Translations under genes and position numbers: made by a program | Notes under the pieces: model-generated | Database searches by the model: none | Seen by the model: the letters and a program-made list of their open reading frames with translations, nothing else | What the model was told of the DNA's origin: nothing | Origin: a virus | Reading direction: 5' to 3' (one strand) | DNA: 64,000 nt | Virus record (IMG/VR): IMGVR_UViG_3300009158_000045 | Location: 1 to 64,000 of that record | Shown: positions 1 to 64,000 of the stretch, piece after piece | Numbering within the stretch: the stretch's first letter is position 1 | Layout: each line of letters opens with the position of its first letter

Positions 1-217
1 AAAAGCAAAAAATGGTGTACATACTCAGGTCTCAGACCTAGTAGTTACACTTGACACTTCAAATAACGTAGCAGTTTCTGAATATGGAATTACATATTCA
101 AACGGAACAGAATTAGCAGCAGTAACTGCAGATTATTCTGGATCGGATGTAAGAATTAGAGTAACACCAGCAAACAATAACACAGAAGTTATGGTTGTTG
201 GAATACTAATTAAATAA
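1..217 (+). CDS. 3' end of a tail-fibre-type structural protein (partial)
   Basis: The reading frame is open from base 2 to a TAA at 215-217, so only the last 71 codons are present. The visible end is beta-rich, with the pattern SDVRIRVTPANNNTEVMVVG then ILIK. Endings of this kind, where a terminal strand reads xVxVTPxxxNTxVxVVxxxI, are common in phage tail fibres and structural proteins. The genes that follow are also fibre-like, which supports a structural role. The start and the rest of the protein lie outside the window, so no specific function can be given. Confidence 0.6.
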   Translation, partial: KAKNGVHTQVSDLVVTLDTSNNVAVSEYGITYSNGTELAAVTADYSGSDVRIRVTPANNNTEVMVVGILIK

Positions 218-234
218 TTAAATAACGAGGTTAC

Positions 235-255
235 GGGGTTCCTTTTAAAAACCCC
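235..255 (+). terminator. Possible weak hairpin between fibre genes
   Basis: GGGGTT (235-240) can pair with AACCCC (250-255) across a 9-nt loop. It follows the stop codon at 217, but no T-run follows on the + strand, so termination is uncertain. It could instead protect or process mRNA. Confidence 0.3.
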
Positions 256-287
256 ACCAAAAACAATTAGGGGATATGTGAACTTAA

Positions 288-644
288 ATGGCAACAGTAG
301 ATAAAAACTTTAGAGTTAAAAATGGTTTAAATGTAGCAGGTACTGCCACATTTGATACTGGTGTAGTCATTGGAAGTGCCCCAATTGCTTTTGATTCAAC
401 CACAGGCAGACTTAAGATCCAGGTAGATGGATCCTGGGTCTCTTTTGCACATACAGCTGATATTGTTGATCCAACATCAACAATTAACTTTATGGATATT
501 GGATTAGCTATAGACTATGATGGCAATCCCACATATATTGTCCAGGCAAATGGAGTATATCCATCTGGCACAAGTAAATTCGCAGACGGCGGAACCCCAA
601 CAACAACTAATTTTGATATGTACTTCGATCCAGGTACTATCTAA
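288..644 (+). CDS. Small virion/tail-fibre-associated protein, 118 aa
   Basis: The protein starts MATVDKNFRVKNGLNVAGTA. The phrase VKNGLxVxGTATFDxG is typical of the N-terminal segment of many phage fibre proteins, where it forms a short beta-repeat before the shaft. Residues 35-60 (FDSTTGRLKIQVDGSWVSFA) resemble the short repeats that close such fibres. The protein is probably a small fibre component or an adaptor for the 959-aa fibre encoded 48 bases downstream. No enzymatic motif is visible. The exact role is unknown. Confidence 0.65.
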   Translation: MATVDKNFRVKNGLNVAGTATFDTGVVIGSAPIAFDSTTGRLKIQVDGSWVSFAHTADIVDPTSTINFMDIGLAIDYDGNPTYIVQANGVYPSGTSKFADGGTPTTTNFDMYFDPGTI

Positions 645-674
645 TAGCTTTGCATATGGATTAAATGCTATAAT
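645..674 (+). promoter_or_regulatory. Candidate promoter before the long fibre gene
   Basis: A consensus TATAAT lies at 669-674, with a weak TAGCTT 18 nt upstream (645-650). An AAGGGAG ribosome-binding site (679-685) follows, then the ATG at 693. The -10 is perfect but the -35 is poor. Confidence 0.4.
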
Positions 675-692
675 TTCTAAGGGAGAAATAAA

Positions 693-3572
693 ATGTCAAC
701 AGTAAGAATTCAAGTAAGAAGAGGAACAGCAGCTCAATGGACAGCAGCTAATCCAGTATTAGCAGCAGGTGAAATGGGATATGAAACAGATACATCCCAA
801 ATTAGAGTTGGCGATAACGTCAACACATGGAGCGCATTACCTGTAATAAATGAAACACAAGCAGGTTTTCAAAACGCTTTAGCGCAGTATGTAGAGATAT
901 CAGATAGAAATGTTGCAGACGGCGTAGCAGCATTAGATCCATCTGGCAACCTTTTGGTTCCTGGATCATCTATAATTATTGAGGGTGCGACAAATAATGC
1001 GTTTGAAACAACATTATCTGTAACAGACCCAACAGCAGACCGCACAATTATACTCCCAAATGCAAGCGGAACTGTAGCATTAACATCAGATATTGCAGAG
1101 CTAGCACAAGATTCTATCAACGATTCATTAGTTGCTGGAACTGGTATTACAAAAAGTTATGATGACGCAGCAAATACATTAACTGTTTCTGTAGACACAT
1201 CAGCCATTCAAGCCCGTGTAGCAAATATTTCAGATACAGAAATTGGATACCTAAATAATGTAAGCTCAAATATTCAGACACAATTAGATGCAAAATTTGC
1301 TTTAGCAAGTGCTAGCACTACAAATATTGCAGAAGGTACTAATTTATACTTTACAAATGAAAGAGCTCAAGATGCAGTAGGCACAATCATGGGTTCTGGA
1401 CTTACTTATAATGATGCAGGGGATACTATAGTTGTAGATACATCTGTAATTGCAACAAGAACTTTTGCACAAGATACGGTAAATACAGCAGTATCTGATC
1501 TAGTTTCAGCGGCACCAAGTACATTAAACACACTAAATGAGCTTGCAACGGCATTAGGAAATGATGCTTCATTTGCAACAACAGTTACTAATTCAATTGG
1601 AACAAAGTTGGCTTTATCAGGCGGAACCATGTCTGGTAACATATCACTTGGTGATAATAAAGTAATTAACTTAGCAGCACCAACTGCAGATAATGATGCA
1701 ACAAGAAAAATTTATGTTGACTCTGCATTAAGCTCTTCAATTGCTACTGAAGTTACAAATAGAGACTCAGCAATTGCATCTGCAATTGCTACTGAGGTAA
1801 TAAATAGAAACACAGCAATTTCAACTGAAACAACAAATAGAAATAGCGCAATAACAAGTTCAATTAATGGAGAAGCTACAAATAGAGACTTAGCAATTAC
1901 AAACCACGCAGCAGTTACTACATCAGTACATGGAATTGCTAATACTGCAGAGCTTGCAACCAAAGAATTTGCAGCAAGTCTTTTGACTGGAGCAACTAAA
2001 TCAAATATTGTTATAACAGGCGATAAAAATGGTTTAACTATAACATCAGAGAATGGTGTTTCTGATTCAACAACAGACAATTTGGCAGAAGGAACAACAA
2101 ACCTTTATCTTACAAATGAAAGAGTAGATGATCGTGTTGACGCACTTATTAGCGTATCAAGTGGATTAACAAAGACCTACAATGACTCAGCTGGGACACT
2201 TAATTTTGCCCCAGACACAACAGTATTAGCAACTCGCTCATTTGTAGACACTGCAAAAGCAGATGCAATTTCTACAGCAAATGGACAAGCAACAACTGCA
2301 ATAGCCACAGCAATTGGAACCGAAGTTACTGATAGAAATTCAGCAATTGGTACACACGCAGCAGTAACTACAACAATTCACGGAATTGCAAATACAGCAA
2401 ATCTTGTTGCTACAACAGATACTGGCTCAGTTACAAGTACAATGATTGCAGATGGAACAATTGTAAATGCAGATATTAATGCATCAGCTGCAATTGCATT
2501 AAGCAAACTTGCTACAGATCCATTAGCTCGTGCAAACCATACAGGGACTCAGCTATCCTCTACCATATCAGATTTCAATGAAGCAGCTCAAGATGCTATT
2601 GGTGGAATTCTTGGTTCTGGGCTTACATATAATGATGCTGGAAATGCAATAACAGTAAACTCCTCAGTAGTTCAATTAAGAGTAGCTAATGTTGATGATA
2701 CAGAAATTGGATACTTAGATGGTGTTACCTCAGCAATTCAAACACAAATAAGTGCAAAAGCACCACTTGCTTCTCCTGCACTTACTGGCTCACCAACAGC
2801 ACCAACAGCGGCAGCAGCAAATAATAGCACTCAGATAGCTACAACAGCTTATGCTGATCGGGCAGCATCCAATGCAGCTTCTGCATTGGTAGCAGCATCA
2901 CCAGCAGCACTTGATACTTTAAATGAGTTAGCAGCAGCTCTTGGCAACGATGCTTCATTCTCAACAACAATGACAAATGCTTTAGCAGCAAAAGCACCAC
3001 TTGCTTCCCCAACATTTACTGGTACAGTAACTCTTCCAACAGGAACGGTTACTTCAACAATGATTGCAGATGGAACAATTGTTGATGGAGACATAAATGC
3101 CTCAGCAGCAATTGCTCAGTCTAAGATTTCAGGACTTTCAGCAAGCCTTGGATTAAAGGCTAACCTTGCAGCACCATCATTTACTGGTGGAGTTACAGTT
3201 GATGCTTCTGGAGTAGTATTTACAGATGGAGTTCAAAACAAAGCAGGCGTTCCGTCTTTAACTCCAATAGGACCAACTACTTCAGCAAGTTGTACTCTTG
3301 ATGCACTTGGAACATCAGCAGCAAATAAAGATTCTATTCAAGCACTTTCTGGTGCAGTAGCTATAACTTTTGAAGCTACAGGAAATGCAAAATATTCAAT
3401 TGGTTCTTCTATAACTTTCTACCAGTCATCTGGAACAGGTGCAAACTTTGTTGAAAGCGGAATAACCCTATTAGCTACACCAGGAAAAACATTGAGAACA
3501 ACAAATTCATCAGTAACAATAACAAAGATTGCAGCAACAACTTGGTTGTTAGCTGGAGACTTGAAAGCATAA
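693..3572 (+). CDS. Long tail fibre protein with internal repeats, 959 aa
   Basis: The N-terminus (residues 1-55) has the pattern VRRGTAAQWTAANPVLAAGE followed by MGYETDT and VGDNVNTW. This is the well-known fibre N-terminal segment that attaches to the virion. The rest is a chain of imperfect modules: DTEIGYL(N/D)xVxSxIQTQ twice (about 185-205 and 670-690), APSxLxTLNELAxALGNDAS twice, TSTMIADGTIVxxDINASAA twice and APLASPxxTG-type trimeric shaft repeats. Ala, Thr, Ser and Asn dominate, as in beta-helical trimeric shafts. The ribosome-binding site AAGGGAG lies 7 nt before the ATG. The C-terminal 90 residues (VTITKIAATTWLLAGDLKA end) look like a terminal beta-sandwich. It probably contacts the host receptor. 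Confidence 0.85.
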   Translation: MSTVRIQVRRGTAAQWTAANPVLAAGEMGYETDTSQIRVGDNVNTWSALPVINETQAGFQNALAQYVEISDRNVADGVAALDPSGNLLVPGSSIIIEGATNNAFETTLSVTDPTADRTIILPNASGTVALTSDIAELAQDSINDSLVAGTGITKSYDDAANTLTVSVDTSAIQARVANISDTEIGYLNNVSSNIQTQLDAKFALASASTTNIAEGTNLYFTNERAQDAVGTIMGSGLTYNDAGDTIVVDTSVIATRTFAQDTVNTAVSDLVSAAPSTLNTLNELATALGNDASFATTVTNSIGTKLALSGGTMSGNISLGDNKVINLAAPTADNDATRKIYVDSALSSSIATEVTNRDSAIASAIATEVINRNTAISTETTNRNSAITSSINGEATNRDLAITNHAAVTTSVHGIANTAELATKEFAASLLTGATKSNIVITGDKNGLTITSENGVSDSTTDNLAEGTTNLYLTNERVDDRVDALISVSSGLTKTYNDSAGTLNFAPDTTVLATRSFVDTAKADAISTANGQATTAIATAIGTEVTDRNSAIGTHAAVTTTIHGIANTANLVATTDTGSVTSTMIADGTIVNADINASAAIALSKLATDPLARANHTGTQLSSTISDFNEAAQDAIGGILGSGLTYNDAGNAITVNSSVVQLRVANVDDTEIGYLDGVTSAIQTQISAKAPLASPALTGSPTAPTAAAANNSTQIATTAYADRAASNAASALVAASPAALDTLNELAAALGNDASFSTTMTNALAAKAPLASPTFTGTVTLPTGTVTSTMIADGTIVDGDINASAAIAQSKISGLSASLGLKANLAAPSFTGGVTVDASGVVFTDGVQNKAGVPSLTPIGPTTSASCTLDALGTSAANKDSIQALSGAVAITFEATGNAKYSIGSSITFYQSSGTGANFVESGITLLATPGKTLRTTNSSVTITKIAATTWLLAGDLKA

Positions 3573-3592
3573 TTGAGAAATAGGAGAATAAT

Positions 3593-5074
3593 ATGTCAAA
3601 AAATATAGGTAGAAGAGCATCTGCTCAAGATAACTTTACGGGCCCAGAGCCAGTAACAAATGTCACAGCAACAGACGTAGGAACCGCCCGCCCATACGCA
3701 AGCGGTGCTATTCAGGTTTCTTGGACACCTCCAGCAAATATATCTAATATTCCAACAGGATATAAAGTATATAAAGCAGGAGTTTTGCAGGCTACAGTTG
3801 CCTATGGTACAAATACTGTACTTATAGAGGGCCTAGCGCCAGGATCTACCCATACGTACGCAGTTTCATCCTACGACTCTTATTATGATTCATCAGCAAA
3901 TGCTGTACAGGCTTCAAGCACACCAACTGTAACTACAGTTCCAGGTATACCTACTTCAATGTCTGTTACGTCATCTGTTAATGGAATTGACGTTTTATCA
4001 TGGGCTGAAGCAAATACTGGAGGAAAACCAATTACCTCTAGACGGTATGCATCAGTTAACGATAGCCCAACAAAAACTGGAACTGGCGCAAGCCCACAAA
4101 ATGTTACAAATGAGCCAGGAACAGCACAGAGCTATGATGTATTTTTAACAAATGCAAATGGAGAAGGTTTAGCAGGTCGAGTAGGCCCAGTTACAACATT
4201 CTTCGCACCGCCAGTATTCTTTGGTCCACCAGCGTTCTTTTCACCACCAGCGTTCTTTTCACCACCAGCGTTCTTTTCACCACCAGCGTTCTTTTCACCA
4301 CCAGCGTTCTTTTCACCACCAGCGTTCTTTAGCCCGCCAGTATTCTTCTCACCACCAGCGTTCTTTAGCCCGCCAGTATTCTTCTCACCACCAGCGTTCT
4401 TTAGCCCGCCAGTATTCTTCTCACCACCAGGGTTCTTTAGCCCGCCAGTATTTTTTGGTCCGCCAGTATTTTTTGGTCCGCCAGTATTCTTTAGCCCGCC
4501 AGTATTTTTTGGTCCGCCAGTATTTTTTGGTCCGCCAGTATTCTTTTCGCCACCAAGATTTTTTGGGCCACCACCATTTTCAATTGGACCAGAGACTCTT
4601 GTTCTAACAGAAAACGGATTGACAAGAGCAGAAAATATAGTTGTTGGAGATAAATTAAAATCTATCAATATACCTTCAATAACAGAAATGTTTGCAGATA
4701 AATCAAAACCATTAGACATATCTACTCTTGATCTTTTACCACAAGATGTACGTGATGCAGAAGAAGCATTCACAACTGTTACGGAAGTAAAAATTCATCA
4801 AAAAAATGATATCTTAATAATTAATGGAGAATATCTTACAGCATCACACGCTTTAGTTATTGCTCGAGGGGAAGACGTAAAATTTGTTACAGCCTCAGAA
4901 ATAGTTGAAGGAGATGCAATATGGTCACACAAAGAAAACACATTTGTCCATGTTGATTCTATATCTAGTCAAGAAGGCCTGTTTTACGTATACAGCTTAA
5001 TTCTAGATCCTCATCCATTCTATTTCACTGACAAAACGTTATCATTTGATAACACTACAGAAATATCAGAATAA
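3593..5074 (+). CDS. Fn3 - (PPxFFx)20 - Hint domain protein, 493 aa
   Basis: Three parts can be read. Residues about 15-200 form two fibronectin-III-like domains (IQVSWTPP, TYAVSSYD, YDVFLTNANG). Residues 206-325 are exactly twenty hexapeptides PP(A/V/G/R)FF(S/G). Residues about 330-487 form a Hint (intein/Hedgehog-type) domain. It starts SIGPETLVLTENG and continues AENIVVGDKL, then a block-B signature T416-A-S-H419, VEGDAIWSH, and the closing block VYSLILDPHPFYF with D486-N487-T488. Position 1 is Ser (S330) rather than Cys, and the usual penultimate His is Asp. Asn at the end and Thr at +1 are compatible with splicing or cleavage chemistry. The RBS is TAGGAG before the ATG. The protein is probably a virion adhesin that may process itself. 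It sits directly upstream of the oxygenase cassette. Confidence 0.8.
   Translation: MSKNIGRRASAQDNFTGPEPVTNVTATDVGTARPYASGAIQVSWTPPANISNIPTGYKVYKAGVLQATVAYGTNTVLIEGLAPGSTHTYAVSSYDSYYDSSANAVQASSTPTVTTVPGIPTSMSVTSSVNGIDVLSWAEANTGGKPITSRRYASVNDSPTKTGTGASPQNVTNEPGTAQSYDVFLTNANGEGLAGRVGPVTTFFAPPVFFGPPAFFSPPAFFSPPAFFSPPAFFSPPAFFSPPAFFSPPVFFSPPAFFSPPVFFSPPAFFSPPVFFSPPGFFSPPVFFGPPVFFGPPVFFSPPVFFGPPVFFGPPVFFSPPRFFGPPPFSIGPETLVLTENGLTRAENIVVGDKLKSINIPSITEMFADKSKPLDISTLDLLPQDVRDAEEAFTTVTEVKIHQKNDILIINGEYLTASHALVIARGEDVKFVTASEIVEGDAIWSHKENTFVHVDSISSQEGLFYVYSLILDPHPFYFTDKTLSFDNTTEISE
4208..4567 (+). repeat. 18-bp coding minisatellite, 20 units
   Basis: Twenty in-frame 18-bp units run without interruption, each coding PP-x-FF-(S/G). 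Units 2 to 7 encode the identical PPAFFS with almost identical codons. Later units alternate PPVFFS/PPAFFS or become PPVFFG, so the array contains older and recently expanded parts. The repeat keeps open frames on other strands and frames; those are by-products. Confidence 0.95.
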
Positions 5075-5078
5075 TATA

Positions 5079-5107
5079 TTGTATATTATTTAAGGTTATG
5101 GTATTAT
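5079..5107 (+). promoter_or_regulatory. Promoter of the oxygenase cassette
   Basis: TTGTAT (5079-5084), a 17-nt spacer and TATTAT (5102-5107) lie in the only gap between the Hint protein and the oxygenase cluster. A GTGGA ribosome-binding site precedes the ATG at 5133. Confidence 0.5.
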
Positions 5108-5132
5108 ATACCTATAAGTAGAGTGGAACAAA

Positions 5133-5753
5133 ATGAATTCATACGAAATTGAAAAAGGCATATGGGTCTACCGTAATGCCTTGCCAGAGAGTCTTGATAT
5201 AATAAATAGACTTGAGTCATTGCTAGAAGACAAAAATAATTCATATTTTTGGAAGCCTTCAGTAGCGTCAGAAGACTATAGGTCAATAAAAAAAGATTAT
5301 CGTGACTGCTACGATTTTAAAATTAAAAAGGATCCAACAATTTTAAACAAAAATAAATATTGGCTTGAGGCCGATTCTATTTGGCAAGATTGTTATGATT
5401 CAATGATTAATCCAATCTCTGAGTATTCAAATAAATATAAAATCCAAATGAATTATATGGAAGCATTTAATTTTATTAAATATGGGCCAAATGAACATTT
5501 CTCTGAACACTCTGATCACGGCCACTCTTATGTCTGTACGCTTTCAGCAGTAGGATATTTTAATGATAATTACGATGGCGGAGAGCTATATTTTAATAAT
5601 TTTAATTTAAAAATTAAACCAGAAAAGGGAGACCTTTATCTATTTCCATCTACTTATTTATTTTCACACGCAGCCCTACCAGTAACCAACGGCACCAAAT
5701 ATTCTCTAGTCACGATGCTAGATTATAACGATCAATACCATAAAGGAAATTAA
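5133..5753 (+). CDS. 2OG-Fe(II) oxygenase, prolyl-hydroxylase type (paralogue 1)
   Basis: The double-stranded beta-helix core is clear. Y117-G118 precede the iron motif H126-S-D128, followed by GYFNDNYDGGELYF, the turn IKPEKGDLYLFPS and the distal iron ligand H179. The co-substrate-binding position is K189 (GTKYSLV) where most relatives have Arg. The family uses 2-oxoglutarate and O2 to hydroxylate proteins or small molecules. At 206 aa it has only the catalytic domain, and no signal peptide is visible. It is the first gene after the Fn3-PPxFFx-Hint protein and is a close tandem paralogue of the next gene. The substrate is unknown. Confidence 0.85.
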   Translation: MNSYEIEKGIWVYRNALPESLDIINRLESLLEDKNNSYFWKPSVASEDYRSIKKDYRDCYDFKIKKDPTILNKNKYWLEADSIWQDCYDSMINPISEYSNKYKIQMNYMEAFNFIKYGPNEHFSEHSDHGHSYVCTLSAVGYFNDNYDGGELYFNNFNLKIKPEKGDLYLFPSTYLFSHAALPVTNGTKYSLVTMLDYNDQYHKGN

Positions 5754-5754
5754 A

Positions 5755-6420
5755 ATGTTACCAAATGCAGAATATCTAGCACCAGGAGTACTAGTCTATA
5801 GAAATGTATTTACAAAAGAGATGGACCTTATAAATAGACTTGAAGGAACACTTTCCGAAAATGCTTCAGAGCTACAGTGGAAACAAGCAATGACTGGGTA
5901 CGGAGATACAAATAAAAAATATCGTGATTGTTACGATTTTAAAATTAAGAAAAATGTCGATGATCCAACTGGCAAAAGTGAAGCTACACTTAAGCTTGAA
6001 AAGATTTGGGAAGATGCAAAAGAAGCTCAACTTGCGCCAGTAGAAGATTATAGAAGAATGTTTGGGCTTGCTCCATTAAACTATTGGGAGTCATTTAATT
6101 TTGTAAAGTATGGTCCAGACCAGCACTTTGATATTCACTCTGACCATGGATATTCTTACATCTGTGTATTATCTTCTGTTGGATACATTAACGATGACTA
6201 CGAAGGCGGAGAGCTATTTTTTGATAAGCTGGGTTTAAAGATTAAGCCAAAAGCTGGAGATCTATATCTCTTCCCGTCAGCCTATATTTACTCACATGCA
6301 GCGATGCCAGTTACATCTGGAACTAAATACTCAATAGTTACAATGCTAGATTATTTAGAAGCACCACATACTCCCGACTATCGTGAAATAGAAAAACGAT
6401 ATACAAAAGATTATCTATAA
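5755..6420 (+). CDS. 2OG-Fe(II) oxygenase, prolyl-hydroxylase type (paralogue 2)
   Basis: It is strongly similar to the gene immediately upstream, including the N-terminal KYRDCYDFKIKK and the core GYINDDYEGGELFF. Iron ligands are H128, D130 and H181. K191 occupies the 2-oxoglutarate carboxylate position. Only one base separates it from the upstream stop, so the two are co-translated products of a tandem duplication. A C-terminal extension of about 20 residues is added. The catalytic residues are complete, so it should be active. The target is unknown. Confidence 0.85.
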   Translation: MLPNAEYLAPGVLVYRNVFTKEMDLINRLEGTLSENASELQWKQAMTGYGDTNKKYRDCYDFKIKKNVDDPTGKSEATLKLEKIWEDAKEAQLAPVEDYRRMFGLAPLNYWESFNFVKYGPDQHFDIHSDHGYSYICVLSSVGYINDDYEGGELFFDKLGLKIKPKAGDLYLFPSAYIYSHAAMPVTSGTKYSIVTMLDYLEAPHTPDYREIEKRYTKDYL

Positions 6421-6435
6421 TCTAGAAATACTTTA

Positions 6436-7149
6436 ATGTATACAGTACATGCATACCCAATAGAAAAACATGTTGCAGACATTTGTCCATTATCTTTTAA
6501 AAGATCCTGGATGGATGAAACATATGAGGGACACGCATACCACTGTTTTCCAGTAACTTTAGCAAATTCTTTGGGATGGGGCGTGTCGTTTCCAGAAGAC
6601 ATATCTTTTATATGGGATGGAATAACCTCCCCAAACCAAAGTCACATTAAAATAGTTTCTGGAGAGAAGTACATCTCATTAGATAGATCTAATGCAACAA
6701 TAAGTTTAAATACTGGTATTGTTTTTAAGACAGAAAAAAATGTAAGCCTGCTTACAATGGGTGCGCCAAATGAATTTGTAGACGGGCTCTCACCATTTAC
6801 AACCATCATTAGTTCCTCATTTTTCCCAGGACAAATGCCTTGTGTTTTTAAGATAACAAAACCAAATGAATTAATTACTATTAAAGCTGGAACGGTACTG
6901 TTTTCAATAATACCAATATCTTTATCTGAAATGAATAACTCAAATTTAATTATTGAGGCACCTTCAAGCAAAATGGCATCTCTGTTTGATATGAATGAAT
7001 ATGATAAAAAGAAAAAAGAGATTATTTTTTCTGGAAAATGGACTGGATTTTATAGAAATGCAACGGACCATAATGGAAATAAAATTGGCGAACATGAAGT
7101 AAAAAAAATTATTTTTAATATTAAGGAAAATAATAATGAAAGAAATTAA
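6436..7149 (+). CDS. DUF6065-like protein of unknown function (paralogue A)
   Basis: This 237-aa protein has the pattern KRSWMDET, then HAYHCFPVTLANSLGWGVSF and PEDISFIWDG. A second beta-rich half contains FTTIISSSFFPGQMPC and IKAGTVLFSIIPISLSE. The layout recalls DUF6065, a phage/bacterial family of unknown function probably with a beta-barrel (cupin-like) fold. That family name is my recollection and not a search result. It is the first of three related genes inside the oxygenase cassette. No Shine-Dalgarno is obvious, so coupling to the upstream stop 15 bases away is likely. Confidence 0.6.
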   Translation: MYTVHAYPIEKHVADICPLSFKRSWMDETYEGHAYHCFPVTLANSLGWGVSFPEDISFIWDGITSPNQSHIKIVSGEKYISLDRSNATISLNTGIVFKTEKNVSLLTMGAPNEFVDGLSPFTTIISSSFFPGQMPCVFKITKPNELITIKAGTVLFSIIPISLSEMNNSNLIIEAPSSKMASLFDMNEYDKKKKEIIFSGKWTGFYRNATDHNGNKIGEHEVKKIIFNIKENNNERN

Positions 7150-7849
7150 AGTTTATAAAAGCAGTGAAAACTCAGCTAGCTTATCTCAGCTTCCAGTTAA
7201 AAGATCATGGATGGACGAAACAGTAGATGCACATGCCTATAGATGTTTCCCAGTAACATTAACAAATTCTTTAGGCTGGGGCCTGTCTTTTCCAGAAGAC
7301 ATATCTTTTATATGGGATGGAATCTCTGACACATCGGGCTCGCATGTAAGAATACTTGAAGGAGAAAAATATTGCTTTACAGAAAGAGCAAATGCAACCA
7401 TAAGTTTTAAAACAGGTCTAATATTTAAAACAGATTCATCCACCAGCCTGCTACAAATGCCAGTACCAAACATGTTTTGGGAAGGAGCACAAGCATTTAC
7501 AACAATTATTAGTACCTCATTTTTTAGCGGAGATTTGCCTTGTGCATGGAGAATTACCGTGCCAAATAAAATAATAACAATAAAAGCAAACCAGCCGTTT
7601 ATATCATTGCTGCCAGTATCCTTGTCAGAACTTCAGAATTCAGAAATGCAGTTCTCTGGCCCAGAAATATTAAAGGCTGTAGACTACACAGAGCAAGAAC
7701 ATTTACAAATTGTAAAAGAAACAGTTGATGAGGGCGGATGGACAAATTTTTATAGAGACGGTGTTGATCCTTTTGGGAAAAAAATTGGGGAACATGAAGT
7801 TAAATCAATTAGACTCAGGACAAAACAAATAGGAGAAAAAAATGAATAA
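7136..7849 (+). CDS. DUF6065-like protein of unknown function (paralogue B)
   Basis: It has the same length (237 aa) and plan as the upstream gene: KRSWMDET, HAYRCFPVTLTNSLGWGLSF, PEDISFIWDG, FTTIISTSFFSGDLPC, IKANQPFISLLPVSLSEL, and a shared C-terminus GWTNFYRDGxDxxGxKIGEHEVK. The reading frame overlaps the upstream gene by 14 bases. The duplication is old enough that the middle and N-terminus differ. Aromatic and Cys positions (YRCFP) are conserved. Function is unknown; a small-molecule or metal-binding barrel is possible. Confidence 0.6.
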   Translation: MKEIKVYKSSENSASLSQLPVKRSWMDETVDAHAYRCFPVTLTNSLGWGLSFPEDISFIWDGISDTSGSHVRILEGEKYCFTERANATISFKTGLIFKTDSSTSLLQMPVPNMFWEGAQAFTTIISTSFFSGDLPCAWRITVPNKIITIKANQPFISLLPVSLSELQNSEMQFSGPEILKAVDYTEQEHLQIVKETVDEGGWTNFYRDGVDPFGKKIGEHEVKSIRLRTKQIGEKNE

Positions 7850-8567
7850 AATAATATTCCACGCCAATAGGCTATACAACAAGACTGCAGAAAAATTTAG
7901 ACCAGTAGTTGCTAAATCTTATGTACCAAAATGGTATTCAAATGCAGATCGATATGAAAAAAATATGGCTACTGGGGAATATTATTTAAATAATGAGGGA
8001 GGAAAGCTATTATCATTTAAAGCTTGCCCAGCAATGCTAGACTTATTTACATCAGGATATCTGTATGTGACTCCATGCGATTTAACGTTTTTTAAAAAAA
8101 CAGATGGAACAATGGACGTTAAAACAGAATTAGGTTTTGAAGATTTTTGTGGAGCAAGACCCGCAATGCCAAATTTTCAAGTACCAGAGGGATACGGTAG
8201 CTCTCATTTTCATTGGTATCCGAACTGGGCCCCACAGCTGCCTCAAGGGTACAGCGCACTGTATGTTAGCCCATTAAACAGATTTGAATTACCATTTATA
8301 ACTACTGCTGGTATAATAGATAATGACAAGATGGATACACCAGGACTTGTTCCATTTTTCTTAAGGAATGGATTTGAGGGCGTATTACCAGCGGGCACAC
8401 CCTATTTACAGATACTTCCATTTAAAAGAGAAGACTGGCAAATGGATTTTAAATTTTACGAGTATGGTGACATTATAAAAAGACACAATGCTCAGGCAGA
8501 ACTTTATAGAACAAAAGATGGTGGTTCTTACAAAAAGAACACATGGTCAAGAAAGAAATACGAATAG
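7842..8567 (+). CDS. Divergent third member of the DUF6065-like set
   Basis: This 241-aa protein aligns by pattern with the two upstream genes. CPAMLDLFTSGYLYVTPCDL corresponds to CFPVTLANSLGWGVSFPEDI. VLPAGTPYLQILPFKREDW corresponds to IKAGTVLFSIIPISLSE. It adds a long N-terminus (FRPVVAKSYVPKWYS) and an aromatic/His-rich centre (SSHFHWYPNW). It overlaps the upstream gene by 8 bases with an AGGAG ribosome-binding site. The C-terminus is basic. It is probably part of the same pathway as the oxygenases; the reaction is unknown. Confidence 0.55.
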   Translation: MNKIIFHANRLYNKTAEKFRPVVAKSYVPKWYSNADRYEKNMATGEYYLNNEGGKLLSFKACPAMLDLFTSGYLYVTPCDLTFFKKTDGTMDVKTELGFEDFCGARPAMPNFQVPEGYGSSHFHWYPNWAPQLPQGYSALYVSPLNRFELPFITTAGIIDNDKMDTPGLVPFFLRNGFEGVLPAGTPYLQILPFKREDWQMDFKFYEYGDIIKRHNAQAELYRTKDGGSYKKNTWSRKKYE

Positions 8568-8575
8568 GAGCTAAA

Positions 8576-9265
8576 ATGCAAAATATGAATCAAGACGTTT
8601 CAGAGAGAGTTAGGTTCTCAAGAAAATCAATTACGCCTTCTGGATACTTCGGAGCACAGTCAGAAAATATAGTAGAGCTTGAAGACTTTATAACACTTGA
8701 AGAGCAGGATTATCTTTTAAATTTTGCAAAGAATAATAAGTTTTGGGATATAACCGAATCTCAATGGAATGAAAATGGAAACATTATTTATGATCATAGA
8801 GTTTGGGAAAATAGAGTAGCAACTGTAAAAACTTTAGAAAAATCCGACCCTAAAGTTATAGAGATATTAAATGTTGTTATTGCAAGAATGAAGCCAATAA
8901 TTGAAGAGTTCTTCAAGGTTGAAGTTTGGCCTACCTCACCAGCTATAGTTAGATGGCCAGTTGGAACGATGCAGTTCCCACACGCAGACAAAGAGCTTCA
9001 CGAGGGCCCAGACGCTGGCACAGAAAATGAATTTCCTTGGTATGACATTGGAACAGTATTCTACTTAAATGATGACTACATCGGCGGAGAGCTATTCTTC
9101 CCAAAACAAAATATAACATTTAAAACAAAAGCAAGAGGTGCTTACTTTTTCCCAGGAGATCTAAACTATATTCATGGGGTAAATAAAGTAACAGAAGGAA
9201 CAAGATATACATGCCCATTTTTTTGGACAATCACAAAGCTAGGAACAGATAATGAGCAAAATTAA
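8576..9265 (+). CDS. 2OG-Fe(II) oxygenase (paralogue 3)
   Basis: The chosen ATG at 8576 has TAGGAG 6 nt upstream, which is better than an in-frame ATG at 8543 that would run into the upstream gene. The 229-aa product has iron ligands H136-A-D138 and H200 and the co-substrate Arg R210 (EGTRYTCPFFW). The core FYLNDDYIGGELFF and the turn YFFPGDLNYIHG are typical. Between the first iron ligands and the core it carries a 20-residue acidic insertion. It is more canonical (Arg rather than Lys) than the first two paralogues. The substrate is unknown. Confidence 0.8.
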   Translation: MQNMNQDVSERVRFSRKSITPSGYFGAQSENIVELEDFITLEEQDYLLNFAKNNKFWDITESQWNENGNIIYDHRVWENRVATVKTLEKSDPKVIEILNVVIARMKPIIEEFFKVEVWPTSPAIVRWPVGTMQFPHADKELHEGPDAGTENEFPWYDIGTVFYLNDDYIGGELFFPKQNITFKTKARGAYFFPGDLNYIHGVNKVTEGTRYTCPFFWTITKLGTDNEQN

Positions 9266-9965
9266 AAAACATAGATATGATGCATTTTCTGTCTTAGAAT
9301 TTATGACGGAAGAAGAGTGTAAAAAGGTAATAGCTTATCTAGAATTCCTAGCAGATTCTGGAAATTTAAAATGGAACCAGATTTCTTTTTACGAATCTTA
9401 CGCTATGGGGTTTTGGGATACGGACATTAACCTGTTAGCATTTGGACTACCAGCAGATTATTTTAAAAATTTAAATGTAAGAATTAGAGAAAAGGTTGAA
9501 GAGTGCCTAGGATTTAAGGTCTCTGAAATAAGCTATCATGCACAAAAGTGGATAGAGGGAGCCTTTGCCAGCTTCCATTCAGATAATTGTGATGAAGAAG
9601 GAAACCCAACGCCATTTGAAAGAAGTAGATATGCGGCTTTTCTTTATCTAAATGAAGACTTTACTGGAGGTAAATTAAACTTTAAGCATTTTGATCTTTC
9701 AATAGAACCAAAGGTTGGAATGCTTGCAGTATTTGCAGGTGGATTTGGAATGGAACATGAAGTCGCAACAGTAAACAGCGGAACAAGATATACAATAGGT
9801 TCATTTTGGGATCGAGCAGATGCAGTCTACAGCGAGGAACAAAAAGAAGCTTGGGCTAAAGAGCTTGCAGAGATTAGAGCACTTCAAGATGACATGTATA
9901 AAGCTTGGGATAAAGGAAAAGAAATAGGAAATATTCCTATATATAAAAGCAAAGAAGATCTATAA
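9252..9965 (+). CDS. 2OG-Fe(II) oxygenase (paralogue 4)
   Basis: Iron ligands H109-S-D111 and H169 (GMEHEV) and Arg R179 (GTRYTIGSFWD) are complete. The core reads FLYLNEDFTGGKLNF. After the catalytic domain comes a charged helical tail of about 50 residues rich in Glu, Lys and Ala, not present in the other copies and perhaps a docking element. The start overlaps the upstream gene by 14 bases. It probably modifies the same class of target as its neighbours, which is inference. Confidence 0.8.
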   Translation: MSKIKKHRYDAFSVLEFMTEEECKKVIAYLEFLADSGNLKWNQISFYESYAMGFWDTDINLLAFGLPADYFKNLNVRIREKVEECLGFKVSEISYHAQKWIEGAFASFHSDNCDEEGNPTPFERSRYAAFLYLNEDFTGGKLNFKHFDLSIEPKVGMLAVFAGGFGMEHEVATVNSGTRYTIGSFWDRADAVYSEEQKEAWAKELAEIRALQDDMYKAWDKGKEIGNIPIYKSKEDL

Positions 9966-10585
9966 TGAATCACGAAGTACTTGAAAAAAGAATTATCTTG
10001 TACAAAAATTTAATAGAAAATCCTGTTGCATTTATTCAAGAAATTGAAGACCTCGACATCTTATTACAAGAAAATTCACAAATATCAAAATGGAAAACTT
10101 GGTACTCAAGCGATGAAAATCCCACTCCTTACGGAGTTTGGAAAAATGGCATAGAGCACAATTTTTTAAACGAGACAGATATTGATATAAGATGCTCTTC
10201 TATAGTAAATGTTTTAAAAAATTCAATAGATTCTTGCGTAGACCACTATTCTAAATTATTAAACATTGAACCTGGAGGAAGGTCACCAGAGTTTAATATA
10301 AAAAAATATAACCAGAAACAATCAATGGGAGCACACATAGATTATCAAGAAGATCCCGATAAGCCACAGTCTACTATATCTATTGTTTTTTATTTAAACG
10401 ATGACTATGAGGGTGGGGAAATTGGTTTTCCAAATCATGGTATTAAAATAAAACCAGAGGCAGGTAGTTTAATTATATTCCCATCGACAGCACCATATTA
10501 TCACGAATCTCATGTTCTGCTATCTGGTAACAAATATATGACACTAGCATTTTATTTTAAAGACAAGGAGCTATCATGGATATAA
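9965..10585 (+). CDS. 2OG-Fe(II) oxygenase (paralogue 5)
   Basis: The 206-aa protein has H124-I-D126, the core FYLNDDYEGGEIGFP, the turn IKPEAGSLIIFPS, the distal His at H183 and Lys K190 (SGNKYMTLAFYF) at the 2-oxoglutarate position. The MGAHIDYQED context is typical of prolyl-4-hydroxylase-like phage enzymes. The ATG shares a base with the upstream TAA. It is closest to the following gene (SKYNQxxxMGxHxD and SGxKYM shared). Confidence 0.8.
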   Translation: MNHEVLEKRIILYKNLIENPVAFIQEIEDLDILLQENSQISKWKTWYSSDENPTPYGVWKNGIEHNFLNETDIDIRCSSIVNVLKNSIDSCVDHYSKLLNIEPGGRSPEFNIKKYNQKQSMGAHIDYQEDPDKPQSTISIVFYLNDDYEGGEIGFPNHGIKIKPEAGSLIIFPSTAPYYHESHVLLSGNKYMTLAFYFKDKELSWI

Positions 10586-11211
10586 TCAAGATGCCACATA
10601 ACATTTACTATATTAAAAATGTTATAGAAAATCCTAAAGAAATTATAAAAATTATTGAAAGTACAAACTCTTCATTAAACTCCAATACCATTCTTTCTCC
10701 ATGGCATGGATGGGGAGGTACATATTTAAATGAAGATGCAGAAGATAAAACTTTATATGAAACAGACCCCAAGAGCATTGGGTCTCAAAAAACAAAAAAT
10801 AAAAAATGGGAAAAAGCTCAAAATGAAGAAGACGAAAAATGTATAGAGGTTGTTAGGATAATTGAGAACGCTTTAGAAAGTGCTACTAAATACTATTGCA
10901 AAGAAAATAATCTAAAACACACCTTTAGATTTTCTCCACTTACAATTTCTAAATATAATCAGCACGGAGGAATGGGCACACACGTAGACTCAGACAGCGA
11001 TTTTAATAAATCAGCGTCTGCAATAATATATTTAAATGATGAGTATGAGGGCGGAGAAGTTGTATTTGATAGCTTTGAAATTTCTTTGAAGCCCGAAGCT
11101 GGTAGTATACTCATGTTTCCTTCACATACCCCATACGAGCACACAGTAAAAGCAATAAAGTCTGGTCATAAATACATGTGTAGCTTTGTGTATTTAGTTG
11201 AAGATCTTTAA
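10576..11211 (+). CDS. 2OG-Fe(II) oxygenase (paralogue 6)
   Basis: It contains H136-V-D138, the core IIYLNDEYEGGEVVF, LKPEAGSILMFPSHTPYEH with distal ligand H189, and K199 (SGHKYMCSF). The N-terminus (IYYIKNVIENPKEIIKII) matches the upstream gene (ILYKNLIENPVAFIQEI), so these two form a second tandem pair. It overlaps the upstream gene by 10 bases and is the last oxygenase of the cassette. A charged 30-residue loop precedes the core. The catalytic set is complete. Confidence 0.8.
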   Translation: MDIIKMPHNIYYIKNVIENPKEIIKIIESTNSSLNSNTILSPWHGWGGTYLNEDAEDKTLYETDPKSIGSQKTKNKKWEKAQNEEDEKCIEVVRIIENALESATKYYCKENNLKHTFRFSPLTISKYNQHGGMGTHVDSDSDFNKSASAIIYLNDEYEGGEVVFDSFEISLKPEAGSILMFPSHTPYEHTVKAIKSGHKYMCSFVYLVEDL

Positions 11212-11222
11212 TAGGGTATAAT
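11194..11222 (+). promoter_or_regulatory. Promoter with leaderless start
   Basis: TTAGTT (11194-11199), a 17-nt spacer and consensus TATAAT (11217-11222) are followed by only 6 nt before the ATG at 11229. Transcription would begin at or next to the start codon. No ribosome-binding site is present. Confidence 0.6.
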
Positions 11223-11228
11223 AAAAAT

Positions 11229-12965
11229 ATGTCCTACTCTATGAATGTCATGAACGATAATCCAATTGGCTACTGGCCATTGGATGAAACTTCAGGCACC
11301 ATTGCTTACGACAGCTCGGGGTGTGGCAATAACGGATCCTATCCGTCGAATAATGTATTTTCTAAAATTTTGCCTATGTGTCCTGGCGGCTTGTATTCAA
11401 CTCTTATTAACACAGTAAATTATTTAACACTTCCGATAACAAAAAATTATATAGGATCAACGGAAAAGGGCGGTCTTGCAACAAAGTATTATTCAGATAA
11501 TGATTTTTCAATAGAAATTTTATTTAAGTCATATATATCAACTTCAAGCGCAACCCCAATATTTGCGGACAATACAAATAAAATAGGTATATATTGGGAA
11601 AACGGATCAATATTGTTTTCTTTGCAAGATGTAAAGCTTTACTGCACACCTAAAAATATAAAAAAATCAATGCATTTGGTAGTAACTTATTCGCAGCAGG
11701 TTATATGTATTTACGTTGACGGCACTCTTCTTGCATCAAAAATACTAGATAGTTTTGTATTTACAAATACATCCTTATCCTTTTCTTCTGGCCCAAGTCT
11801 CAATGCCTCAGATTCATTTTTAATAGATGCCCCAGCAGTTTATAGATATGCCCTTTCTCAAGAAAGCATACTCAGTCATTTTAATTCATTAAACACTATC
11901 TCTCCAATACAGGTTGTCAGTCCAGATGGAGGCACACTATTTATGCCAGATATAAATGATTTAAAGGAAGTATTTGAATACGGATACCCTAAAAACAAAA
12001 ATTTATATGATTTTATAAATTCTAGCTTGCAGTATAATCAAGTTGAAAAATCCTTGCAGATGGCACAAGAGTCAGTCGGGCAGTCTAAAGATATAGAAAT
12101 ATATGACTACATTGTTATCCCATTAACACATTTAAATCAAATGCCAGTTCTTTCAAAAGTTGAATGGTCTGGTGAAAACGGTATTTTTGTTTATACAAGC
12201 CTAGATAATATTAACTGGTCTCAGTGTACAAATGGCAAAGAGATACCTCAATATAATTCAACCTCATTGGATTTAAGTGGAGTCTTATATATTAAAATAG
12301 TATTTAGTAGCTTTGACACATCAAAATTTTTGCCTAAATTGGAATATTTTAATTTATCTATTTACAACGGAAGCTCATTGCCTTCTTATAATTTTGGAGA
12401 CAAGATATCTAAAATTAATCAGGTGTATAGCGTAGGAACCAAAGTATATAATATTCTTTCCCACAACTATTACAATGGATTAAGAACTCAGGCATCAAGC
12501 GGATTTAAAATAGAAAACTCTAAATCAATAAGGTCTATAGAATTCTTTTATACACCAACTTCAAATGGAGCTAGTCAGTTAATATCTAATGCCTCTGCAG
12601 GGTTATCTTGGAATACGGGCGGGACGGTATCAAAAAACAATATTGCCTCTGTATACATCAACGGAATAGATAGATCTTCAATAACTACGGCTTCGACGCT
12701 TTTTTCTAATTTAAATCAAATTCATTATATAGTCATAAATTTTGCATCCCCGATATCAGGAGATATCAGCATTGGAGCTGGCCCAGAGGCCCTGTATTCT
12801 AATATAGCCTTATACGAATACCCCCTTACTCAGGCCTATGTATCAACTCATTACAACCTATATACCTCTTTCCCGTCCAGCCTAGCAGACCCAGAGGTAT
12901 TGTCTATTTCAGAATCTGGCACAAAGGTGTTCAATAATACCTGGGAGATAATACAAAGCAGATAG
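11229..12965 (+). CDS. LamG/concanavalin-like structural protein, 578 aa
   Basis: The N-terminus NPIGYWPLDETSGTIAYDSS followed by GCGNNG is the classic opening of a LamG-like (concanavalin A-type) domain. Its later strands appear as FSIEILFKSY and ICIYVDGTLLASK, ending near residue 220 with PAVYRYALSQESILSHFN. A second LamG-like unit lies at about 425-570 (SIRSIEFFYTP, SVYINGIDRS, ALYEYPLTQAYVSTHYN). The middle is a beta-rich linker. Such proteins in phages are virion components that bind glycans. It has its own leaderless-type promoter and sits between the oxygenase cassette and the head genes. Confidence 0.7.
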   Translation: MSYSMNVMNDNPIGYWPLDETSGTIAYDSSGCGNNGSYPSNNVFSKILPMCPGGLYSTLINTVNYLTLPITKNYIGSTEKGGLATKYYSDNDFSIEILFKSYISTSSATPIFADNTNKIGIYWENGSILFSLQDVKLYCTPKNIKKSMHLVVTYSQQVICIYVDGTLLASKILDSFVFTNTSLSFSSGPSLNASDSFLIDAPAVYRYALSQESILSHFNSLNTISPIQVVSPDGGTLFMPDINDLKEVFEYGYPKNKNLYDFINSSLQYNQVEKSLQMAQESVGQSKDIEIYDYIVIPLTHLNQMPVLSKVEWSGENGIFVYTSLDNINWSQCTNGKEIPQYNSTSLDLSGVLYIKIVFSSFDTSKFLPKLEYFNLSIYNGSSLPSYNFGDKISKINQVYSVGTKVYNILSHNYYNGLRTQASSGFKIENSKSIRSIEFFYTPTSNGASQLISNASAGLSWNTGGTVSKNNIASVYINGIDRSSITTASTLFSNLNQIHYIVINFASPISGDISIGAGPEALYSNIALYEYPLTQAYVSTHYNLYTSFPSSLADPEVLSISESGTKVFNNTWEIIQSR

Positions 12966-12971
12966 CTTTTA

Positions 12972-12993
12972 GACAAAAACTCTTTTTTTTGTC
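12972..12993 (+). terminator. A/T-rich hairpin after the LamG gene
   Basis: GACAAAAA (12972-12979) pairs with TTTTTGTC (12986-12993), and the loop plus right arm form a T-run. The stem has little GC, so strength is doubtful, but its position just after the stop and before a new promoter fits a terminator. Confidence 0.45.
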
Positions 12994-13012
12994 ACAAGTC
13001 TGGACATTTTCC

Positions 13013-13041
13013 TGGACTTTAATATCAAAGAATGGTAGAAT
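13013..13041 (+). promoter_or_regulatory. Promoter of the head gene block
   Basis: TGGACT (13013-13018), 17 nt and TAGAAT (13036-13041) lie upstream of the portal operon, 8 nt before the ATG at 13050. No Shine-Dalgarno precedes that ATG, suggesting a leaderless or near-leaderless start. Confidence 0.5.
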
Positions 13042-13049
13042 TGAGATCT

Positions 13050-13388
13050 ATGGAAATATTAAATCAAAAGTCGCAAATCATTGAAGAAACCAGATTGGGT
13101 ATATACGTCTGGGAAATGCCAGACGGCAGATGGATTGGCGACGATGACGGAAACTTTTTATCTGTAACTTCAATGAAAGGCAATAAATCAAGAATGGATG
13201 CCTTGGCAAGAGAAGTTCGGTCTTATGGTATTTACGAAGGCTCACCTAAATTTTTATCTGGCCGAAGAAAAATTGATGACGAAGAATTTGAACATCAAAA
13301 TGAAAGATTAAAGTGGGGATTAATTCCCGACCAACTTGATATTGGAAACTATAAAGATGGAGCTTTGAGAGGCGGGAAAGTTAAATGA
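13050..13388 (+). CDS. Small protein preceding the portal, 112 aa, unknown
   Basis: The protein reads IYVWEMPDGRWIGDDDGNFL then SVTSMKGNKSRM near the N-terminus and is followed by a charged helical region ending KDGALRGGKVK. I do not recognise a family. An in-frame ATG at 13032 exists, but it lies before the end of the proposed -10 box. I therefore prefer 13050, which sits 8 nt past TAGAAT. The stop overlaps the portal start (ATGA), so it is translationally coupled to the portal and probably part of the head morphogenesis block. Confidence 0.65.
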   Translation: MEILNQKSQIIEETRLGIYVWEMPDGRWIGDDDGNFLSVTSMKGNKSRMDALAREVRSYGIYEGSPKFLSGRRKIDDEEFEHQNERLKWGLIPDQLDIGNYKDGALRGGKVK

Positions 13389-14971
13389 CAGCACAGTTTA
13401 TAGAAGATGAGTCTGGCGATTCAACAACGATAGACATATCAAATACATCAGACTGGTTTTCTTTTAAAAAAGAAAAAGACCAGATAGACCCGTTTAATAT
13501 AGGTTTGGACGAACTCAAAAAAATTAGAGGTTTAGGCCAATCGTTTAAAAGAAAAATAAATAGAGATTTTACAAAATCTTTTGTAGGTGTTGACGGAGCA
13601 CAGACGCAGCAAAATTTGTTACAACAAGCAATTAGTGGATATGCCCTATTTGACCTAGTTCAACCAGTATATAATCAAGAATATCTATCTCAAATCTACG
13701 AAGTATCAACATATAACTATGCAGCAATTAATGCTAAAGTTTCTAATATTGTTGGCCTAGGATATACTTTTACTGAAACGCCTAGAGCAAAAGATTCATT
13801 GGATCAGATTACAGATCAAAAGCAACTTGATAGGGCAAGAAGTAAAATAAATAGAATTAAAACAAATCTTGAATCTTGGCTGGATAACTGCAATCAAGAG
13901 GAAACTTTCACAGAGACTCTTATAAAGGCCTACACAGACCTTGAGGCAACTGGAAACGGATACATTGAGGTTGGACGTACAACAGGTGGAGACATAGGCT
14001 ACATCGGCCACATACCAGCAAAAACAATGCGTGTGCGTAGACTTCGTGACGGCTTTATTCAATTGCTTTATGGCAAGGCTGTATTTTTTAGAAATTTTGG
14101 CGACACCGAAACTACTAATCCAATAGCAGGCCAAGAGGATCGACCAAACGAAATTATTCATTTAAAGAAATACACTCCTATGAATAATTATTACGGTGTC
14201 CCAGATATTATTGCTGCTCAGCAAGCTTTAGCAGGAAATGAATTTGCTGGTAGATACAACTTAGACTATTTTGAAAATAAAGCGGTTCCAAGATACATTA
14301 TTACAGTAAAGGGAGCTAAGCTATCCACAGAGTCAGAAAGAAAATTACTTGAGTTTTTTCAAGTTGGATTAAAAGGTAAAAATCATAGATCTCTATATAT
14401 CCCCTTGCCAGCAGATACTCCTGACTCAAAAACAGAATTTAAGATGGAGCCAGTCGAAGCTGGTAGTCAAGAAGGCTCGTTTGAGAAGTATCGTAAAACT
14501 AATAGAGACGAAATCCTACTTGCACATCGTGTCCCAATTAATAAAATAGGAACTCCAGAAGGTGTAAATTTAGCAGTTGCTCGTGATGCAGATAAGACGT
14601 TTAAAGAGCAGGTATGTAGACCAGCGCAAGATAGATTAGAAAAGAAGTTGAATTATTTAATTGCAGAAAAAACAGATGTTGTGGAATTAAAATTTAATGA
14701 GCTAAGCCTTACAGATGAAATCACACAAAGCCAAATAGATGAGATCTATTTAAGAATGCAAGTTATCACTCCAAATGAAGTAAGAATTAGAAAAAATATG
14801 ATTCCTATAGATGGCGGAGATGAAGTCGTAGAATTAAAGCCACAGCAGGCTGCAGACCAGCAAGCCAAATCAACTGGAAATAAAACCAGAGATCAAGAAA
14901 GAGCGTCCAATTCCCCAGATAAAAACGGAGAAGGAAGAAATGCTAAGGGCGATGGTCCAAAAGTCAAATAA
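13385..14971 (+). CDS. Portal protein (PBSX/HK97-type), 528 aa
   Basis: The order and motifs fit a siphovirus portal. There is an N-terminal clip/wing region with YNYAAINAKVSNIVGLGYTF. The segment TDLEATGNGYIEVGR follows, then NEIIHLKKYTPMNNYYGVPD, IIAAQQALAGNEFAGRYNLD and an acidic/lysine C-terminal tail (residues 490-528). In the family, portals form the dodecameric ring at one capsid vertex through which DNA enters and to which the neck attaches. The length is normal. It precedes the protease-scaffold and capsid genes, as expected. Confidence 0.85.
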   Translation: MTAQFIEDESGDSTTIDISNTSDWFSFKKEKDQIDPFNIGLDELKKIRGLGQSFKRKINRDFTKSFVGVDGAQTQQNLLQQAISGYALFDLVQPVYNQEYLSQIYEVSTYNYAAINAKVSNIVGLGYTFTETPRAKDSLDQITDQKQLDRARSKINRIKTNLESWLDNCNQEETFTETLIKAYTDLEATGNGYIEVGRTTGGDIGYIGHIPAKTMRVRRLRDGFIQLLYGKAVFFRNFGDTETTNPIAGQEDRPNEIIHLKKYTPMNNYYGVPDIIAAQQALAGNEFAGRYNLDYFENKAVPRYIITVKGAKLSTESERKLLEFFQVGLKGKNHRSLYIPLPADTPDSKTEFKMEPVEAGSQEGSFEKYRKTNRDEILLAHRVPINKIGTPEGVNLAVARDADKTFKEQVCRPAQDRLEKKLNYLIAEKTDVVELKFNELSLTDEITQSQIDEIYLRMQVITPNEVRIRKNMIPIDGGDEVVELKPQQAADQQAKSTGNKTRDQERASNSPDKNGEGRNAKGDGPKVK

Positions 14972-15024
14972 GTTTAATCAACTGCTATTTGCGTTAGAGC
15001 AAATAACCCTATAAAATTAAGCAT

Positions 15025-16347
15025 ATGAACATTGAAAAGGCCGTGTGGTCTACCAGCGGTGACACCCTACATCTATCTGTTCCGTTTACAAAGGTCAACA
15101 GAGAGAACAGAACCGTATCTGGTTTTGCTACCCTAGATAACGTTGATCAAACAGGAGACGTTGTAACTGCTGAAGCAAGCGTTAAGGCATTTGAAAATTT
15201 TAGAGGAAACCTTCGTGAGATGCATCAGCCTCTTGCGGTTGGTAAGGTTGTTTCGTTTAAGCCTGAGACTTACTATGATCAAAAATCAAAAGAATTTTAT
15301 AATGGAGTTTATGTAACATCATATATTTCAAAGGGTGCACAAGACACTTGGGAAAAGGTTTTGGATGGCACTCTTTCTGGTTTTTCAATCGGCGGAAAGA
15401 TTAAAGATTCTGACAATGAAGTTAATAAGTCAACAGGACAGCAAGTTAGATTTATTAAAGAATATGATTTAGTTGAGTTATCAATAGTAGATTCACCAGC
15501 AAATGAGTTATGTAATATTTTATCAATTGAAAAAGTTGGCGGTAAAATGATTTATAAGGGCATGGCGGCAGATGTTATAACAGAAAATATTTTTTATTGT
15601 GAAGAAAGTGATTCTGTATTTATGTCAACAGAAAAAACTTTTGACTCACCAGTAACTGGAAAATCTACAACTTTAATTGGCTGGGTTGAAAGTTCAGATA
15701 TAAACAAATCAAAAGAAATAGATAAGATTCTTGCTTCATTTAAGAAGTCAAGATTACCGTTGCCTGAAATACAAATAGCAAAACAGGCAAACGTAGAAGG
15801 AGGTAATGAGATGTCAGACGTACAAAACGATGTAGTTGTAGAAACTCCAGTAGAAGATACAACTATTGAAAAGTCTGTCGATGTTGTAGAAGCAGCCCCT
15901 GCAGAAGATGCAGTTGTTGAAGAAGCAGCAGAAGAAACAGCTCCTGCCGACTCCGTTGAAAAAGCAGCCGAAACATTAGAAGTCACGGTTGATGAACCTG
16001 ATTTTGCAAAAATGTTAGGCGATTTAAAAGGCTTTTTCGCAGAGACTCTCACAAAGGCTACAGAGGCAAATGCAATGCAAGTAACAGAAATTAAGACTTC
16101 TGTCGAGGCGTTTAGCAAGAATGTCGATGCTAGAATTTCTGAGTTGGCAGAAAAACACAGCGCACTTAGTGCTGCTGTAACTGAAATAAAGGGCACCATT
16201 GATGGTGTTCAGAAGCGGGTAGATGCCGTAGAAGGCGATACCGCTATTAAGAAGTCCTTTGATCTTGGCGGATCACAGGAATCAGCAAGATCAAAATCAA
16301 AATGGAACGGTTCTTTCCTCGGTTCCGTAAATGAAATCTTTAACTAA
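15025..16347 (+). CDS. Prohead protease (XkdF-like) fused to scaffold, 440 aa
   Basis: Residues 12-170 form a protease domain. The motif GFATLDNVDQTGDVVTAEA precedes a His in REMHQPLAVG (H67), then GTLSGFSIGGK contains the probable nucleophile S121, followed by YDLVELSIVDSPAN. This pattern matches the XkdF-like/U35 capsid-maturation serine proteases. From about residue 263 the sequence becomes acidic, Ala/Glu/Val-rich and then coiled-coil (360-420), as in scaffolds. It precedes the major capsid gene by 20 bases. A strong internal start at 15811 would make the scaffold part separately. Confidence 0.8.
   Translation: MNIEKAVWSTSGDTLHLSVPFTKVNRENRTVSGFATLDNVDQTGDVVTAEASVKAFENFRGNLREMHQPLAVGKVVSFKPETYYDQKSKEFYNGVYVTSYISKGAQDTWEKVLDGTLSGFSIGGKIKDSDNEVNKSTGQQVRFIKEYDLVELSIVDSPANELCNILSIEKVGGKMIYKGMAADVITENIFYCEESDSVFMSTEKTFDSPVTGKSTTLIGWVESSDINKSKEIDKILASFKKSRLPLPEIQIAKQANVEGGNEMSDVQNDVVVETPVEDTTIEKSVDVVEAAPAEDAVVEEAAEETAPADSVEKAAETLEVTVDEPDFAKMLGDLKGFFAETLTKATEANAMQVTEIKTSVEAFSKNVDARISELAEKHSALSAAVTEIKGTIDGVQKRVDAVEGDTAIKKSFDLGGSQESARSKSKWNGSFLGSVNEIFN
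15811..16347 (+). CDS. Scaffold protein from an internal in-frame start, 178 aa
   Basis: A strong AGGAGGT ribosome-binding site stands 6 nt before an in-frame ATG at 15811 (codon 263 of the protease gene). It is the best Shine-Dalgarno in this block. The product begins MSDVQNDVVVETPVEDT and consists of an acidic stretch and a helical coiled-coil region. This mirrors nested protease/scaffold arrangements such as lambda C/Nu3. The site is visible; that it is used is inference. Confidence 0.6.
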   Translation: MSDVQNDVVVETPVEDTTIEKSVDVVEAAPAEDAVVEEAAEETAPADSVEKAAETLEVTVDEPDFAKMLGDLKGFFAETLTKATEANAMQVTEIKTSVEAFSKNVDARISELAEKHSALSAAVTEIKGTIDGVQKRVDAVEGDTAIKKSFDLGGSQESARSKSKWNGSFLGSVNEIFN

Positions 16348-16367
16348 ATAGGGTAGGTGAAATAAAA

Positions 16368-17417
16368 ATGAGTAATGAATTATTAGAAAAGGCCGCAGCA
16401 GCTGGTACACAGGTATCAACTGGGTTCGGTTCTTCAACAGGTGGTTCAGGCGTTCACGTTGCTTCAGAAAATGGCAACGGTGGACTTCTAAACCCAGAAC
16501 AATCAGCAAGATTCTTGGACTATATGTTCGATGCTACCGTAATTGGTAAAGTTGCACGTACGGTTCGAATGAAAGCAGATACAACAGAGATTGATCGTAT
16601 GTCAATTGGTGAGAAGCTTGTTAAGCTTGCAACCGAAGCAGACAACACAGGTGTTAACTCACCAGTCACATTCTCAAAAATTTCTTTGACAACAAAGAAG
16701 CTTCGCATGGATTGGGAACTTTCAACAGAGTCTCTAGAAGACAATATTGAAGGTGCTGATCTCGAAGATCACATTGCACGTATGATGGCAACACAGGCAG
16801 GAAATGACATTGAAGATGTTATTCTTAACGGTGATACATCACTAACAGGAGATGCTCTTTATAAGTCATTCGATGGCGCAGTAAAGAAGGCAAAAGCAAA
16901 TGGCCACGTCGTAGACGCAGCTGGTGCTGGAATCTCTCGTGCAGTATTCAACAGTGCCCTCAAGGCACTACCACGTAAGTACAAGCAACGTCGTACAGAC
17001 CTTCGCTTCCTTTCAGGATCAAACTTGATTCAGGATTACTTGTACTCAACATCACAAAACATTCAGAACGTTAACCCACAAGATATTGCTTCTGGCATTA
17101 TCCGTGGCGATGTTCCTGTTCTAGGTGGACCAGCAGGATATGTAGCTCCATACGCATTTGGTATTCCAATCGTTGAAGTTCCACTTCTTCCTGAGACACA
17201 GACAGGCTCATACTCAGCAGCATCAGGTTCACACGGAGATATCCACTTGACATTCCCAAATAACGTAGTTATTGGTATCAAGCGTGATGTAACTGTTTAC
17301 CGATTCTTCTGGCCACGTAAGGACTCAATTGAGTACACAATGTATACTCGTGTTGGTGTCCAGATCGAGCAGGCAGACGCTTGGGTAGTTGTTAAGAACG
17401 TTAAGGTTGCTTCTTAA
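16368..17417 (+). CDS. Major capsid protein (HK97 fold), 349 aa
   Basis: The pattern is that of phage major capsid proteins: a flexible Ser/Gly N-terminus (1-45), then SARFLDYMFDATVIGKVARTVRM. Next come SIGEKLVKLATEADNTGVNS and the spine-helix region STESLEDNIEGADLEDHIAR then MMATQAGNDIEDVILNGD. The C-terminal P-domain strands include FPNNVVIGIKRDVTVYRFFW. Codons are richer in C-ending forms than in neighbours (for example cgt, aag, ttc), as expected for the most abundant product. The ribosome-binding site is GGGTAGGTG. A strong terminator follows. Confidence 0.85.
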   Translation: MSNELLEKAAAAGTQVSTGFGSSTGGSGVHVASENGNGGLLNPEQSARFLDYMFDATVIGKVARTVRMKADTTEIDRMSIGEKLVKLATEADNTGVNSPVTFSKISLTTKKLRMDWELSTESLEDNIEGADLEDHIARMMATQAGNDIEDVILNGDTSLTGDALYKSFDGAVKKAKANGHVVDAAGAGISRAVFNSALKALPRKYKQRRTDLRFLSGSNLIQDYLYSTSQNIQNVNPQDIASGIIRGDVPVLGGPAGYVAPYAFGIPIVEVPLLPETQTGSYSAASGSHGDIHLTFPNNVVIGIKRDVTVYRFFWPRKDSIEYTMYTRVGVQIEQADAWVVVKNVKVAS

Positions 17418-17438
17418 TTTAAGAAATAGACCAGCTAG

Positions 17439-17471
17439 AAAAGTCCCCCATATTAATTTATGGGGGCTTTT
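17439..17471 (+). terminator. Intrinsic terminator after the major capsid gene
   Basis: CCCCCAT (17444-17450) pairs with ATGGGGG (17460-17466) and is extended by flanking AAAAG/CTTTT, leading into a T-rich run. It isolates the capsid transcript from the connector genes. Confidence 0.85.
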
Positions 17472-17496
17472 CATTTTAATTTTCTAATGCTATAAT
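17468..17496 (+). promoter_or_regulatory. Promoter of the connector genes
   Basis: A consensus TATAAT (17491-17496) has TTTTCA 17 nt upstream, inside the terminator tail. The untranslated leader contains AAAGGAG 9 nt before the ATG at 17527. Confidence 0.5.
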
Positions 17497-17526
17497 GGTT
17501 TTACCTAGATAAAAGGAGAATAAAAT

Positions 17527-17919
17527 ATGTCATTTGACACATTAAAGGTAGCCGAATTAAAAGAAATTGCAGAAGAGTTTGCAGTAGATACAGACGGCTT
17601 GAAAAATAAAAAAGATATAGTTGCAGCTCTAGCAGAAGAAGGTGTTAGCTGGTCAATTTATCAAAAAACAAAACAAGATGTACTTGATGCAGTAGAAGAA
17701 ATTGAAATTTTGCCAAAGTTCGATCCCTCACAACAGCCAGAAGATTCAATATTAGTACGAATGACAAGAGCTAACATGAGATACGATATTCTTGGCAATA
17801 CATTTACAAAAGAACATCCGTTTGTTGCAATGCAAGAAGAAGACGCTCAAAAAATTTTTGATACAGAGGAGGGTTTTCGTTTAGCGACACCAAAAGAAGT
17901 TCAAGAGTTTTATAGCTAA
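17527..17919 (+). CDS. Small head-neck protein with Rho-N/HeH-like domain, 130 aa
   Basis: The first 40 residues (LKVAELKEIAEEFAVDTDGL then KNKKDIVAALAEEGV) look like a short helix-extended-helix module of the Rho-N/SAP/HeH kind, common in phage proteins encoded right after the capsid gene. The remainder, with VRMTRANMRYDILGNTFTKE and HPFVAMQEEDAQKI, is a compact domain seen in small neck or capsid-accessory proteins. It is placed between capsid and connector genes. The role is probably structural, and the evidence is positional. Confidence 0.6.
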   Translation: MSFDTLKVAELKEIAEEFAVDTDGLKNKKDIVAALAEEGVSWSIYQKTKQDVLDAVEEIEILPKFDPSQQPEDSILVRMTRANMRYDILGNTFTKEHPFVAMQEEDAQKIFDTEEGFRLATPKEVQEFYS

Positions 17920-17935
17920 ACGCAAACATTAATTA

Positions 17936-18916
17936 ATGGAAATATTAGTTGGATTAAGCGCACCATTAAAACATAAAGTTATTTTTGGCGGGGAGTCAAT
18001 TGACCCAGACGGCTTAGTTGCTGTAGACATTTATTATGTAGAAAAAGATCCAATTGAGCAGACCCTTACACGTGTACTTCAAGCAACATTTAATGCTTTG
18101 AAAATAGAAACAGATGTAGGGGCATATGAAGTTACATTGCCTCATTACCTTGTAAATACTCAAAGGCAAATTGAGGCTGCTTGGAAGTATAGGATTAATG
18201 GTCAGGATATTGTAAAGCAGCAGCAAATATTTGTTACACAGCCATATGTTGATTTAATTGAAGTTCTTGAAGAGCTTGAATTGGGCTGGGACTATAATGA
18301 TGAAAATAATAAAACTTTAAATGAACTACAGCTTGCAGAAAGATATGCAAGAAAAATGATCGAGTCTCAGACAGGACAAAGTTTTAATTCCTACCATGAC
18401 AGCTATGTCATGTATGGAGATAACTCAGACATTATGCCTTCTCCAATGAGAGTCGTTGAATTAAAAGAAATCTATATTAATGATGTGCTATCTTATAGCA
18501 CCTACACTGGACAGCAAATGAATGCACTTAGCGTTCTTCCAAAAATATCGGAGACTAAATTTGGAATAAAAATAGATAGAGGTGCTTATTTAGATCAGAC
18601 TGTTTATGTTGCAAATGGTCTTGTGCCACCAATGATTAATGAAGTCGGCCTTGGCTTTTTTAGAAAAGATACCAGGTATGTAATACAAGCAGTTTTTGGT
18701 TGGGAGAATGTTCCTAATAATATACAGGTCGCTTGCGTAGAATTAATGAAAGATTATTTTTCTAAAGATAAAGTGTGGAGAAATAAATACATAAAAAATA
18801 TTACTACTTTTGACTGGCAGTTCGAGTACAACAGCTCAACATTTTCTGGTACTGGTAATAACTATGTAGACCAATTGCTATTGCCTTATACAATAAACAA
18901 AATGGTTTTGATATAA
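17936..18916 (+). CDS. Head-tail adaptor (connector), 326 aa
   Basis: Residues 1-105 form a beta-rich domain (VAVDIYYVEKDPIEQTLTRV). Residues 120-310 resemble the helical head-tail adaptor family: NELQLAERYARKMIESQTGQ is the usual opening helix, followed by YVMYGDNSDIMPSPMRVVEL and an end helix NIQVACVELMKDYFSKDKVW. Such proteins bind below the portal. No clear Shine-Dalgarno is present, and the start is 16 bases after the upstream stop. An adaptor fused to an N-terminal beta domain is somewhat unusual. Confidence 0.65.
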   Translation: MEILVGLSAPLKHKVIFGGESIDPDGLVAVDIYYVEKDPIEQTLTRVLQATFNALKIETDVGAYEVTLPHYLVNTQRQIEAAWKYRINGQDIVKQQQIFVTQPYVDLIEVLEELELGWDYNDENNKTLNELQLAERYARKMIESQTGQSFNSYHDSYVMYGDNSDIMPSPMRVVELKEIYINDVLSYSTYTGQQMNALSVLPKISETKFGIKIDRGAYLDQTVYVANGLVPPMINEVGLGFFRKDTRYVIQAVFGWENVPNNIQVACVELMKDYFSKDKVWRNKYIKNITTFDWQFEYNSSTFSGTGNNYVDQLLLPYTINKMVLI

Positions 18917-18917
18917 A

Positions 18918-19346
18918 ATGAATAACCTAGTAGACTCTATTCTTGTAATGAGGGCAGACATCTATAGCCAATCTGAAATTCAAGATGAGGACACAGGGGC
19001 TTTAAAAAAAGAATGGTCTTATTCCCATACAGTCCCGTGCCATGCGAAGGGTATAATAAGTAACTCTGGAAGCTCAAGAAGCGGAGATAGACAGATGATT
19101 GGATCTAAGTATATTAATGAGCAGGTTATTGAATTTAGAACAGAGTCAAAGATAACATACAGGCATAAAATTTCAAATGTAAGAGACAGCAACGATCAAG
19201 TAATTTGGAAAGAATTAAATTTTCCAACAGAGACACCAACAGTTTTTGAAGTAACAAGCTCCACGCCGATTGTAGATCCATTTGGAACAATACTTGGGTA
19301 CAACTCAGTGCTCAAAAGATCGGAGAACCAGATAATTGGAATCTAA
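18918..19346 (+). CDS. Probable head-tail stopper, 142 aa
   Basis: The short beta-rich protein has SILVMRADIYSQSEIQDEDT then GALKKEWSY and CHAKGIISNSG. The phrases recall head-closure (stopper) proteins that plug the connector channel, such as the SPP1 gp16 family, which start with a promiscuous barrel. The one-base gap after the adaptor gene and its position before the tail-completion genes support this. The family assignment is by position and general pattern only. Confidence 0.5.
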   Translation: MNNLVDSILVMRADIYSQSEIQDEDTGALKKEWSYSHTVPCHAKGIISNSGSSRSGDRQMIGSKYINEQVIEFRTESKITYRHKISNVRDSNDQVIWKELNFPTETPTVFEVTSSTPIVDPFGTILGYNSVLKRSENQIIGI

Positions 19347-20127
19347 TGTAGCTTTAATTCAAGTATCAAGTGGCCTAGAAAGACTTATGGTTGGAGCACC
19401 CACAACTGGCACACTTAAAGATAGCAACGTAGCACAGATATCTGCCTTTTTATATTTTCAGGCCCAGGTAATTTCTCAGCTAACAACAAACCAGAAGTTT
19501 AAACAACTTTTTCAAAATACTATATTCAATCAAATTGAAAAAGATTTTTCTTTATATGTAGACTCACAAGCTAGAATGAAGCCAAAGTCATTGCACCATG
19601 TTTATGAATGGGGAAAGACTGGAGATCCCACATCAAGGCTCTTCATGTTAAATCGAATAAATTCAAATACCTTATCCTTTCAAGTAAGACCAGAGTTTGT
19701 GCTATCTAGATCCTTTGTGCCAAATGATAACAAGGGCCAGAATAAGAGATACATCTTTTCTAGAAAAGCATCTGTTATGGAAAAGAACCAGCCAGTAATC
19801 ATATCGCCAAAGAGCGCAGAAAGACTTGTATTTGAAATTAATGGAGAAACTGTATATATGCCAAAGGGGCAATCCGTAACAGTAACTAGACCAGGTGGAT
19901 CGTCATCTTCAAATGCATTTACTTTGCAATATAGCAGATGGTTTAGCGGACAACTAGTTAGTCAATCAATTAAAAATTCAGGATTTGAAAAAATATTTAA
20001 TATAAAAACAGCTAAAGCCCTAAAGATACCAGCTAGCATAAAAAGAATACAGTATTCATTTGCAGCAAATAAGATTAGGGTAGAGGCAGATGCATCAGTT
20101 GCAGCTGCGTTTGGAGCATCATTATGA
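19336..20127 (+). CDS. Neck/tail-completion protein, 263 aa
   Basis: The frame begins at a TTG (19336) with GGAG 10 nt upstream and overlaps the preceding gene by 11 bases. The first ATG comes 51 bases later and would remove the conserved-looking start MESNVALIQVSSGLERLM. The sequence contains MKPKSLHHVYEWGKTGDPTS and YIFSRKASVMEKNQPVIISP. Phage neck proteins with a HHVYEWG phrase are found between stopper and tail terminator. It is probably structural in the neck. The exact role is unknown. Confidence 0.55.
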   Translation: MESNVALIQVSSGLERLMVGAPTTGTLKDSNVAQISAFLYFQAQVISQLTTNQKFKQLFQNTIFNQIEKDFSLYVDSQARMKPKSLHHVYEWGKTGDPTSRLFMLNRINSNTLSFQVRPEFVLSRSFVPNDNKGQNKRYIFSRKASVMEKNQPVIISPKSAERLVFEINGETVYMPKGQSVTVTRPGGSSSSNAFTLQYSRWFSGQLVSQSIKNSGFEKIFNIKTAKALKIPASIKRIQYSFAANKIRVEADASVAAAFGASL

Positions 20128-20633
20128 CAAACTACAAGCTAGATGTAACTTCGGATATTAGAAAATATCTATGGGCTCAATTAAAACGGCATAATGTTTT
20201 TGATGTACATGACTACTATATTGATAGCTTAGATAAAGAAATAATTCCTATCATACCCGTCCAGCAACAGCCAGAACTTAATCAATTTTTGAGCGGGAAG
20301 AAGCACATAGTCTATGACAAAATAAATATGTCATATGATAGCCTATGGGCAATATGTGAAGAACAAATACTATTTTGCATATATGCGACAGACATATCTG
20401 AAATCAATGAAATTAGAAATTTAATGGTTGATTTATTTAGGAGAATGGATGAGTCGGCCAGAGATATAAACAGGTCGGGCGAAATTTCAAATACATTTAA
20501 ATTCCATACTATTACAATGATAGACATATCCCCAGTCTCACCCTCAGAGGAAATCCAGGGCTTTTTGGGCACAGATATAGTTTTAGAGGTTAAATACTCT
20601 AGAGAATCTAATTCGGCTGGCAGATTTATTTAA
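20124..20633 (+). CDS. Tail terminator-like protein, 169 aa
   Basis: The layout is an alpha/beta protein with IRKYLWAQLKRHNVFD, then YDKINMSYDSLWAICEEQIL, then EINEIRNLMVDLFRRMDESA and FHTITMIDISPVSPS. The final strand is GTDIVLEVKYSR. Size and place (last gene before the major tail protein) match tail terminator/completion proteins that cap the tail tube. It overlaps the upstream gene by 4 bases (ATGA). The assignment rests on context more than on a recognised family. Confidence 0.55.
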   Translation: MTNYKLDVTSDIRKYLWAQLKRHNVFDVHDYYIDSLDKEIIPIIPVQQQPELNQFLSGKKHIVYDKINMSYDSLWAICEEQILFCIYATDISEINEIRNLMVDLFRRMDESARDINRSGEISNTFKFHTITMIDISPVSPSEEIQGFLGTDIVLEVKYSRESNSAGRFI

Positions 20634-20634
20634 C

Positions 20635-20663
20635 TTGCTTTTAGGTGATAATTGCACTATTAT
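20635..20663 (+). promoter_or_regulatory. Promoter of the major tail protein gene
   Basis: TTGCTT (20635-20640), 17 nt and TATTAT (20658-20663) lie directly after the upstream stop. A 60-nt leader with ATAGGAGG precedes the ATG at 20724. Confidence 0.55.
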
Positions 20664-20723
20664 TAGAACAGAGGAAAGGGTCTAGCCAACCAAAATTTAA
20701 GAATTACATAGGAGGACTAAAAA

Positions 20724-21395
20724 ATGGCATTTAATACAGCCAAAAATATTCTTGTAGGAGCATCACCATTGTATCTTTCAGTAAAAGATTCAACGGAGAG
20801 CGGTTACGTAGAAAACATGTTAGATGGAGCATCAGGTGGAGTATCACTTGTGCAAGGTAAATCAGCAGCAAAAACACTAGATGCAGAAACCACAAAGTTT
20901 CGCAATGTAGGTTACACAAATAATGGTCTTCAGATTACATACAACCCAACATACGGTTCAGTAACTGTCGATCAGCTTCTTGATACAGCAAAGCTTTTCA
21001 AGGAATCCATGGAAGTTATGATCGCTACAGAATTAGCAGAAGGTACTCTTGAGAACGTTCTTGCAGTATTCGGTCAAGAAGGAAAAACACTTTCAGCAGA
21101 TTTAGCAGCAGGTACAGATCAGACACTAGGAATGGCAGCGGGAGCTCTTGGTATTGCACCAACAGAGCGTCAGCTAGTCGCAATTGGAAATGCTCCAACA
21201 ACAGTGTCTACTACAACAGAGCGTGTATATTATGGTCGCCGTGTGCTTTCAGTACAGCAATCACAGTTTACATTAGCACGTAATAATCCAACAGTATTCC
21301 CAGTTACATTCCGTCTGCTTCCAGACGCAGCGTACACAGGAAAAGAATACGGTAAGATTATTGACCGTGTACTAACACTACCAGCAAACGCTTAA
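20724..21395 (+). CDS. Major tail (tube) protein, 223 aa
   Basis: Length, location and composition fit a siphovirus tube protein: Ala/Thr/Gly-rich, no charged runs, alternating beta strands (LQITYNPTYGSVTVDQLLDT, TERVYYGRRVLSVQQSQFTL, FPVTFRLLPDAAYTGKEYGK). It is enclosed by its own promoter upstream and a strong terminator downstream, as for a highly expressed virion component. The AGGAGG ribosome-binding site is strong. It immediately precedes the tail assembly chaperone pair and tape measure, the canonical order. Confidence 0.8.
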   Translation: MAFNTAKNILVGASPLYLSVKDSTESGYVENMLDGASGGVSLVQGKSAAKTLDAETTKFRNVGYTNNGLQITYNPTYGSVTVDQLLDTAKLFKESMEVMIATELAEGTLENVLAVFGQEGKTLSADLAAGTDQTLGMAAGALGIAPTERQLVAIGNAPTTVSTTTERVYYGRRVLSVQQSQFTLARNNPTVFPVTFRLLPDAAYTGKEYGKIIDRVLTLPANA

Positions 21396-21416
21396 TTAAT
21401 TAATTTAATTAATAGA

Positions 21417-21444
21417 AGGCCCCTGAGAAATCAGGGGCTTTCTA
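21417..21444 (+). terminator. Intrinsic terminator after the major tail gene
   Basis: GGCCCCTGA (21419-21427) and TCAGGGGC (21431-21438) form a stem closed by a GAAA tetraloop and followed by TTTC. It isolates the tail-tube transcript. Confidence 0.85.
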
Positions 21445-21445
21445 C

Positions 21446-21474
21446 TTGTAGTGATAAAATGGATATGATACAAT
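21446..21474 (+). promoter_or_regulatory. Promoter of the tail assembly genes
   Basis: TTGTAG (21446-21451), 17 nt and TACAAT (21469-21474) start immediately after the terminator. CCTAGGAGG gives a strong ribosome-binding site before the ATG at 21503. Confidence 0.55.
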
Positions 21475-21502
21475 AATTAAGACAATCCTAGGAGGATAAA
21501 TA

Positions 21503-21835
21503 ATGGCATCTACAGTATACGACGTAGAAGAAATTAAGTTACAAAATGGCGCAATAGTTAAGCTAAAGCCTTTAACAATTAAAGAGCTTCGAAAGTTTAT
21601 GGCAGCTATCCAGAAGACATCTGAAGTTACTACAGAAGATGAGACACTATCAATTCTTATTGATGCATGTGCAGTTGCATTAGAAAAGCAGCTACCAGAA
21701 TTAGTAGCAGACAGAGATGCATTCGAAGATGTTTTGGATGTTCCAACAATCAATCGCATTCTTGAAGTTTGCGGCGGAATTAAGATGGACGACCCAAACC
21801 TTCTAGCGGCTCAAGTTCTAGCTGGTCAGAACTAG
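21503..21835 (+). CDS. Tail assembly chaperone, short form (gpG-like), 110 aa
   Basis: This acidic helical protein starts MASTVYDVEEIKLQNGAIVK then LKPLTIKELRKFMAAIQ. Proteins that begin with such a short beta-hairpin followed by KELRKxxxxIxK are the upstream partners of the G/GT chaperone pairs that hold the tape measure during tail assembly. It ends GGIKMDDPNLLAAQVLAGQN, close to a slippery heptamer that lets some ribosomes continue into the next frame. It precedes the tape measure gene, as in other siphoviruses. Confidence 0.8.
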   Translation: MASTVYDVEEIKLQNGAIVKLKPLTIKELRKFMAAIQKTSEVTTEDETLSILIDACAVALEKQLPELVADRDAFEDVLDVPTINRILEVCGGIKMDDPNLLAAQVLAGQN

Positions 21836-22164
21836 ATCTAGCCGCTTTAGAAGGAGATATTTTTCTTTTAGGACACTGGAAGAATTATGAAGAACTAGAA
21901 GAAAATCTCTCAATGCCAGAGTTAATACAAACGTTAAAGTCTATGACAAAGACGGAAGAAGATAAAAGAATTTTCTTAGCAGCTATACAAGGTATAGAGT
22001 TAGGAAAAGATAAAGAAGAAACAGAAGGCCCAACCTTCGATGACGTAAGACTAAAAGCACTTGGAATAGAAGCTAGCAAAGATGACATTGTTTCGCTACA
22101 GGGTCAAATTGCAGCAGAAAGTGGTTTTGGAATCGGAGCAGGATTAGGGTACTCGAAGGAGTAG
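21503..22164 (+). CDS. Tail assembly chaperone, -1 frameshift product (gpGT-like), about 220 aa
   Basis: The downstream frame (-1 relative to the short form) is open from 21784 to the stop at 22162. A slip on CCCAAAC at 21793-21799 joins 99 codons of the first frame to 121 codons of the second. The added part is SELDLAALEGDIFLLGHWKN then YEELEENLSMPELIQTLKSM, ending FGIGAGLGYSKE. The second frame has an ATG at 21913, but it lacks a ribosome-binding site and would drop the conserved part. The extended protein is expected to bind the tape measure, encoded 3 bases downstream. Confidence 0.75.
21793..21846 (+). promoter_or_regulatory. -1 programmed frameshift site with downstream stem
   Basis: The heptamer C-CCA-AAC (21793-21799) fits X-XXY-YYZ exactly in the zero frame. 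Five bases later AGCGGCT (21805-21811) can pair with AGCCGCT (21840-21846), and an inner AGTTCT (21814-21819) can pair with AGAACT (21828-21833). The nested stem is the kind of stimulator expected. Confidence 0.75.
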
Positions 22165-22167
22165 TAA

Positions 22168-25100
22168 ATGTCGGCACCGCAGTTTATTAATACTAACATA
22201 GTAGCTACTGCCAACTTCTCTTCTTTAACATCTCAGCTATCAGCAGTAACCTCCCAGTTACTAAAACTTCAGCAAACAGTTATAGGCACAAACAAGATAT
22301 TCCAAAATCAAGTTTCTGTAATGAACCGTGCATTTGCAGAAAACATGAGAAGCACTGGACAATTTGCCACACACTTTGTCACCTTGTCCTCAGATGTAGA
22401 AAATTTTGGAAGAAATTTAGATTCTGGAAAATTAAAACTAAGTAGATATTTTAAAACTTGGCAAGACCATACAAAAACTTCTGGTGGCTTGATAAGACAG
22501 TTAGCCCAGCAGCAGGTAACATTACAAAATGCAGTCATACAGCCCTTGGGTAAAAATGCCCAAGGGTTAATGCAATATAACGTGCATGTTGCACAGGGCC
22601 TAGATACCATAGCAAACAAAACAGCGCTTGCTGCAATGCAAGCAAAAATATTAAATAAGGTAATGCAAGATGGTGCAAACCAGTTAATTAACTGGGGTAA
22701 AAATACACAGTGGGCTGGTAGACAGCTAACAGTTGGTTTGACACTGCCTCTTGCAATGTTTGGCCAGGCAGCATCAAAAGCATTCTTAGAAGCAGATAAA
22801 GAATTAGTTAGACTTACAAAAGTTTATGGTGGACTTGCTGCTACAAGCGCATCCGATCTAAAAAAGATAAGAAATGAAGTTTCAGCAACTGCAAAAGAAT
22901 TAGCAGCCCAGTATGGAGCATCTTATACTGCAACAATTGGACTGGCTGCCGATATAGCTGCGACTGGAAAACAAGGCCAAGACCTCTTAGATTCAACAGT
23001 TCAAACAACAAGACTTGCAATTCTTGGTGAGGTTGAGCATGCAGAAGCAATGAAAGCAACCCTTGCAATTCAAAGTACATTTAAGCAAAGTACAGATGAA
23101 CTTACGCAATCAATTGATTTTTTAAACGCAGTAGAAAACCAAACATCTACAACACTAAATGATTTAGTTATTGCAATACCTAAAGCTGGTCCTGTAATTC
23201 AAGCAATGGGAGGCAGCGTAAAAGATCTTTCATTATTATTAGTTGCAATGAAAGAAGGAGGAATTAATGCTTCGGAAGGAGCTAATGCTCTTAAGTCTGC
23301 ACTTGCTTCATTAATTAACCCAACAAAAGTTGCAAAAGCGATGTTTGCAGATTTTGGAATTGACCTTACCGAGATAGTAGAAAAAAATGCTGGTAACTTA
23401 ACTGGCACAATAATGGCCCTACAGTCTGCTTTAGACAAACTTAATCCATTACAAAAACAACAGGCAATTGAACAGCTTTTTGGCAAATTCCAATTTTCAA
23501 GATTGAATGCCTTATTTGCAAATCTTGGAAAGCAGGGGTCTCAAACACTTCAGGTGCTAGATTTAATGAATGCATCTGCAGGGGATTTAGCAAATCTATC
23601 TTCTAGAGAATTAGCACAAATAACTGAATCTGCATCTGGAAAATTTAGAAGAGCCCTAGAATCAGTTAAAGCAGATATGGCACAAATTGGAAATTCTTTC
23701 CTTTCAATTGGCACAACAATATTAAATATTATTAGCGGAATTGTTAAATTTTTTGGCAAACTGCCAGACCCATTAAAAAAAGCATTGACTTTCTTGGGAG
23801 GAATAACAGCAGTTGCTGGTCCTCTTATCATGTTGACTGGTGTGCTTGCTAACTTTTTTGGATATATAGTAAAAGGTTTATTCCATTTTAAAGCTTTATT
23901 TAAAGGCGGAGAAGGATGGAAGTACCTTACACCAGAAATTTTGGCTGCAGAAAAAGCTGGATCTTTAATTGAAAAAACATTTTATAGCGATGCAAAAGCT
24001 GCTGCCACACTAGAAGTATCACTCCATGGTTTAGCCGCAGCATACAAAGATTTAGAGGGCAAGATACTAGCAGCAAATATTGCCGCACAACCAACAATAA
24101 GCACAATAGCTGGCTCTCCAATATTGCAGGGTTCAACAAGAGTTGCAGATCCGTCACACCCATTAATAGGACAGCCTTATTCAAGGTCAATGGCACACTT
24201 AAATCCTGTTTCAAAAATGACAGAGGTAGAAAGATTATCTCAAACTATATTTTCAACAGTTCCAAATCCAGCACCAGTAAATAGAAAAGTTGGCGCAAAC
24301 CCACAGATGTATATGACTGGAGATATGCCATTAATTCCTGGACTAACTTCAGTAAACGGTGCTTCAACTGGAATCATTGCATCAGAAGCAGCTAAGTGGC
24401 ATTCAATGACTGCTGCGCTTGCAATGCAGTCTGAGCAAGAGCTTGTTCTTTTAAAACGAGAAGTTGCTGCAACTGGAGGAATTACAACATCTCTCTCTGG
24501 ATCGTATCAAAAACTATTACCAGAAATGACAAAGCTAACAACGCATGCTGCACAAGAAGGAGCAAAGATAGTAGCAGCACTTGAAGCTGGGGCATTGACC
24601 GTAGCTCAAGCGCAAGCAGAAATTGTAGCTCTTAATGCAAGAATTGAAGCTATGATGGTGCAGACCGCATCTCAAATTGCAGCAATTGAAAGTAGATCAA
24701 TTAATTTAACATCAGTACCTCTTTTAAGCCAGCCAATTATTGATCCAATTACAGGCAAGTCAAACATGAAAGAAGTATTCCGACCAGGAAGAACTGCATC
24801 AACTATAGATGCTATTGCTGATGCGCTTGGAGTTAGAACATCTGGCGGAGGATATTCTATTGCAACAACTAAACCAAAATTCCTTCCAATTGTAAAAAGA
24901 AATACTGGCGGAGAAATATTTACAGCAGAAGGTGGAGCTTTTGTTCCAGGAGTTGGAAACACCGACACCGTGCCAGCCATGCTCACACCAGGAGAATTTG
25001 TTGTCAATAAAAAACAAACTCAAAAAGACCCACAAGGGCTTAGAGATTACAATGCTGGCAGAGCAGTAATCGTTCCAGTACAAAAATTTTTAACTGGCGG

Positions 25101-28100
25101 CGAGGTTTTAGAGGGCGCACATTTTAGCGGAAATGTAAAATTAACTGGAGAGCAAATTAAAAATGCTCCAAGACTATTTGATGCTTTGCCTCCACACATG
25201 CAAGCAAGCGTTTTGCAGTTTCCTGGACAAACATTTTTAATTCAAGATAGTCAAATACTTACATTGCCAAGAATTTTAAATAAAAAATTAAGATTAGCAA
25301 GTCGTGCAAATTTATCAAAAGAGCAGGCTTTGGGACACATAAGAGGCGTACCAGCAGCAACAATGTTTTCTGGATGGAATCTTGATGAAAGATTAAAAGA
25401 AAGATTAAAAGCAGAGCTTCTTACACAAATATCTCTATCTACACCAGCGGACCCAGCTGCAGGTTACAGAGATCCAGATATGGAAAGAATATTTAAGACT
25501 ACAAAAGAAAGACTTCTAAACGATACATCCTTGGACTATGAGGATATTAAAAAATTTGCATTCTCTTTTAGAGAAGCAGAGCAAAAAACAAAGGTTGTCT
25601 TAACAACACTTAAAGATGTAGAGGCTTCTGCAAAAATATTTGCTTCTGCAAAAAAGCTTGAAAAATTAAAAACAGAATTAGGCATAGACATTCCTAAGCC
25701 AGATGAAGTTACAAGATTTTCTACCTCAAAAAATGCTGATGTGACTAAAAGTGTTGGTTGGTTTGATGCTAATGCTAAAAGAATAGCAGAAAGATACTTT
25801 GCAAGGTATCCCGATAAAAAAGATATTAGTATCCCAAATAGCCAGGGCAAAAGAAATATCTGGGTTAACAGCGGTAATGGAGTAGCTACAGTACATGAAG
25901 GAGGAGCGACTACAGCTAAATTAAGAGAAGCTGTTGTTTTGGTTATAGATGAACTTACTGGAAGAGTAAGAGTAGGTAAATTAAATCCAATATTCGCCCC
26001 AAGAGATCCAAAAGCAGCCACAATGACTAGAAGATGGATTGCTGGAAGAGCAACTGGAGGGCCAGTAAATAAAAATACTCCTTACATTGTAGGAGAAAAG
26101 GGACCAGAGTTATTTATTCCAAGACATGATGGCGGAATAATTCCAAATAATAAATTAAATTCAGGAGGCCCAGTTGCTGGCGTAAGGTATTACGGTACTG
26201 GGTCTGGCGACGGGCCAGTAACAGCAGATACATTTGGTTCTGTTGCACAGGCCAAGAAAGCCCTTAGAAGCGGCAACCCAGCCGTCAGAGCAGCAGCTCA
26301 AACATGGTTACTTGCACAGTCCGCAAAAGGCTCCCAGGTAGCCGTAGGAGGCACACCAGGGGTATTCCAAGGAGAGCAGTCACCTGGAACAAGAGGCTCA
26401 TATACAAGAGGCAGAGGATTTACTGATTATCAAATTAGAGGTTCACAAGTATCTGGTATTCATGCTATGCCAACTTATAGACCAATTTATGACAATAATC
26501 CATTTAGGGGATGGCAGCCAGGAGTAGGAACAATGGCAGCAGCATCTTCATTAAAATTAGCTTCTTCTGATGCTTATGCTCGTGCAGGTGCCAGGTTAAC
26601 AGTATTACAATTAGCTGCTTTAAATAAATTATTAGAAGTGCAGACATCTGCAAAAAATGCTTTACAAACTACTGGTATTGTAATAAAAGAATTAAGGGGA
26701 ACAACAACAGCAAAACTCTCCGATGCATATGCAAGATCAACATATAGACCAACAAGCTGGAGAGAATTAAGCCCATTTAATCCCACTGGATATAACGCAA
26801 GAAGAGTTCCAGGACAACCATTTGGAGCATCACTTGGAAATCATCCATTTGCAGTTTCAATGGCAGCTTCCGCTGGAGGAATGTACGCAGCTTCAAAAAT
26901 TAAAAACCCAGCAATAGCTGGCATTGTATCTACAATGGCTGGCGTTCTTCCATTTATGTTGCCACAAATGCTAATGCAAAAAAAGGCTGCAAAAGCAGCC
27001 ATGTTAAATGATGAAGCTAGGTTGTTGGCAGAAAGAAATGGAACTACAATTGCTCAAGAAAGACAGGCACTTGTTGCAAAACAACAAGCAGAAAAAGCTG
27101 CTGCACAAGCAGCAAGAACTTCTGCATTGGCTTCAAAAACTGGCATGGGTTCAAAAATAGCAGCAGGTGCTGAAAAGGGTATGCTTGCTTTAATGCTAGC
27201 ACAAGGAGCAAAAGTATCTGGAATATTTGCAAGAATTGGTCCAATGATTTTTAGAATAGCATCAATTTTAAAAAGCCTTAGTATACCTGGACTTATTATA
27301 ACAGCCCTAATTATGATAGGAAAATATTTTTGGGATGCACATAAAGCAGCACAAGCAGCAATACAAGCTCAATCTGATTCATTTAAATTAAATGCAAAAC
27401 AAGCAAAGCAGGCTGGAATAGCTTATGTAGACTTTAAGAAAAAAGTAGAAGATGTAAGAGAACAACAGCGCTTAATGATGGAAGCTGGAAGAATTGCACT
27501 GCAGTCAAATAAAAATTCTAGTATAGGTGGACTAGTATTTAGCTATCAGGAATTAAAGAAGGCAACTAAAGACGCTAAAAAGAACATGCCAGATGTTGTA
27601 AAGATGTTTGATGATTTAAACTTTGACCAAGTTGCAGATGCCGCCGCTAATCTAAAAGTACAATTTGTTTCTCAAGGAATGTCTGCCGAGAAAGCGGCAA
27701 TAAAAATATATGGAATTGTTGCAGCCTCTAACAAAGCTGGACAAGCAGCGGATGCAATTTCAACAAAAGCGTTTATGGCCATACAGGACAAGTCTACAGC
27801 AGCAACAGCTTCCGTTCAAGGTTTAGCAAAAGCAATAAAATCTGATCTGGACGCAAAAATAATTGTTTCATCATTTGAAGCTATGGTAAGTGCAGTAGAT
27901 GCTTCGACCAAAGCTTTGATTGGAACAAAAGATGAAACTGGTAAAGTAATAACAGAAGCTGAAGCACTTGAGGCTACTTTTAAGCAAATACATTCTACAC
28001 AACAAGGAAACGTGCAGTTAGGCGAAGATGGGCTAAAGGCTCTTCAAGATCAAAACCCATTATTAATTGGAATATTAAATAAGAACGATACTATTGCTGG

Positions 28101-31100
28101 TACCTACGCTAAAATGAGACTTGTACTTCAAGGCATAGGCGGAGACTTAAGTGCAGTAAATAGTAAAACTGCACAAGCAATGCTTCTTGTAAAAGAAGGA
28201 ATTGATAGTGCAGCCTTAGCAATGGCCACGGGAACCGATGAACAGGGAATACAAGTTCAATCTGGTAACTTGACAGCGCTAGTCACTCTAGTAAATCATT
28301 ATAAAAAAGCTTCATTGGACGCAGCCTTGGCATCCACCTCAGCAGCAAAGAAAGCAGCTGATGGAAATAAAGCAGAAATTAAATCAATTCAAGAAAAAAT
28401 TGCTGCAATTAACGATGAGGCTGATGCAAGAAAGAGAGCTCTAGAACAACAGACAGCAACAGAAGATGCAAAAATACAATTAAAGAAATTGCAGTTGGAC
28501 TATCAAGATGCAATCGCTACTGGAAATACAAAAGATGCAGCGCAAATACAACTTTCAATTAGACAGCTTGTTCTTCAGACTAATAAAACTCAAGCGCTAG
28601 CGGCTATAGAAGAAAAAAGAAATGCGGACTTAAAAATACAGAATGCTCTTCTAGCAAAAGCACAAGAAAAAGCAAATGCAGCACAACTTAAAGCAACAAA
28701 CCAATCCACTGCAGCACAAAATGCAGCAAATACATTATCAACGATACAATCAATTCAATCAACAATTGCAAGCTTGATTAGCCAAAGAGCAACAGCAGAC
28801 CCAACGACAGAAGCTGGCAAACTAGTAATAGCTGGCCTGGATTCGCAATTTAAAAAACAACTTGCAGAACTAACAAAATATGGAACCCTTGGTAAAAATG
28901 CAGCAAACGCTCTTTCTCCAGGTGGAATATATAATGCAAAACTTCCATCAACTGATTACAGCTCATCGTTAGCAAAGCTTAGCGCAGACGCATTAAAAAC
29001 CGCCTCCAGTAAATTTGTAGGAGGAGTAGACAAATTTGCATTGTATGTTGATAAGTTAAGCGGAACATCTGGTTTAGCTTATTCTGACCCAACAGAAACA
29101 ACACCATTAAAATTTGCTGGCGTCAAAATAGGAGATGCTGTGTATATGCGCTTCTCTTCAGGCGATGGAAAGAAAAACATTCAGGTAGCAACCGAGAAGA
29201 ATTTCACAGATGATGCTTATAATGCATATATCAAAAATGGATGGAAGTTCATTGAGTACGCTACAGAAAAAAATAGTTCCCCAGAGCATGTGTATCATCA
29301 AATTCTAGGCCGCAAGGTTCCAAAAGCTGCAACTGGTGGTCAAATTCTTCATTATGAACCAGGCGGAACAGTACGGGGACCTGGAACAGCAACATCTGAT
29401 TCTATTCCCGCACTGCTTTCAAATGGAGAGTATGTAATAAGAGCCTCCTCAGTTAAAAAATATGGAACAGAAACATTTGAGGCACTTAATGCTGGAAGAT
29501 TTGCAGATGGCGGTTTAGCTCAAGATCCTAATAAAGTTTATCTTCCAGATGGTACTGAAGCTCGTAGGATGTCACGTGAAGAGCGTGATGCCAATTATAG
29601 AGCAAGCCGTGAAAGATTCCTTGCACAACGTAAAGCCTATAAAGAATTTGTTATGCCGCAAGAAACTCATAAAGAATATCTAAATAGAATGAAGCAAATG
29701 GGTTATCTAATGGGTGGAGCAATTCCAGGATTTCACAAGGGCGGAAAAGCTCATAAGCATCCAAAACTAACTCCATTATCAGATCTAGGAGAAACAACTA
29801 AGTCTCAAATAAAATATTTGGAAGACTGGACTACATTATTAAATACATACTATGGTGCAAAGTATAAAGATCTTCTTAGTTTACCTGAAGGACAAAACAT
29901 TGTATCTAAATTATCTTACTCTAAAATTTTAGATGGATCAATAAAAAGATCGGATCCCGCATCATGGGCTCAAGATTCTGAACACATCAATGCATTTTGG
30001 GATAGCTCTAATAGAAGAATTACAATGGGGCTTGCAAATTCTTTAAATCCAATTTTGAATCCAAACCCACTTTATATACCAGGAACATTAGATGATCTGC
30101 ATGCAACAAAATCAACAGCTTCTAAAAATCAATCTCCAATAAACTTTTTAGAAGGCATTGCAAAAAATGTTAAAAATAATCCATATTCAAGAATGGAAGT
30201 TTTAAATACATTATTCCATGAATTTGGCCATGCACTGCAGTCCAGTATAAGATCACAACAAACTTATTCTCAAATGTTAATGGGTATTAATGACCCTAAA
30301 GGTATTAACAATATTGAAACGTCGGCAGATCTTATGTCTGGTGGAATATTTAAAGAAATGTACCAGAATGGATATATTCCTCAAGTTACAGATTCAATTT
30401 TACAAAATATATTTTCAAGCAAAATTCTTACTGGAACCGCAACACAGCTACCAGCATTTGAAAAAGATGGGTGGCACCCAACAAATGAAAACTTTAGATT
30501 TGCTACATGGGCAAAAGGATTCCAAGTTGGGGACACAGCAGCACTTGACGATTCTCTTGTAACTAAAAAACAAAAACTTACTAGTGGAGAGACTGAATTT
30601 AAGCCAATTAAATTTGCTGATATTGCTAATTTAGAAGCAGCAAAAGCCGCAATAACTGCAGCTATGGTTCCAAGCGGATTTCATAGAGGTGGACAAGTTG
30701 GGCATCAGCATACAGGAGAAGCAGCAAAACCACAACTTAAATATTTCCCATGGCGCCCAGACCTACCAAACTACTGGAGTAATGGAAAGCCAACAGGAAG
30801 TCCTTGGACTGGAAGATGGGGCGAGCTAAGATATAGTCCTTCAAAGGGTAAAGACATCTGGGGCGGTACAGAAATACCAGGACTCAAGTTCAGCGGTAAA
30901 TTTGCACAGCACTCAGACTACTGGCATCAAATGACTGAACAGCCAAGTAAATCAAGTGGTTCAGGAATGGGTATAGATAAATACACTCCTCCATTAGTTG
31001 GCTCTGGTGCATCTGCATGGTCTGGTGGCCTACTTGGCGGCGGCGGCGGAAACATGATTGGTTTCCACAAAGGCGGGCCAGTTGGTCATAGGCATGGAAG

Positions 31101-33237
31101 AAACTTACCTGGGTCTCTATTTAGATGGAATCCATATCCTAAAGACATGCCAGATTACTGGAGTGATGGAAGCCCATCAGGCAGCCCTTACACTCAAAGA
31201 TGGGGAGCGCTAAGATACGGTCCTGCCAAGGGTAAAGACATCTGGGGCGGAACAGAGATACCAGGTCTTCCATTTAGTGGAAAGATACCTAATCGCTCAG
31301 ATTACTGGCATCAGATACTAGAGCAGCCAAATAAATCATCTGGACCAGGAATGGCCGTCGATAAGTCTACACCTCCATTAGTTGGTTCTGGAGCATCTGC
31401 ATGGTCTGGTGGCCTACTTGGCGGCGGTGGTGGAAACATGTTCCATAAAGGCGGGCTAGCAGAAGCTGGTCATAAACATGGAATAGCAGGTCTATGGGAT
31501 AAGTTTAAAAATCAAGCAAACAAGTCCTTAACTGGTGCAGCCGCAGCTGATACTTTAAATCAAGCAGGGTATCTGGGACAACTAGCACTAAGTAGTGTAG
31601 CAAAGAATATAGTTCCTAAACCAAGTAAAGAGCAGGACAAATCTTTTCAAGAGTTTACACAAATACCTTCAATATACAGAGCCCTTACTGGAAAAACTGA
31701 TGAGGGCCCACTAGGTCAAATAAGTCCAAAAGCTGGCGCAGTTGCTGACTGGGCTGGGCTACTTACATTTTTTACACCTTACCGCTCATCTGGACGTGCA
31801 GCCACACATGCCGCAGGATCGGCTGCAGCATCTGCAGCATTACCAACAGTCCCGCTATCACCAATGGAAATGTTTAGAGGACAGTTTCCAACCCTTGATC
31901 CAAGCATGTTGCCAAAAGGCACTCTCAGCACAGGAACAAAAATAAAGCCTTGGGAACTGCAAACATACAAAAAAATACTTGCAAGACATTATTTAGCAAA
32001 ACAACCAGACCCACGAACATTGACTCAACACGAAGTTGCAGTTCTAGCAGATATGAAGGTTCCTGGCTTTGAAGACTTAAGAGTACACACCGAACACACT
32101 GCAGACTACATTGCTGATGACTTAAGGTTAAAAAGCACATTTGATTACAAATCTCCTTTGACCAAATCAGTATCTACAGTTGAGGAGCTTTTAAGTAAAT
32201 CTTTATTCCACGGAGGAAACCTACCAACAGTAGATGGAAAAATTGATTTAAAAAATAGAACTGGATTAAATAGCTGGTATGGCGGGCAGATGTTTGCAGC
32301 AGAAGATTACAGGCAGGCATTAGCCTATCTTTTAAAGTCCCCAGACAACTCAGTATACTCTATTACATCTGCATTGAAAAAAGAAGATGTCATAGACCTT
32401 AGACATAATGCAAACACATTAGCTTCACAGCAACCGTTTGTATTTGCAAAATTATTAAGAGATATAGAGTCGGGCAAAATTACACTTCAAGACCATCAGT
32501 CAAAAGATTTTGTTTACTCAACTTTGCTAGCCCAAGAGGGAGGAAGATACCCTCATGCTGCTGCTCCTGGAGCACTCAGAGATAAGATTTTCCAACTATA
32601 CTTTAAAAACATTTCCCCATGGCTAGCAGAAAATGGAATAAAAGCAATTGTTCACAGAAATGGAACAAGGGTTGCTATACCAGAGATAGGAACATCAGTA
32701 GCAGACAACCCAACTAGAGTACAAGATTTTGGCCAGACTGGTACCGATGCAATAGCCTACACCACGGTAGACGGCTCAATTGGACAGATACAAAAACATA
32801 CCATAACTAGTCAGCAGGTCAAAGATATTGTTGCAAGAATACAAGCATCGAATCCAGATGTTAAATCTTCTAGGCTTGAATCAGAAATCATGGCATTGCT
32901 CAGACAGTCTACAGAAATTCCTCGCAAGGCAATGGGTGGACTAGTGGTTCCACAGGCTAAGGATTGGTCAAATAAAGCTAAATTTGCTACTGGCGGTATG
33001 GTAAATAAAGCTAAATATAATTTGCCTTCACCATCTGTATCTATTAATAAATCAATGATGCCTAATTCAAATAATAGCGCAGTTCATCATTATGATGTTG
33101 GTGGGCTTGTTGTTAACGCTCAGCCTGGACAAGATGAAAAAACTATTGCTACAATGGTAGTTAACATGTTAGATCAAAAGAATATGATGAGAGAAGCTAT
33201 GTATGGAAGACAAAGATCTATGAGCGGAGGTAATTAA
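22168..33237 (+). CDS. Tape measure protein with embedded protease domain, 3689 aa
   Basis: This is the longest gene and lies after the chaperones. Residues 185-400 carry the phage tape-measure core (LTVGLTLPLAMFGQAASKAF, SVKDLSLLLVAMKEGGINAS). Hydrophobic segments lie near 540-575, 1590-1604 and 1705-1722. A long coiled coil spans about 2068-2210. Gly-rich loops typical of tail proteins recur (TDTVPAMLTPGEFVVN near 935, TSDSIPALLSNGEYVI near 2410). Residues about 2540-2780 contain H2684-EFG-H2688 and E2717, a zinc metallopeptidase signature. A 127-residue unit is duplicated at 2837-3091. Residues 3340-3480 recall an ADP-ribosyltransferase-like fold. The tape sets tail length, and these extra domains may act during DNA entry. 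Confidence 0.85.
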   Translation: MSAPQFINTNIVATANFSSLTSQLSAVTSQLLKLQQTVIGTNKIFQNQVSVMNRAFAENMRSTGQFATHFVTLSSDVENFGRNLDSGKLKLSRYFKTWQDHTKTSGGLIRQLAQQQVTLQNAVIQPLGKNAQGLMQYNVHVAQGLDTIANKTALAAMQAKILNKVMQDGANQLINWGKNTQWAGRQLTVGLTLPLAMFGQAASKAFLEADKELVRLTKVYGGLAATSASDLKKIRNEVSATAKELAAQYGASYTATIGLAADIAATGKQGQDLLDSTVQTTRLAILGEVEHAEAMKATLAIQSTFKQSTDELTQSIDFLNAVENQTSTTLNDLVIAIPKAGPVIQAMGGSVKDLSLLLVAMKEGGINASEGANALKSALASLINPTKVAKAMFADFGIDLTEIVEKNAGNLTGTIMALQSALDKLNPLQKQQAIEQLFGKFQFSRLNALFANLGKQGSQTLQVLDLMNASAGDLANLSSRELAQITESASGKFRRALESVKADMAQIGNSFLSIGTTILNIISGIVKFFGKLPDPLKKALTFLGGITAVAGPLIMLTGVLANFFGYIVKGLFHFKALFKGGEGWKYLTPEILAAEKAGSLIEKTFYSDAKAAATLEVSLHGLAAAYKDLEGKILAANIAAQPTISTIAGSPILQGSTRVADPSHPLIGQPYSRSMAHLNPVSKMTEVERLSQTIFSTVPNPAPVNRKVGANPQMYMTGDMPLIPGLTSVNGASTGIIASEAAKWHSMTAALAMQSEQELVLLKREVAATGGITTSLSGSYQKLLPEMTKLTTHAAQEGAKIVAALEAGALTVAQAQAEIVALNARIEAMMVQTASQIAAIESRSINLTSVPLLSQPIIDPITGKSNMKEVFRPGRTASTIDAIADALGVRTSGGGYSIATTKPKFLPIVKRNTGGEIFTAEGGAFVPGVGNTDTVPAMLTPGEFVVNKKQTQKDPQGLRDYNAGRAVIVPVQKFLTGGEVLEGAHFSGNVKLTGEQIKNAPRLFDALPPHMQASVLQFPGQTFLIQDSQILTLPRILNKKLRLASRANLSKEQALGHIRGVPAATMFSGWNLDERLKERLKAELLTQISLSTPADPAAGYRDPDMERIFKTTKERLLNDTSLDYEDIKKFAFSFREAEQKTKVVLTTLKDVEASAKIFASAKKLEKLKTELGIDIPKPDEVTRFSTSKNADVTKSVGWFDANAKRIAERYFARYPDKKDISIPNSQGKRNIWVNSGNGVATVHEGGATTAKLREAVVLVIDELTGRVRVGKLNPIFAPRDPKAATMTRRWIAGRATGGPVNKNTPYIVGEKGPELFIPRHDGGIIPNNKLNSGGPVAGVRYYGTGSGDGPVTADTFGSVAQAKKALRSGNPAVRAAAQTWLLAQSAKGSQVAVGGTPGVFQGEQSPGTRGSYTRGRGFTDYQIRGSQVSGIHAMPTYRPIYDNNPFRGWQPGVGTMAAASSLKLASSDAYARAGARLTVLQLAALNKLLEVQTSAKNALQTTGIVIKELRGTTTAKLSDAYARSTYRPTSWRELSPFNPTGYNARRVPGQPFGASLGNHPFAVSMAASAGGMYAASKIKNPAIAGIVSTMAGVLPFMLPQMLMQKKAAKAAMLNDEARLLAERNGTTIAQERQALVAKQQAEKAAAQAARTSALASKTGMGSKIAAGAEKGMLALMLAQGAKVSGIFARIGPMIFRIASILKSLSIPGLIITALIMIGKYFWDAHKAAQAAIQAQSDSFKLNAKQAKQAGIAYVDFKKKVEDVREQQRLMMEAGRIALQSNKNSSIGGLVFSYQELKKATKDAKKNMPDVVKMFDDLNFDQVADAAANLKVQFVSQGMSAEKAAIKIYGIVAASNKAGQAADAISTKAFMAIQDKSTAATASVQGLAKAIKSDLDAKIIVSSFEAMVSAVDASTKALIGTKDETGKVITEAEALEATFKQIHSTQQGNVQLGEDGLKALQDQNPLLIGILNKNDTIAGTYAKMRLVLQGIGGDLSAVNSKTAQAMLLVKEGIDSAALAMATGTDEQGIQVQSGNLTALVTLVNHYKKASLDAALASTSAAKKAADGNKAEIKSIQEKIAAINDEADARKRALEQQTATEDAKIQLKKLQLDYQDAIATGNTKDAAQIQLSIRQLVLQTNKTQALAAIEEKRNADLKIQNALLAKAQEKANAAQLKATNQSTAAQNAANTLSTIQSIQSTIASLISQRATADPTTEAGKLVIAGLDSQFKKQLAELTKYGTLGKNAANALSPGGIYNAKLPSTDYSSSLAKLSADALKTASSKFVGGVDKFALYVDKLSGTSGLAYSDPTETTPLKFAGVKIGDAVYMRFSSGDGKKNIQVATEKNFTDDAYNAYIKNGWKFIEYATEKNSSPEHVYHQILGRKVPKAATGGQILHYEPGGTVRGPGTATSDSIPALLSNGEYVIRASSVKKYGTETFEALNAGRFADGGLAQDPNKVYLPDGTEARRMSREERDANYRASRERFLAQRKAYKEFVMPQETHKEYLNRMKQMGYLMGGAIPGFHKGGKAHKHPKLTPLSDLGETTKSQIKYLEDWTTLLNTYYGAKYKDLLSLPEGQNIVSKLSYSKILDGSIKRSDPASWAQDSEHINAFWDSSNRRITMGLANSLNPILNPNPLYIPGTLDDLHATKSTASKNQSPINFLEGIAKNVKNNPYSRMEVLNTLFHEFGHALQSSIRSQQTYSQMLMGINDPKGINNIETSADLMSGGIFKEMYQNGYIPQVTDSILQNIFSSKILTGTATQLPAFEKDGWHPTNENFRFATWAKGFQVGDTAALDDSLVTKKQKLTSGETEFKPIKFADIANLEAAKAAITAAMVPSGFHRGGQVGHQHTGEAAKPQLKYFPWRPDLPNYWSNGKPTGSPWTGRWGELRYSPSKGKDIWGGTEIPGLKFSGKFAQHSDYWHQMTEQPSKSSGSGMGIDKYTPPLVGSGASAWSGGLLGGGGGNMIGFHKGGPVGHRHGRNLPGSLFRWNPYPKDMPDYWSDGSPSGSPYTQRWGALRYGPAKGKDIWGGTEIPGLPFSGKIPNRSDYWHQILEQPNKSSGPGMAVDKSTPPLVGSGASAWSGGLLGGGGGNMFHKGGLAEAGHKHGIAGLWDKFKNQANKSLTGAAAADTLNQAGYLGQLALSSVAKNIVPKPSKEQDKSFQEFTQIPSIYRALTGKTDEGPLGQISPKAGAVADWAGLLTFFTPYRSSGRAATHAAGSAAASAALPTVPLSPMEMFRGQFPTLDPSMLPKGTLSTGTKIKPWELQTYKKILARHYLAKQPDPRTLTQHEVAVLADMKVPGFEDLRVHTEHTADYIADDLRLKSTFDYKSPLTKSVSTVEELLSKSLFHGGNLPTVDGKIDLKNRTGLNSWYGGQMFAAEDYRQALAYLLKSPDNSVYSITSALKKEDVIDLRHNANTLASQQPFVFAKLLRDIESGKITLQDHQSKDFVYSTLLAQEGGRYPHAAAPGALRDKIFQLYFKNISPWLAENGIKAIVHRNGTRVAIPEIGTSVADNPTRVQDFGQTGTDAIAYTTVDGSIGQIQKHTITSQQVKDIVARIQASNPDVKSSRLESEIMALLRQSTEIPRKAMGGLVVPQAKDWSNKAKFATGGMVNKAKYNLPSPSVSINKSMMPNSNNSAVHHYDVGGLVVNAQPGQDEKTIATMVVNMLDQKNMMREAMYGRQRSMSGGN
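30676..31440 (+). repeat. Tandem duplication inside the tape measure gene
   Basis: Copy 1 (30676-31059, residues 2837-2964) and copy 2 (31060-31440, residues 2965-3091) share long identical stretches: GKDIWGGTEIPG, SDYWHQ and PLVGSGASAWSGGLLGGGGG. Each opens with an FH(R/K)GG motif and a His-rich GHxH. A third FHKGG begins at 31441, marking the unit boundary. Confidence 0.9.
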
Positions 33238-33239
33238 TA

Positions 33240-33713
33240 ATGGCTAGAAATACTATGCCCAGAGGTTCAGCCTTGCAAATATATGCAACTGATTGGACAA
33301 TAAATGGTGGAGACAATACTGTAAAATATAATAAAGTCACAGAGCATAATAGATCAGATATTGCCATACAGACTACAAGATATGAGAAATCTATGCGAAT
33401 GGCGGATGGAAGCCTAAGAAAATTTTTTATTAAAGATAAAAGAGTTTTTTCTGTTTCCTGGGACATGCTACCAGCCTATAGAACATTAACGGTAGATAAT
33501 TGCTGGGGCGCTGAAGATCTTAGATATTTTTATAATTCAATAGAAGGACAAAAAGAATTTTTAATTAAAATTAATTTAGCAAAAGACGGAACAAATCAAG
33601 AAAACACTGGATTTGAATTATTTAATGTTGTTATATCGAGCCTGTCATTTACGCTATTAAAAAGAGGTCTTCAGCCATTTTGGAATGTATCCTTAACAAT
33701 GGAAGAAGTCTAA
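33240..33713 (+). CDS. Distal tail-type protein, 157 aa
   Basis: The short beta-rich protein follows the tape measure by 2 bases and has a GAGG ribosome-binding site. Features are ALQIYATDWTINGGDNTVKY, then FFIKDKRVFSVSWDMLPAYR and the terminal strand GLQPFWNVSLTMEEV. The last phrase, where a strand pairs into a beta-sandwich, is typical of small tail-tip proteins located between tape measure and hub. The role is probably to connect tube and tail tip. The assignment is by size and position. Confidence 0.6.
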   Translation: MARNTMPRGSALQIYATDWTINGGDNTVKYNKVTEHNRSDIAIQTTRYEKSMRMADGSLRKFFIKDKRVFSVSWDMLPAYRTLTVDNCWGAEDLRYFYNSIEGQKEFLIKINLAKDGTNQENTGFELFNVVISSLSFTLLKRGLQPFWNVSLTMEEV

Positions 33714-36700
33714 TGCTAGTAACAACACCTGCCTCTAATGATACAGTAGTTAAAGATTTATTTATAAAAGATAATGTTATTAAGACTGCGGCTGGTTGCT
33801 ATATAGAATACAACATGAATTTGATGACTAACTTAAAGGATTCAAGCATCACTGGTCCAGCATACACATCACCCACTTATGTTAAATTTAAAAAGTTATT
33901 CCCAATAGACAGCATGATAAAGCCATTTAGACCAATAACATCTGGCATTAAGTATGCAATTCTAGGAGACCTACCAGCAAAAAGTTGGGGAAGCCCAAAA
34001 AATAATACTACCCCATTAAATTATAGAATTTATATACCTGGCAAAGATACATCATATCAGTATTGGATTAGCGAAAAGGGTCAGGGTACTGGCTTGACAC
34101 CACTTTCAATTACATATCCAAAAAAAATACTTGTAAATAAAATAGTTGTTAAATTTGAAGTATCGCATGACAAACCAGCAACATGGACTGTTTCTGCAAA
34201 ATTAAATAGCGGAGCTTTAGAAACAATTAAAACAGGAACTTCATCCGACATACCAGGTTTTGTTGCTGGCTCTTATAATGCTGGAGTAATAAACTTATAC
34301 TACACTGGAACATCATGGTCATTAAATGAAAGTGATTTAAATCCAAATGCATACAAAGAGTATACAAATATACAGCTTGCGTTTACAGCGGCAGCTAATT
34401 CGGGATATGTTGCAGTAACAGAATTTTCACCAAGATGGGTAAAAGACATATCCTCATCTGTTGTGGATTTTAGCTTTACAAAAGAAGCTTCTTCTGGGTC
34501 AGAAGATGTTTTGCCTGTTGGATATGTAAGCGCAAATTCATTTACTTTAAATTTAAATAATTATAATACTTCTACCCCACAAATTATTAATTATTCAAAA
34601 GACGATGCTTTTGTTTTTGATGCTTCAAAAATATATATCTATAAACAAGTTGAGATGAAACCATTTTTTAAAATATACCATTCTGCTGGTACGTACGGAA
34701 CTGCAGATGCAACTTTTAAATCTTTAGACAAATATGACATTTTGTCTCAAGGAACTTATTTTGTTGATAATTGGACAATGTCTGAGTTTAATGATGTAAA
34801 CGTTGTGTGTTTAGACGCAGCAAAAATACTTCAAGAAACTATAGCTCCTCCAATACTTTGCGACAATTACTCGGTTATTGCGATACTCAGAACCTTATTG
34901 GATTCAATTGGATTTACATCATACAAGTTTAATTTAACAGACAGCGATCAATCAATTATAACCCCAGATTTCTGGTGGAGCGATGAAACAAAAACAGTTT
35001 GGTCTGTAATTCAAGAACTATGTAGAGACGTACAAATGACAGCAGTGGTAGATGAAAATAATATTTTACAATTTTATACAAGAGAATATATGTATACAAG
35101 TAACAATAAATCTGTTGCTTGGAATTTTACACAATCACAAAAAACAATTGGATCGAAGGTATACAGGCCAAATATAATTGATTTAAATAAAAAACTATTG
35201 CCCGTAGCAAATCAAGTAAAAATAACTTGGCAAGCTGTCGCAACCTCAAACTACGACAAGTCGGCGGCACCTCTATGGAGATCGAATACCTCAGTGCTAT
35301 CAGCATCCGCATTAATATTAGATTTAAATGCAACAGATAAATCTTTGTATAACGTAGATACTGGAGAAGTCGTTGCTGGGTCTCAAAAATATATTTGGCT
35401 AAATCCAATATCAAGTTCATTTGAACAGATGACTACTTTAAACTCTTATAACGGATACTTAGTTGTCGACAATGAAATTATAGAATATGATGCAATACAA
35501 TACATTTATACCCCATTGGCAGGAGGTGCTCAGCAATCTGTTGACATAATGAGCGAGTCTGATATAAAAAGATACAGGTCCTTGGCTGGACCTAACAGCC
35601 TAGATTTTCAAAGCAGTAAGGCGTACAGAATAAAAACAAGAGGAGCCTTCAATACAACACCAGCAGCCCACTCAGCGTCAGATTCTCAGGTTGCCTCATG
35701 GACAGCAAAGTCTACAGACTTTAAAACTGCAACCGCCATTAAGGCAGGAACATCAGCAAAGAAAGATAAGTTTACAAACAATAAGTCTTTATATGTTCTA
35801 AGCAAAGATCCAAACGATAAGGATATAAAAAAATATTCTATTGCATATAAAAAATTTGCTGAGCTTGATACTACAAGCACATACTATGCATTTGGAACAA
35901 CATTATTTTTTGATAGTAATATTGATACTGGAAATGCTTCTGGTGGGTTTATGTTTTTTGCAGATGATACAGGGCTTAATGGATATTATATTAATATAGA
36001 TACAACTTCTAATGCCGCTGCATATGGATCAAAAGAATTTAAAATTAGAAAAATACAAAATGGAGTCATACAGACACTACCAGACAGCCAGTCGGCTTCA
36101 AGCTCTTCTTTAAATGGAGTTTATGATTTAGAGTCTTATAAGATTGATGTATTTGTTAAATATACTCCCCCGCAGTACCCAGCGTCATTATCAAAGCCTG
36201 CAACGGTTGAAATAAAGGCATATATAAATGGATTTCAAATATCGGCAGTAGATAAGTATCTTTTGTCTACTAATGGCAAATCACCAGACAACCTCATACC
36301 AGCACCAAATAAAACAGTAACCTTAGTTTGCAATACTGGAACTATTAATTTTGATTATATATATGGTATACCGATTGCAAAAGATTACTACGATCAGTCA
36401 AAACTATTTTCTGTATATAATGGACAATTCTCTGACCTCATAACAAAATCATTATTGTCAGAAGCAATAACGGGATCAGTCAATCTGCAGACAGAAATCC
36501 CTAGAGGCGGCTTCCTAGAAGAATTTGGAACGGTTGCAAGAGAACTTAGATATATAAACACTAAATACTCTTCGCCCCCACAAGCAGCATATCCTTTATA
36601 CGCATCGACTTCTATTAATCAGCTAGCAAATGTTATTTATAGTAAATTAAGTACATTTGGAGCAGAGGTGTATGTTTTAAATAACTCTGGTACTTCCATT

Positions 36701-37081
36701 CCATTAGACGATGGTGCGTCTACATCTTTCTATGTGTTAGGCAAAACAATTAATCAGACTGGTTCTTCAGAATATACTAATCATGAATTGAGCAAATATG
36801 CTGTGCAGGAACCAGTATCATTTGCATCCTCATGGATACAAAAAGAATCCGATGCCATTGCCCTAGCTAGCTGGATAGAGTCTATTTGGTCAAAGAAACA
36901 AGAAGTTGTAAATTTAACAGTTTTTGGAAACCCGTTTCTTTCTATTGCAGACATAATAGCAATAGATTACGAATATAATGGTCTATCATACAATACTCAA
37001 AAATTTGTAATAACTAGCATTTCACACACATATTCTATGGGATTGGAGACGACCATTAGCTGCCGAACCCTGGTTAGCTAA
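33713..37081 (+). CDS. Tail-tip hub / minor tail protein, 1122 aa
   Basis: The ATG at 33713 overlaps the upstream TAA (TAATG). An earlier in-frame ATG at 33680 lies inside the upstream gene. Residues about 380-500 hold a hub-like core (SVIAILRTLLDSIGFTSYKF, VWSVIQELCRDVQMTAVVDE), matching the domain seen in Tal/gp27-type hub proteins of actinobacterial and Gram-positive phages. A LamG-like insertion at about 715-850 (STYYAFGTTLFFDSNIDTGN) is present. The end (IAIDYEYNGLSYNTQKFVIT, SMGLETTISCRTLVS) closes the hub. It probably forms the tail tip that contacts the fibres. Confidence 0.7.
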   Translation: MLVTTPASNDTVVKDLFIKDNVIKTAAGCYIEYNMNLMTNLKDSSITGPAYTSPTYVKFKKLFPIDSMIKPFRPITSGIKYAILGDLPAKSWGSPKNNTTPLNYRIYIPGKDTSYQYWISEKGQGTGLTPLSITYPKKILVNKIVVKFEVSHDKPATWTVSAKLNSGALETIKTGTSSDIPGFVAGSYNAGVINLYYTGTSWSLNESDLNPNAYKEYTNIQLAFTAAANSGYVAVTEFSPRWVKDISSSVVDFSFTKEASSGSEDVLPVGYVSANSFTLNLNNYNTSTPQIINYSKDDAFVFDASKIYIYKQVEMKPFFKIYHSAGTYGTADATFKSLDKYDILSQGTYFVDNWTMSEFNDVNVVCLDAAKILQETIAPPILCDNYSVIAILRTLLDSIGFTSYKFNLTDSDQSIITPDFWWSDETKTVWSVIQELCRDVQMTAVVDENNILQFYTREYMYTSNNKSVAWNFTQSQKTIGSKVYRPNIIDLNKKLLPVANQVKITWQAVATSNYDKSAAPLWRSNTSVLSASALILDLNATDKSLYNVDTGEVVAGSQKYIWLNPISSSFEQMTTLNSYNGYLVVDNEIIEYDAIQYIYTPLAGGAQQSVDIMSESDIKRYRSLAGPNSLDFQSSKAYRIKTRGAFNTTPAAHSASDSQVASWTAKSTDFKTATAIKAGTSAKKDKFTNNKSLYVLSKDPNDKDIKKYSIAYKKFAELDTTSTYYAFGTTLFFDSNIDTGNASGGFMFFADDTGLNGYYINIDTTSNAAAYGSKEFKIRKIQNGVIQTLPDSQSASSSSLNGVYDLESYKIDVFVKYTPPQYPASLSKPATVEIKAYINGFQISAVDKYLLSTNGKSPDNLIPAPNKTVTLVCNTGTINFDYIYGIPIAKDYYDQSKLFSVYNGQFSDLITKSLLSEAITGSVNLQTEIPRGGFLEEFGTVARELRYINTKYSSPPQAAYPLYASTSINQLANVIYSKLSTFGAEVYVLNNSGTSIPLDDGASTSFYVLGKTINQTGSSEYTNHELSKYAVQEPVSFASSWIQKESDAIALASWIESIWSKKQEVVNLTVFGNPFLSIADIIAIDYEYNGLSYNTQKFVITSISHTYSMGLETTISCRTLVS

Positions 37082-37085
37082 ATGG

Positions 37086-37091
37086 TATAAT
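37086..37091 (+). promoter_or_regulatory. -10 box with leaderless start
   Basis: Consensus TATAAT lies 7 nt before the ATG at 37099, with no Shine-Dalgarno. No convincing -35 is visible, so it is a weaker case than the other leaderless sites. Confidence 0.4.
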
Positions 37092-37098
37092 AAATATT

Positions 37099-37443
37099 AT
37101 GGTATCAAGTGGAAATCAAAAAAAGACATCAGGGATAGAATTAATTACTCTATATCAAAACTCCCCTGATACAAAATTTATTGACCCAAGGTTTACAAAC
37201 TTAATAGCAAGAAGTGTTCAAGGCGGATTTTCTCAAGTAATAGAAGATGGAGAAGGCGGAAACAATGAGCCAAACGACGTACCCCAATTAGAAGATATAT
37301 CCGAATTTGATAACTACTTGTATATAGATGAAGCAGGAAAAACTAGAGCTGCAATAGTAATAAAAGTTTACAACAGTAGCGGAAAAAATTTAAAAGGAGT
37401 AGACGCAGCAAAATCAATAGTTGCTCAAGAGGGTGGATCATGA
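37099..37443 (+). CDS. Small tail-region protein, 114 aa, unknown
   Basis: The protein begins MVSSGNQKKTSGIELITLYQ and has an acidic, Gly/Asn-rich middle (IEDGEGGNNEPNDVPQLEDI) and a compact end (YLYIDEAGKTRAAIVIKVYN). I do not recognise a family. It stands between the hub gene and a fibre-like protein and overlaps the next start by 4 bases (ATGA). It probably links or folds a tail-tip component. It has a leaderless-type start. Confidence 0.55.
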   Translation: MVSSGNQKKTSGIELITLYQNSPDTKFIDPRFTNLIARSVQGGFSQVIEDGEGGNNEPNDVPQLEDISEFDNYLYIDEAGKTRAAIVIKVYNSSGKNLKGVDAAKSIVAQEGGS

Positions 37444-38393
37444 TAAAGGGAACATATGTATTTTACGAAGATGGCAAAGAGATTTGTCGATCTGAAAATG
37501 TTATAACTAAATTTGGTAAAAGGTTTTTAACAAATTACATTGCTGGTAACGTGTCGTTTGATAATAAAAGCATGGCTGTAGGAATAGCAGGAGCCTCAGA
37601 CTACGCAGCATCAGATACAAATAGTAGACTTGGTTTTGAGTTCTATAAATCAATTATCGACATCAGCAGCATAGACATACAGGCCAGCGGAGGTACCTAC
37701 AGCTATGGTGTTGCATATAAAACCACTTTGCCTCAAGACATAGTAGGAATAATAAATGAAATAGGCATATACCCAGGCTCCAGACTCTCAAAGAATAATT
37801 TTGATAGTAAATTCATTACTACATTTGAAAACAACTACGATTGGTTTGATTTAAACAACAACACCCCATCCCTCACATCCGTAGTCCCAGCTCGGATCGG
37901 TTCAAATTTAATGAATATTGATTTTACTGGTATTTCAATAGCAAGTCATGAATATTTAACAACACTAGGCTCGCTAGATTTATCTGGGTACAGCGGAAAC
38001 GATACGCTATCTATTGCTTATTATAGAAGTGATACAAACTTAAGCAACATTAAGGTAAAATTTTATAGCTCAAATACTGATTATTATTACGGCACATTTA
38101 CACCAACATCTGGTACTGGAAATAAAATTCAAGAAATTAACATGTCCAATGTGTTTGCTAATTCTTCTGGATCCCCGATTGCTTCATCTATTTATAAGAT
38201 TGGCGTAGAGGTAAATAGAGCAAGCACTTCTTCAGCATGTGCCGTTTATCTAGATGCATTAAGAATTAATGATGAGGACACATTTGACCCAGCATATGGA
38301 TTAGTTAGCAGATCTACATTAACATCTCCTATAACAAAAGTTGCTGGAAGACAATTAGATATAGAATATCATTTGAGTTTAGGCTGGTCATAA
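37440..38393 (+). CDS. Tail-tip/fibre structural protein, 317 aa
   Basis: The N-terminus (MIKGTYVFYEDGKEICRSEN then VITKFGKRFLTNYIAG) is typical of phage tail-tip proteins that carry a short N-terminal module followed by a beta-sandwich. The second half (SLDLSGYSGNDTLSIAYYRS, KIGVEVNRASTSSACAVYLD) is a jelly-roll-like carbohydrate-binding type region. There are no enzymatic residues. It overlaps the gene before it. The next gene follows after one base. Confidence 0.6.
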   Translation: MIKGTYVFYEDGKEICRSENVITKFGKRFLTNYIAGNVSFDNKSMAVGIAGASDYAASDTNSRLGFEFYKSIIDISSIDIQASGGTYSYGVAYKTTLPQDIVGIINEIGIYPGSRLSKNNFDSKFITTFENNYDWFDLNNNTPSLTSVVPARIGSNLMNIDFTGISIASHEYLTTLGSLDLSGYSGNDTLSIAYYRSDTNLSNIKVKFYSSNTDYYYGTFTPTSGTGNKIQEINMSNVFANSSGSPIASSIYKIGVEVNRASTSSACAVYLDALRINDEDTFDPAYGLVSRSTLTSPITKVAGRQLDIEYHLSLGWS

Positions 38394-38394
38394 T

Positions 38395-40632
38395 ATGGTT
38401 GCAACACCAGATGACTTAAAGGATGTTAATTCAAGAATTGAAAATACTGATTACTACCTAATAACAGTACCAGACCTAGATCCTCAATCATCAATATTTG
38501 ATGGGATATATCATTTTATATTTAGATGGCAGTGGGAAGATGGCACTTATGGAAAGTGGTCGGTGGCTAAAGATTTTCAAACACAGGCCATAACACTGCC
38601 AGAAGTTGATAGTATTGTAAGCTCTTGGGCAAACACAACATTAAAAATAACATTCAATAGACCAGAATCAATAATTAAAGGCGTTGCAGTAAACCGTGCA
38701 GATAGTTTTAAAATAACACTTACAGATTCTACATATGGCACTTCATATACTTTTACTCAAAATGTTGACAAGAATAATAAATCTCAAACATTTACTCTTA
38801 CAGAAGCAATAGCTAGAGAACATTTTAGAAAAACCGACAATGCTAAATATTTACCATCACAATATACTGGAAAGATACAGGTAGTAAATAAAGATGGAAT
38901 AAGCACTGGAATAGTATTTACGACAGCGGCATCCGCAAGCGGACTCGGATCAGTAACAATACCAGATGGAGCATGGAGCACTGTATCACAACTTGATGGA
39001 TATACTGTTGGCTGGGACTTAAATTATGTTTCACCATTAGGAGTAGCAATGCTTACTCCTGGACAAAAAGAAAATTTTGATTATGCTCAAGTTTATGAGG
39101 CAACAACAGCTACTGGTACATTTGCAGAAATAGTAAGAGGACAAAGTCCACAAATAATTAAGCATGTTGCCGATCTTACTAAAAAATATGTAAAAATTAG
39201 ATTTGTTGGAAAAGATGGAACTACATCTACATTTTCTAATTACAAAGAAGTAAAAGCGGCTGATCCAAGTGGATATGATGCGACTGCCCCATCCAATGCA
39301 AAACCAATAACTGCTGGCACACCATCGGTAGATAGCAATGGTCTATTTGATTTTAACTACAAAGTGCCATTTAGCTGGGTAGCAGAAGAAGATACAACAA
39401 CATTGGGGTATAAACTTCGATGGAGAATAAACGGATCTACAGAGCCCTATCAATACATGTCTGTTCCTGGAAGACTTACAACTACAGCTAACTTATTTGG
39501 AGTTCTTGCTGGACAAATTTATGAAGTTGGCAAAAGCACATATGACGAATATGACAATGTAAACTCTACGTGGCAATCGACTACGGTTACAGTTCCAGCA
39601 TTCTCTGGTTCTATTAAAGATACAAAATATATAAGTGCTGGTGACATGAAGCTTGGATATGGAGTTGGTCCTGGTGGAGAAGCTTTTAACAAAGGGCTAT
39701 ATTTAAGTCCAAACAACTATTGGTATATTTATGGTAATACGGTAACAGATAATACAGCAAGAATAAAAATAGGAAGCTCTACAGATTCTATATACTGGGA
39801 TGGAGCAAAATTAACAGTTAGTGGAGAAATTAATGCCAACTCTGGAAACTTTACTGGATCGGTAAGTGTTGGCGGAATTTCAAAAATAGACAATATAACC
39901 CAAATACCTGGACAATTAAGGGTTGTACAAAAATGGAATGTAACAAATCCAGCTTTACCAACTCCAACAATAGGAATTGAAATTGGAAAATTAAACACTG
40001 CCTACGTTGATGTGCCAGGAGTTGCATTATCAAATGGCATTTATGCATATAACATAGACGGGGGGAAGTATGTCCTCATCAATGCAGCAGATGGTTCAAT
40101 TAGAACAAATAATATAATTGCATCTGGTACATTTTCAACTACTGGTTACGTAGATGGAGGAATAATGGGAACTGCAACGGTAACAACATCTTTAGGTAAT
40201 GGTGTTTTGTCACTTACCTCATCACTTGCAAGTTCATTTATAAACTGGGGCTCAGCAGCAAATTTATCAATATCAGACCCAAAAGCTTCGGTAACTATTA
40301 CTCCAGTAGATCTTGTTTTTAGGCCAGCTGCAGACCTTGGTATCGCAGCAGGAATATTTGCTATTACAGCTTCACCAGGACTTGGACGTGCACTTATTAG
40401 TTGGTCTGGTGGCATCTCAGCGCCAGCAATACAATGGGTAAATTATACATCAACGGAAAGAGGTACACATGCACTAAGAGATGTTGTTGCTGCAAGACCT
40501 TTGGTTATTACTGATCAGGGATATCAATATTTAGGCGCACAACATTATTACGGAGCAGCAAGCAGTGCAACTATGGCTGGGGCATCATTCGGTGTTGACG
40601 GAGACATATATTTTAGTACGAATGTGAGCTAA
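38395..40632 (+). CDS. Central tail-fibre protein, 745 aa
   Basis: The start is MVATPDDLKDVNSRIENTDY, followed by Fn3-like beta domains up to about residue 420. A segment with YIYGNTVTDNTARIKIGSST then DSIYWDGAKLTVSGEINANS comes next. The phrase xxWDGxxLTVxGxIxANSG is the well-known fibre motif of J-like central fibre proteins and leads into a trimeric beta-structure at the C-terminus (SLASSFINWGSAANLSISDP). The protein has no His/Asp enzymatic motifs. It is the central fibre or its lower part. Confidence 0.75.
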   Translation: MVATPDDLKDVNSRIENTDYYLITVPDLDPQSSIFDGIYHFIFRWQWEDGTYGKWSVAKDFQTQAITLPEVDSIVSSWANTTLKITFNRPESIIKGVAVNRADSFKITLTDSTYGTSYTFTQNVDKNNKSQTFTLTEAIAREHFRKTDNAKYLPSQYTGKIQVVNKDGISTGIVFTTAASASGLGSVTIPDGAWSTVSQLDGYTVGWDLNYVSPLGVAMLTPGQKENFDYAQVYEATTATGTFAEIVRGQSPQIIKHVADLTKKYVKIRFVGKDGTTSTFSNYKEVKAADPSGYDATAPSNAKPITAGTPSVDSNGLFDFNYKVPFSWVAEEDTTTLGYKLRWRINGSTEPYQYMSVPGRLTTTANLFGVLAGQIYEVGKSTYDEYDNVNSTWQSTTVTVPAFSGSIKDTKYISAGDMKLGYGVGPGGEAFNKGLYLSPNNYWYIYGNTVTDNTARIKIGSSTDSIYWDGAKLTVSGEINANSGNFTGSVSVGGISKIDNITQIPGQLRVVQKWNVTNPALPTPTIGIEIGKLNTAYVDVPGVALSNGIYAYNIDGGKYVLINAADGSIRTNNIIASGTFSTTGYVDGGIMGTATVTTSLGNGVLSLTSSLASSFINWGSAANLSISDPKASVTITPVDLVFRPAADLGIAAGIFAITASPGLGRALISWSGGISAPAIQWVNYTSTERGTHALRDVVAARPLVITDQGYQYLGAQHYYGAASSATMAGASFGVDGDIYFSTNVS

Positions 40633-40634
40633 TT

Positions 40635-43600
40635 GTGTCTATATATAAAAAATCTGGTGCCTGGAATCAAATAAAAAGAATTTATTATAAGTCTGGTAGC
40701 GTTTGGACCGAAATAAATAATGTTTACTATAAGGCATCTGCTGCATGGACTAAAGTTTTTTCTAAAAATAATGCACCAGGAAATACAAGCAAGCCACAAA
40801 TAACTGGGTCATCTTATTTGTTTGGAACACTATCTGGTTCACTTGGCTCATGGACAGCTCCAAGTGGAACAAACTCATACGCAAGGCAATGGAAACGTGC
40901 CACAGACAATAATGGAGTTCCAGGAACATATTCTTCAATTTCTGGAGCTACGTCAGCAACCTATACAACAGTTTCCGCAGATGACAATAAATGGATATCT
41001 ATTTTTATAACTGCTACAAGTAGCGGTACTGGACAGTCCTCAACAGTTGCCGCAGACGCAGTTTTTGTAAATAAGTACGCACCAGTAAATACAAATGCGA
41101 ACAGTAAGCCAATTATTACTGGAGTAACGGAAGTCTTTAATACTTTAACTGCATCATCGACATGGAAAACTCTAACAGATATTGCTGGTGACACCACCCC
41201 AGACACTTATACTTATGTCTGGAAATGGGGAGATACTGGTGCACTTGCAACAAATAATAATAATAGTTCATCCTATACAATTGCTACGGCAGATAAAGGA
41301 CATACAATAAAGGTTGAAATTACTGCAACAAATTCTGGAGGATCAACAACCGTAATATCTGATCCAACTGCCGTAATTACTGGGGCCTTGCCAAAAGCTA
41401 CAATAAACACCGTTATTGTTTCTAGAGATCCAAATAGCTATGTATTCACAATTACCAATAATGGCACATGGACAAACTCTCCCACATCCTATAGATATCA
41501 GTGGTACGTTGAAACAACTGTTGCAATTTATGGATCTTCTTGGTCAATAATTAATGGAGCTACAAGCAGTTCTTTTGATGCATCTTCTTATAAAACACAA
41601 AATGTAATACCAATTGTTTGGGCGTCTAATTCCAATGGAGAAAGTACAAGCGGATACGCAAAACTTGCATATGGAGGAACTGGAGTATTCCCTGGAGGAA
41701 ATGCGCCTCAAGACTCATCAAAGGTTTTATATAAACTTCCAACAATTACAACATTTACTGTTACTGGTGGAGTAAGAGCATTTTATTATATATCTAATTT
41801 TTCTGCTGACGACCCGTCTGCATCTGCAAGAATGACATGGTCTGGTGCATCAACTAATCCATTTGATCAATTATACCCCACCTCATCAGCAGTACAACAA
41901 ATATATACCCCAATGGGAACTGCTGGATTGCATAACTTTACCCTGACAGTTACAAATACTGGAGCAGGTGCAATTGCTGGATCCGCAACCTCTTCAGTTA
42001 ACAATGTAAATATTACAGTGCCAGCAGACTATTCATTTGCTTTTGGTAAAGACTTATATGTATCTACCAATGGTTATGTTGGACTTCTGGATTCTCCAAG
42101 CACAAACTTACAGCAACAATTTGCAGAATATTCTTTACCAAGGCTTGGTAGACTAATTGCACCATACCTGCGTGATTTAAGGCAAGGACTAACAACAGAT
42201 ACAACTGGTTACGGTTATTTAAAATATTGGTCTGATGCATCAAGCTTTGTTGTATATTCTACATCATATAATCTAGGTGGAGAAAATATGTCCGCTACCG
42301 CAATAGACTATCAAATGAAATTTTATACAAATCAATCGTATGTTGATATCAATTACATAAGAGTCGGAGCTTCTATGCCAGCTCCGTCTACAGGCCCAGG
42401 GCTGTACTTAGACGGAGCATATCAAAGATTTGGAGTGGCCCCTTATTCTGGTTATAATGGATTTAGAATTTACTTAGATGGAAGCCTGGGCTCTGTTGGA
42501 CAATATTTTACCTCAATCCCATCAGCAGCTTTCTTAATAGCTGGCGGTGTTACATATGGAACAAATGATGATGGATATACAAGAATAGTTGCTTCCGCTA
42601 ATCAATATGCAAAGCCTCTGGTTTACTTTAGAACACAATCATTTCCTCCATATCAACAAGATATAATTCCTGGTGCAACAACTTATTCTGTTGGAATCAC
42701 AACTGGTGGTAACGACATGGCGTCTTATCAATATGTTTTAAAAAAGACCAGCGATAACAGTTTAAAAGCAAGCGGAACAGAAACCTTAAGCAAATATCTT
42801 GCCTTTACAGCCCTAACTCCTTTAACTCAATATACCCTTACTGTAACCCCATACAATTCGTTATCTCAAGCTGGTGATGATATAGTTTATTCTTTTACTA
42901 CTCAGGGCATATACACCGTCACATTTAATTCTAATGGTGCAACGGGATCTCCTTCATCTGCAAGCGTAACGCAAGCATCAGTTGGTGCATCTGTTACGCT
43001 TGCAACAGTTGGAACAATGACAAAATCAAATAGCATTTTTGCTGGATGGTCTGCAAATGGAAATACTCCAACATTATCAAATACATATACTCCACTTGAA
43101 ACTATAACCTTATATGCAGTTTGGTTGCCGCTATATGCATTTACATTTTCTGCAAATGGAGCAACTGGATCACCCAACATATCTTCTGCAAGACAGACGT
43201 CATCAGGCGGAGCAGTTACACTTGCAACAATTGGAACAATGGCATATACTGGTAAAAAGTTTCTTGGATGGAGTACATCAAGTACTGCAACAACTGCAAC
43301 GTATACTTCTGGTTCTAGTCAAACACCGACATCAGATACTGCTTTATATGCTGTATGGGTAAATTTAACTTTATACAAAGTTAATTTATTTTCAAATGGA
43401 GGTAGTGCGTCAGACACTTCACTTACACAAACAACAGAGGGTGGCTCAGTAACATTGCCATTTCAGGCAGGAACAAATGGTACATTAGCATTTGGTGGAT
43501 GGAATACAAATTCATCTGGAACTGGCACTAACTATGCTGCAAGCGCAAGTTATACACCAACCGCAAATGTCAGCCTATATGCAAAATGGACTGCACCCGC

Positions 43601-44123
43601 TGTTAACTATACTATTACATATAATGCTAATGGAGGTGCTGGTACAACATCGCCTACAACTGGTAATGGTTCTGTAACTTTAAGAGCAAATTCATTTACA
43701 AGAACTAACGCCACATTTGTTTATTGGAGCACTTCGTCAACTGATACTGGAACATCGTATTCTGCTGGAGCACCCTACCCTTTGACTGGAGATGTTATAC
43801 TTTATGCAATCTGGACAGCGAATGCAAACTCCGCAACAGCACCAACCGTTACGTTTGTTGGCAATTCTGGAAATACAAAAAGCTGGTCATGGACTGCGTC
43901 CACAGTAACTGGTGGAACTTTAGTTGGATATGATTATTCGGTTAGCTCGACAAGCGGAACATCTGGATTTGGATCCTTTACATCCGTTGCATCAACCCCA
44001 AGAACTCTCTCACTCACAGTCACAAATGCTGCATCAAATCCAAGGTGGCTAAAAGTCAGAGCAAGATATACGGATGGAATAGGAACAGTTAAAACTGGAC
44101 CAACTAATGCTACTGGAGTATAG
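40635..44123 (+). CDS. Large adhesin-like fibre with Listeria-Bacteroides repeats, 1162 aa
   Basis: It starts at GTG (40635), 3 bases after the upstream stop, as MSIYKKSGAWNQIKRIYYKS. Residues 55-350 are Ig-like beta domains. Residues 455-650 hold a domain with FGKDLYVSTNGYVGLLDSPS and LIAPYLRDLRQ, which resembles NIDO-type domains. Residues about 758-1060 (42907-43816) are four Flg_new/Listeria-Bacteroides repeats, each shaped YxVTFxxNGATG...LYAVW. A final Ig-like domain closes the protein. Such repeats occur in bacterial surface adhesins; here they probably bind the host. Origin by transfer from a bacterial adhesin is possible. Confidence 0.75.
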   Translation: MSIYKKSGAWNQIKRIYYKSGSVWTEINNVYYKASAAWTKVFSKNNAPGNTSKPQITGSSYLFGTLSGSLGSWTAPSGTNSYARQWKRATDNNGVPGTYSSISGATSATYTTVSADDNKWISIFITATSSGTGQSSTVAADAVFVNKYAPVNTNANSKPIITGVTEVFNTLTASSTWKTLTDIAGDTTPDTYTYVWKWGDTGALATNNNNSSSYTIATADKGHTIKVEITATNSGGSTTVISDPTAVITGALPKATINTVIVSRDPNSYVFTITNNGTWTNSPTSYRYQWYVETTVAIYGSSWSIINGATSSSFDASSYKTQNVIPIVWASNSNGESTSGYAKLAYGGTGVFPGGNAPQDSSKVLYKLPTITTFTVTGGVRAFYYISNFSADDPSASARMTWSGASTNPFDQLYPTSSAVQQIYTPMGTAGLHNFTLTVTNTGAGAIAGSATSSVNNVNITVPADYSFAFGKDLYVSTNGYVGLLDSPSTNLQQQFAEYSLPRLGRLIAPYLRDLRQGLTTDTTGYGYLKYWSDASSFVVYSTSYNLGGENMSATAIDYQMKFYTNQSYVDINYIRVGASMPAPSTGPGLYLDGAYQRFGVAPYSGYNGFRIYLDGSLGSVGQYFTSIPSAAFLIAGGVTYGTNDDGYTRIVASANQYAKPLVYFRTQSFPPYQQDIIPGATTYSVGITTGGNDMASYQYVLKKTSDNSLKASGTETLSKYLAFTALTPLTQYTLTVTPYNSLSQAGDDIVYSFTTQGIYTVTFNSNGATGSPSSASVTQASVGASVTLATVGTMTKSNSIFAGWSANGNTPTLSNTYTPLETITLYAVWLPLYAFTFSANGATGSPNISSARQTSSGGAVTLATIGTMAYTGKKFLGWSTSSTATTATYTSGSSQTPTSDTALYAVWVNLTLYKVNLFSNGGSASDTSLTQTTEGGSVTLPFQAGTNGTLAFGGWNTNSSGTGTNYAASASYTPTANVSLYAKWTAPAVNYTITYNANGGAGTTSPTTGNGSVTLRANSFTRTNATFVYWSTSSTDTGTSYSAGAPYPLTGDVILYAIWTANANSATAPTVTFVGNSGNTKSWSWTASTVTGGTLVGYDYSVSSTSGTSGFGSFTSVASTPRTLSLTVTNAASNPRWLKVRARYTDGIGTVKTGPTNATGV

Positions 44124-44168
44124 TATTAATTAAATAAAAATGATAGAATAGTTAGATTGGAGAAAAAC

Positions 44169-44384
44169 ATGTTAAAAAAAGAACAAAAGCTGGATATTAT
44201 TGAAAATAGAATTATAATAATTGAAGGTACTATATATAATCTAGAGCTCGGAATTCAGGAAGAGGAGGCTAAGAGCAGCCCCTCCGAAAGCTATATTCAA
44301 GAATTAAATTTTTTGAAAAGCGAAAATTTGATGTCTCTAGAAGCAATGAATAACCAATTAGACATAGTGTCTGCCGAGCAGTAA
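44169..44384 (+). CDS. Small coiled-coil protein, 71 aa
   Basis: ATG at 44169 is preceded by GGAG with 6-nt spacing. An upstream TTG at 44157 is not needed. The protein is almost wholly helical and charged (KEQKLDIIENRIIIIEGTIY then NLELGIQEEEAK). It aligns with the 44437 gene by pattern. It is placed among fibre genes, so it may be a trimerisation helper or a small tail component. Function unknown. Confidence 0.6.
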   Translation: MLKKEQKLDIIENRIIIIEGTIYNLELGIQEEEAKSSPSESYIQELNFLKSENLMSLEAMNNQLDIVSAEQ

Positions 44385-44389
44385 ACAGC

Positions 44390-44419
44390 TTGCCAGATAT
44401 TAGTCACACATGATATAAT
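44390..44419 (+). promoter_or_regulatory. Promoter before the second coiled-coil gene
   Basis: TTGCCA (44390-44395), 18 nt and TATAAT (44414-44419) are followed by AAAGGAGG and the ATG at 44437. Both hexamers are good. Confidence 0.6.
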
Positions 44420-44436
44420 ATAAAAGGAGGAAGACA

Positions 44437-44661
44437 ATGACAATTTTAACAAAGCAGGAAAAGACTGAAATTATATCTGCTCACATTAAGAGCTTAAAGT
44501 ATAATGAGTATAATCTTCAAATGGATCTTTTGCAAGAAAATGCAAAAACTGTTCCTAATACACAGACAGTTACCTCAGTTGAATCTCAGATTCAAGAAAC
44601 AGGGAAACAAATTACAGCACTAAATGCAGAATTAACTGCAGTTGCTGCATTAACAGAATAG
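44437..44661 (+). CDS. Small coiled-coil protein (paralogue), 74 aa
   Basis: The sequence MTILTKQEKTEIISAHIKSL then KYNEYNLQMDLLQENAKT and the end GKQITALNAELTAV show a long heptad pattern. It is similar in plan and length to the upstream 71-aa protein (KxEKxxIIxxxIxxxxxxxY). It has the strongest ribosome-binding site of this group (AAAGGAGG). It is probably a short structural or chaperone coil for the fibres. Function unknown. Confidence 0.6.
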   Translation: MTILTKQEKTEIISAHIKSLKYNEYNLQMDLLQENAKTVPNTQTVTSVESQIQETGKQITALNAELTAVAALTE

Positions 44662-44669
44662 AGATTAAA

Positions 44670-44858
44670 TTGGCAGAAAAAGCAGATTTAGTAATTACTG
44701 CTTTGCAGCAAAGAATTGGCGAATTGGTTTCAAGTTATGAAATTCAAAATGCTATTCTTAGGGCAGAAATTACACAGCTTATGGATGAAGCTGCGGAAAA
44801 AGAAAAGATAAAAGATAATTATGTTGAAGAAGTTCAAAATATAATTAAAGGCAATTAG
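44670..44858 (+). CDS. Small coiled-coil protein, 62 aa
   Basis: The frame opens at TTG (44670), 8 bases after the previous stop, as MAEKADLVITALQQRIGELV, and stays helical throughout (LRAEITQLMDEAAEKEKIKD). It is a third coiled-coil protein in a row, though more diverged. The TTG start is uncertain, but there is no better in-frame start that keeps the coil. Location between fibres suggests a tail role. Confidence 0.5.
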   Translation: MAEKADLVITALQQRIGELVSSYEIQNAILRAEITQLMDEAAEKEKIKDNYVEEVQNIIKGN

Positions 44859-44866
44859 GAGTAAAA

Positions 44867-45301
44867 ATGGCAGATGCAACGGTACCAGTACCAAATTTAA
44901 ATTTTAGTGATGGCGACCCACTCACAAGTGAAAAGTTGTCTTTGCTGTATCAATTTATTGTTGATACAAATAAAAAAATTCCTTTAACAAGCGCATCAAC
45001 TGATGGGACTAAGCCATCAAAATTTGCTATGGTTTACGGTGACAGCACACAGATATTGGCATTGGCTCCATCTGGAGATACCTCTAAGAGCGTACGTATT
45101 GATTTCTCAGCAGCACGTTTTCCTGGAGCACCAAACATTGTAGTTACACCAAGATATACAAGCACAAAAGCAATTTCATTATTTTATCACGTTGATCAGA
45201 TAAATGAAAACAACGCAAGAATTTCTTATTATCAAGAAAGTAAATCCACTGGCTCAGTTCACTTTGAATGGGTTGCAGTGTACATGGCTACTACAGCCTA
45301 G
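44867..45301 (+). CDS. Distal fibre/H-type lectin-like protein, 144 aa
   Basis: ATG is preceded by TAGGAG. Residues 40-144 form a compact beta-sandwich (KFAMVYGDSTQILALAPSGD, VRIDFSAARFPGAPNIVVTP, YTSTKAISLFYHVDQINENN, SVHFEWVAVYMATTA). The pattern in which strands start xVxVxFxxxFxxxPxVxVTP and end VxFxWxAVx resembles the H-type lectin-like folds found at phage fibre tips. It is the last structural gene of the block and may be a receptor-binding tip. Confidence 0.6.
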   Translation: MADATVPVPNLNFSDGDPLTSEKLSLLYQFIVDTNKKIPLTSASTDGTKPSKFAMVYGDSTQILALAPSGDTSKSVRIDFSAARFPGAPNIVVTPRYTSTKAISLFYHVDQINENNARISYYQESKSTGSVHFEWVAVYMATTA

Positions 45302-45329
45302 TTGACACAACAAAACAATATGTTACAAT
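45302..45329 (+). promoter_or_regulatory. Promoter at the structural/replication junction
   Basis: TTGACA (45302-45307), 16 nt and TACAAT (45324-45329) form one of the best matches to consensus in the window. The -10 box overlaps a perfect inverted repeat, and a terminator hairpin lies just downstream. Confidence 0.6.
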
Positions 45330-45340
45330 TACTGTAACAT
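45320..45340 (+). promoter_or_regulatory. Candidate operator, inverted repeat
   Basis: ATGTTACA and TGTAACAT are perfect 8-bp arms separated by 5 bases. The dyad covers the whole -10 box and the expected start point of the promoter at 45302-45329. A repressor bound here would block the polymerase. Which protein binds is unknown. Confidence 0.6.
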
Positions 45341-45341
45341 C

Positions 45342-45366
45342 AAAGTCACGTACCCGTGGCTTTTTT
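45342..45366 (+). terminator. Terminator at the end of the structural block
   Basis: AAAGTCACG (45342-45350) pairs with CGTGGCTTT (45355-45363; one T-G pair), with a TACC loop and a T6 run. It may end the structural transcript. It could also act as an attenuator for the promoter just upstream. Confidence 0.75.
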
Positions 45367-45382
45367 CGTATTAAGGCTAACT

Positions 45383-46183
45383 ATGAGCAATGATTTAAAA
45401 TGGATGCTTTCGTCCGACCAGCAATTCCCATATCAAGATGATAAAATGATTGCGCTTTGGTTTAAGGTAATGAAATGGTTTAAGCCAGATGTTGTTGATT
45501 ATCTTGGAGATACAGATGATCAAGCATGCTATAGCAAATATACTGAAGGTAGATCAGCCGAATTCATGCAGCTTCATAAAAATGATAGTCGTGATCTTAT
45601 TGTTCCTATGATGCGACATGAGGCAAAAGGAGCTAGAGATTTTTATGCCAAGACTAGAGAGATGCTTCCAAACGCACAGCTATTCTCTGCATTAGGAAAT
45701 CACGATATACGTATCTTTAATTACGTAGACGCAAAGTTACCAGACTACATTAATGAAGTTACACCAGAAGCCCTTTGGTCGTTAGACTCTCTTGGATATG
45801 AATATATTTATTACGATGAGCTACCCAAGAGACGATTTGGAGATATTCACGTTCACCATGGTCTTTCGATTGCAGCAACAGGGTCTGCAAGAAAAGATAT
45901 GGAAGACATGCAAGTTTCTTTAATTCGTGGTCACTCACATAGAATTGCTTCACATATGGTAACATATGAGCTTAGAAATAACGGAGAAGGAGAAACTCTT
46001 CGTGGATATGAAATCGGACATATGTGTGATGAAAAAGGCCCAGGAATGAAGTATACTCAACATCATGATTGGCAAAAGGGATTTGCTGTTGCACATATTG
46101 TAAATGACTACCCTCATATTCAAATGATTCACGTATCGCCAGACTACTCTTGTGTAGTCGACGGGAAAGTATTTACATTATAA
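45383..46183 (+). CDS. Metallophosphoesterase, 266 aa
   Basis: The chosen ATG (45383) has AAGG upstream, while an earlier in-frame GTG lies within the terminator. Calcineurin-like metal motifs appear in order: SSDQQFPY, DYLGDTDD, ALGNHDIR, a His pair in VHHG and GHSHR. This is the two-metal phosphoesterase core. Phage relatives degrade nucleotides or act on DNA ends; the substrate cannot be told from sequence. It is the first gene of the replication block and ends in a TAATG overlap with the next gene. Confidence 0.8.
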   Translation: MSNDLKWMLSSDQQFPYQDDKMIALWFKVMKWFKPDVVDYLGDTDDQACYSKYTEGRSAEFMQLHKNDSRDLIVPMMRHEAKGARDFYAKTREMLPNAQLFSALGNHDIRIFNYVDAKLPDYINEVTPEALWSLDSLGYEYIYYDELPKRRFGDIHVHHGLSIAATGSARKDMEDMQVSLIRGHSHRIASHMVTYELRNNGEGETLRGYEIGHMCDEKGPGMKYTQHHDWQKGFAVAHIVNDYPHIQMIHVSPDYSCVVDGKVFTL

Positions 46184-46368
46184 TGTGGTGTCAAAGATGT
46201 AATGGACGAGTTTTTATTGATAGAGTTTTTTCTCAAAAACTACATATGGAATTGTTTTGCATTATGTGTGGAAAACGATGGATGATTAATAAAGAAACGA
46301 ATGCGTTGGCAAAATGGCTAGACAAAAGAGAAACCATGTACGCAAAGCTTTTCTCTATTTCTTCTTAA
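46183..46368 (+). CDS. Small zinc-ribbon protein, 61 aa
   Basis: The ATG at 46183 overlaps the TAA of the phosphoesterase. The protein starts MWCQRCNGRVFIDRVFSQ and has CIMCGKRW, so two CxxC knuckles form one likely zinc site. The rest is basic helix. Such tiny ribbon proteins in phages often bind nucleic acid or host polymerase. It is expressed with the replication genes. Function unknown. Confidence 0.65.
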   Translation: MWCQRCNGRVFIDRVFSQKLHMELFCIMCGKRWMINKETNALAKWLDKRETMYAKLFSISS

Positions 46369-46799
46369 ATAATAAAATACATAAAGTTTTAAGATCATCT
46401 CGTGCAAAAGATGAACTTGTTGCTTGGGTATATGAAGATAAGAAAAGAGTTATGTACTCTTACTCCCAGGTTGAAAAGAATATGGAATCTGCGTATACAA
46501 TGACGCAAGTTGCATCAATTTTAAATAAGCATAGGGTGACAATACATGATTATATTTTAGAGGGTAAAGTAAAAACTCCTCAAAAAATATACTCAATAGG
46601 TAATGGCAATGATTCAAAGTGGTCAAAATATATGTTTAACCAGTCTGACATACTTGGTATACATGAATATATACTAGACTCTGGCCATTCTTCAGAACTT
46701 CCATCTAAAGCAGAAATTCTAGCTCTTCTCAAAACAAACTTAATATTGTATACTAAAACAGCAGAAGGAAAATTTGTACCTGTATGGAAGGCGGAGTAA
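46314..46799 (+). CDS. DNA-binding protein with helix-turn-helix, 161 aa
   Basis: The first 55 bases overlap the zinc-ribbon gene in another frame. The central part AYTMTQVASILNKHRVTIHD then YILEGKVKTPQKIYSI is a clear MerR/excisionase-type winged HTH. The N-terminus is basic (ARQKRNHVRK). The C-terminal helix is acidic. The family is often used for regulation or as a recombination directionality factor. It could be the regulator of the operator at 45320. That is speculation from position only. Confidence 0.6.
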   Translation: MARQKRNHVRKAFLYFFLNNKIHKVLRSSRAKDELVAWVYEDKKRVMYSYSQVEKNMESAYTMTQVASILNKHRVTIHDYILEGKVKTPQKIYSIGNGNDSKWSKYMFNQSDILGIHEYILDSGHSSELPSKAEILALLKTNLILYTKTAEGKFVPVWKAE

Positions 46800-46918
46800 T
46801 GTCCAGGACTATTCAATGTTCTATATGTAATAAAGAATGGGAATTGCGTTGGGGAGTTTTTGCACATGATAGTTTATCTAGACACATGAGGGAGCATAAA
46901 AATGACAACAAGAGTTAA
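46799..46918 (+). CDS. Mini zinc-finger protein, 39 aa
   Basis: The ATG overlaps the TAA of the upstream gene (TAATG). The product MSRTIQCSICNKEWELRWGV continues to a HMREH motif, giving C-x2-C ... H-x3-H, a C2H2-type finger. It ends 16 bases into the next gene. It is likely a very small zinc-binding protein, perhaps DNA-binding. Short size lowers confidence. Confidence 0.5.
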   Translation: MSRTIQCSICNKEWELRWGVFAHDSLSRHMREHKNDNKS

Positions 46919-47105
46919 AGTAGATTTATCGTTTACTAGAAATCTTGGTAACTATGAAAGCATTAAAATTGGTGTTGGAATAGAAGATGATGTAAGGCAG
47001 GGAGAGACAGTCGATGCTGCAACAGAAAGAGTTTATGCTTTTGTTGAAAGTAAATTAATTCAAAAAACAGAAGAAGTAGAAGAAGAGCTCAAGAGTGGCA
47101 AATAG
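46902..47105 (+). CDS. Small conserved-type protein, 67 aa, unknown
   Basis: A GAGGGAG ribosome-binding site precedes the ATG. The protein MTTRVKVDLSFTRNLGNYES then IKIGVGIEDDVRQGET and the helix ATERVYAFVESKLIQK has a beta-beta-alpha plan. Proteins of this kind sit next to replication genes in many actinobacterial phages, but I know no function. It overlaps the next gene by 11 bases. Confidence 0.6.
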   Translation: MTTRVKVDLSFTRNLGNYESIKIGVGIEDDVRQGETVDAATERVYAFVESKLIQKTEEVEEELKSGK

Positions 47106-47418
47106 CAAAGAGCCTTATATTCTACTATCTTTATTTCAAAATTTATATAAAGAGAAGTATGGCAAGTATCCATCAATTAATAAGTTTCGTGAAAAATGGG
47201 CTATGCAAGATGTCATTGATAGTGTAGGATTTGATCGTGCAAAAGAATTGCTTGAATACTATTTTCATCTAACTAAGCACGGACACACCATTCAGTTTTT
47301 CCTATATAATTTTGATAAAATGGATACCGTAAAAACTGAGATTGAAAAAGATAAAGAAAAACGTCGTTTGTTACTACAAGAAACGAAGAAGATGGTAGAG
47401 CAAGGCGGGCTAGAGTGA
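47095..47418 (+). CDS. Helical protein upstream of helicase, possible loader, 107 aa
   Basis: The frame opens at GTG (47095). The all-helical protein has EPYILLSLFQNLYKEKYGKY, PSINKFREKWAMQDVIDSVG and a long charged C-terminal helix. Its place just upstream of the DnaB-like helicase, with a 4-base overlap, suggests a helicase-loader or replisome accessory role. The sequence itself is not diagnostic. Confidence 0.5.
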   Translation: MANSKEPYILLSLFQNLYKEKYGKYPSINKFREKWAMQDVIDSVGFDRAKELLEYYFHLTKHGHTIQFFLYNFDKMDTVKTEIEKDKEKRRLLLQETKKMVEQGGLE

Positions 47419-48677
47419 ACACAGAAGCAGAGCTAATCTCCGCAGTATGTAAAAATAAAGACATAAGTACACTCCTTGCGGATAACGTAGACGATCTATT
47501 TACATCGCATAAAGATATTTGGGATGGATTAAAGTCATACTACTATAAGTTTAAGGCGGTACCAGAAGCAGGAATCCTTCAAGAGAAATTTAAAGACTTT
47601 GAGCCAGTAGATGTCAAGGGACAAACTGGATATTATCTTGATACATTAAAAAATGAATTTATTTCAAATAAACTTAAAACAATTATTTTACGTGCAGGGT
47701 CATCATTAAAAGAAGATGCAGCCTCAAGAGTTCTTGAGAACATGCAATCTCAATTGGCTGGCCTTAGTAGGTTTACAAACAATGTGCGAGACCTAGACAT
47801 CACAGATGCAGATGCAGCAATTAGACATATGGAGTTGCTAAAAATACGCTCTGCAGAAATGGGTGGATCCCCAGGAATTAAAACTGGATTTGAAGCAATT
47901 GATTTAGCATACCCAACAGGGATGGCTCCAGGACATTTAATTGTTGCAATTGGTTGGCCAGGTCGTGGTAAAACTTGGTTTACATCTTATCTTGCATGCA
48001 AAGCATGGGAACAAGGGTTTAAGCCAATGATTGTTTCACTTGAGATGTCACCAGAAAATATGCGTGATCGTATCTACACAATGCTTGGTTCTGGTTTATT
48101 TAAAGCATCTGATTTTTCTAGGGGAGATATCAATATAGATAACTTCCGCTCATGGTCATCAAAAAAGTTTGCAGATAAAAACGGTTTTATCTTAATTTCA
48201 AGCGAGGGCACCACAGAGGTTACACCTGCAACAATTCAAGGTAAGATCGACCAGCACAAACCAGATTTAGTTATTCTCGACTATCATCAATTATTTAATG
48301 ATAACAAGCGCAGCAATTCTGAAGTTGAAAGAAACCGAAATGTTTCTCGTGAATTTAAAATGCTAGCAGTATCCAACAACATACCAATTATTGATATCAC
48401 TGCAGCTACCGCAGACGATGTTTCGGATCAGGATAATCCTCCAATGATGTCACAGGTGGCATGGTCAAAGGCAATCGAGTATGATGCTGATATGGCTATG
48501 GCCGTACACAGATATCCAGGAACAAATATGATTGAGGTTGTTTCACGCAAAAATCGTCATGGGCATGAATTTGGTTTATACTTAGATTGGGATATCAACA
48601 GGGGTATCGTCAAAGAGATTTATGAGAATCCATTCCAAAATAATGAATCACAAACCGATAAAAAGATTTCAGGTTAG
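47415..48677 (+). CDS. DnaB-like replicative helicase, 420 aa
   Basis: GTG start overlapping the previous gene. An N-terminal helical domain spans residues 1-115. The RecA-type core has Walker A GWPGRGKT (180-187), then IVSLEMSPENMRDRIYTMLG and Walker B PDLVILDYHQLF. A C-terminal YDADMAMAVHRYPG and KNRHGHEFG follow, all as in DnaB/SF4 helicases. It would unwind DNA at the fork as a hexamer and work with the primase encoded next. The length is close to the family norm. Confidence 0.85.
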   Translation: MNTEAELISAVCKNKDISTLLADNVDDLFTSHKDIWDGLKSYYYKFKAVPEAGILQEKFKDFEPVDVKGQTGYYLDTLKNEFISNKLKTIILRAGSSLKEDAASRVLENMQSQLAGLSRFTNNVRDLDITDADAAIRHMELLKIRSAEMGGSPGIKTGFEAIDLAYPTGMAPGHLIVAIGWPGRGKTWFTSYLACKAWEQGFKPMIVSLEMSPENMRDRIYTMLGSGLFKASDFSRGDINIDNFRSWSSKKFADKNGFILISSEGTTEVTPATIQGKIDQHKPDLVILDYHQLFNDNKRSNSEVERNRNVSREFKMLAVSNNIPIIDITAATADDVSDQDNPPMMSQVAWSKAIEYDADMAMAVHRYPGTNMIEVVSRKNRHGHEFGLYLDWDINRGIVKEIYENPFQNNESQTDKKISG

Positions 48678-48933
48678 AGTTGAATTTTTAGACGACTCTG
48701 ATATGGTTCGTGTAAAGCATCAATATGAAAGCATGCTTACGCATCAAATGAGAGACAAAGGGTATCTTAGGGTACTTGACATAGATACCAACTTTTCGGT
48801 AGAATTTGACGGTACAACATGGATGTTCTTAATGACACTCTATGGAATATATGTAGGAAAGAAACTGGCATGGGATCACGAAGCAATTACGCAAGGAAAG
48901 CTGAAGCCACGCAATACTCTAAGCAGCATATAA
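48622..48933 (+). CDS. Small protein between helicase and primase, 103 aa
   Basis: The frame lies across the end of the helicase gene and the start of the primase. ATG at 48622 has AGAG upstream; ATG 48643 is an alternative. The sequence KRFQVRVEFLDDSDMVRVKH then QYESMLTHQMRDKGY is a compact alpha/beta fold, with a C-terminal strand TWMFLMTLYGIYVGKKLAW. Similar small proteins occur near phage primases. Function unknown. Confidence 0.55.
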   Translation: MRIHSKIMNHKPIKRFQVRVEFLDDSDMVRVKHQYESMLTHQMRDKGYLRVLDIDTNFSVEFDGTTWMFLMTLYGIYVGKKLAWDHEAITQGKLKPRNTLSSI

Positions 48934-49874
48934 AGGCAATTGTAAAAAGTCTTGGCTTGCAGGTAGCTGGTGAAACAGACATAGAGATATCTTTCTACTG
49001 TCCATTTCATTCCAATAGGCACAGTGCAAGTTGTAGTATAAGTAAAACAACTGGGGCCTGGCTGTGTTTTAATCCATCATGTGGAGAAACTGGATCACTA
49101 ATAGAGCTAGTTAAAAGAGTTTTGCATAAAAATGATTTTGAAGCAATGAGATATGTCTACTCAAAAGAAGCAGAAACATTAGAAAACTTTGATGATCTGC
49201 TTAACGATATGCTAGAAGATAAACCAGATTTTGTAGAATTCCCAGAAGAGATATTAAAAAACCTTCATAATGATTTAGTCTCAAGCCCAGATGCACAGAC
49301 TTATTTTAATACTAGAGGTATAGATATGTCTTCAATGTCGCACTTTTCTTTAGGATACTCTCCAAAGCAAGATATGGTCACAGTACCAGTTCATAGCCCA
49401 GACGGATTACCAGTTGGAATTGTTGGTCGATCTATTTCAGAAAAGAAATTTAAAAACAGCACCAACCTGCCTAGAAGCAAAACTATGTTTAATATTCACC
49501 GTGCTAAAAAAATAGGAGATAATGTTATTATTGTAGAGTCTAGCTTCGATGCAATTCGTGTACATCAGGCTGGGTTCCCTAACGTTATTGCAACCCTGGG
49601 CGGCCACATATCTACAGAAAATATTGCTTTAATAAATAGATATTTTAATAAGGTTACTTTAATGACTGATGCCGACCATGCTGGGCGTGAGCTTGCAAAT
49701 AGTATAGCCTCTAGATTAAAAAACAAAGACCTCTTGTGGGCTTCTTATGAATATGGTAAGATATATCCACATGATGCAAAAGATGCTGGTGATATGACCG
49801 AAGAGGAAATTAAAGCCTGTATCAAAAACGCAGTTTCCAATATTGAATATCAATCTTGGGCCCATCAAAAATAA
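48870..49874 (+). CDS. DnaG-type primase, 334 aa
   Basis: The preferred ATG (48870) has AGGAAAG about 9 nt upstream; an earlier in-frame ATG at 48819 would overlap the previous gene by 115 bases. The N-terminal zinc finger reads CPFHSNRHSASCS and LCFNPSCG (CHC2-type). The TOPRIM core is VIIVESSFDAIRVHQAG, GGHIST and LMTDADHAGREL. It would make RNA primers and follows the helicase, as in many phages. It is shorter than bacterial DnaG. Confidence 0.8.
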   Translation: MGSRSNYARKAEATQYSKQHIKAIVKSLGLQVAGETDIEISFYCPFHSNRHSASCSISKTTGAWLCFNPSCGETGSLIELVKRVLHKNDFEAMRYVYSKEAETLENFDDLLNDMLEDKPDFVEFPEEILKNLHNDLVSSPDAQTYFNTRGIDMSSMSHFSLGYSPKQDMVTVPVHSPDGLPVGIVGRSISEKKFKNSTNLPRSKTMFNIHRAKKIGDNVIIVESSFDAIRVHQAGFPNVIATLGGHISTENIALINRYFNKVTLMTDADHAGRELANSIASRLKNKDLLWASYEYGKIYPHDAKDAGDMTEEEIKACIKNAVSNIEYQSWAHQK

Positions 49875-49916
49875 TAAACAGATGGATTTACACCATCAAT
49901 TACAAAGGAGAAATAT

Positions 49917-50588
49917 ATGGGAATAGTAAAAGGTCTTAAAGATCTTAATAAGGTTATGGACAAACCGCAATCAAATGGCGGAGAAGGAACAAAAGGACGT
50001 TGGGTAAAGTTGGAGGATGCAGAGAGCGTAAAGATTCGTTTCTTGCAAGAGCTTGACCCAGACTCACCTACATACAATGAAAAAGCTGGACTAGGATTTA
50101 TTGCAGTAGAGCATACTAATCCAAAAGATTATCGCCGTAAAGGTCTTTGCACGATGGAAGATCAGGGTAAGTGCTACGGATGCGAGCAACACCGTAAAGA
50201 CTACAAGGCAGGATGGAAGGGTCGTTCACGACTTTACATCAATGTTCTTGTTGACGACGGCAAAGAAGATCCATATGTAGCCATTCTTTCACAAGGGTCA
50301 AGCGGAAAGACAATTACACCAACACTTATTGAATACGCTGGCGAAATGGGTAGCATTACAAATTTAATGTGGCGTGTCAAGCGTTCTGGAACAAAAACAG
50401 ATACAAGCTACACAATTATCCCTTTAGCTAAAGACGAAGCACCATTTGATGCATCATCTCTAGAGCTTTTCGAGCTCGAAGCATCTGCAGTTCGTGATAT
50501 GCCTTACACAGAGCAAGAAGCTTTCTTTGCTGGTGAAAGTACTCATGCAGATGAGCCTTCAGCAACTAGCAGCAACTTAGACTGGTAA
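49917..50588 (+). CDS. ssDNA-binding protein (gp32-like Zn type), 223 aa
   Basis: The strong ribosome-binding site AAAGGAG precedes the ATG. The protein has the Zn-containing OB-fold layout of T4 gp32-like single-strand binding proteins found in actinobacterial phages: KGRWVKLEDAESVKIRFLQE, IAVEHTNPKDYRRKGLCTME, DQGKCYGCEQHRKDYKAG (four Cys/His ligands) and YINVLVDDGKEDPYVAILSQ. The acidic tail (SSLELFELEA and the Glu/Asp-rich C-terminus) is the usual protein-interaction element. It is followed by a strong terminator. Confidence 0.75.
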   Translation: MGIVKGLKDLNKVMDKPQSNGGEGTKGRWVKLEDAESVKIRFLQELDPDSPTYNEKAGLGFIAVEHTNPKDYRRKGLCTMEDQGKCYGCEQHRKDYKAGWKGRSRLYINVLVDDGKEDPYVAILSQGSSGKTITPTLIEYAGEMGSITNLMWRVKRSGTKTDTSYTIIPLAKDEAPFDASSLELFELEASAVRDMPYTEQEAFFAGESTHADEPSATSSNLDW

Positions 50589-50600
50589 ACAATTAAATAG

Positions 50601-50626
50601 CAGGGGCAGTCTATTGACTGCCCCTG
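50601..50626 (+). terminator. Strong terminator after the SSB gene
   Basis: An 11-bp perfect stem CAGGGGCAGTC (50601-50611) / GACTGCCCCTG (50616-50626) closes on a TATT loop, followed by TATTATTTA. The hairpin contains the -35 of the next promoter. Confidence 0.85.
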
Positions 50627-50642
50627 TATTATTTAGTAGAAT
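50614..50642 (+). promoter_or_regulatory. Promoter overlapping the terminator; leaderless start
   Basis: TTGACT (50614-50619), exactly 17 nt and TAGAAT (50637-50642) give a strong promoter whose -35 is inside the terminator stem. The ATG at 50649 begins 6 nt after the -10, and no ribosome-binding site is present. Confidence 0.65.
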
Positions 50643-50648
50643 GACAAC

Positions 50649-50855
50649 ATGATCTCATACGAAATACCAGATCCTTTTGATACTTTTGTGGCGCACAAGT
50701 ATAAAGACTATAAGGGAATGCTCTATGACTTCTTTGCAAGAGAATGGCATTTAAAAGCAGCGTGTTGTGGCGAAGATTTATATGCACCAAACAAAAAAAC
50801 AATGACGAAGATTAGACTTTATCATACTAGAAATGAATGCATGGGCGGATACTAA
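50649..50855 (+). CDS. Small protein, faintly WhiB-like, 68 aa
   Basis: The protein has EWHLKAACCGEDLYAPNKKT in the middle and ends NECMGGY. The W-x3-AAC-x-GED-x-Y phrase recalls the first half of WhiB iron-sulfur proteins of Actinobacteria. The central CxxC of that family is missing, so an Fe-S cluster is doubtful. It is expressed from a strong leaderless-type promoter and overlaps the polymerase gene by one base. I cannot assign a firm function; it could be a degenerate regulator. Confidence 0.5.
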   Translation: MISYEIPDPFDTFVAHKYKDYKGMLYDFFAREWHLKAACCGEDLYAPNKKTMTKIRLYHTRNECMGGY

Positions 50856-53800
50856 TGAGCTTTACACACCTACATGTTCATTCATATTATTCATTAATGG
50901 ATGGATTAAATTCACCTAAAGAATTATGCCAAGCTGCGTTAGATGCTGGGCAAACTGCGATTGCAATTACAGACCATGGCACTCTTTCTTCACACAGAGA
51001 TATGCAGATTGCTGCAAAAGAATTAGGAATAAAGCCTATACTTGGAGTAGAGGCTTACATCTCCCCCACAGATAGATTTGATAGGTCTTCTAAAACAGAT
51101 AAATCTATTCAGGCATATAACCATATTATTTTGCTTGCTAAAAATAAAAAAGGTCTTGAAAATATAAACACTCTTCAGGAGCTTGCTTGGAACGAAGGCT
51201 TTTATCATAAGCCACGTATTGATAGAGAGGTTTTAAAAGAATATGCAGAAGGCATTATTGTACTGTCTGGATGTCTTAACGGACTTATTAGTAAGTGTAT
51301 TGAAAAAGGAGAGATCTCAGAAGCGAAGATTGTTCTCAAGGATTTCAAGAAAACTTTTGGTGAAGATTTTTACATTGAGGTTCAATCTCACAACCCAAAA
51401 GAAATAAATGAAAAGCTTCTCGAGCTTGCAGATGAATTAAAAATTAAGGCGGTGGCAACAGGAGATGCCCATTTTGCTAAAGAAGAAGATAGAGTATTAG
51501 AAGAAGCTCTACTTATTTTATCAACATCTCCCAAGGTAGATAAAGATACAGATTTTGATATGTCAAGAAACATAAAGGATATGTTAGATAGATTTAATTA
51601 TCTTTATCCTGACCGTAGAATCTCATTTCAGAATATGAATTTGTTTATTCAAAGCCGTTCTGAAATAGAGGCAGACTTTAATAAAGCTGGGATTAATCGA
51701 ACAGACATCTACAAGAATACAATGGAAATTGCTGATAAGGTTGGAGATTACGACTTCTATCAGGGCCTGGACCTCCTGCCAGTCCCAAAGACTGATGCTG
51801 ATGAAAGACTAAGGGAGTTGGCTGAAAAGGGCTTAGAGAGGCTACAGAAGGCCTCAGACCCTATTTATATAGACAGGCTTAAAGAAGAGCTTTCTATTAT
51901 TGCCAAGAAAAATTTTGCTTCATATTTCCTTGTTGTTGGAGATATGATTAATTGGGCTAAAGAAAATAACATTATGGTCGGTCCAGGTCGTGGATCTGCC
52001 GCTGGATCTTTAGTTTGTTATACATTAGGAATCACTGATGTGGATCCAATTAAATATGACCTACTGTTCTTTAGGTTTATTAATGAAGAGCGCAACGACT
52101 TCCCAGATATTGATACTGACTTCGAAGACCGCAGAAGAAAAGAAGTTAAAGATTATTTAAAGAAAAAGTTCAAGCACGTGGCTTCTATTTCTACATACAC
52201 TTATTTTAAAGACAAGGGTGTTGTTAGAGATGCTGCTCGTGTATTTATGGTTCCACTTCAAGAAGTTAATCGTGCACTAAAGTCTGTAGATACATTTGAA
52301 GACTTTATAGATTCTCCAAACACAAAAGAATTTAGAATGCGCTACCCAGAAGTTGTTTGGCTTGCCGATAGACTTCGTGGAAGAATCAGATCAGTAGGCG
52401 TACACGCTGCTGGTGTAGTTGTTGCAAAAGATGATTTAAGAAAGTTTGCACCAGTTGAATCTCGTGAAGACTCTCAAGATAAAGTATCAGGAAGAATTCC
52501 AGTCGTCGCATACGATATGGATACGGTTGCAGATATAGGTCTTATTAAGCTAGATGCACTGGGTCTTAAGACTTTATCTGTGATCTCCGACACATTAAAG
52601 TCAATTAGAGATAGGCACGGGAAGACAATTAATCTTTCCGAAATGACTATGGATGATGCCAATGTTTACAAGATGCTAAGCGATGGTTATACAAAAGGCG
52701 TATTCCAGGCTGAAGCTACTCCATATACAAATCTTTTAATTAAAATGGGTGTAGACAAGTTTGAGGATTTAGCTGCTTCAAATGCCCTCGTTAGACCAGG
52801 GGCTATGAACACTGTAGGGGCAGCCTACATTAATCGTAAAAATGGTAATGAGGCTGTTGATTACATGCATACAATCATGAAGCCTTTTACCGAGAATACA
52901 TATGGTGTTATTATATATCAAGAGCAGGTTATGCAGGCATGCGTACACTTGGGCGGCATGACTTGGGCAGAGGCTGATAAGGTCCGCAAGATTATTGGAA
53001 AGAAGAAAGATGCAAAAGAATTTGACCAATTCAAGGATAGGTTTGTTACTGGGGCTTCAGAACACATTACTAAGAAAAAGGCAGAGGCGCTATGGCATGA
53101 TTTTGAGGCGCATGCTGGTTATTCTTTTAACCGTTCCCATGCTGTTGCTTACTCTATGCTTAGTTACTATACTGCTTGGCTTAAGTTTTATTATCCACTT
53201 GAGTTCATGTTTTCGATTCTTAAAAATGAAAATGATAAGGACGCAAGAACAGAATATTTAATTGAATCAAAAAGACTTGGACTCAAAGTTCTTTTGCCAC
53301 ATATTAATGAATCTCAAGTATATTTTTCTTTACAGGACAATGCAATTAGATTTGGATTAGCCGAGGTAAAGTTTATTTCAGATAGCATTGCAAATAAAAT
53401 AATAGAAAGAAGACCGTTTAATGATTATTCTGACTTTATTGAAAAGGCATCAAAAAAGGGTTCTGGCATTAATAGCCGTGCTATTGCTGCTCTTAACTCC
53501 ATCGGCGGTGCTGCGTTTACTGATAATAAAAGGCAAGGAAATGAAAAAGATAGTTACTACGAATACCTAGGAATACCTACATTTAATCTTGAAGGAATTC
53601 CTCCAAGAATTAAAGCTCAGGCTAGGCCAATTGAAGATTTTGATGATCTTGGATCCTTTATTATGTTTGGTATGGTAAAGTCTATTAAGCGTGGTAACGG
53701 TTGGGCAAGAGTAGAGCTTGTTGATGAGACTGGATCCATTGGACTATTTCACACAGAGCAGACACAGATAGAGACTGGACAGATGTACTTTATACTTGTT

Positions 53801-54124
53801 GGTGATAATAGAATTGCTAGATACGTAAAGGTATCAGATATTTCTTTCGACTCAGAAGATATATTTGTGAATTATTTATACAAAAAAGAATATGATTTGG
53901 AAGAAGATGAATATCAAGTAATCAACTTTACACCATACATAACAAAGGCTGGCAAGCATATGAGTCACATTGTTATGACCGATAGGGATAAAAATTTAAC
54001 TAGGGCAATTGCATTTCCTACAATGTATAAAATGACCCTAGCAAAAATGCGTGAAGGAATGAAATGTAGGGTTACATTGTCAAAGTTAGACGATGGAACA
54101 TTAAATATAAAGGAGATAAAATGA
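50855..54124 (+). CDS. dnaE: DNA polymerase III alpha subunit (DnaE type), 1089 aa
   Basis: The start ATG overlaps the upstream TAA (TAATG at 50853-50857). An earlier in-frame ATG at 50837 is inside the upstream gene. The PHP domain begins HLHVHSYYSLMDG and has ITDHGTLSSH. The polymerase active site is PDIDTDF at residues 417-423, with VGPGRGSAAGSLVCYTLGI just before and GVHAAGVVVAKD after. A C-terminal OB-fold (ARVELVDETGSIGLF) follows. The length (1089) is slightly short of bacterial DnaE (about 1160). It is the phage replicase. Confidence 0.9.
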   Translation: MSFTHLHVHSYYSLMDGLNSPKELCQAALDAGQTAIAITDHGTLSSHRDMQIAAKELGIKPILGVEAYISPTDRFDRSSKTDKSIQAYNHIILLAKNKKGLENINTLQELAWNEGFYHKPRIDREVLKEYAEGIIVLSGCLNGLISKCIEKGEISEAKIVLKDFKKTFGEDFYIEVQSHNPKEINEKLLELADELKIKAVATGDAHFAKEEDRVLEEALLILSTSPKVDKDTDFDMSRNIKDMLDRFNYLYPDRRISFQNMNLFIQSRSEIEADFNKAGINRTDIYKNTMEIADKVGDYDFYQGLDLLPVPKTDADERLRELAEKGLERLQKASDPIYIDRLKEELSIIAKKNFASYFLVVGDMINWAKENNIMVGPGRGSAAGSLVCYTLGITDVDPIKYDLLFFRFINEERNDFPDIDTDFEDRRRKEVKDYLKKKFKHVASISTYTYFKDKGVVRDAARVFMVPLQEVNRALKSVDTFEDFIDSPNTKEFRMRYPEVVWLADRLRGRIRSVGVHAAGVVVAKDDLRKFAPVESREDSQDKVSGRIPVVAYDMDTVADIGLIKLDALGLKTLSVISDTLKSIRDRHGKTINLSEMTMDDANVYKMLSDGYTKGVFQAEATPYTNLLIKMGVDKFEDLAASNALVRPGAMNTVGAAYINRKNGNEAVDYMHTIMKPFTENTYGVIIYQEQVMQACVHLGGMTWAEADKVRKIIGKKKDAKEFDQFKDRFVTGASEHITKKKAEALWHDFEAHAGYSFNRSHAVAYSMLSYYTAWLKFYYPLEFMFSILKNENDKDARTEYLIESKRLGLKVLLPHINESQVYFSLQDNAIRFGLAEVKFISDSIANKIIERRPFNDYSDFIEKASKKGSGINSRAIAALNSIGGAAFTDNKRQGNEKDSYYEYLGIPTFNLEGIPPRIKAQARPIEDFDDLGSFIMFGMVKSIKRGNGWARVELVDETGSIGLFHTEQTQIETGQMYFILVGDNRIARYVKVSDISFDSEDIFVNYLYKKEYDLEEDEYQVINFTPYITKAGKHMSHIVMTDRDKNLTRAIAFPTMYKMTLAKMREGMKCRVTLSKLDDGTLNIKEIK

Positions 54125-54363
54125 CAGATGAAGTAAAAGCGGAAGAAGTATTTACGCAATTAAATGCTACAAAAATATTGGTTGCCATACTAGAGCAGAT
54201 TGAAAAAATAACTGTTCCAACAAACTTGATCCTTTTGGCAGGCGAAAAAGACAGAGAAATACAGGTTGATTATAATTCTGATGATCAGACATTTACTTTT
54301 GCAATAAGGAAAAATAATGAATCAGGGTTCGATAACGACCAACTCATTGAAAGCTTCGAGTAG
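54121..54363 (+). CDS. Small protein, 80 aa, unknown
   Basis: ATG overlaps the polymerase stop (ATGA). The acidic N-terminus MTDEVKAEEVFTQLNATKIL is followed by a compact part (VPTNLILLAGEKDREIQVDY). I do not recognise a family. Its end overlaps the next gene by 47 bases in another frame. It may be an accessory factor of the replicase. Confidence 0.55.
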   Translation: MTDEVKAEEVFTQLNATKILVAILEQIEKITVPTNLILLAGEKDREIQVDYNSDDQTFTFAIRKNNESGFDNDQLIESFE

Positions 54364-54709
54364 CACTTTGCCAGAACTAGTAACAGACTACGGGCTAGAC
54401 GCTCTATCTGCAATATTGCATGAGACTGCAATAGAAAAGGGGTTTTGGGATGGAGAAATTGACTACGACAAGATAGGTAATAAATTAGCATTAGTTCATT
54501 CTGAAGTTACAGAGGTGCTGGAGGCAATAAGAAAAAATAAGGGCTCGGAAGAAGTTGTTGAAGAAATAGCAGATGTATTAATTAGAATATTAGATATCTA
54601 TGCAGCAATGAGAAACTCTGGAGACCTAGTAGAAAGCTTAGACGAAATTTTATTTAATAAAATGGAAAAAAATAAAGCAAGGCCAAAGCTTCACGGCAAT
54701 TTGTTTTAA
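54317..54709 (+). CDS. MazG-like nucleotide pyrophosphohydrolase, 130 aa
   Basis: Residues 55-110 have the MazG metal-binding layout: LALVHSEVTEVLEAIRK with an E-x2-E pair, then EEIADVLIRILDIYAAM with E-x3-D. The family hydrolyses nucleoside triphosphates or alarmones and in phages often lowers host stringent signalling. The first 40 residues are Ser/Thr-rich and disordered-looking. The overlap with the previous gene is long, so the true start could be later. Confidence 0.7.
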   Translation: MNQGSITTNSLKASSSTLPELVTDYGLDALSAILHETAIEKGFWDGEIDYDKIGNKLALVHSEVTEVLEAIRKNKGSEEVVEEIADVLIRILDIYAAMRNSGDLVESLDEILFNKMEKNKARPKLHGNLF

Positions 54710-54718
54710 TGATATAAT
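54690..54718 (+). promoter_or_regulatory. Promoter of the recA gene
   Basis: Consensus TATAAT (54713-54718) has TTCACG 17 nt upstream. A GAGAGAG ribosome-binding site precedes the ATG at 54740. Confidence 0.5.
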
Positions 54719-54739
54719 AACATAAAAGAGAGAGTTAAA

Positions 54740-55744
54740 ATGACAATAATGATAGACAACATACTATCTAAGCTAGACCCTAAAACAAGAGCCAGAGTTA
54801 AGTCTGCACAGGATATAGTTGTTGAAAAACAAAAAACTCCAAGTATCGGGCTTAACATGGCGCTTAAGGGTGGTCTTGGGTATGGACGACAAGTTTTAAT
54901 TTGGGGCAACAAGTCAGCTGGAAAATCTTCTTTTTGTTTACAGATGATAGCAGAAGCACAAAAAGATGGTAAAACATGTGCTTGGATAGATGCTGAAGCG
55001 TCCTATGATCAGGCTTGGGCAGAAAAACTTGGAGTAGATTCGTCTTCCCTTATCTACTCTCCAGCAAAAACAGTAAATGATATGGTTGATGTTGCTACAA
55101 AATTGATGGACGCTGGTGTTGATCTAATAGTTGTTGATTCCATCTCAGCATTACTCCCAGCAATATATTTTGAAAAAGATGGAAATGAAATGAAAGATTT
55201 GCAAGATACTAAGCAAATCGGAGCAGAAGCAAAGGATATGACCCATGCGGTCAAAATGTTAAACTATGCAAACAAAAACACATTACTGGTACTCATCTCA
55301 CAGCAAAGAAATCAATTTGGATCTATGCATGCTTCCCATATCCCGACAGGGGGAATGGCAGTCAAGTTCTTTTCTTCAACAGTCATTAAGCTTTGGTCAT
55401 CAGAAGCTGAAGCTAATGCTATTAAGGCAGGCATTAAGGTTGGTGACAAAATCATTGAACAAAGAGTTGGCCGACCAGTCAATTGGATTATTGATTACAA
55501 CAAACTCGGCCCCCCTAATTTATCAGGACAGTATGACTTCTACTACCAAGGAGAAAGCTTAGGAGTTGATTTAGTAGGAGAAACTTTAGATGTTGCAGAG
55601 ATGGTAGGTGCAGTTGAAAAAGGTGGAGCCTGGTATACAATCAATGGAGAAAGATTACAAGGAAGATCAAAAGCTGTACAGTATTTAAAGGATAATAGAG
55701 ATGTTGTTGAAAAATTAGTTAAGGATATTGATGCCAAGTCTTAA
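54740..55744 (+). CDS. recA: RecA-like recombinase, 334 aa
   Basis: The fold is clear: Walker A GNKSAGKSS (56-64), DAEASYD with the catalytic Glu, Walker B VDLIVVDSISALLP, loop 2 region SQQRNQFGSM and the C-terminal domain (GRSKAVQYLKDNRDVVEKLV). It promotes strand exchange. It is close to the bacterial RecA length. The next gene overlaps by 14 bases. It may support recombination-dependent replication. Confidence 0.85.
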   Translation: MTIMIDNILSKLDPKTRARVKSAQDIVVEKQKTPSIGLNMALKGGLGYGRQVLIWGNKSAGKSSFCLQMIAEAQKDGKTCAWIDAEASYDQAWAEKLGVDSSSLIYSPAKTVNDMVDVATKLMDAGVDLIVVDSISALLPAIYFEKDGNEMKDLQDTKQIGAEAKDMTHAVKMLNYANKNTLLVLISQQRNQFGSMHASHIPTGGMAVKFFSSTVIKLWSSEAEANAIKAGIKVGDKIIEQRVGRPVNWIIDYNKLGPPNLSGQYDFYYQGESLGVDLVGETLDVAEMVGAVEKGGAWYTINGERLQGRSKAVQYLKDNRDVVEKLVKDIDAKS

Positions 55745-55922
55745 TGATTTTTTAAATAAAAAAGATAAAGAGGAAGTATACTCTACATTAGAGCCTATTG
55801 ATGGCTTAAAGCCATGTGCACATTGCAATGAAGATGTAGATGGTGGATGGTGGGATCCCGAAAAATTAATAATGAGTTGGAAATGTTCCAATGGACATGA
55901 AAATTCTTATCAGGTAGGCTAA
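55731..55922 (+). CDS. Small zinc-ribbon protein, 63 aa
   Basis: ATG at 55731 lies within the end of recA. The product has CAHCNEDVDGGWWDPEK then WKCSNGHENSYQVG: a CxxC knuckle and a C-x3-H pair, one zinc site. Its role may be DNA or RNA polymerase binding, but none is established. It overlaps the next gene by one base. Confidence 0.55.
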   Translation: MPSLNDFLNKKDKEEVYSTLEPIDGLKPCAHCNEDVDGGWWDPEKLIMSWKCSNGHENSYQVG

Positions 55923-56227
55923 TGTCAGAAAGAGCAGAAGTTAAAAGAGATGGTGCAAAAGCTCAAAAAAATTCTGGTAGAGGAGATTATCAAAAAGGAG
56001 ATGCTCAATGGAAAAAATTTCTTGTTGATTATAAAGAAGCAGGTAAATCCTTTACTTTAAATAAAGATAATTGGGCAAAGATTTGTACGGACACTTTTAA
56101 GGTCAATAGAGATATGTATCCAGCATTAAAGATTATTATCGGGTCGGAATCCAAAGTTCGTCTTGGGATTATTGAGTGGTCAATTCTTGAAGAGTTGATT
56201 CAATTTTATGAGGAGAATCATGATTAA
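55922..56227 (+). CDS. Probable PD-(D/E)xK resolvase-like nuclease, 101 aa
   Basis: Residues 14-50 read AQKNSGRGDYQKGDAQWKKF then LVDYKEAGKSFTLN. The K-N-S-G-R-G, K-G-D and D-Y-K-E steps match the active-site layout of small Holliday-junction-resolvase/endonuclease proteins of the PD-(D/E)xK fold. In known families the D and the Glu-x-Lys-like DYK coordinate metal. Its neighbours (RecA, Cas4-like nuclease, RuvC) support a recombination role. The family is inferred from pattern only. Confidence 0.55.
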   Translation: MSERAEVKRDGAKAQKNSGRGDYQKGDAQWKKFLVDYKEAGKSFTLNKDNWAKICTDTFKVNRDMYPALKIIIGSESKVRLGIIEWSILEELIQFYEENHD

Positions 56228-56381
56228 AGAAGTATTTTTAACTACGCTTACTGGAATGGGCGTGGGTGCAGTTTTTAGTATATTTAGGCTACCAGTCCCA
56301 GCCCCACCAGTCTTTGCAGGCCTAATGGGAATATTTGGCTTATGGATGGGCTACGGACTTATTCAAAGGATTCTTTCATGA
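56220..56381 (+). CDS. XapX-like small membrane protein, 53 aa
   Basis: ATG at 56220 overlaps the end of the upstream gene. The protein has two membrane segments (about 6-22 and 30-48) around the phrase RLPVPAPPVFAGLMGIFG. A double Pro-Ala-Pro-Pro between two Gly-rich helices is the hallmark of the XapX family of tiny bacterial membrane proteins of unknown function. It ends in an ATGA overlap with the next tiny gene. Confidence 0.6.
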   Translation: MIKEVFLTTLTGMGVGAVFSIFRLPVPAPPVFAGLMGIFGLWMGYGLIQRILS

Positions 56382-56482
56382 GTGTATTTTTAATGGGGCT
56401 ATTAATAGGATTTGTTGTAGGGTATGGCGTAGGCCTACTTATGGATAAATGGAGTAAGGCAATTGAAAATGACAGAGGATAA
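56378..56482 (+). CDS. Tiny membrane protein, 34 aa
   Basis: ATG overlaps the upstream stop (ATGA). The sequence MSVFLMGLLIGFVVGYGVGL is a single Gly-rich transmembrane helix followed by a charged tail MDKWSKAIENDRG. It overlaps the next gene by 14 bases. It forms a membrane pair with the XapX-like protein. The role could be lysis-related or modulatory, but nothing shows this. Confidence 0.5.
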   Translation: MSVFLMGLLIGFVVGYGVGLLMDKWSKAIENDRG

Positions 56483-56807
56483 AAATACACTTGAGCTTAT
56501 AAGTAACATTACTGAATTCAATGATCTTCATGAGTTTATGCAAGATGAACACCTAGATAAAGCCCTGTCCATTGTGGTAAAATTATTAATGAACCCAGAC
56601 GTACCTTCAGCAAAAGCACCTATGTTAATTATGGAGCTGCAGGCTATGTCTACAAAGTTTGCTGTGATGTCTTCAGTCTATTCAACTATTGCTAAAGATA
56701 AAGCAGGCACAGTAAATAACAATAAAAAGAACGTATATTATTCAGTAAAGGAGTCCATAGACAAACTTGTAGATGCACTTAAGTATGTCGTTAGGTATAA
56801 CTCATAA
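56469..56807 (+). CDS. Helical protein, 112 aa, unknown
   Basis: The ATG at 56469 is chosen over the TTG at 56463. The protein is all-helical (DLHEFMQDEHLDKALSIVVK, LIMELQAMSTKFAVMSSVYS) with a Lys/Asn-rich loop. The shape is like small phage proteins found beside recombination nucleases. The last base is shared with the next gene. Function unknown. Confidence 0.55.
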   Translation: MTEDKNTLELISNITEFNDLHEFMQDEHLDKALSIVVKLLMNPDVPSAKAPMLIMELQAMSTKFAVMSSVYSTIAKDKAGTVNNNKKNVYYSVKESIDKLVDALKYVVRYNS

Positions 56808-57598
56808 TGGGAAGAGATATTGTAAAGAACCTTAAGTTTAAGAAACATACTGGAAAGTTCTTCGACCCAGAAAAATTTGCTAGTCTTCTTGATGAGGCCT
56901 ATAAGAATACAAAACGTGCAGATGGCTCTATGACAAAAAAATCGTTTAGCCCAAGTTCATTAGGATATGGACATGGCAAGTGTCCTAGATATTGGTACAT
57001 GGCATTTTCAGGTGCTGTTTTTATTGACGATAATGATGCCGTAGCTGTAGCTAATATGGCCCAAGGCACACAGGCCCACGAAAGACTTCAAAAACTTATT
57101 GCTACAATGCCTGAGTGGAAAGCGGAAGAAGAAGAGATTGTTAATGAGTATCCGCCAATCAGAGGCTTCATAGATCTTATTATGGAGTACGATGGTGAAA
57201 CGGTTATTGGTGAAATTAAGACGGCAAAGCAAGAGGTCTGGGACACTAGACAGTCAGAGATGAAGTCATCCGCAAACCACATGCTTCAGTTATTAACCTA
57301 TATGAAGTTAAAGAATGCCAAAGAAGGGTTCTTTTTATATGAGAACAAAAATACCCAAGAGATACTAATTATTCCAATCTCAATGAATGACAAAAATAAG
57401 AAAATTATTGAGGATGCATTTCTATGGATGCAAGAAGTATGGGATAATTTTCAAAATGGTGACCTACCAATGAGACCTGCGGGTGCAACAAAATCAAAGA
57501 TGCCTTGCACGTACTGCCCAGTTAAAAAAGAATGCTATGACAAAACTGGTCCTGTGGGTACTGTTCAGATAGAATTATATGAGGCACCAATTTTATGA
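56807..57598 (+). CDS. Cas4/RecB-like exonuclease with Fe-S cluster, 263 aa
   Basis: The PD-(D/E)xK core is IRGFIDLIMEYDG then ETVIGEIKTAKQEVWD, with the QxxxY motif HMLQLLTYMKL. The protein has an N-terminal KCPRYWYMAF and a C-terminal CTYCPVKKEC, so four Cys can hold a 4Fe-4S cluster as in Cas4 and AddB. Such phage enzymes digest DNA ends for recombination. It is close to RecA and RuvC. It overlaps both neighbours by a few bases. Confidence 0.75.
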   Translation: MGRDIVKNLKFKKHTGKFFDPEKFASLLDEAYKNTKRADGSMTKKSFSPSSLGYGHGKCPRYWYMAFSGAVFIDDNDAVAVANMAQGTQAHERLQKLIATMPEWKAEEEEIVNEYPPIRGFIDLIMEYDGETVIGEIKTAKQEVWDTRQSEMKSSANHMLQLLTYMKLKNAKEGFFLYENKNTQEILIIPISMNDKNKKIIEDAFLWMQEVWDNFQNGDLPMRPAGATKSKMPCTYCPVKKECYDKTGPVGTVQIELYEAPIL

Positions 57599-57879
57599 TT
57601 TGTGCCAATAAAGAATGCGCCAAAGACTTTGATGCAAAAACTCATAATCAAAAATACTGTTCTGACGAATGCTGCAGGGTTGCAACTAATAAGAGAATTA
57701 TGGAAAAGTATTACGAAAAAAAAGCAATTAAAAGTGGCGCTGTAAGAAAATGCAAGAAGTGCTCTGCACCACTTAGTAGATATAATCAATTTACAGTATG
57801 TGCAAAATGCGAAAAAAAGAAAACAAATTCTGAAAAAGAATTAGAGGACATATTAAATGAAATTAGCAGGCTTAGTTAA
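57595..57879 (+). CDS. Double zinc-ribbon DNA-binding protein, 94 aa
   Basis: The first ribbon is CANKEC with CSDEC, and the second is CKKC with CAKC. Between them lies a basic helix (RIMEKYYEKKAIKSGAVRK), and the end is an acidic helix. Eight Cys suggest two Zn sites. In phages such proteins can be transcription or endonuclease helpers. The ATGA overlap ties it to the nuclease gene; the next gene overlaps by 23 bases. Confidence 0.6.
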   Translation: MICANKECAKDFDAKTHNQKYCSDECCRVATNKRIMEKYYEKKAIKSGAVRKCKKCSAPLSRYNQFTVCAKCEKKKTNSEKELEDILNEISRLS

Positions 57880-58423
57880 AACTCGGGCTTACCGAGTGCT
57901 TGGAATAGATGCTTCTACAAACTCTATTGCATTTTGTTTGATGGAAAACGACATACCATTAAAATGGGGTAAAATTGATTTGGTTGGCATGGATATATAT
58001 GAAAAAATATATGATGCTAAAAAGAAAATGTCGATAATGTTAGATCAATTAAAGTCAGATTATATTGTTGTAGAAGGTGCGATACTTGTTAGATCTCCTG
58101 ATGCTGTGATAAAATTATCATATGTTTATGGTGTTGTTATTGCTGAACTTATGTCTACTGGAGCTTCCGTTATTACTATAGCCCCTAGTAGCTGGCAGGC
58201 CTATATAGGGAATAAGAACCCAACAAAAGAAGAAAAAGCGGCAATAAGATTGTTAAACCCAGGGTACGCTGAATCCTGGTATAAAAATAAATTAAGAAAT
58301 ATGAGAAAACAAAGAACTGCTGATTATTTTAATAAAAAGTATGGTTTAAGTATTGAAGATTTTGATGTAGCAGATAGCTTTGGAATTGCACATTACGGTA
58401 ATCAGGTGTTAACTAAACGATGA
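57857..58423 (+). CDS. RuvC-like Holliday junction resolvase, 188 aa
   Basis: RNase H-fold signs in order: VLGIDASTNSIAFCLM with D18, DYIVVEGAILVRSPDA with the second acid, and VADSFGIAHYG with the terminal acids. The sequence is close to the RuvC/poxvirus A22-like phage resolvases. It would cut four-way junctions during replication and packaging. The start codon lies within the previous gene. It is the second resolvase-type nuclease in the block. Confidence 0.8.
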   Translation: MKLAGLVKTRAYRVLGIDASTNSIAFCLMENDIPLKWGKIDLVGMDIYEKIYDAKKKMSIMLDQLKSDYIVVEGAILVRSPDAVIKLSYVYGVVIAELMSTGASVITIAPSSWQAYIGNKNPTKEEKAAIRLLNPGYAESWYKNKLRNMRKQRTADYFNKKYGLSIEDFDVADSFGIAHYGNQVLTKR

Positions 58424-58566
58424 AATTGTATCAAAGCAAGGATTGGCTATATAGAAGATACGTAGTACAAAAGAAAAGTATTACAGAAATTGCAAAAGAA
58501 TGTAATGTTTCTGCTATGACCATACAGAGACACGTAGAGCAGTTCGGATTGGGCAAGAAAAAATGA
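58420..58566 (+). CDS. Mini helix-turn-helix protein, 48 aa
   Basis: ATG overlaps the RuvC stop (ATGA). The product LYRRYVVQKKSITEIAKECN then VSAMTIQRHVEQFGLGKK is a homeodomain-like HTH of the resolvase/transposase kind (SITEIAKECNVSAMTIQRHV). It contains only the DNA-binding part. It may regulate nearby genes. The stop overlaps the next start by 4 bases. Confidence 0.6.
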   Translation: MKLYQSKDWLYRRYVVQKKSITEIAKECNVSAMTIQRHVEQFGLGKKK

Positions 58567-59120
58567 GTAAAGATTTTTGGCAAAGCGTTGATAAGAATAA
58601 TGTAGGAGATGCTATATTAACTGGTTATGTTGGTAGCTTAAAGGACATGCCAGTATATGAATATGTTTCTTCTTTAATGGGATCTGGAGAATACGTTTTA
58701 GATTTTGGTTGTGGGGTAGGAAGAAACTCTGTTGAGTTGGCCAAGTCTTATAAAAATGTTATATCATTTGATTTGCCAAATATGATAGATCTAGTTCCAG
58801 AAGAAAATAAATTAAAAAATATACAGTACATAAATGATTGGGAAAAGGTAAAGGAATTTAAATTTGATTTATCTCTGGGCAGCTTAGTTTTTCAGCACAT
58901 AGAAGAAACAGAATTAAATGAATATTTAAATGATTTGTCTAAAATTACAAATTCTTTAATTGTGCATAGTAGAACCTGGATTGATCATTCTGAAGTAAAG
59001 GTCTTGCCAATATTAGAAAAATACTTTATACTAGACTCAATAGAATATTCTATAGATCCAAATAGCCCTTCCGACGATCACTTCGTTGCAGTTTTAAAAT
59101 CAAAGGAGCAATATGCTTAA
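58563..59120 (+). CDS. Class I SAM-dependent methyltransferase, 185 aa
   Basis: Motif I is VLDFGCGVGRN (residues 45-55), then NVISFDLPNMIDLVPEE with the acidic motif II and DLSLGSLVFQHIEE as motif IV. No DNA-methylase DPPY/NPPY motif is visible, so a small-molecule or protein target is more likely. The length is short for a DNA methyltransferase. It overlaps the next gene by 8 bases. The substrate is unknown. Confidence 0.7.
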   Translation: MSKDFWQSVDKNNVGDAILTGYVGSLKDMPVYEYVSSLMGSGEYVLDFGCGVGRNSVELAKSYKNVISFDLPNMIDLVPEENKLKNIQYINDWEKVKEFKFDLSLGSLVFQHIEETELNEYLNDLSKITNSLIVHSRTWIDHSEVKVLPILEKYFILDSIEYSIDPNSPSDDHFVAVLKSKEQYA

Positions 59121-59454
59121 TCCAGTATTTGAAGATACACAGGTATTTCGATGCACAGATTTATATTTAAGTGCAGTAAGTGCACCAGCAGGATATGCAA
59201 TTTGGTCAGCATGTCATGAAATTGCAAAAATGCTTATTGAAAAAAATATCTCTTATGGAAACTCCGCTCTGGATCCAGCAAGAATATTTTCAGTGGCGGA
59301 TTCGACAGAGCAGCTAAAAGTTCGAATTGATGACAAATTAAATAGAGTTAAAAATAATCAGGGGTATGCTGGAGATAATGATATAGACGACTTGATTGGC
59401 TATCTAGTACTTTATAAAATAGCTAAAAGTCAGGTTGCAATTTCAGTCGACTAG
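59113..59454 (+). CDS. DUF1599/Nmad1-like protein, 113 aa
   Basis: Ribosome-binding site AAAGGAG. The second half reads KNISYGNSALDPARIFSVAD, then KVRIDDKLNRVKN and NDIDDLIGYLVLYKIA. This YGNS ... RIDDKLxR ... DLIGYL pattern is the signature of the nucleotide-modification-associated domain 1 (DUF1599) family, found in phages with modified or salvaged nucleotides. The assignment is from memory of the family pattern. It sits between a methyltransferase and the terminase genes. Confidence 0.6.
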   Translation: MLNPVFEDTQVFRCTDLYLSAVSAPAGYAIWSACHEIAKMLIEKNISYGNSALDPARIFSVADSTEQLKVRIDDKLNRVKNNQGYAGDNDIDDLIGYLVLYKIAKSQVAISVD

Positions 59455-59463
59455 AAGTATAAT
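59435..59463 (+). promoter_or_regulatory. Promoter of the terminase genes; leaderless start
   Basis: TTGCAA (59435-59440), 17 nt and consensus TATAAT (59458-59463) lie at the end of the upstream gene. The ATG at 59471 follows 7 nt after the -10 without a ribosome-binding site. Confidence 0.65.
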
Positions 59464-59470
59464 AAATTAT

Positions 59471-60010
59471 ATGACTAATGAAATAGAGCCAGCAGTTCAT
59501 TTTGACCGCATGAATAAGGTGGTTGAAGAATTGCTCAAAGGTAATTCAGCAACACAAATAGCAACCCTTACTGGGTTTTCTAGAAAAGAAGTCTTGGAAT
59601 TTATTGATGAGTGGAAAATAGTAGTACACAATGATACTAATATTAGAGATCGTGCCAGAGAAGCTATTTCTGGCGCTGATCAACACTATGCAATGCTAAT
59701 TAAAGAGGCCTGGAAAACCGTAGAGGACGCAGACACACAGGGTCAGCTAAGTGTGAAGTCGGCATCATTAAAGCTTATAGCAGACATTGAAACAAAAAGA
59801 ATATCGATGCTTCAGTCTATTGGTGTATTAGAAAATACACAAATAGCTTCACAAATTGCAGAGACTGAAAGAAAGCAAGAAGTCCTAGTGGGAATATTAA
59901 AAGAGGTTACTGCTGGTTGTTCAAAATGCAAAATGGATGTTGCAAAAAGGCTTTCTCAAATTACTGGGATAGTCGAATCCGTTGTAATTGAGGATGCAAA
60001 TGTCGTTTGA
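59471..60010 (+). CDS. Terminase small subunit, 179 aa
   Basis: The leaderless-type ATG at 59471 is preferred. The protein has an N-terminal HTH (LLKGNSATQIATLTGFSRKE then VLEFIDEWK), a helical central domain and a C-terminal part with CSKCKMDVAKRL, a CxxC. The DNA-binding head, oligomeric helices and its place just before the large subunit (11-base overlap) support the assignment. It recognises phage DNA for packaging. Confidence 0.65.
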   Translation: MTNEIEPAVHFDRMNKVVEELLKGNSATQIATLTGFSRKEVLEFIDEWKIVVHNDTNIRDRAREAISGADQHYAMLIKEAWKTVEDADTQGQLSVKSASLKLIADIETKRISMLQSIGVLENTQIASQIAETERKQEVLVGILKEVTAGCSKCKMDVAKRLSQITGIVESVVIEDANVV

Positions 60011-61802
60011 TTTTGCAGATTTAATTGATATTTTAGACGGGGAAGAGTTTGAAGAAAAGCCAGTAGATCTTCGTACATTTGTTAATGACCCAAATTATTT
60101 AGGACTACCTCCTCTTTCAGAATATCAATATACTTTAATTGAAAAAAGTTCTCAGATATATAAAGAGTCTACGTTAAAAAAATTGTTTGGAGAAGACGAA
60201 GGATCAATAAGGTTTAAGCAGACAGCAAATGAAGTTGTTGCACAACTAGGAAAAGGTTCAGGAAAAGATTACTGCTCAACCATTGCAGTTGCATATATAG
60301 TTTATTTACTATTGTGTTTAAAAGATCCAGCAACCTACTATGGAAAACCACCAGGAGACTCTATTGACATTATTAATATTGCTATTAACTCACAGCAAGC
60401 AACCAACGTATTTTTTAAAGGGTTTAAAAGCCGAATAGATAAGTCACCATGGTTTGTTGGTAAGTACTATTCTAAGGCATCCGAAATTCAATTTAATAAA
60501 GCTATAACAGTTCACTCTGGTCACTCAGAAAGAGAAGCCTGGGAAGGGTATAACGTCATAGTTGTTATTCTTGATGAGATTTCTGGTTTTGCTATTGATA
60601 ACACAACAGGCCACGATCAGGCTAAAACAGGTAGCGCAGTGTATGATATGTATAGAGCATCAGTAGATTCTCGTTTCCCAGATTTTGGTAAAGTTATTCT
60701 CTTATCATTCCCTAGATTTAAGAATGATTACATACAGCAAAGATATGATGCGGTTGTAGGCGAAAAAGAAACTATAGTAAGGGATCATAAATTTAAGATG
60801 TATGACGAGCTGCCAGATGGGACTGTGGGTAACGAGTTTGAGATTCAGTGGGAAGAAGATCACATTGTATCTTATAAGATACCCAAAGTTTATGCGCTTA
60901 AGAGACCAACCTGGGAAGTAAACCCAGTTAGAAAAATTGATGACTTTAAGACGGCCTTCTATACAAACCCAGGAGATGCTCTTTCAAGATTTGCCTGCAT
61001 GCCGCCAGACGCTGTTGATGCATTCTTTAAGTCAAGAGAAAAAGTAGAAAAAGCATTTAATGTAGGATCAATTGCCGTAGACAATTTTGGAAGACTTGAA
61101 GAATGGTTTCTGCCAGACCCAGATAAAAAATATTATATACACGTAGACTTGGCGCAGAAACATGACCACTGTGCAGTTACCATGGCACATGTTAATAAAT
61201 GGGTAAACGTAAAGGTAACCGACACATACTCACAGCCAGCACCTATTGTAGAAGTAGATGCAGTAAGGTATTGGACCCCGACACCAGATAAATCAGTGGA
61301 CTTTACAGAAGTCAAAGACTATATCCTTTCTCTTAAAACTAGGGGTTTTAATATAGCAATTTGTACATTTGATAGATGGAACTCGCATGACATGATGCAA
61401 CAACTTAAACAATATGGAATTAATACAGAGATTCTGTCCGTTGCTAAAAAACATTATGATGATATGGCAATGGTTGTAGCAGAAGAAAGATTAATTGGGC
61501 CACACATCCCACTACTCATAGACGAGCTCTGCCAGCTTAGAATTATGAGAGACAAGGTTGATCACCCAAGAAAAGGATCTAAAGACTTAGCTGATGCTAC
61601 CTGTGGGGCCATATTCAATTCAATTAGTAGAACTAGGTTTGACAATAATCAAGAAATTAATGTTCATACATATGAATCAATGAGCTATGATAATGATTTT
61701 GGCACAAAAAATGATGGGAAAACCTATAATTATAATATGATCAGGGCACCTAAAATGCCAGCAGATTTAAGAGAAGCAATGGACAGGATGCAAATAATAT
61801 GA
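60000..61802 (+). CDS. terL: Terminase large subunit, 600 aa
   Basis: ATG 60000 has GAGG 6 nt upstream. The ATPase motor shows Walker A GKGSGKD (84-90) and Walker B VVILDEISG. The nuclease domain has YYIHVDLAQKHDHCAVTMAH, then ICTFDRWNSHDMMQQLKQY and KDLADATCGAIFNSI, giving the acidic metal ligands. It cuts concatemers and drives DNA into the head through the portal. The length is typical. It overlaps the next gene by 4 bases. Confidence 0.85.
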   Translation: MSFDFADLIDILDGEEFEEKPVDLRTFVNDPNYLGLPPLSEYQYTLIEKSSQIYKESTLKKLFGEDEGSIRFKQTANEVVAQLGKGSGKDYCSTIAVAYIVYLLLCLKDPATYYGKPPGDSIDIINIAINSQQATNVFFKGFKSRIDKSPWFVGKYYSKASEIQFNKAITVHSGHSEREAWEGYNVIVVILDEISGFAIDNTTGHDQAKTGSAVYDMYRASVDSRFPDFGKVILLSFPRFKNDYIQQRYDAVVGEKETIVRDHKFKMYDELPDGTVGNEFEIQWEEDHIVSYKIPKVYALKRPTWEVNPVRKIDDFKTAFYTNPGDALSRFACMPPDAVDAFFKSREKVEKAFNVGSIAVDNFGRLEEWFLPDPDKKYYIHVDLAQKHDHCAVTMAHVNKWVNVKVTDTYSQPAPIVEVDAVRYWTPTPDKSVDFTEVKDYILSLKTRGFNIAICTFDRWNSHDMMQQLKQYGINTEILSVAKKHYDDMAMVVAEERLIGPHIPLLIDELCQLRIMRDKVDHPRKGSKDLADATCGAIFNSISRTRFDNNQEINVHTYESMSYDNDFGTKNDGKTYNYNMIRAPKMPADLREAMDRMQII

Positions 61803-62047
61803 GCGAGTATCAAGAAAAAGCAAAGCTTTGTAAATGCTGTAGTAAGCATGTACCTTTGCCAACAGTTCTTAGGGAATATGAGGGCATTACTGTTTGCCCA
61901 ACAACGTTTTCAAATATATTAGAATACAAAAGAATATGGCAGTCTTTTGAATCTAGGCCACCTGGTAGCGTAAGAAAACATTTTTCTGAGTACGTACAAC
62001 AAATTATAGAATCAACTATTGACAAAACCAAAGAACAAACTATATAA
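61799..62047 (+). CDS. Small Cys-rich protein after terminase, 82 aa
   Basis: The N-terminus MSEYQEKAKLCKCCSKHVPL has a CxCC cluster, with another Cys in GITVCPTTF. The end is helical (VRKHFSEYVQQIIESTIDKT). A single zinc-like site is possible. The promoter of the tRNA overlaps its last codons. Function unknown. Confidence 0.55.
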   Translation: MSEYQEKAKLCKCCSKHVPLPTVLREYEGITVCPTTFSNILEYKRIWQSFESRPPGSVRKHFSEYVQQIIESTIDKTKEQTI

Positions 62048-62048
62048 T
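62019..62048 (+). promoter_or_regulatory. Promoter of the tRNA gene
   Basis: TTGACA (62019-62024), 18 nt and TATAAT (62043-62048) match consensus in both hexamers. The expected start point is within 1-3 bases of the tRNA 5' end. Confidence 0.65.
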
Positions 62049-62056
62049 ACAACTAG

Positions 62057-62130
62057 GCAACAGTAGCTTAGTTGGTTAAAGCCCCGAACTCATAATTCGG
62101 TAATCGTAGGTTCAAGTCCTACCTGTTGCA
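62057..62130 (+). tRNA. tRNA with CAU anticodon (Met or lysidine-type Ile)
   Basis: All arms pair: acceptor GCAACAG/CTGTTGC with discriminator A, D-arm GCTT/AAGC, anticodon stem CCGAA/TTCGG with loop CTCATAA (anticodon CAT at 62091-62093), variable TAATC, and T-arm GTAGG/CCTAC with TTCAAGT. No CCA is encoded. Whether it is elongator Met or Ile2 with modified C34 cannot be told by eye. Confidence 0.85.
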
Positions 62131-62145
62131 CATGGAGGTAATAGT

Positions 62146-62238
62146 ATGATTAAATTAAAATACTTTTTTTATAACATATATTATAAAATTAAAAAAAGGT
62201 TTAAAAAAAATAATAACACAGATAGGTTTATATATTAA
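62146..62238 (+). CDS. 30-aa basic ORF between tRNA and SGNH genes
   Basis: ATG is preceded by a strong GGAGG with 7-nt spacing, and the TAA overlaps the next ATG (TAATG). The product is Lys/Tyr-rich: MIKLKYFFYNIYYKIKKRFK and then KNNNTDRFIY. The perfect ribosome-binding site and coupling suggest a leader peptide or small protein for the downstream genes. It is not recognised in any family. Confidence 0.5.
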   Translation: MIKLKYFFYNIYYKIKKRFKKNNNTDRFIY

Positions 62239-63269
62239 TGAAGCAAGAAGCAAGAATGTCCCTAGATGCAACCATGATCTATGGGGCAAATGATGATTTT
62301 AGATTAAACCTGCTGGCCAGAAAAGCTTTATTCTTTAACGATTTTCTGTGTTCAACAGAAAATAATCAGACCATCCTTGCAGAAGGAGGGGTAGAGTATT
62401 CATACAATTCTGATGGGTTTAGGTCAGACGACTTTGCTGAAGACGCAGATACATTATTTGCTGGATGCTCCTTTACCTTCGGAACAGGAATGCATCAAAA
62501 GTATATTTGGTCAAAGATTGTTTCAGAAGAAATGGGTGTAGAACACTATAACCTTGGCTCCCCATCATCTTCAATTCCAGCAATAGTGTATTCATTATTT
62601 AATTATTTTCAAAAATATGGAAATCCAAAGAATTTAATTTGCCTTTTCCCTGATTTTTATAGAATGCAAGTACCAATAAATTATAACTTTTATTATTGTG
62701 AAAACAATCCAAACGTTGGTAAAGATCAAGACATGAATGCCTATCAATATATACGTAATGTCACTGGAATACGGCCATCAAATTATCAGACCCTAGACAA
62801 AATTTTAGAAAAGCCCTATAAAATACAACAAGGTTTTTCTGGTGATTTGCCATACTTTTTATCATTAAGACATTTAATGATGCTAGAGCAGTACTGTAAG
62901 TCAAGCGGGATAAATTTTATCTGGGGCCTATGGCAAACTGAAAATTACGCAGCTATATTAAAAATGAGAGAACATGATAGTAACTTGTTTCCTGGCCTTA
63001 TTGATTTAGAAATGTATAAATGGAGAATGAACTACGATTCCCTAGAAGACGAGTTCTTTCCAGGCAACCATCAAATAGCATTTAATAATTGGGAAGAGTC
63101 GGACAAATTAAAAAGACAACACTGCCATACAGAATTAGAAAGCAATGAGCCTGAAATTTTTCACCTGGGCTTAGACAGGCAGCATGGATGGGTAAATACA
63201 CATTGGGGTACACATAGGCATAGACATATTGCTGATTCTTTTATAAAGGAGATTAAAAAAAATGTATAG
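62238..63269 (+). CDS. SGNH/GDSL-hydrolase-like protein, 343 aa (paralogue 1)
   Basis: Block I is FAGCSFTFGTG with S78 as putative nucleophile, the block-II/III region contains EHYNLGSPSSS with Gly and Ser, and the C-terminal block is WGTHRHRHIADSF with a catalytic-type His. A WINLOG-like segment NFIWGLWQTENY lies before. The SGNH fold removes acyl groups from glycans or lipids. It has a second copy immediately downstream. No signal peptide is visible, so it could be a virion or cytoplasmic enzyme. Confidence 0.7.
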   Translation: MKQEARMSLDATMIYGANDDFRLNLLARKALFFNDFLCSTENNQTILAEGGVEYSYNSDGFRSDDFAEDADTLFAGCSFTFGTGMHQKYIWSKIVSEEMGVEHYNLGSPSSSIPAIVYSLFNYFQKYGNPKNLICLFPDFYRMQVPINYNFYYCENNPNVGKDQDMNAYQYIRNVTGIRPSNYQTLDKILEKPYKIQQGFSGDLPYFLSLRHLMMLEQYCKSSGINFIWGLWQTENYAAILKMREHDSNLFPGLIDLEMYKWRMNYDSLEDEFFPGNHQIAFNNWEESDKLKRQHCHTELESNEPEIFHLGLDRQHGWVNTHWGTHRHRHIADSFIKEIKKNV

Positions 63270-64000
63270 CATTTCAAAAAAATTTAGGGACGAAAATTTA
63301 CTATCAAAAAATTTTGTAAACCCACATAATGCTTTTGAGAGATTTATTTTTAATGAATTGAGGGCAGTATACAAGCTAGACAATTCAGAAGATCATGGTC
63401 CAGGCGTTTCTTATAATCTAAATAAAAATGACTACAGGTCACCAGAATTTTTTAACAACCCAGATGTAATCATTACTGGTTGCTCTCAAACTTACGGGCA
63501 GGGTGTGCCAGAAGAAACATCATGGGGTGTACAGGCATCCAATGCTTTAAATTTATCCTATGTAAATATATCAGAGCCTTCATCATCAACCATGCATCAA
63601 ATTCAAAAAATATTTAAATTTATAAAAGAATATGGAAAACCAAAATATATTTTTTGCATGTTCCCATCATTTGCAAGATACTCAATGCCAATAAGCCCTG
63701 GGCTATTAACGGCTAAATCAATAAAACATAATAATGGTAGATATAATGCTTCAAATATTATTGCACAAGTTTTAATTGATGATGATGGATTTGCTCCCGT
63801 GCATTCTGATTATTTTACACAGGATAGACCGCAGTATTTAAAAAGCCCGTACTATATGGAAGACGTGATACCACCAGAAGTAGGATACTATTATTCTTTT
63901 CAGCATATACATATGCTGGAGCAATACTGCCAAGACGCCAACATAGATTTATATTGGACCACCTGGAATGAATCTGATGAGCATTTAATTAAATATGCAA
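63262..64000 (+). CDS. SGNH/GDSL-hydrolase-like protein (paralogue 2, partial)
   Basis: It starts at 63262, overlapping the upstream gene by 8 bases, and is cut by the window end after about 246 codons. Block I ITGCSQTYGQG has S75. The block near YVNISEPSSSTMHQIQ and the middle YIFCMFPSFARYSMPISP match the upstream copy (NLICLFPDFYRMQVPI). The C-terminal His block is outside the window. Tandem duplication is clear by pattern, with divergence across the length. Confidence 0.7.
   Translation, partial: MYSISKKFRDENLLSKNFVNPHNAFERFIFNELRAVYKLDNSEDHGPGVSYNLNKNDYRSPEFFNNPDVIITGCSQTYGQGVPEETSWGVQASNALNLSYVNISEPSSSTMHQIQKIFKFIKEYGKPKYIFCMFPSFARYSMPISPGLLTAKSIKHNNGRYNASNIIAQVLIDDDGFAPVHSDYFTQDRPQYLKSPYYMEDVIPPEVGYYYSFQHIHMLEQYCQDANIDLYWTTWNESDEHLIKYA

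Follow-up and report, generated by a model that had tools for sequence, protein, structure and literature searches.

A gene whose protein carries an invariant PPxFF repeat lies directly upstream of a block of prolyl 4-hydroxylase (P4H)-type 2-oxoglutarate (2OG)-Fe(II) oxygenases and dUTPase-fold proteins of the DUF6065/phrog_7084 type, in a near one-to-one association. PPxFF-bearing proteins occur in many uncultured water-borne phages, almost always beside this P4H-like enzyme block. The best reading of the arrangement, to which we give a probability of around 60%, is a cassette for the prolyl hydroxylation and maturation of a virion protein, sometimes with glycosylation.

The window analysed comprises the first 64,000 nucleotides of a 73-kb virus record that is related to actinophages. 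All the cassette genes are on the + strand, in a tight run where the repeat-protein gene (3593..5074) is followed by six oxygenase genes and three DUF6065-type genes, with intergenic gaps of 58, 1, 15, -14, -8, -25, -14, -1 and -10 bp, up to a Laminin-G-like gene (11229..12965, + strand) that marks the boundary. The sequence-only reading had described six oxygenases with iron motifs after a protein with Fn3, PPxFFx and Hint parts, and every one of these genes was found where it had been placed. Promoter and terminator scans gave only chance-level results.

The repeat protein has 493 amino acids and, according to Pfam and its sequence, consists of an Fn3 region, the array and a Hint-like C-terminus; the position of the gene suggests a virion-type protein. 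Its Fn3 match (Pfam E 2e-4) is slightly below the cut-off and relatives reach 1.6e-12. The array (4208..4567, + strand; residues 206-325) contains 20 exact PPxFFx units and 40 prolines, as had been estimated before, with P, P, F and F invariant and codons varying synonymously. Collagen-type Gly-X-Y triplets are absent from this array, which is a hexapeptide repeat without glycine periodicity and contains a single Arg and no Lys. Since the PPxFF DNA pattern occurs in none of 50 random virus contigs, the array is far beyond chance.

Regarding the oxygenases, all six in the window have a PF13640 domain that contains the HxD...H iron triad, and a basic residue exactly 10 positions after the distal His, the place of the 2OG-binding Lys in collagen-type P4H. 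This residue is Lys in four of them (5133..5753, with HSD; 5755..6420; 9965..10585, with HID; and 10576..11211, with HVD) and Arg in the other two (8543..9265, with HAD, and 9252..9965, with HSD), all on the + strand. The 8543 oxygenase obtained 24.9 bits with hmmscan, just below the PF13640 cut-off of 27, and passes with its neighbours in a genome-wide profile search. What we call the core enzyme is the one at 5755..6420 (H128, D130, H181, K191), a copy of which usually lies immediately 5' of DUF6065; the 5133 enzyme is its paralogue (50% identical). Its model (pLDDT 92) has the P4H fold, prolyl hydroxylases make up nearly all of the top structural matches (Z 17-20), and the superposition on 3gze, an algal P4H with (Ser-Pro)5, gave Z 20.3 and 2.3 A over 173 residues. 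Profile matches were obtained with the B. anthracis P4H (E 1e-8) and with PBCV-1 vCPH. Judging from the model, the nearest folds of the core enzyme are peptide-modifying prolyl hydroxylases and not small-molecule enzymes; a P4H fold alone is not proof of a proline substrate.

The target would be proline rather than phenylalanine. It is unlikely that the oxygenases modify the virion repeat on phenylalanine, or on both residues, for example by beta-hydroxylation of FF, although FF is as invariant as PP (it is present in 1409 of 1410 PP-xxxx-PP hexamers, with synonymous codon variation), each locus has 5-8 different oxygenases, more than the two prolines of a unit, and Arg replaces the collagen-type Lys in two of the six window enzymes. 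Against phenylalanine stand the prolyl hydroxylase folds nearest to the core enzyme, the variant arrays, where the FF spacing changes while the Pro-aromatic order is kept, and the presence within the cassette of a few phages of PF11397, a family named for hydroxyproline glycosylation.

The neighbour enrichment that had been put forward as a check was examined across phages, and it was strong in both directions. PF13640 was found in 50/50 PPxFF contigs vs 5/50 random virus contigs (Fisher p about 1e-22) and DUF6065 in 47/50 vs 0/50 (p about 1e-24), in both cases with a control that is not habitat-matched; it replaced a first random control, based on a 17-base pattern, that had only 8 contigs. 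A 2OG gene starts at most 1.5 kb downstream of 79 of the 91 PPxFF genes and of 60 of the 294 control ORFs, and the distance is at most 150 bp for 57/91 and 17/294 respectively. When 69 DUF6065 loci were taken as the starting point, PPxFF was upstream in 50, while 15 were cut under 2 kb and 4 were others; three of these four PPxFF-less loci were examined and all had variant Pro/Phe repeats. Where the upstream sequence is long enough, nearly all DUF6065 loci are thus preceded closely by PPxFF or by such a variant. The two-way enrichment and the peptide-modifying folds nearest to the core enzyme support the functional link that had been proposed between P4H-type enzymes and the proline repeat.

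The same pairing is seen again with other, unrelated scaffold proteins, and it extends to at least two lineages of phages. The Fn3 scaffold with its synteny accounts for 76 of the 103 clustered scaffolds, and scaffolds unrelated to each other (Fn3; AINYTVGAF/PASTA-like; L105; L118) each have an adjoining 2OG gene. None of the seven class-2 contigs, of which five measure 98-205 kb, had a detectable window-type TerL; the TerL-matched contigs were mostly short fragments, and only one carries PPxFF, with DUF6065 within 3 kb. This persistence bears on another explanation, which we regard as quite improbable, namely that the cassette hydroxylates another virion protein or a surface glycan, with the PPxFF gene as no more than a regular neighbour within a module for host recognition. 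The cassette does adjoin the Laminin-G-like protein as well, there are mini-cassettes away from PPxFF, and the genome has a further 2OG/sugar cluster at 62-70 kb (two of its eight PF13640 matches lie beyond the window, at 64.5 and 69.9 kb), but the link survives a changed scaffold, gene order and lineage, and the repeat is the constant element.

The sequence-only reading had also described three DUF6065-like genes. This holds for two of them (6436..7149 and 7136..7849, + strand), which match DUF6065 (PF19541) with 101.9 and 102.4 bits against a gathering cut-off of 26.6 (E ~1e-29). The third (7842..8567, + strand) has no Pfam match and belongs instead to phrog_7084 (1.7e-30), being a divergent relative distantly alignable to DUF6065 with about 20% identity. 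None of them is part of the oxygenase set: the model of the 7136 protein (pLDDT 87) shows a trimeric dUTPase fold, its top structural matches are all dUTPases (Z 10-11; 2.7 A over 116 residues against 8hrv), and on this dUTPase-like model we rejected DUF6065 proteins as further oxygenases. By homology the 6436 protein probably shares the fold. By eye, a dUTPase motif-3-like TTAGIIDND was seen in the 7842 protein and none of motifs 1-5 was recognised in DUF6065; sequence profiles gave no match to dUTPase chains. Searches with tblastn over 50,697 records of isolated phages found neither DUF6065 nor relatives of the repeat protein, and our literature search found no paper on DUF6065. A bacterial scan gave three DUF6065 loci, two of them phage-like with Pro/Phe repeats and 2OG genes, and a Caulobacterales copy with no neighbouring 2OG gene.

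The dUTPase fold raises the possibility, in our view very unlikely, that dUTPase-fold proteins and 2OG oxygenases make a modified base by a JBP/TET-like logic. The search with phrog_7084 led only to haloviruses, where it lies near nucleotide-metabolism genes (ribonucleotide reductase or thymidylate synthase), and its surroundings in the two haloviruses examined showed no recognisable 2OG gene or Pro repeat. A second 2OG-DUF6065-2OG set was found in G103/G118 among replication genes, away from any PPxFF gene. The nucleotide-enzyme fold, the halovirus neighbourhood and this second set all count against our preferred reading. Nevertheless, the Tet_JBP scores are far under the cut-off, the core enzyme matches prolyl hydroxylases, and base modification leaves the near one-to-one link with the repeat protein unexplained.

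The closest isolated relative is Streptomyces phage Phredrick, whose portal and MCP are 56% identical and which keeps the Laminin-G-like gene (11229), the 13032 gene and the portal in synteny, and both the PPxFF repeat and the oxygenase cassette are absent from it. Hitch-hiking of unrelated auxiliary genes in one successful phage lineage, already disfavoured, is hardly credible: most loci do share the Fn3 scaffold and synteny, but the pairing also exists where the scaffold is a different, unrelated one and where the window-type TerL is undetected, and both parts are missing together from this isolate.

The Hint domain had been proposed to trim or crosslink the modified protein. In the window, the tail (4580..5071, + strand), judged by eye, resembles a degenerate Hint/intein domain, with Ser330 at position 1 (Ser330-IGPETLV), LTASH and a terminal FDN followed by TTEISE; it does not match at the curated Hint/intein family cut-off, and its best relative reached 25.4 bits vs 35.8 (Intein_splicing). 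Among the Hint-like relatives, position 1 is Cys in 55/67 and Ser in 9/67, the C-terminal Asn is present in 50/67 and TxxH in only 14/67. However, of 121 repeat proteins 67 end in a Hint-like domain, 47 in a short tail and one (L029) in Peptidase_S74. The Hint domain is optional because the cassette persists in loci that lack it, and we rejected it as an essential partner of the oxygenases; no literature linking phage Hint domains with oxygenases was found. Hint or S74 tails may be interchangeable C-terminal self-processing modules and not the heart of the system. Tail proteins with Peptidase_S74 chaperone or Hint domains are alike in that such domains follow the PPxFF arrays, and differ in that here the processing domain is optional and the oxygenase link is not.

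If the hydroxylation reading is correct, the oxygenases, with O2, 2-oxoglutarate and Fe(II), would hydroxylate the array in the infected cell, most probably at its prolines, and the several paralogues could cover different positions or substrates; two or more PPxFF proteins are encoded in some of the genomes. The DUF6065-type proteins may be accessory, probably trimeric, binding partners. The hydroxylated array would then be built into a tail or surface fibre, giving rigidity or tuned host adhesion, and in a minority of phages the PF11397 glycosyltransferase could glycosylate the hydroxyproline. We propose only tentatively, at clearly less than even odds, the full version: an undescribed phage system of post-translational modification, in which P4H-type oxygenases and dUTPase-fold specificity partners hydroxylate Pro (possibly Phe) across the PPxFF array, followed by glycosylation in some phages and by C-terminal self-processing, to produce a new modified viral fibre.

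In collagen and plant extensin, P4H acts on long proline-repeat structural proteins. Here the enzymes with Lys at +10 also lie beside a proline-repeat protein, whereas the repeated unit is PPxFFx in place of Gly-X-Y or Ser-Pro, and the enzymes are multiple, free-standing, small and phage-encoded. The chlorovirus PBCV-1 vCPH (5C5T) is a single enzyme of a eukaryotic-algal virus, in contrast to the several enzymes of a phage, and we know of no repeat gene or DUF6065 linked to it. The PBCV-1 P4H hydroxylates peptides, yet hydroxyproline was undetected in the virion proteins (PMC7019647). In the Skp1 pathway of Dictyostelium and Toxoplasma (PhyA and Gnt1), a P4H is followed by a GlcNAc transferase acting on the hydroxyproline (PMC3515798). 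Similarly, three loci (L029, L037 and L344) have, next after their PPxFF gene, a PF11397 GlcNAc-transferase gene of the Skp1-hydroxyproline family, although the Skp1 pathway is eukaryotic, concerns one proline in a folded protein and serves oxygen signalling. The presence of PF11397 in 5/50 PPxFF vs 0/50 random contigs was not significant (p 0.056).

Few genes that lack an explanation are as widespread in aquatic phages as those of the 2OG-Fe(II) oxygenases, which have been assigned to metabolism or DNA repair. The window enzymes belong to the same PHROG as those of cyanophages (phrog_61, E 1e-14 to 1e-27), which are reported to have a structural likeness to human EGLN3 (PMC12774648) and have proposed roles in 2OG/nitrogen metabolism and DNA repair (PMC3037559); the viral use of prolyl 4-hydroxylase was called 'cryptic' in a recent survey (PMC9301287). 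The cyanophage enzymes differ in that no Pro-rich array was found near their genes in the three stretches checked, where one gene is near a tail fibre, and therefore the oxygenase family has other substrates. With a specific substrate candidate genetically tied to phage oxygenases, a single peptide and a single enzyme suffice for a direct test of their function. If true, phages would hydroxylate, and perhaps glycosylate, their own particles, hardening or decorating them, of which no earlier example is known to us; DUF6065 would gain a fold and a context, and the cassettes might supply small hydroxylases for repeat-protein materials.

In the repeat protein of the window (3593-5074), an Fn3-type region precedes exactly 20 PPxFFx units, which together contain 40 prolines, and the C-terminus is Hint-like. 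Nine same-strand genes (5133-11211) follow it 3', namely six 2OG-Fe(II) oxygenases (2OG) of PF13640 and three DUF6065-type genes, which is the gene content that the sequence-only reading had described. Because they share the strand and the gaps are 58 to -25 bp, the repeat gene and these nine genes look like one transcription unit. The host is likely actinobacterial, since the TerL is 62-65% identical to those of Streptomyces phages of the Phredrick/Gilson group. The virus record totals 73,120 bp, of which the window covers 64 kb, and has two additional PF13640 genes at 64.5 and 69.9 kb. In its 62-70 kb region (window 62238-64000 and L343 2239-10113), SGNH-like genes form a sugar-type cluster together with genes for a carbamoyltransferase, a sugar nucleotidyltransferase, a GT61 glycosyltransferase and two further 2OG oxygenases.

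Scanning IMG/VR for DNA encoding PPxFFxPPxFFxPP gave at least 120 stretches, the first in scan order and not a census, which together with relatives of the window protein provided 121 repeat proteins of 3-34 units each. Contigs in this set are incomplete, and IMG/VR contains redundant entries: removing near-duplicates left 33 core enzymes (the 2OG gene 5755-6420 and its counterparts). With Pfam profiles over whole contigs, PF13640 was present in 50/50 PPxFF contigs, typically in 5-8 copies, versus 5/50 random 14-mer contigs, and DUF6065 in 47/50 versus 0/50, this random control not being habitat-matched. The PPxFF DNA pattern occurred in 0/50 random virus contigs. Regarding the three PPxFF contigs lacking DUF6065, the PPxFF gene runs to the sequence edge in L034 and L113, and L105 has few repeat units, yet a 2OG gene adjoins.

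The linkage also holds within loci. Using HMMs built from these same loci, a 2OG gene started within 1.5 kb downstream of 79/91 PPxFF genes versus 60/294 other ORFs, and within 150 bp of 57/91 versus 17/294, the control ORFs sharing habitat and lineage and possibly including some spurious ones. Several of the 12 PPxFF genes with no 2OG gene within 1.5 kb lie on contigs with another PPxFF gene that has the cassette. The neighbour enrichment that the sequence-only reading had proposed to look for was therefore found.

The search was also run in reverse, with 23 DUF6065 proteins as query, and 69 of the best 80 viral loci were new. Among these 69, a PPxFF gene lay 0.7-4 kb upstream in 50, the sequence broke off within 2 kb upstream in 15, and PPxFF was missing from 4. 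Three of these four (L405, L396, L417) were examined; in a survey with HMMs from the same loci, their scaffold was homologous and bore a variant form of the Pro/Phe array, e.g. FPAPPYFPAPPYFP and PFFPPNFCPFFPPNFC; two phage-like MAG contigs (L350, L351) had the same arrangement with PPFFPPFF-type arrays. In these the enzymes are kept and PPxFFx is replaced by APPYFP (L405 5854-6843), PFFPPNFC (L417 616-1515), FFPPFFPF (L350 748-1530) or PPFFPPFF (L351 4898-5284), a natural series for specificity tests. Mini-cassettes in which 2OG is joined by a 100-aa protein and a divergent DUF6065 lie among replication genes in L349 (6035-7880) and, with another 2OG, in L348 (4057-6838); neither has a repeat protein beside it. 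A Caulobacterales chromosome also encodes DUF6065 (L352 7908-8696), with neither an oxygenase nor a repeat protein nearby.

The scaffolds N-terminal to the array, whose comparison is headed by INDEPENDENCE, form unrelated clusters: 76 Fn3-type, 12 of the AINYTVGAF type (with a PASTA-like N-terminus in L429), 11 large tail proteins, and the singletons L105 and L118. A 2OG gene adjoins each of the Fn3, AINYTVGAF, L105 and L118 types. Window-type TerL was undetected in 7/7 AINYTVGAF-class contigs tested, five of them of 98-205 kb, and their core enzymes and DUF6065 proteins are 36-43% and 25-30% identical to those of the window. Phredrick, the closest isolated relative, has an MCP 56% identical to the window's and keeps the LamG-g118-portal order, yet within the 95% of its genome examined it has no PPxFF, 2OG or DUF6065; the simplest reading is that repeat and enzymes were gained or lost together.

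The repeat is under selection: of 1410 hexamers between successive PP pairs in the arrays, 1409 have FF at their core, whereas the codons for Pro (CCA/CCT/CCG/CCC) and Phe (TTC/TTT) differ in third position, and the residues at x drift among G, S, A, V, R, L and among A, S, G. The 121 proteins end in a Hint-like domain (67), a short tail (47) or Peptidase_S74 (1), or are incomplete (6). Among the Hint-like ends, 55 have Cys1, 9 Ser1 and 50 a C-terminal Asn. Hint had been proposed as part of the linked system, trimming or crosslinking the repeat; such an end is indeed common, the window protein included, but the oxygenase link is independent of tail type and the tails are interchangeable. In L029 (9631-10284) an intramolecular chaperone, Peptidase_S74, follows the array and implies that the repeat is set in a trimeric fibre.

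All six window oxygenases keep HxD and the distal His, so their iron motifs are complete as first read; ten residues on there is Lys in 4 and Arg in 2. We modelled the core enzyme, usually encoded immediately upstream of DUF6065, on the basis of 34 relatives (pLDDT 92.2); it has a prolyl hydroxylase fold, the best structure match being algal P4H with (Ser-Pro)5 (Z 20.3, 2.3 A over 173 residues), followed by Trichoplax PHD with HIF peptide (20.2), P. putida P4H with EF-Tu (19.7), PHD2-HIF (about 19) and PBCV-1 vCPH (18.1). By sequence profile against the PDB, B. anthracis P4H was best (E 1e-8). Since the nearest solved structures are prolyl hydroxylases, a peptidyl substrate fits this model, without being proved by it.

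A nucleotide pathway, which we retain as an unlikely alternative role for the cassette, rests on the DUF6065-type proteins. The DUF6065 model (pLDDT 87.4) matches trimeric dUTPases at Z 10-11, the better alignments spanning about 116 residues at 2.7-3.3 A. Furthermore, the 7842 protein (phrog_7084), the third DUF6065-type protein, has a motif-3-like TTAGIIDND, and its haloviral relatives lie near ribonucleotide reductase or thymidylate synthase. Halovirus phrog_7084 (L422 8860-9744, L423 8872-9744) keeps SGIVDVDSY, dUTPase motif-3-like, near nucleotide-metabolism genes, and is probably an unrecognised dUTPase/dCTP-deaminase relative. We favour, with a probability of about 0.62, hydroxylation of the repeat protein, mainly on proline, as the job of the cassette. 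The oxygenases would act on the PPxFF array with proline as the principal target, DUF6065 would be their partner, a nucleotide-binding trimeric fold recruited as accessory or assembly factor, and the array protein would be built into the virion.

In occasional phages glycosylation might follow. L029 (E 4.8e-20), L344 and L037 (split ORF) encode a PF11397 GlcNAc-transferase a short distance downstream of PPxFF. The eukaryotic protein after which this family is named glycosylates the Skp1 hydroxyproline produced by a P4H. Because enrichment over all contigs is only 5/50 versus 0/50 random (p 0.056), PF11397 is a hint of array glycosylation and not proof. The Skp1 pathway is described in PMC3515798.

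Our literature search found no paper on DUF6065 or on a phage repeat-hydroxylation cassette. For cyanophage 2OG oxygenases, roles in DNA repair or in nitrogen/2OG metabolism have been proposed (PMC3037559), viral use of P4H was termed cryptic in a Baltic virus survey (PMC9301287), and phrog_61 resembles EGLN3 according to Phold (PMC12774648). Chlorovirus P4H takes peptides as substrates, and hydroxyproline was undetected in virion proteins (PMC7019647). Regarding annotation, the PHROG matches of all six window enzymes and H41/H42 (Synechococcus phage ACG-2014h) show that plain 2OG oxygenases fall under PHROGs named 'ferrochelatase' (phrog_3531) and 'DNA endonuclease' (phrog_2297); across two copies of one record, one gene carries both types of annotation.
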